This document shows positions 1-16,139 of a stretch of DNA of 16,139 nt, piece after piece; the first letter of the stretch is position 1; every line of letters starts with the position of its first letter. The stretch is from positions 5,875-22,013 of the forward strand of contig DPAW01000172.1 of the NCBI GenBank assembly GCA_003517285.1, read 5' to 3'. The position numbers and the translations under genes were made by a program. The DNA comes from Verrucomicrobiales bacterium. GTDB lineage: Bacteria; Verrucomicrobiota; Verrucomicrobiia; Limisphaerales; UBA1100. The notes below the pieces were generated by a model. That model was given only the letters and a program-made list of their open reading frames with translations. It was not told where the DNA came from and did not search any database.

Positions 1-128
1 TGGATTCGTGGCTGCGGATTCCGATGTTTAACGCGGAAGCGCGCTCGCTGAATCTGGCAAATTGCGTTTCGCTGGTGCTGTACGAAGCCTTGCGGCAGCA
101 GGGGTTTACAGGGGAACTGGGCGAATGA
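1..128 (+). CDS. trmL: tRNA (cytidine(34)-2'-O)-methyltransferase TrmL, C-terminal end (5' truncated by window)
   Basis: Only the last 41 codons are present; complete codons begin at base 3 and the stop is TGA at 126-128. The peptide contains the run [20 protein letters not shown] followed by [10 protein letters not shown], which is the C-terminal knot region of SpoU/TrmL-type 2'-O-ribose methyltransferases. There, the Pro-Met and the Arg-Ser-Leu-Asn-Leu segment help form the SAM site of the trefoil knot. TrmL methylates the ribose of the wobble base in certain leucine tRNAs. Other SpoU-family members share this end, so the exact target is less certain than the family. It is separated from the next gene by a promoter-like sequence and a riboswitch, so it probably belongs to a different transcription unit. 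Confidence 0.8.
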
Positions 129-141
129 TACGGATTTGGGG

Positions 142-169
142 TTGACCTGACCAGCGTTTGCCCTATGTT
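142..169 (+). promoter_or_regulatory. Candidate sigma70-type promoter for the SAM-controlled operon
   Basis: TTGACC at 142-147 (five of six matches to the -35 consensus) is followed after 16 bases by TATGTT at 164-169 as a -10 candidate. Transcription would then start near 176, about 18 bases before the first paired base of the riboswitch, which is where a leader promoter is expected. There is no experimental support, and the -10 match is imperfect. Confidence 0.45.
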
Positions 170-193
170 TGCCCCGCTCCCTGAAAGGGGGGC

Positions 194-307
194 GCTCATA
201 AAGAGTGACGGAGGGACTGGCCCGATGATGTCACGGCAACCGGTTGAAACAGCGCGTTTCGATGACCAGGTGCCAAATCCAGCCGGCGAAAGCCGGGAAA
301 GATGAGC
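194..307 (+). promoter_or_regulatory. SAM-I (S-box) riboswitch aptamer
   Basis: The conserved S-box core is readable in order: AGAG after the P1 5' strand, GGAGGGACTGGCCC at 210-223, GGCAACC at 236-242, AGGTGCCAAATCC at 268-280, and GAAAGATGAG at the 3' end. P1 pairs 194-199 with 302-307 (GCTCAT with ATGAGC). The P2 base pairs 205-209 with 230-234 (GTGAC with GTCAC). P3 contains GAAAC/GTTTC around 246-260. P4 pairs CCGGC 283-287 with GCCGG 292-296 over a GAAA loop. This class binds S-adenosylmethionine and normally shuts off methionine or sulfur-assimilation genes when SAM is plentiful. An expression platform follows directly (see the terminator), and the first downstream gene is the ThrC-like enzyme. 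Confidence 0.93.
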
Positions 308-325
308 CCCGGCGCAAAAATTTTC

Positions 326-355
326 GCCCGCTCATCGCTGTGAGCGGGCTTTTTT
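326..355 (+). terminator. Riboswitch-controlled Rho-independent terminator
   Basis: A perfect 9-bp stem pairs GCCCGCTCA (326-334) with TGAGCGGGC (341-349) over a 6-base loop and is followed by six T residues (350-355). The aptamer P1 3' strand, GATGAGC (301-307), is complementary over 7 bases to GCTCATC (330-336) inside the terminator, so it can form an antiterminator. When SAM stabilises P1, that strand is occupied and the terminator can form. The predicted logic is therefore OFF with high SAM. Confidence 0.92.
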
Positions 356-398
356 GTAGCCTGTTGTCGGCGAACATATTGAAGAAAAGGACAGAACA

Positions 399-1664
399 AT
401 GGTTGAACAACAGGGATACATGAAGGCGTTATGTTGTCGTGAGTGTGGTGAGGAATACCCGCTCGAGGCACGGCATGTTTGCGAGTTATGTTTTGGACCG
501 TTAGAGGTGGTTTATGACTATGAGGCGGCCAAGAGCAAAATGACTCGTCAGACGATCGAGCAACGTCCTCAAAGTATGTGGCGGTACGCCGAACTATTGC
601 CGGTGGCCGGAGAGCCAACCGTTGGTCGGGAGGTAGGCTTCACACCGCTGATAAAGGCTGATCGTCTCGCCAAGCGGCTGGGGATTCGCGAGCTTTGGAT
701 TAAGAACGATGCAGTGAATTATCCGACGCTTTCATTCAAGGACCGCGTGGTGAGCGTGGCTTTGAGCCGGGCGCGCGAGCTGGGCTATGAAGTGGTGGCC
801 TGCGCTTCAACCGGCAACCTTGCCAATAGCGTAGCAGCCAACGCGGCGTCTGCAGGCCTTACGGCATTTGTTTTCATTCCAAACGACCTTGAGAAGGGTA
901 AAGTGGTGAATTCGCTGATTTATGATGCCAACGTAATTGGTATTAAGGGGCACTATGATGAAGTGAACCGTCTCTGCGCAGAGATTGCCGGCAAACATGA
1001 TTGGGCATTTGTAAACGTGAATATGCGGCCCTACTATGCGGAAGGCTCCAAGACCCAAGGTTTTGAGATAATGGAACAACTTGGATGGAAGATCCCGCGG
1101 CACACAGTTGTTCCGATGGCTTCTGGTTCACTACTTACCAAGATCCATAAGAGTTATCAGGAAGCTGTGAAGGTTGGTTTAGTGGACGAGGCCGAATACA
1201 GTGTACATGGCGCACAGGCTACGGGTTGTTCGCCAATCAGTCAGGCTTTCAAGGAAGGGCAGGATTTCTTCAAGCCAGTTAAACCTGACACGATTGCTAA
1301 AAGCTTGGCGATTGGTACTCCGGCTGATGGTTTTTATGCGTTAAAAGTTTTCAAGGAAACCGGTGCGGCCTCGGATGACGTGACTGATGAAGAGATCCGC
1401 GAAGGTATAAAGCTGCTTGCTGAAACCGAGGGTATCTTTGCTGAAACTGCCGGGGGCGTAACCGTTGGCGTCGCTAAAAAACTCATTGCCAGCGGCGCTA
1501 TCCCTGCCGATGATTCGGCCGTGCTTTGCATCACCGGCAACGGTCTGAAAACGCTCGATGCCGTGGAAAACCATGCGGGTAGCACTCGTGAAATCGCTCC
1601 CAGTTTGCGGGAGTTTGAGTCGCTGCTAGATAGCGATAAAGAGCTCGCAGCAGCTACTCAATAA
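399..1664 (+). CDS. Threonine-synthase-family PLP enzyme (ThrC-like), SAM-riboswitch controlled; possibly a sulfur-carrier-dependent sulfhydrylase
   Basis: This is a 421-residue fold-type II PLP enzyme. It opens with a zinc-ribbon-like segment (Cys13, Cys16, Cys28, Cys31), as in many bacterial ThrC proteins. The PLP lysine is K114 in PTLSFKDR (109-116), and the PLP-phosphate/substrate loop is ASTGN (136-140). Classical threonine synthases usually read PTGSFKDRG here, so Leu and Val replace two glycines around the lysine motif. A well-placed AAAAGGA (385-391) lies 7 bases before the ATG; a second in-frame ATG at 420 is less likely. Known members convert O-phosphohomoserine to threonine. Here the S-box leader, and a CysO-like carrier only 9 bases downstream, suggest that the enzyme may instead place sulfur on O-phosphohomoserine (giving homocysteine) or on a serine derivative. 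The family assignment is firm; the reaction is inference, and plain threonine synthase remains possible. Confidence 0.88.
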   Translation: MVEQQGYMKALCCRECGEEYPLEARHVCELCFGPLEVVYDYEAAKSKMTRQTIEQRPQSMWRYAELLPVAGEPTVGREVGFTPLIKADRLAKRLGIRELWIKNDAVNYPTLSFKDRVVSVALSRARELGYEVVACASTGNLANSVAANAASAGLTAFVFIPNDLEKGKVVNSLIYDANVIGIKGHYDEVNRLCAEIAGKHDWAFVNVNMRPYYAEGSKTQGFEIMEQLGWKIPRHTVVPMASGSLLTKIHKSYQEAVKVGLVDEAEYSVHGAQATGCSPISQAFKEGQDFFKPVKPDTIAKSLAIGTPADGFYALKVFKETGAASDDVTDEEIREGIKLLAETEGIFAETAGGVTVGVAKKLIASGAIPADDSAVLCITGNGLKTLDAVENHAGSTREIAPSLREFESLLDSDKELAAATQ

Positions 1665-1673
1665 AACATTATT

Positions 1674-1949
1674 ATGCCAGTAAATATTCGTATCCCTACG
1701 CCGCTTCGTAAGCTCACACATGATGAAGAAGTGGTGGAAACCAGTGCCGAAAACATCGGTCAGGCCATCGCCGACCTTGAAACCCGTTATCCGGGTATTC
1801 AGGAACGGTTGCTTGATGAGTCCGGTGAAGTACGGCGCTTTGTCAACGTATACGTTAACGAGGAAGATATTCGTTTTCTCGATAACAAAGACACTGCGAT
1901 CAAAGATGGCGATGAGGTAAGTATCATTCCAGCCATTGCAGGTGGTTGA
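1674..1949 (+). CDS. cysO: CysO/MoaD-like ubiquitin-fold sulfur carrier protein
   Basis: This is a 91-residue beta-grasp protein ending in IIPAIAGG. The C-terminal Gly-Gly is the site that is adenylated and converted to a thiocarboxylate in MoaD, ThiS and CysO proteins. It resembles mycobacterial CysO in particular: an IPTPLR N-terminus, the segment RRFVNVYVNEEDIRF (54-68) and the AIKDGD turn before the final strand. CysO thiocarboxylate donates sulfur to a fold-type II PLP enzyme (CysM), and the gene just upstream encodes another fold-type II PLP enzyme. The start ATG lies 9 bases after the ThrC-like stop. No E1-like activating enzyme (MoeB/ThiF type) and no JAMM-type hydrolase is seen in the window, so these must be supplied from elsewhere. 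MoaD of molybdopterin synthesis is less likely because no moa genes are nearby. Confidence 0.88.
   Translation: MPVNIRIPTPLRKLTHDEEVVETSAENIGQAIADLETRYPGIQERLLDESGEVRRFVNVYVNEEDIRFLDNKDTAIKDGDEVSIIPAIAGG
1940..1945 (+). promoter_or_regulatory. Ribosome binding site for the NIL protein, overlapping the Gly-Gly codons of the carrier
   Basis: AGGTGG lies 8 bases before ATG 1954. Bases 1941-1945 fall in the two GGT codons for the functional C-terminal glycines of the sulfur carrier. This supports ATG 1954 over the earlier in-frame TTG at 1936 and suggests that translation of the two genes is coupled. Confidence 0.5.
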
Positions 1950-1953
1950 GCGC

Positions 1954-2253
1954 ATGCCAGCTAAGAAGACAGTCAAGAAAAAGGCGCCTAAAAAGAGTGC
2001 GGAAAAAGAGCAAGAGCGTCTTCGTTTATGGCTGATGTACCCGTCCAAGCACATCACCTCACCGATAGTTTGGGAGTTAATCACTCGGTTTGAATTGAAG
2101 GCCAATATTCGTCAGGCTGAAGTGCGCGATGAAATTGGCATTGTTTGCCTCGAGCTCGAAGGTCCACGTTCATCCCTTAAGAAAGCCTCTCAATGGCTTG
2201 ATCGCCAAGGGGTTAAAGTTGAGCCGGTGGAGATAAGCGTGATTAGCGGCTAA
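1954..2253 (+). CDS. Small NIL-domain protein
   Basis: This protein has 99 residues. A very basic, lysine-rich tail (residues 1-20) precedes a single NIL domain (about 22-95), recognised by the pattern SPIVWELITRF, then NIRQAEV, then a short hydrophobic strand and a WLDRQGVKVEPV end. The NIL fold is ACT-like. It is found at the C-terminus of the methionine importer ATPase MetN, where it senses methionine, and in ferredoxin-linked proteins of an archaeal homocysteine pathway. The domain is therefore repeatedly tied to methionine or homocysteine, which fits the SAM riboswitch and the sulfur carrier upstream. There is no cysteine cluster, so it is not an iron-sulfur version. It may be a ligand sensor, or may hold the carrier and PLP enzyme together; the exact role is unknown. 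The start was chosen from the RBS; it begins 4 bases after the carrier stop. Confidence 0.78.
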   Translation: MPAKKTVKKKAPKKSAEKEQERLRLWLMYPSKHITSPIVWELITRFELKANIRQAEVRDEIGIVCLELEGPRSSLKKASQWLDRQGVKVEPVEISVISG

Positions 2254-2254
2254 C

Positions 2255-2707
2255 GTGACCGGCGTGGTGACCATTCGGTGGGATGTGCTACCTGCCAAGT
2301 TGGCTGAGGTGCGTCGTTTGTCACTATACCCATTCAAGCCAGCCAGCACAGACTTAGACGCTGAGATGACCGCCAATTTGGAGGCCGTTTTTGGTGGTGC
2401 CTTCCGTGCTGATAAACCGATAGGCTGCATCGCGGTATTACCTGAGTCAAAACATGGCTGCGCCGCAAGAATCCGTTGGTTTGGCGTGCTTGAGAACGAG
2501 CGCGGGCAGGGCGTGGGCGCGCAACTTGTAATCGCCGCCCAGCAACACGCCAGCGCCATTGGCCAATCGCTCTGGGCCGATGTACGTGTAAAGGCTATCC
2601 CGATTTACGAACGACTCGGGTTTGAGCCGCTGGGCGACTTTTTTGAACTGCCGGAAATCGGAGTACACCGCGTGATGCGTTGGTGGCCGGCTGGACTCCG
2701 TTCTTGA
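2255..2707 (+). CDS. GNAT-family N-acetyltransferase
   Basis: This is a 150-residue protein with a GTG start one base after the NIL stop codon, so it is probably translationally coupled. The acetyl-CoA binding motif A is visible as ERGQGVGAQLV (82-92), with the R-x-x-G-x-G/A signature. The family's C-terminal signature appears as IYERLGFEPLGDFF (117-130), followed by a strand with HRVMRW. It should transfer an acetyl group from acetyl-CoA to an amine, but the substrate cannot be read from the sequence. Its position at the end of a SAM-controlled sulfur cluster suggests a small-molecule or protein substrate linked to that pathway. The known homoserine acetyltransferases belong to other folds, so it should not be read as MetA or MetX. 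Confidence 0.82.
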   Translation: MTGVVTIRWDVLPAKLAEVRRLSLYPFKPASTDLDAEMTANLEAVFGGAFRADKPIGCIAVLPESKHGCAARIRWFGVLENERGQGVGAQLVIAAQQHASAIGQSLWADVRVKAIPIYERLGFEPLGDFFELPEIGVHRVMRWWPAGLRS

Positions 2708-2756
2708 AAAAACGGGCCATTTCGTGTCCTCTCACCACGGCGCGACCCGCCCGGTG

Positions 2757-4199
2757 ATGTTGATCCACGTATCCAGAGACGGCCAACAATTCGGCCCGTA
2801 CACCCCCGAGGATGTACAGGCCTATTTGGCTGACGGCAGTCTTCTGACTACTGATCTGGGCTGGGTGGAAGGCACAGCTGACTGGGTGCCTCTGCCGCAA
2901 TTAGTAAGCGGCGGCGCAGCACCGCCACCTGCCATTCTCGGCATCACCTGCCCTAAATGTGGAGCTGGCTTGGAGGCGGATCAAGTCGTCTGTTTGGCCT
3001 GTGGGCATAATTTGGATGAACCGGTTGTGGAGGTTGCGGAAGAAGCAAATGCACCGCAAGAGAAGCGGAAGATACCACCTTCATTAACTTACGAAGATGA
3101 ATTGGCCGATCGATCTTCATTTGTGAATTCTGTGGGGTGGGGTCTCTTAATGGCTGGTTTACTGCCTGTATTCGGTAATGGGGAATGGAAGGTTCCTGCT
3201 TGGAAATTCTGGGAATTAGCTGAATGGCAGGCGATGTACAGCATCATCGGACCAGTGGTGGTCGGTGTCATTTTAATAGTTTTGGCGTCAGCTATGCATG
3301 GGCGCAATCGAGGTATTGTTATAATGGTGCTGGGATTGGCTATGGGGGGCTTGGCTTTGACGGATCCGGAGATTGGGGCCTTCAAGGTTGCGACCCCAGT
3401 AGAGGATACATCTACCCCCATTCCGGAGCCTTTGTCGTCTGAAGAAGCGGGGGGCACGGTGGATATCCCTGAAAAGAAGATCGAACTTGTAGATAAAAAT
3501 GTATTTTTTGATAAAATGGGCCTCAAACCGGATCAGCATTCAACGAGCATTACAGTTTTTTTGGTTGGCTGGCTTTTGCTGTTGATTGGAACCAAGTCGA
3601 GATTTTATCGGACTGACAGTGTTCTTGCGTATGGAATATCCATGTTAGGGGGGATTGGTATTTTGGTGTTCATGTTTATGCCGGGGCAATATGGCATGCC
3701 CTTTATGGCGGCCATTGATGCTAACAATAAATTTTTGGGGGTTGGTCTGCTTTTAATGATGGCAATGCTGTTGGGCGCAGCTGTTTTGTGTTTTATAAAT
3801 ACATTAGGTAGGCGGCCTAGCCAGATGAAACAATGGTCTAATTTAGCCGTAACGCTTACCGTTGTTTCCTTGGCTATGCCTGTTTTGCCGGCCTGGGGGA
3901 AAGTGATCTATGACGAATGCAAGAATGATCATGAGCGAGCAGAGAAACGCTTAGCTTATGTGGAAAGTCAGTTTGGCACAATCTACACGGGGCAACAGGC
4001 GACCCAGAAAGATATGGCAATGAATAAGGTGGAGAAGCCGATTAGTGCAGTGATCGCTGCCTCATGCGGTTGGTTGATGGCCGGGGTGAAATATATGGCG
4101 TGGATTGGCGGTATCATGATTTTGTTGCCTTTGGGGATGATTGAGACGATCTGCGGTACTCGCGAACGGGATAGTGATTTCATGGTATTGCAGCAGTGA
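2757..4199 (+). CDS. GYF_2-domain, zinc-ribbon multi-pass membrane protein
   Basis: ATG 2757 is preferred because the GYF_2 fold normally starts at the N-terminus (MLIHVSRDGQQFGPYT here); an in-frame GTG at 2724 would add 11 residues. Neither start has a clear RBS. From ATG 2757 the protein has 480 residues. The GYF_2 domain (about 1-50, with the GPYT and W-x-P features) is followed by a CPKC...CLAC zinc ribbon (about 65-82), an acidic linker, and some seven or eight hydrophobic helices. An acidic 50-residue loop separates the helices near 200-255. GYF_2 domains probably bind proline-rich or other short peptides, but bacterial members have no settled function. The next gene overlaps its stop and has the same domain order, so the two may form a pair. 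Coding is convincing; the function is not known. Confidence 0.75.
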   Translation: MLIHVSRDGQQFGPYTPEDVQAYLADGSLLTTDLGWVEGTADWVPLPQLVSGGAAPPPAILGITCPKCGAGLEADQVVCLACGHNLDEPVVEVAEEANAPQEKRKIPPSLTYEDELADRSSFVNSVGWGLLMAGLLPVFGNGEWKVPAWKFWELAEWQAMYSIIGPVVVGVILIVLASAMHGRNRGIVIMVLGLAMGGLALTDPEIGAFKVATPVEDTSTPIPEPLSSEEAGGTVDIPEKKIELVDKNVFFDKMGLKPDQHSTSITVFLVGWLLLLIGTKSRFYRTDSVLAYGISMLGGIGILVFMFMPGQYGMPFMAAIDANNKFLGVGLLLMMAMLLGAAVLCFINTLGRRPSQMKQWSNLAVTLTVVSLAMPVLPAWGKVIYDECKNDHERAEKRLAYVESQFGTIYTGQQATQKDMAMNKVEKPISAVIAASCGWLMAGVKYMAWIGGIMILLPLGMIETICGTRERDSDFMVLQQ

Positions 4200-5431
4200 T
4201 GGATTGGTATATTGTTGATGATGGGGAGGCTGCGGGGCCGTTTAAAGAATCGGAGGTCCGGCGGTGGCTGGGTTCGGGAAAGCTTTCTCCGGAGACGCAC
4301 GCGACCCATGAAGGGGTGAATGAGTGGAAGCCTTTGTCGGAGTTGTTGCCCGATGATGAAACGGCCGAAAATCTGCCACCGGCTTTCTCTCCTGAAGAGC
4401 CGATGAGTTTTCCCGTTGAGTCTGTTGAGGTGGATTCAACGGAATCTCCGGGGAAAACCAATGCCGATCAGCCGGATTTGCGGCGTTATCAACCTGCGCA
4501 GGAGGAACGTATTCGAAGTTGGGCGTGGACGGTGGTGGGGGCTATGTATTTGGCCGCATTCTTTTGGCCCACTGAATTATCTGATGGGATGGGCGTGGTG
4601 AATTTCCAATTCGCGTGGGCCATGAAAAATCTTTCGTGGTCGGCGATTCCATTGATGGTTTGGCCGGCGGTGGCCGGCTTGGGGGCGATCGGTACGGGGT
4701 GGTTATTGCGCGGTCGATGGCGGGCATTTTTTGGCGGAATATTGTGTGTCTCTCCCTTGGTCCTGGTGTTTCTGGTGGGGGGCGATGGCTTTGTGAAAAT
4801 CGTCGAGGCGCTCGGTACTTTGGAGGGTGTGGATATTAATGATAGAGAATCGATCGATCAGGCGGCTGAAAAGGGTAAGCATTTCATGAGTGGAATACTC
4901 GGGGTGTTTGCGGCGATGGCGTTGGGTATGGTTTTGATTGTCGGAGGCGCGCTGTCTGTTTATCTGATGCTTTTGTTGACGCCGTCGACAGTGCGTCATT
5001 TGCGGCCCAACTCGTCGGGAGCATATTACTTCGGTTTGGTCGGCGGCGTTATTCTATTTATCTTTCAACTAGTGTTACTGATCCTTTCGCTTTTGTCATT
5101 TATGGGCAGCGTCCTGTTTGGATTGGGGCAGGTGTTGGCGATGGGTATGCAGATGGCTGCTGTGATCATTGGTTTCTTAAATGCACCCAGCCGACCTCCC
5201 AAGGAATCCACCCGGCGCGCATTGTGGTCGGCGGGCTTGGGGTTTGGTGGATTGATCGTTTACCTATTGTGCCTGTTGGTTGTGCCGCTGATTGAAGGAG
5301 AGGTGCAGGCTGTCTTGGGCATGTATGTTTTCAAGGCATTTTTGGGATTCACAGCGGCAGCGTTAATTTTTCCGCTCGTGGTGATCGATCTTTGGCTGGG
5401 GCGGGCACAGACAACGCTGCAAAACGATTGA
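4199..5431 (+). CDS. GYF_2-domain multi-pass membrane protein, partner of the preceding gene
   Basis: This protein has 410 residues. The ATG at 4199 shares one base with the stop of the previous gene (TGATG), a typical coupled start; a GTG at 4196 is also in frame. Residues 1-50 form a GYF_2 domain beginning MDWYIVDDGEAAGPF and including NEWKPL. An acidic, Pro/Ser-rich linker follows (about 51-103), then about eight hydrophobic helices (roughly 105-123, 146-169, 174-194, 230-260, 277-300, 303-326, 343-365 and 376-400). Unlike its neighbour it has no zinc ribbon. The shared layout suggests an old duplication or a two-protein membrane complex with cytosolic peptide-binding heads. No enzyme motif was seen and no function can be named. 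Confidence 0.76.
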   Translation: MDWYIVDDGEAAGPFKESEVRRWLGSGKLSPETHATHEGVNEWKPLSELLPDDETAENLPPAFSPEEPMSFPVESVEVDSTESPGKTNADQPDLRRYQPAQEERIRSWAWTVVGAMYLAAFFWPTELSDGMGVVNFQFAWAMKNLSWSAIPLMVWPAVAGLGAIGTGWLLRGRWRAFFGGILCVSPLVLVFLVGGDGFVKIVEALGTLEGVDINDRESIDQAAEKGKHFMSGILGVFAAMALGMVLIVGGALSVYLMLLLTPSTVRHLRPNSSGAYYFGLVGGVILFIFQLVLLILSLLSFMGSVLFGLGQVLAMGMQMAAVIIGFLNAPSRPPKESTRRALWSAGLGFGGLIVYLLCLLVVPLIEGEVQAVLGMYVFKAFLGFTAAALIFPLVVIDLWLGRAQTTLQND

Positions 5432-5464
5432 CCATGAACTGCTTTTCCCGCAAATACACCGCGC

Positions 5465-7159
5465 ATGAATGAGGCTGAGGGTAACGAGGGGTTGAGGGAT
5501 TTTATCCGCGATCGCGTGCAGGCGGATTTGGCGGCGGGGAAATATCCCGGCGTGGTCACGCGGTTTCCCCCGGAGCCCAATGGGTATCTGCATCTCGGCC
5601 ACGCGAAATCCATCTGCCTGAATTTCGGCATCGCGCTGGAGAATGACGGCATCTGCAATCTGCGCTTTGATGACACCAATCCGGTGAAGGAGGACACGGA
5701 GTATGTCGATTCGATCACCGAGGATGTGAAGTGGCTGATCGATGGCTGGGCGGATTCGGTGCTCTCGGAGAAAACTTTTTTTGCCTCGGATTATTTTGAG
5801 CAGTTGTATGGCTACGCGGTGCAATTGATTCAGCACGGCAAGGCGTATGTGTGTGAGCTGCAGCCGGACGAGTGGGAGGAATACCGTGGCGTGCCGGAGA
5901 AGCCCGGTAAGGAAAGCCCCGGCCGGAGCCGGTCGCCGGAGGAGAATCTCGCACTCTTCGAGCGCATGCGGGCGGGGGAATTTGCCGATGGCGATAAGAC
6001 GCTGCGCGCGAAGATCGATATGGCCTCGCCGAATCTGCACCTGCGCGACCCGGTGATCTATCGCATCCGCCATGAGGAGCACCACCACGCCGGTGATCAA
6101 TGGTGCCTCTATCCGATGTACGATTTCACGCATTGTCTCTCGGACAGCATTGAGGGCATTAGCCACTCGATCTGCACGCTGGAGTTTGAGGTGCATCGGC
6201 CATTGTACGATTGGGTGCTGGATAATCTGCCGGTGCCGCAGCCGCGCCCGCATCAGCACGAGTTTTCTCGCCTGAACCCCACCTACATGGTGATGAGCAA
6301 GCGCAAGCTGCTGCAGTTGGTGGAGGACAATCATGTGTCCGGCTGGGATGATCCGCGAATGCCGACCATCGCGGGCTATCGCCGGCGCGGTTTTACGGCC
6401 TCGGCTATTCGCAATTTCTGCCAAAGGGTGGGCGTGACCAAGTACAAGGGGGTGACCGATGTCAGCCTGCTGGAAAACGCCATTCGCGAGGAGCTGAACA
6501 AAACCGCCGCGCGCCGGTGCGCTGTGTTGGATCCGCTGGAGGTGGTGATTGAAAATTATCCGGAAGGAGAATCCGAGGAACTGGAGGCGGTGAACAATCC
6601 CGAGGACGAAGCCGCCGGGAAACGCTCCGTGCCTTTTGGGCGCCGGTTGTTTATTGAACGTGCGGATTTCATGGAGGATCCGCCCAAGAAATTTTTCCGA
6701 CTTGGACCCGGCCGCGAGGTACGGCTGCGCTACGCCTATTTTATCACCTGCCAGAGTGTCGAGAAGGATGCGGAGGGCAACATCACCCGGCTCATTTGCA
6801 CATACGATCCCGAAACTCGCGGCGGCCACGCGCCTGATGGTCGCAAGGTTAAGGGGACCATTCACTGGGTCAGTGCCGAGCACGCAGTGGATGCTGAAGT
6901 GCGCCTATACGACCGGCTCTTCACCGAACCGGAGCCGGAAGCGACCGGTGATTTTCTCGAATGCCTGAACGCCGATTCGCTGAAGGTCGTTACCGGCAAG
7001 CTGGAGCCTTCACTGGCGGAGTTGCCCGCGGGCGAGCGGGTACAGTTCGAGCGGCTGGGCTATTTCACGCCCGACGCCAAGGACACGGCGCCGGAGAAAC
7101 CGGTCTTCAATCGCATCGTCGGCCTGCGCGATAGCTGGGCCAAGATTGCGAAGAAATAA
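5465..7159 (+). CDS. glnS: Glutaminyl-tRNA synthetase
   Basis: This is a 564-residue class I aminoacyl-tRNA synthetase, close to the usual GlnRS length of about 550. It joins glutamine to tRNA-Gln using ATP in the cytosol. The HIGH motif appears in [15 protein letters not shown] (35-49), with HLGH at 43-46. The KMSKS-type motif is VMSKRKL (276-282), the GlnRS variant. FDDTNP (68-73) and the block [13 protein letters not shown] (229-241) are typical of the GlnRS branch rather than GluRS. The C-terminal part forms the two beta-barrel anticodon-binding domains, with [16 protein letters not shown] near 400. It follows the GYF_2 pair by 33 bases on the same strand. Its presence implies that Gln-tRNA is made directly, at least in part, rather than only through amidation of Glu-tRNA. 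Confidence 0.97.
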
Positions 7160-7162
7160 TGT

Positions 7163-7579
7163 TCACGCAGAGATGCGGAGGTGCTGGTAGGGCAAGCGTT
7201 TCAGGTTGCTGCTGCACGGCCCGGGGGTGTCCACGGTAAAAAAGCTGCGGACGGTGATTGGATCGTACGCGGCGCGATGGGCAACCGCGGCTTTGACGAC
7301 GATGACGTTCAGTTTTTCCACCGCCACACCTTGACTGTGCCATTGGCCGAGATCGAAGGGCGCGGTTCGAATGGAGGTCAGCAGGAGGGGGAGGCCGCCG
7401 TGGCGGACGACTGCGCACGGGCTCATGTCGTAATAATCACCCACCATCGAGGCGAGGTGGCTTTGTTTGTTTTCCAGCTCGAATCGGCCGTCACTGCGCG
7501 AAACGAATTCCACCTCAAACGTGAGGGGGGCATGGTCTAGGCGACTGCCTTTGCCGCCACCACGGCGGTGTACAGCGTC
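7163..7579 (-). pseudogene. Remnant of an MlrC-family (microcystinase C-like) gene, C-terminal domain only
   Basis: Read on the - strand, a frame open from 7579 down to a TGA at 7163-7165 encodes features of the MlrC C-terminal domain. In order these are GGK near 7561, DHAPL, SDGRFELEN, a GGLPLLLTSIRTAPFD strand, VIVVKAAVAHRAAYDPI and FFTVDTPGP...LPYQHLR. Full MlrC proteins are about 490 residues. Here only about 125 remain, a stop codon lies just upstream (7580-7582), and the usual arginine-proline-rich end after LPYR is missing. The fragment is therefore cut at both ends. Family members are metal-dependent hydrolases of linear peptides or related amides. A short expressed protein starting at GTG 7513 cannot be excluded, but decay after deletion is more likely. 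Confidence 0.62.
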
Positions 7580-7683
7580 TCAAGCACGGCAACGGGATGG
7601 CTCATGGGCAATTTGTGGGGCGATGGATGTTTGGGAAAAGGTTTTTGTTTGCGCGAACGCCGCGAAAGGCGAACTGTCTCCGC

Positions 7684-7977
7684 GTGAGTGGACCGTCAAC
7701 ACGGCCGGATACTGGAGCCTCGTATCGGCAATCTAAACGTGAGTTGTTTGTGATGATCGTGGCGTGGGCGGTCACGGGGCTCTGGGTGCTCGGCTACAAT
7801 TCGCAGGCAGCGTACGCGGCAGAAGCCGAGACGCCGATTCGGATGTTGTTCGGCCTGCCGCGCTGGACGGTGATTGGCTGGTTGCTGCCGCTGTTGGTGG
7901 CCAACGCGTTCACAATTTGGTTTTGCCTGCGCTTCATGCGGGATGAACCGATGGAGGATTTGCCGGAAGACGAATGA
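7684..7977 (+). CDS. YhdT/DUF997-like small membrane subunit of a sodium/solute symporter
   Basis: This is a 97-residue protein with two membrane helices (about 21-37 and 62-82) and an acidic tail, RDEPMEDLPEDE. A short polar head contains YRQSKRE before helix 1. This layout matches the small YhdT (DUF997) proteins encoded beside PanF-type symporters, including the R-D-x-P-x-E-D tail after the last helix. GTG 7684 was chosen so that the protein begins just before the conserved head; in-frame ATGs at 7597, 7627 and 7753 are alternatives, and no clear RBS settles the matter. The stop overlaps the start of the symporter gene (ATGA), which strongly suggests that the two are made together and act together in the inner membrane. 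Confidence 0.75.
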   Translation: MSGPSTRPDTGASYRQSKRELFVMIVAWAVTGLWVLGYNSQAAYAAEAETPIRMLFGLPRWTVIGWLLPLLVANAFTIWFCLRFMRDEPMEDLPEDE

Positions 7978-9914
7978 CCGACGCGGAATTCATGCTCGCT
8001 TCCACAGCAGGCAACGCGGCGCTGATCAGCTTCGCGTTGTACATGGTGGTGGTGTTTGTGCTGGCGGGCCTGGCCAACCGCGAGCAGTCGGGAAAATCGT
8101 TTCTCAACGAATATTTTCTGGGCAGTCGCAACCTCGGTATTTGGGCGTTTGCCTTCACCTACGCGGCCACCAGCGCCTCGGGCGGCAGCTTCATGGGGTT
8201 TCCTTCGCTCATCTACACGCATGGCTGGGTGATGGCGTTGTGGATCGCGGGCTACATTATCGTGCCGCTGGTGGCGATCGGCCTGATCGCCAAGCGCCTG
8301 AATCAGGTGGCCCGCAAGAGCGGCAGCATCACCGTGCCCGAGCTGTTGCGCAAACGTCTGGGCAGCGACACCGTGGGTGCCGTGGCGACGGTGTTGCTGG
8401 TGTTCTTCCAATTCTTCTTCCTGCTCGCACAATTCAAGGCCGGGGCAAAAATCATGACGACCTTGCTCGGTGATGTGGAGGTGTATCAAACGGCAGTGGC
8501 AATGGTGTGCCGGTTCACTGCGCCGATTCCCTGGGTGGGTGCGGCTGAGGCGGATTATCTGTTGTGCCTCCTGGTGTTTGCCGCTTCGGTGGTGGCGTAC
8601 ACGGCATGGGGTGGCTTTCGCGCGGTGGTGTGGACGGACATGATGCAGGGCGTGATTATGGGGCTCGGGGTGGTGATCCTGCTGGGGCTTGCGCTCACGC
8701 AGGTGGGCGGCTTGAGCAACGCGACTCAGGAACTCTCCAGACAGGTGCCGCCGCGCGATGGAAATGCGACATTGGTCCGAACCGAATCCGCCTCGTCTTT
8801 AGTTCTAGCGAAAGGAACTTGGCTGGAAATGCCGCCGGAGGAAAAGCGGCAGCCGTTTGTTCGCCTAAAAGAGGCCGTTGAATTTTCTGAAGGCCAGACG
8901 GAGTTTGCGGGTGTGCCGGTGATTGAGGTGCGGACCTCGCTGGAAAATGCCACCGAACTGAAATCCATTCGGGCGCAGGTGAAGGATGTGGGGGTGAGCG
9001 CGCAGTCAGTGGACGTGGAGGGCTATCAATACGGCGATGATAAGCCGGGTGTGTATGTCAGTGCGCCGGGACCGAAATCTAGTAGTGGTATGGGGTTTCT
9101 CCCCATCATGTTGGCGGTGAGCTTCTTCTGTTTCTGGCCGTTTGCCGGCGCGGCCCAGCCGAGCTACATGGCACGACAGATGGCGTTTAAGGATATCCCG
9201 ACGCTCCGACATTCCATTATCTTTGTGGCGCTGTATTTTTCACTGATCTATTTTCCGCTTATCATCATCTTCACCTGCGGGCGTGTGCTGTTGCCTGGCT
9301 GGGAAATTGATGCGGACCGTGTGATGCCCGAAATGGCGACCTTCCTCACCTCCACCGCCGGTGTGCCTTGGCTGGCCGGTCTCTTGGTGGCAGCGCCGTT
9401 TGCGGCGGTGATGAGTAGCGTGGATAGTTTTCTGCTGCTGGTTTCCGGCAGTGTGGTGCGCGATGTGTATCAGCGCAAAAATCCCAAGGCGAGCGAGGCT
9501 CAGATGAAAAAGGTGACCTACTGGACCACCGTGGGCGTCGGTGCGCTGGCGATGTTTGCGATGCTGAACCCACCGCAATTCCTGCAGGACCTGATCGTCT
9601 TTGGCTCCGGCGGTTTGGGCGCCAGCTTTTTAATGCCGGTTATCCTGACGCTTTACTGGCCCGGCCTCACGCCCCGCGCCACCGTGGCCGGCATGCTCAG
9701 TGGCGGCGGCACGATGGCGGTGTTTTATCTGATCGGCTATCTGGTGCACGACAAATTCAGCGCGTATGAACTGCTGAGCTTGCATCCCTTCATATGGAGT
9801 GTATTGGTCTCGGCGCTGGTGATGCTGGTGGCCTCGAAGGGGTCGAGGCTAACGGACCCGAAACTGGTTGAGAAATATTTCGGGAATGTTGGAAACGAAG
9901 AGGGAAAAGCATGA
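7974..9914 (+). CDS. PanF-like sodium/solute symporter (SSS family) with large extramembrane insert
   Basis: This is a 646-residue polytopic transporter of the sodium:solute symporter family. Family marks include NEYFLGSRNLG (45-55) at the start of helix 2, the TYAATSASGGSFMGFPSL stretch (62-79) that contributes to substrate and ion binding, AWGGFRAVVWTDMMQGVIM (211-229), AAQPSYMARQMAFKD (393-407), and AAVMSSVDSFLLLVSG in the Ser-rich helix near the sodium site. Between about 255 and 373 there is a hydrophilic insert of about 115 residues that PanF and PutP lack, which explains the length (PanF is about 480). The likely substrate is a carboxylate such as pantothenate, but this is not proven. 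It overlaps the small subunit upstream and the metalloprotease downstream, each by 4 bases. Confidence 0.9.
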   Translation: MTDAEFMLASTAGNAALISFALYMVVVFVLAGLANREQSGKSFLNEYFLGSRNLGIWAFAFTYAATSASGGSFMGFPSLIYTHGWVMALWIAGYIIVPLVAIGLIAKRLNQVARKSGSITVPELLRKRLGSDTVGAVATVLLVFFQFFFLLAQFKAGAKIMTTLLGDVEVYQTAVAMVCRFTAPIPWVGAAEADYLLCLLVFAASVVAYTAWGGFRAVVWTDMMQGVIMGLGVVILLGLALTQVGGLSNATQELSRQVPPRDGNATLVRTESASSLVLAKGTWLEMPPEEKRQPFVRLKEAVEFSEGQTEFAGVPVIEVRTSLENATELKSIRAQVKDVGVSAQSVDVEGYQYGDDKPGVYVSAPGPKSSSGMGFLPIMLAVSFFCFWPFAGAAQPSYMARQMAFKDIPTLRHSIIFVALYFSLIYFPLIIIFTCGRVLLPGWEIDADRVMPEMATFLTSTAGVPWLAGLLVAAPFAAVMSSVDSFLLLVSGSVVRDVYQRKNPKASEAQMKKVTYWTTVGVGALAMFAMLNPPQFLQDLIVFGSGGLGASFLMPVILTLYWPGLTPRATVAGMLSGGGTMAVFYLIGYLVHDKFSAYELLSLHPFIWSVLVSALVMLVASKGSRLTDPKLVEKYFGNVGNEEGKA

Positions 9915-10954
9915 TGCGTTGGGTCCTTATGATTTTAGGGTGTATGGCTTCGGACGCGTGGTCGGCGAATCAAGTGGTGTGGTATCCCAAGGTAAGGACC
10001 TTTGATTTGCGGGTGAAGGATGTGCCGTTGGAGGTGTTTTTGGGGATGGTCAAAGCCGAGACTGGCTGGGAGGTTAAGGTGGAGCCCGGGCTGCAGCAGA
10101 TCGTGAGTGGCAAATTCCGAAACAAGCCGGCGGCGGATGCGATTCGATTGATGCTGGGGCGGGTGCGGTTTGCCTTTTTGCCAAGATTGGAGGGAGGAAC
10201 GCGTCTGTTGGTTTATGCCGGAAACACGAGATCGGCTACGCAATCGGTGGCGGCCGTGGAGCAGGCGGCGGCGGTCGATGAAAATCCGGATGAGGCTTTG
10301 ATTCATTTGCCGGTGAAGATTCATTATCTGAAAAGCCGGTATGTCTCGATTAACGCGGATGCCAAGTTGACGAATCTGCGGCCGTTGTTTGCCGGGGCCA
10401 ATGAAATCTGGGGTCAGGGTAAGGTGCGATTCGTCCCGGGGCGGCCTGAGCAACTGTTATCGGCGGATTTGGCAGCGGAAAAGGAGTTTGCCGATTTGTT
10501 TAAGCCGAGTGTGCCCTCAGCGTATGTGCGCCTGCATCAATCCCGTATTTTACATCGGATGATCCCGGATTTTCCGGATCGCCGGAAAGTTTTTCGGATC
10601 ATTGTGATGTACACCATGCCGGATGCGTTTGGGGCGGTTTACATGCCCAAGAAAGGCGTGGTGCTGATGCCGCAGGTGAAATTTGCGGGATTGATCGACA
10701 AGGGCGGGGTCTGGAAGGACGGCTCGCCGGTCTTTTTTGCGCAATCAAATATTCTCGCGCATGAGCTGGGGCATGCGCTTGGGTTGCCGCATGTGCCAAC
10801 GCAGGGAAACCTGATGATTGACGGGCGCCTACGCGAAGGCAGCGGAGTGGGGCCTGGCACTGAACTGACGGAAAAACAAATCGAATCCGCTCGGACCCAG
10901 GCGAAAACCGGTGGCCCTTATGTGTCGGGTATTAATCTAAAAACCGGTGATTGA
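9911..10954 (+). CDS. Secreted zinc metalloprotease with N-terminal secretin/STN-like domain
   Basis: This is a 347-residue protein. A signal peptide (about 1-19) ends in WSA before NQ. Residues 32-103 look like a secretin/TonB short N-terminal (STN) type fold: VKDVPLEVFLGMV, GKFRNKPAADAIRLML and an LLVYAG end. The C-terminal half carries the zinc site HELGHALGLPH (284-294), the metzincin form HExxHxxGxxH with E285 as general base, and NLMID shortly after may supply the Met-turn. The block ANEIWGQGKVRFVP (163-176) resembles the start of the catalytic domain in matrixin-like bacterial proteases. The gene begins in an ATGA overlap with the symporter stop; a second ATG at 9914 is possible. It should act outside the cytosol. 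The protease assignment is strong, the STN reading moderate, and the substrate unknown. Confidence 0.85.
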   Translation: MMRWVLMILGCMASDAWSANQVVWYPKVRTFDLRVKDVPLEVFLGMVKAETGWEVKVEPGLQQIVSGKFRNKPAADAIRLMLGRVRFAFLPRLEGGTRLLVYAGNTRSATQSVAAVEQAAAVDENPDEALIHLPVKIHYLKSRYVSINADAKLTNLRPLFAGANEIWGQGKVRFVPGRPEQLLSADLAAEKEFADLFKPSVPSAYVRLHQSRILHRMIPDFPDRRKVFRIIVMYTMPDAFGAVYMPKKGVVLMPQVKFAGLIDKGGVWKDGSPVFFAQSNILAHELGHALGLPHVPTQGNLMIDGRLREGSGVGPGTELTEKQIESARTQAKTGGPYVSGINLKTGD

Positions 10955-10992
10955 ACACCGCATGAACCAGTGTTAGCTTGCGTGCCGCAGTC

Positions 10993-11226
10993 ATGAATTT
11001 GCCTTGGAAAAAATCCCGCCGTCTCAAATCAAAAGGCGCCTCATTAATCGAGATGCTGGTGGTGATGGCCATCATTGCGATTCTAGCTTCAATGATGTTT
11101 CCGGTGTTCTCCAAGGCGATCAAAAAGGCCCGCTCCGTGGGCCGGCCTGTGGACCCGAATGATGACACCAAGGGATACTACGCGCCCTCTTCAGTGAAGC
11201 CGGAGGACGAGCATTTGCTCGATTGA
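10993..11226 (+). CDS. Minimal type IV prepilin-like protein
   Basis: This is a 77-residue protein with a basic leader (MNLPWKKSRRLKSKG) and the processing site G15-A16, followed by ASLIEMLVVMAIIAILASMM. The conserved Glu at mature position +5 is E20. Prepilin peptidase would cut after G15 and methylate the new N-terminus. Two features are odd: +1 is Ala rather than the usual Phe, and the mature protein is only 62 residues, with no globular beta domain after the helix. ATG 10993 is preferred over TTG 10978. The gene follows the metalloprotease by 38 bases and ends where the convergent Sel1 gene begins its stop. It could be a minor pseudopilin or a short surface peptide. A matching peptidase is encoded at 13733-14914. 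Confidence 0.8.
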   Translation: MNLPWKKSRRLKSKGASLIEMLVVMAIIAILASMMFPVFSKAIKKARSVGRPVDPNDDTKGYYAPSSVKPEDEHLLD

Positions 11227-12549
11227 TTAACCTTGTGGTGTGCCGGGAGGGATTTCCTCGGTGTAAGGTTGGGCCACAAAACGGGTGATCAACAGCTCCG
11301 CTTCGGCCAATTCTTCGGGTGACATTTTTTCACGGATGGTGGGGAGAAATTTTTGGGCACCTTGATTGCCTGTCTGGGCGGCCAGCTTCATCCATTTATA
11401 GGCGCCCACCAGGTCCGTTTCGCCAACCGCCCCGCTGGCCAGCAACAGCGCCAGATTGATCTGCCCCAGAGCCAACCCTTGACGTGAGCCGGCCAGATAC
11501 CACTTGGCAGCTTCCTCATAATCCTTGCTAATGCCCACGCCGTTTTCGTGCATCCATGCTAACTTTACTTGGGCATAAGCATTGCCGCGTTCGGCCGCGC
11601 GTAGCATCCATTCCATTGCAGAAATGGAATCCTGCTCTACGCCACGTCCATCGAGATACAGACAGGCGAGGTTGTACATGGCCATGGAATAACCGCGTTC
11701 GGCGGCCTGCGTATAATACCTCACGGCCAGTTTCGGGTTGCGTGGGACGGATTTGCCCTGCTCGAAAAGCCAAGCCACGGCGTTCATGGAATACACATTA
11801 CCAGCATTGAGCGCCTGCTCGTAATGTTCTAGGGCCTTACGGATATCCGGTTTCACGCCCAGTCCGCGCTCAAACATGATGCCCAGATTGTGGTGGGCGT
11901 GATGATTGCCGGCTTCGGCTGATTTGCGGAACCACTTTACCGCGGTAAACGCATCGGCCTTGGTGCCCTTGCCGTCGCGGTAGAGGCAGCCCAAATTATT
12001 TTGGGCCATCGGATTCCCCGCGTGTTGCCGGCCGGTTTCAAAGTTGCGGTATTCCTGAGCGGCCTCTGTGTAAAGTTGCAATGCCTGACGGTAGTCCTGC
12101 GGCACACCATAGCCACGTTCGTACAGCCAACCGAGATTGGTGCGGGCATGGTTATTGCCCTGCTCGGCGGCCATGCGAAACAGGGTGGAGGCGGTTTTGT
12201 AATCCTGGATCACGCCGCGGCCATCGCGGTATAGACAGCCAAGATTATTCTGTGCCATGGAATGCCCGCCGTGCTCGGCTGCTTGGCGGTACCAGGCGGC
12301 GGCTTCGCGCGCATCGGTTTTTACGCCCGTGCCGGTATCGTAACGCCAGCCCAAATGGACCATGGCAAAGTAATCGTTGCGCTGGGCGCGCTCATAAAGT
12401 TCCTCAACGGAGGTCTTGGCAAAGCGGCTTCCCTCAGGGCTGCGCCAGTCCGTGGGATCGGTGGATTCACACGAATTCCAGAACAACACCAACGGCAAAA
12501 CCGCCAGTGCGCCGCACCAATTTTCGGGAATTCGGATGCCTCCTAGCAT
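11227..12549 (-). CDS. Exported Sel1-repeat (tetratricopeptide-like) protein
   Basis: This is a 440-residue protein with nine Sel1-like repeats of about 36 residues between roughly 58 and 395. They are seen as units of the form AQNNLGCLYRDGRGV followed by AxxxxRxAAEQGN. The third repeat carries an insert of about 11 residues (YRNFETGRQHA). The N-terminus has a hydrophobic stretch, ALAVLPLVLFWNSC, which may be a signal peptide; the Cys could be lipidated, although WNSC is a poor lipobox. Sel1 repeats form an alpha solenoid for protein-protein contact and often occur in envelope or secretion partners. The C-terminal 45 residues are a non-repeat tail. Its stop abuts that of the convergent prepilin gene, with no terminator visible between them. 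The partner is unknown. Confidence 0.88.
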   Translation of the reverse strand: MLGGIRIPENWCGALAVLPLVLFWNSCESTDPTDWRSPEGSRFAKTSVEELYERAQRNDYFAMVHLGWRYDTGTGVKTDAREAAAWYRQAAEHGGHSMAQNNLGCLYRDGRGVIQDYKTASTLFRMAAEQGNNHARTNLGWLYERGYGVPQDYRQALQLYTEAAQEYRNFETGRQHAGNPMAQNNLGCLYRDGKGTKADAFTAVKWFRKSAEAGNHHAHHNLGIMFERGLGVKPDIRKALEHYEQALNAGNVYSMNAVAWLFEQGKSVPRNPKLAVRYYTQAAERGYSMAMYNLACLYLDGRGVEQDSISAMEWMLRAAERGNAYAQVKLAWMHENGVGISKDYEEAAKWYLAGSRQGLALGQINLALLLASGAVGETDLVGAYKWMKLAAQTGNQGAQKFLPTIREKMSPEELAEAELLITRFVAQPYTEEIPPGTPQG

Positions 12550-12646
12550 CTAAATCAATTTCGCAGAGCCTATAGCTTTTGCAAGCGGGAGTCATTCACA
12601 GTCCGTCGGATTGTAAAACGGCCGCTTTTGTGGCAGGGTTCGGCGC

Positions 12647-13729
12647 ATGGGGAATTCTTTTGGTGAAATTTTCCGCATAACCACTTGGGGCGAAAGCCAC
12701 GGTGGCGGCGTCGGCGTGGTGATTGATGGCTGCCCGCCGCGCATCCCGTTGAGCGAAAAAGACATTCAGCCCGAGCTGGATCGCCGTCGTCCGGGGCAAT
12801 CGAAGATCGTCACCCAGAGAGATGAGGGCGACAAGGTCCGCATTGTTTCCGGTACTTTTAAGGGTAAAACGCTCGGCACACCGATTGCGTTATTGGTGGA
12901 GAACACTGACCAACGATCCGAGGCGTACACCGAGATGGAGGCCAAATATCGGCCGAGCCACGCCGATTATACCTATGATGCCAAGTACGGCATTCGTGCT
13001 TGGCCTGGCGGAGGGCGTACCAGCGCACGTGAAACGATTGGTCGTGTGGCGGCCGGTGCGGTGGCCAAGAAGATTCTTAAGAAACAGTTCGGCGTGGACG
13101 TGCTTGCCTGTGTGAGTCAGGTGAAGCACATCTCCGCGGAGATTAATCCGGACAAGTTTACACTGAAACAGGTGGAGGCAAACATCATCCGTTGTCCCCA
13201 CAAGGCGACAGCGGAAAAGATGATCCGCCTGATCGAGCGCGTGCGCAAACAAGGCGACAGCGTGGGCGGCATCATTACCGGCGTGGCGCGCGGTGTGCCG
13301 GCGGGTTGGGGCGAGCCGGTGTTTGATCGCCTGGAGGCGGATCTGGCCAAGGCGATGCTCAGTTTGCCGGCTACCAAGGCGTTCGATATCGGGTCGGGTT
13401 TCGAGGGCATTACTCTGCAGGGCAGCGAACACAATGACGTGTTTCAAATGCGCGGTGGCAAGGTGCGTACAGTGACCAATCGGTCCGGCGGCGTGCAGGG
13501 CGGTATTACCAATGGGGAAACCATTTACTTCCGCACAGCCTTCAAGCCGACGGCGACTATTTTACAAACACAGGACACCGTGAGTGCGGGCGGTGAAAAT
13601 GTGAAGTTGAAGGCCCGCGGCCGCCATGATCCCTGCGTGCTCCCCCGCGCGGTACCGATGGTGGAAGCCATGACGGCTCTGGTGTTGATGGATCATGCCT
13701 TACGCCAGCGGGCACAGAACGGCAGGTAG
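12647..13729 (+). CDS. aroC: Chorismate synthase
   Basis: This is a 360-residue enzyme of the usual length. It converts 5-enolpyruvylshikimate-3-phosphate to chorismate using reduced FMN, the last step of the shikimate pathway. Three family signatures are clear: GESHG (15-19) near the start, [13 protein letters not shown] (121-133), and [13 protein letters not shown] (326-338) near the end. The protein begins MGNSFG, the usual AroC N-terminus, which fixes the ATG. It faces the Sel1 gene across about 97 bases, in which I see no convincing promoter motif, and converges on the pilD gene with only 3 bases between stops. aroE lies about 1.2 kb away on the other strand, so the two shikimate genes are neighbours but not one operon. 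Confidence 0.97.
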
Positions 13730-13732
13730 GGT

Positions 13733-14914
13733 CTAGTTTTTCCCGAAGTTGCCCCACCACCATTCCCACAGTTCGTATCCGCCGAAGATCCAGGCAATGG
13801 CGGCGAAGGCGATGTAGGGGCCGTAAGGGATAATGTTGGCTCCATCCTTGCGGAAGGCCATGAGCAGTGACCCCACAATGGCGCCCAGTACCGCACTGAA
13901 CATGAGGCTGAACACGGTGGCTTGCCAACCGAGAAAGGCGCCGATGGCGGCCATGAATTTCACATCTCCAAACCCCATGGCCTCACGGGGCACGACGACT
14001 TCACTGGTCATGACCTCCAAATGTTTAATGTCTGACGGCTTGAACTCCTCTTCGCCAATGCGCGCAGATTGGGCGTCGATGGCCACTTTGCAATCCCACA
14101 GGCAGCGGTCAATGTATTCCACCTTCTCAGCGTGCAAGGTGATCGTGTCGCCTTCTCGGTAAAAGATTTCCTCGTACGGCAATTCCAAATCCGGTTCCTC
14201 GCCTTCACCGCTCATGGTCATGGCGTGTTGGCCGAAGGTGACGCGTACGGGTTGCTCGGCAGAATACGTTTGTTTGCCAAACATGGCTTTACCCATGCGC
14301 ACCACGGCATAGACGATTGCTCCGCCGCAGGCCATACCGAGGAGACTGTAAACCAGTGCCATGCCGTGGGAAATTTCTTCGCCCAGAAAGGCTCCGTGGA
14401 GTTGGGGGGCGGCGAGGGAAAACGCGGCGCCGGTGACCATGCCACCTTTGGTCAGTTCATCGGGAATGATGAAGTGCTCGAAGTCGATAAAGGTAGAGGC
14501 GATCAAGCCGCCTAGGAGAGTCACCAAAGCCAGCGTGACCAGCGCGGCTACGATGGGTTGCTTAAGAAATGGATCTTCTGCACCAGCCGCGAAATGATAA
14601 TGCACCAGAAGCCATGCGCCCAGGAAGGCGAGGCCGGTAAGGAGCTCGACGAGGAAATAACGAACGGGAATGGAGACATCGCAACCAGCACAGCGGCCGC
14701 GTTGCCAGAGCCAGGTAACCAGCGGAATGTTTTGATACCAAGGAATGATGTAGCCGCATTGCGGGCAATGAGAGGGTGGATTGGCCACGCTCATTTCGCG
14801 TGGCAGCCGATGGATCACCACGTTTAGAAAACTGCCTACGATGCAGCCGAACATGAAAAAGATGATCGAAAACAACACCAGCGTGCTGCCCAGCCATACG
14901 ACGAAATCAGCCAT
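13733..14914 (-). CDS. pilD: Prepilin peptidase / N-methyltransferase (PilD/GspO, A24 family) with internal insert
   Basis: This is a 393-residue polytopic membrane protease. It cuts the leader of type IV prepilins and pseudopilins and methylates the new N-terminus. The cytosolic loop carries a four-cysteine zinc motif (C50, C53, C75, C78) after SFLNVVIHRLP. The two catalytic aspartates are D144 in FIDFEHFIIPDELT and D317 in GFGDVK. They lie 173 residues apart, whereas typical PilD proteins (about 290 residues) have them about 60 apart. The extra length is a hydrophilic block at about 212-310. The start overlaps the aroE stop by 8 bases, and a strong RBS lies inside aroE. It is the natural processing enzyme for the prepilin-like protein at 10993-11226. 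Confidence 0.94.
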   Translation of the reverse strand: MADFVVWLGSTLVLFSIIFFMFGCIVGSFLNVVIHRLPREMSVANPPSHCPQCGYIIPWYQNIPLVTWLWQRGRCAGCDVSIPVRYFLVELLTGLAFLGAWLLVHYHFAAGAEDPFLKQPIVAALVTLALVTLLGGLIASTFIDFEHFIIPDELTKGGMVTGAAFSLAAPQLHGAFLGEEISHGMALVYSLLGMACGGAIVYAVVRMGKAMFGKQTYSAEQPVRVTFGQHAMTMSGEGEEPDLELPYEEIFYREGDTITLHAEKVEYIDRCLWDCKVAIDAQSARIGEEEFKPSDIKHLEVMTSEVVVPREAMGFGDVKFMAAIGAFLGWQATVFSLMFSAVLGAIVGSLLMAFRKDGANIIPYGPYIAFAAIAWIFGGYELWEWWWGNFGKN

Positions 14915-15842
14915 AGATCGTCTCCTTTAATGCCTGCCGCATCACCTCCAAGGGGGCAGTTTGGCCGGTCCAGATTTCGAGGGCTTTGGCTCCTTGATGG
15001 AGGAGCATGCCGAGGCCATTGGCGGTTTTGCAGCCGGCTTCGGCGGCGGCGGCGAGCAGCGGGGTTTCGGCGGGCCGATAAACCATGTCATACACCGCGC
15101 GGGATTTACCGAGGGAAAAGGCGGCGGGATCAAAGGGCAGGGGGTCGCTGGCCTTGAGGCCGAGGGAGGTAGCATTGAGCACGAGGTCTACTTCGGCGGG
15201 CGGATATCCCACATTTACCCGCATGGCTGGGAAACGATCGCGAATCTCGGTGGCGATGGCTTCGGCTTTGCTGGCGGTGCGGTTGACGAGGAAGAGTTCC
15301 TTTACGCCGGTGGCGGCGATCTTCAGAGCGGCCACGCGGCCGGCACCGCCGGCGCCAAGGAGCAGGATGCTTTCGCCGCGCACTTCCATGCCGAGATCCT
15401 CGCGCAGGCTTTGGGTGATGCCGTCGGCGTCGGTGTTGAAGCCGTGGCTGCGCACGTTTTCCGGGGCGGTTTCAAATTCATGAATGGCGCGCCAGTCGCC
15501 TGAATCGGTTTGGCCCTCGAACAGGATGGTGTTTACTGCGCCCCATTCGCGGGCGCTTTCGTCGAGTACCTCCACCATGTCCAGCGCCAGCAGCTTGTGC
15601 GGCACGGTGAGGTTCAGTCCCACGTAATGCATGGCCTGCGCGCCGGCGATGGCTTCGCTGAGTTGCTCAGGGCGGACCTCGGCGGCGGTGTAGCGCCAGT
15701 CCAAGCCGAGCGTGGCGATGCCGGCATTTTGCATGGCGGGCGAGGCGGAGTGGCGCACGGGAAAACCGTACACGGCGCACAGGCGCGTGCTGGCGGAAAC
15801 GGTCTGGGCGTGGTCGGCCACGGGCGGAATGTAGCTGGGCAC
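14907..15842 (-). CDS. aroE: Shikimate dehydrogenase (NADP+)
   Basis: This is a 311-residue protein, somewhat longer than the usual 270-290. It reduces 3-dehydroshikimate to shikimate. The substrate site is HSASPAMQNA (31-40), in which the family usually reads S-L-S-P. The catalytic lysine is K83 in LNLTVPHK, and the catalytic Asp is D138 in NTDADG (136-141). The nucleotide-binding loop is LGAGGAG (162-168) followed by VNRT (186-189), which fits NADP. NATSLGL and GLGMLLHQGAKALEIWTG close the fold. An extra segment of roughly 18-20 residues (about 109-130) lies between AVNT and NTDADG. The start is GTG 15842; no better start is seen. pilD begins within its last 8 bases. Confidence 0.95.
   Translation of the reverse strand: MPSYIPPVADHAQTVSASTRLCAVYGFPVRHSASPAMQNAGIATLGLDWRYTAAEVRPEQLSEAIAGAQAMHYVGLNLTVPHKLLALDMVEVLDESAREWGAVNTILFEGQTDSGDWRAIHEFETAPENVRSHGFNTDADGITQSLREDLGMEVRGESILLLGAGGAGRVAALKIAATGVKELFLVNRTASKAEAIATEIRDRFPAMRVNVGYPPAEVDLVLNATSLGLKASDPLPFDPAAFSLGKSRAVYDMVYRPAETPLLAAAAEAGCKTANGLGMLLHQGAKALEIWTGQTAPLEVMRQALKETIYG
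14921..14928 (-). promoter_or_regulatory. Strong Shine-Dalgarno site for pilD inside the aroE 3' end
   Basis: On the - strand AAAGGAGA lies 6 bases before the pilD ATG. It falls inside the last codons of aroE (Lys-Glu-Thr) and is the clearest ribosome binding site in the window. It sets the pilD start and points to coupled translation. Confidence 0.75.
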
Positions 15843-15913
15843 TGGGCGGTGGTCGAGAGTCGAGTGACTTGACGCCCGCGCGGCCCTTTCCCAAGATGCC
15901 GCACCGACTGACT

Positions 15914-16139
15914 ATGAGTGAATCTGTTTTCCCCCCCACCGGCGAGGCTGCGGCCGGCGCGCATGTTTCTTCCCTCGATCAATACCGCGAGCTGTACGAT
16001 CGTTCGATCAACGATCCCGAAGGGTTCTGGACCGAGCACGCCCAGCGGCTGCATTGGTTTGAGCCGTGGCACACGTTGCGCGAGTGGGATTATCACAAGG
16101 CGGAGATCGGCTGGGTTCTCGGCGGTAAATTAAACGCCT
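15914..16139 (+). CDS. acs: Acetyl-CoA synthetase, N-terminal part (3' truncated by window)
   Basis: 75 codons are present from ATG 15914. After a short low-complexity head, the peptide reads YRELYDRSINDPEGFW, then a W-F-E-P-W block, and ends near GWVLGGKLNA. This is the N-terminal domain seen in AMP-forming acetyl-CoA synthetases (Tyr...Leu-Tyr...Ser-Ile...Pro-Glu-x-Phe-Trp, then Gly-Gly-Lys-Leu-Asn). Acs makes acetyl-CoA from acetate, ATP and CoA. Propionyl-CoA synthetases share this domain, so the acyl substrate is likely but not certain. It diverges from aroE across 71 bases. A TTGACG at 15869-15874 followed after 17 bases by CAAGAT is a weak promoter candidate, though it would leave only a very short leader. 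Confidence 0.88.
   Translation, partial: MSESVFPPTGEAAAGAHVSSLDQYRELYDRSINDPEGFWTEHAQRLHWFEPWHTLREWDYHKAEIGWVLGGKLNA

Follow-up and report, generated by a model that had tools for sequence, protein, structure and literature searches.

An operon in the stretch of Verrucomicrobiales DNA analysed here (16,139 nucleotides, hereafter the window) very probably represents the MetM/MetO pathway of homocysteine synthesis in a Verrucomicrobiota form. The core of this pathway is already in print from soil bacteria: in Streptomyces, the homocysteine synthase MetM, a relative of threonine synthase (ThrC), goes together with a SAM riboswitch and the sulfur carrier MetO (Hasebe et al. 2024, doi 10.1128/aem.01247-24, as reported in the excerpts of PMC12172450 used here); an earlier note on this DNA, which knew of no characterised enzyme of this kind in the ThrC family, was superseded on that point. 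The present analysis adds Planctomycetota and, around one Verrucomicrobiota metagenome-assembled genome (MAG), 43 of 58 sampled genomes to the known range of this SAM-switched route. As far as our searches show, a NIL-domain partner and carrier–NIL fusions with a kept internal AGG motif are new within the literature searched.

SAM riboswitch and organisation of the operon

The leader of the operon contains a SAM-I (S-box) riboswitch aptamer at positions 193..308 of the plus strand, which matched Rfam family RF00162 over its full length with 80.3 bits; with a gathering score of 44.4, this was the only family above its gathering score in the window. An intrinsic terminator serving as expression platform follows on the same strand (326..355), composed of a hairpin at 326–349 and a run of six T. 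The S-box leader with terminator described in the earlier note was thus confirmed, and the full-length aptamer above gathering score together with the expression platform places it among SAM-I switches. The terminator scan by itself is weak proof, since it gave four terminator-like matches in positions 1–2700 of the window, where 3.3 were expected by chance. The 3′ strand of P1 (GATGAGC, 301–307) can pair with GCTCATC (330–336) in the 5′ arm of the terminator, and the computed ligand-free folds were near-equal in energy, with −71.8 kcal/mol for the terminator and −70.5 kcal/mol for the antiterminator form. At low SAM, transcription would pass the terminator.

Three genes follow on the plus strand. 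The metM-like gene (399..1664) encodes a fold-type II PLP enzyme of the ThrC family (PF00291, 217 bits; TIGR00260 thrC, 283 bits) with an N-terminal Cys motif (CRECG...). The metO-like gene (1674..1949) codes for a CysO/MoaD-type sulfur carrier of 91 amino acids with the C-terminus PAIAGG (PF02597 ThiS, 8e-20); its best PDB match was 3dwg_C (6e-24; database label cfp10A antigen), which we take to be CysO, the partner of CysM. The third gene (1954..2253) encodes a lone NIL-domain protein of 99 amino acids (PF09383, 5.9e-11), scoring 42.5 bits with a gathering cut-off of 24. The Pfam and TIGR matches agree with the gene trio as first read, and the intergenic gaps are 9 and 4 bases, as given before.

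A GNAT acetyltransferase gene (2255..2707, plus strand; PF13508/PF00583) starts one base after the NIL gene and is possibly cotranscribed with the operon. Because just 8 of the 80 related loci were found to have it, it probably lies outside the MetM/MetO/NIL system. A reading frame whose start lies ahead of position 1 runs to about base 128 and includes some N. The host is a marine bacterium.

Fit to the MetM/MetO pathway

For comparison, a locus of Nonomuraea gerenzanensis was used as a stand-in for the Streptomyces locus. Its record holds an S-box (68.7 bits), a MetM-like gene and a 91-residue carrier ending in AVAGG. The window enzyme shares 53% identity with this MetM-type protein and 36% with the ThrC of the window's genome. 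With the Streptomyces system the window shares the ThrC-related enzyme, the carrier and the upstream SAM riboswitch, and a carrier ending in GG adjoins the window enzyme, as membership of the MetM/MetO type requires. The third gene sets the window apart: over 9.2 kb, the Nonomuraea locus showed no NIL, its carrier being followed by a cold-shock-like frame and groEL as judged by eye. Among the 80 related loci, a carrier was located within 3 kb downstream of the enzyme in 75, three of these carriers being fused to NIL.

The window enzyme is most likely a carrier-dependent homocysteine synthase, its substrate and chemistry being predicted from sequence. In the proposed route, an E1-like enzyme encoded elsewhere would adenylate the C-terminal Gly of the carrier, which would then receive sulfur to become a thiocarboxylate. 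MetM would eliminate the phosphate of O-phosphohomoserine to give a PLP-bound unsaturated intermediate, like ThrC, to which the carrier thiocarboxylate would add in place of water, yielding homocysteine. Charged MetO is reportedly the sulfur donor. This transfer of carrier sulfur to O-phosphohomoserine had been suggested in the earlier note, and it gains support from the fit to MetM/MetO and from most of the comparative analyses below; the metY–metX genes of a genome with the identical enzyme and the scarcity of clear ThrB kinases count against it.

Two other systems resemble the window in part. The CysO/CysM/Mec system of Actinobacteria likewise combines a CysO-type carrier with a fold-type II PLP enzyme, CysM; it differs in that the window enzyme is of the ThrC family and that Prok-JAB matches of more than 60 bits were confined to 3 of the 58 genomes, with 17 of 58 above the family cut-off. 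In Wolinella, the HcyS/MetY system accomplishes carrier-dependent homocysteine synthesis, as proposed for the window, but the PLP enzyme there is MetY, a member of the PF01053 family and not a ThrC relative.

Conservation and methionine-gene context

Conservation was followed in 58 genomes, namely the window's own (62% complete) and 57 relatives of at least 85% completeness, which are not mutually independent. MetM was found in 43 of them at 74–100% identity. A fully identical enzyme was recorded in a Verrucomicrobiales MAG (L006). In all 43, an S-box ended 54–156 bases upstream of the MetM match; under strict filters, these make up 43 of all 44 S-boxes in the 58 genomes. In 42 of the 43, NIL started 330–994 bases after MetM on the same contig. 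The linkage of MetM with NIL and with the S-box leaders, whose count had been recommended beforehand, is thus more than chance. Of the 80 related loci, 31 lack NIL or carry a carrier–NIL fusion; 24 of these were scanned for RNA families, and all 24 have an S-box upstream.

NIL occurred without MetM in two genomes (G013, G036), where the contig breaks inside the carrier gene directly before NIL, so that MetM was probably lost to assembly. In the remaining genome of the 43 (G055), NIL lies 100 bases from the contig end. The MetM gene of G011 is split over two frames, and the MetM match in G025 holds one TAG.

A metX match above 300 bits was obtained in 4 of the 43 MetM genomes versus 11 of the 15 others (Fisher p 6e-6), and a PF01053 match above 100 bits in 8 of 43 versus 11 of 15 (Fisher p 2e-4), both cut-offs having been set after the lists were seen; the metX family's own cut-off of 500 was reached by none of the 58 genomes and none of 14 controls. 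Above 300 bits, metX is absent from 39 of the 43, but it is present in the genome with the identical enzyme (G003, 95% complete), where metY adjoins metX (L091). Strong metY and metX matches were also obtained in G001, of the same genus as G003, and in G045 and G047; neither gene was found in the window's own genome, 62% complete. On the absence of the canonical route, which the earlier note had proposed to look for, the outcome is mixed: metX is rare alongside MetM, and strong matches to metX and metY are present in these four genomes. With metY–metX in the genome that has the identical enzyme, the routes may be redundant there, and MetM may be just one of two routes in the window's own species.

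E1 (PF00899, E up to 1e-20) was detected in 56 of the 58 genomes; the two without it at this E value (G026, G045) both carry MetM. ThrB kinase exceeded its cut-off in only 7 of 58 genomes, so that another kinase family must be supposed for the formation of O-phosphohomoserine. Beside the homoserine dehydrogenase gene (hom) of G003, inspection of L141 by eye revealed no homoserine kinase.

Distinction from threonine synthase and cysteine synthase

With 283 bits, the window enzyme lies above the curated TIGR00260 cut-off of 167, as an ordinary second threonine synthase would that stands by chance beside a carrier under an S-box. The Nonomuraea MetM-type protein passes this cut-off too, so the model does not discriminate between MetM and ThrC; as current models score MetM enzymes as threonine synthase, methionine auxotrophy could be called wrongly. 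Further in favour of a threonine synthase, the ThrC of M. aeruginosa, a MetM homologue, has threonine synthase and deaminase activity in vitro according to the excerpts of PMC12172450. In the same excerpts, a carrier gene similar to metO of S. albulus is said to adjoin M. aeruginosa thrC and an upstream SAM riboswitch to be lacking, and the authors are doubtful of a full MetM role of the enzyme in cells.

Against an ordinary second threonine synthase, the window's own genome (62% complete) holds two further ThrC-family genes above the TIGR00260 cut-off. One of them (C145, with 36% identity to the window enzyme) is a canonical thrC, placed as judged by eye between the end of hom and an aspartokinase-like (lysC) frame, and the other (C53) is of the PRK08197 type with 31% identity. 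The earlier note had advised a search for a second canonical thrC and would have doubted its own reading if the genome had no other threonine synthase and the enzyme made threonine efficiently without the carrier; C145 is such a second thrC.

N154, S155 and R160 of Thermus ThrC (1uim) lie in its phosphate-binding segment. At the positions of S155 and R160, the window enzyme carries Asn and Tyr. Eight MetM-like rows inspected in the motif alignment, Nonomuraea included, have the motif N[VI]N.RP[YF]Y.EGSK at this segment, and the genome's own ThrC reads N-SINPVRIEGQKT. From this alignment L008 (ambiguous base), L018 (frameshift), L020 (stop) and L063 and L067 (contig end) were left out, and row L094, being misframed, was disregarded. 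The 70-row tree, from which L094 and ten near-copies were additionally left out, separated the MetM-like rows including Nonomuraea from three ThrC rows with a branch support of 100/99, two of these three being near-identical and the program treekit giving a long-branch warning at that branch. Given the canonical thrC elsewhere in the genome, the S-box upstream in 43 of 43 MetM genomes and the Tyr at the R160 position within the altered segment, the plain threonine synthase reading was rejected as very improbable.

A CysM-like cysteine synthase acting on O-phosphoserine with the help of the carrier is even less probable. Among solved structures, the closest to the carrier is 3dwg_C, which would suit such an enzyme; the score in the ThrC family, the SAM-sensing riboswitch, the separate PALP enzyme in the same gene run of locus L074 and the rarity of metX among MetM genomes speak against it, and on these four grounds it was rejected. 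We therefore retain the carrier-dependent homocysteine synthase as the predicted function.

Distribution and possible role of the NIL partner

Of the 80 loci retrieved by searching with this enzyme, 52 contain NIL, as a separate gene in 49 and fused to the carrier in three (L069, L070, L074). It was not found in the other 28, some of which end shortly after the carrier. With many loci devoid of it, NIL is probably an addition and not part of the core chemistry; its three states require several changes on the tree.

Asn51 of the window NIL aligns with N295 of E. coli MetN in matches that are weak but span the length of NIL (3dhx_A, E 0.016; 3dhw_C, E 0.2), and the residue is conserved in all 50 separate and in 109 of 110 fused copies. 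In MetN, the N295A exchange raises the Ki for L-Met 28-fold (excerpt of PMC12357092). Given the weak MetN match and the place of this Asn in the motif that gave the family its name, it carries little information on methionine specifically; its position at MetN N295 and its retention across copies favour a sensor of the methionine family. By analogy with the regulatory (NIL/C2) domain of MetN, which is of the same domain family and has Asn at this position, there is about an even chance that NIL is a methionine-family ligand sensor damping MetM or the charging of the carrier. It differs from MetN in having no transporter, being stand-alone in the window and carrier-fused in other loci. If NIL is such a sensor, it would provide fast product control on top of the slower control by the riboswitch. 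The earlier note had offered no mechanism for NIL.

Position 65 is Cys in 49 of 50 separate NILs, which would fit a role of NIL in sulfur handling or in freeing the carrier-bound product instead of methionine sensing. Such a function would also be favoured if an amide forms, since Prok-JAB above 60 bits is confined to 3 of 58 genomes and another releaser would be needed, and NIL/ferredoxin proteins act in another homocysteine route (excerpt of PMC5764234). We nevertheless regard it as unlikely, considering that 89 of 110 fused copies have S, A or G at position 65 and that NIL was not found in the available DNA of many MetM/MetO loci. The HcyBio (DUF39) route with NIL/ferredoxin proteins, described in the same excerpt, has the NIL domain in homocysteine synthesis in common with the window; it differs in that Pfam assigned no ferredoxin domain to the window NIL protein, and it was rejected because PF01837 (HcyBio) was found in none of the 58 genomes. 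Lone NIL genes of Planctomycetota were dropped as a lead after the ORFs of 7 of 12 regions revealed no sulfur or methionine neighbour by eye.

In the literature searched, which did not cover Hasebe et al. 2024, no description of a NIL partner of MetM/MetO was found, nor was 'NIL domain' found together with 'MoaD' or 'sulfur carrier'. The portion of the main text of Iyer 2006 (PMC1779556) consulted mentions neither 'NIL' nor 'threonine synthase'.

Carrier–NIL fusions with an internal AGG motif

The three fusions are embedded in related gene runs. L069 comprises MetM, the fusion and E1; L070 comprises MetM, another frame, the fusion, E1 and a class-V aminotransferase (cysteine-desulfurase-like); and L074 has a single run of MetM, the fusion, E1, TusA, the PALP enzyme and a JAMM peptidase.

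A protein search with the L070 fusion yielded 241 matches, and among the best 120 of these, 112 were two-domain proteins according to precomputed Pfam assignments. The names of the fusions among the matches listed include Planctomycetes, Sumerlaeota, Limnocylindrales, Deltaproteobacteria and Acidulodesulfobacterium; being the best matches of one query, the sample leans towards L070. In all of the best 120 matches, hence in all 112 two-domain proteins, the carrier domain still ends in AGG, as found by one pattern in 117 and by inspection in three. In an alignment of 74 of these 120, A89, G90 and G91 are among only 13 invariant positions. Of the 117 found by pattern, 97 have A, N or S directly after AGG.

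Carriers of the MoaD/ThiS/CysO type act through a free C-terminal Gly-Gly. The need for this free end and the retention of the motif inside the fusion suggest release by proteolysis. We tentatively propose, as a possibility well short of an even chance, that NIL is a methionine-sensing brake and that the fusion, in Planctomycetota and others, is a pro-carrier cut after the internal AGG by a peptidase. If so, a chargeable carrier and a methionine sensor would be produced in equal amounts, like ubiquitin from fusion precursors. The NIL partner and the kept internal AGG thereby pose a testable question as to how carriers are matured and held back.

A JAMM peptidase was detected in 3 of 3 fusion genomes tested, but also in 13 of 14 others, and was consequently rejected as a mark of fused carriers. 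Among L069, L070 and L074, it lies near MetM only in L074, as judged by eye for the former two. The occurrence of JAMM peptidases is consistent with the pro-carrier reading and is no proof of it.

In a search of 244 genomes from the phylum of L069, full-length fusions were the top four matches among those listed, two of them being L069 and L070 again. MetM was next door in all four and in 23 of the 30 loci fetched among the matches listed; in the other 26 of these 30 loci, the carrier was unfused.

Variant arrangements of the operon genes

At one locus (L055), the sulfur carrier gene (5161-5370) is apparently truncated, encoding 69 aa without the Gly-Gly tail; the MetM-like gene ahead of it is intact and has an S-box. 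A MetM-like protein is encoded in KSB1 (L072, 346-1587; 61% identity), and a search for a nearby carrier gene did not find one; by eye, aspartokinase-like and aspartate-semialdehyde-dehydrogenase-like frames follow the MetM-like gene. At two further loci, L022 and L061, the MetM-like gene is accompanied by an S-box, and neither carrier nor NIL gene was found in the downstream DNA examined. Downstream of the MetM-like gene of L022, a frame resembling pantothenate synthetase was seen by eye.

A divergent carrier (35% identity) at L107 (G101:C206) is followed directly by a NIL frame, with one stop between them, and no MetM match lies within 1.5 kb of this pair. E1-like frames, recognised by eye, flank it on both sides.

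Short lone NIL genes, distant from any carrier match, occur in many Planctomycetota genomes (matches 95-171 among those listed). A uvrB-like frame was noted by eye about 2 kb or less from the lone NIL gene in two of the seven regions inspected (L128 and L131).

Of the S-boxes found in the 58 genomes, the sole one without a MetM gene downstream lies on the minus strand of L090 (1990-2103, equivalent to G004:C57:5489-5602); the frame downstream resembles, by eye, a MoxR-type AAA ATPase.

Contig labels and other genes in the window

The contigs of L065, L043, L047 and L055 are titled Klebsiella pneumoniae or Akkermansia muciniphila, whereas their MetM genes group with other Verrucomicrobiota rows in the tree. 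At least the Klebsiella-titled contig is probably a mislabelled MAG.

The window also encodes two adjoining proteins (2724-4199 and 4196-5431, overlapping by 4 bases), each with an N-terminal GYF_2 domain.
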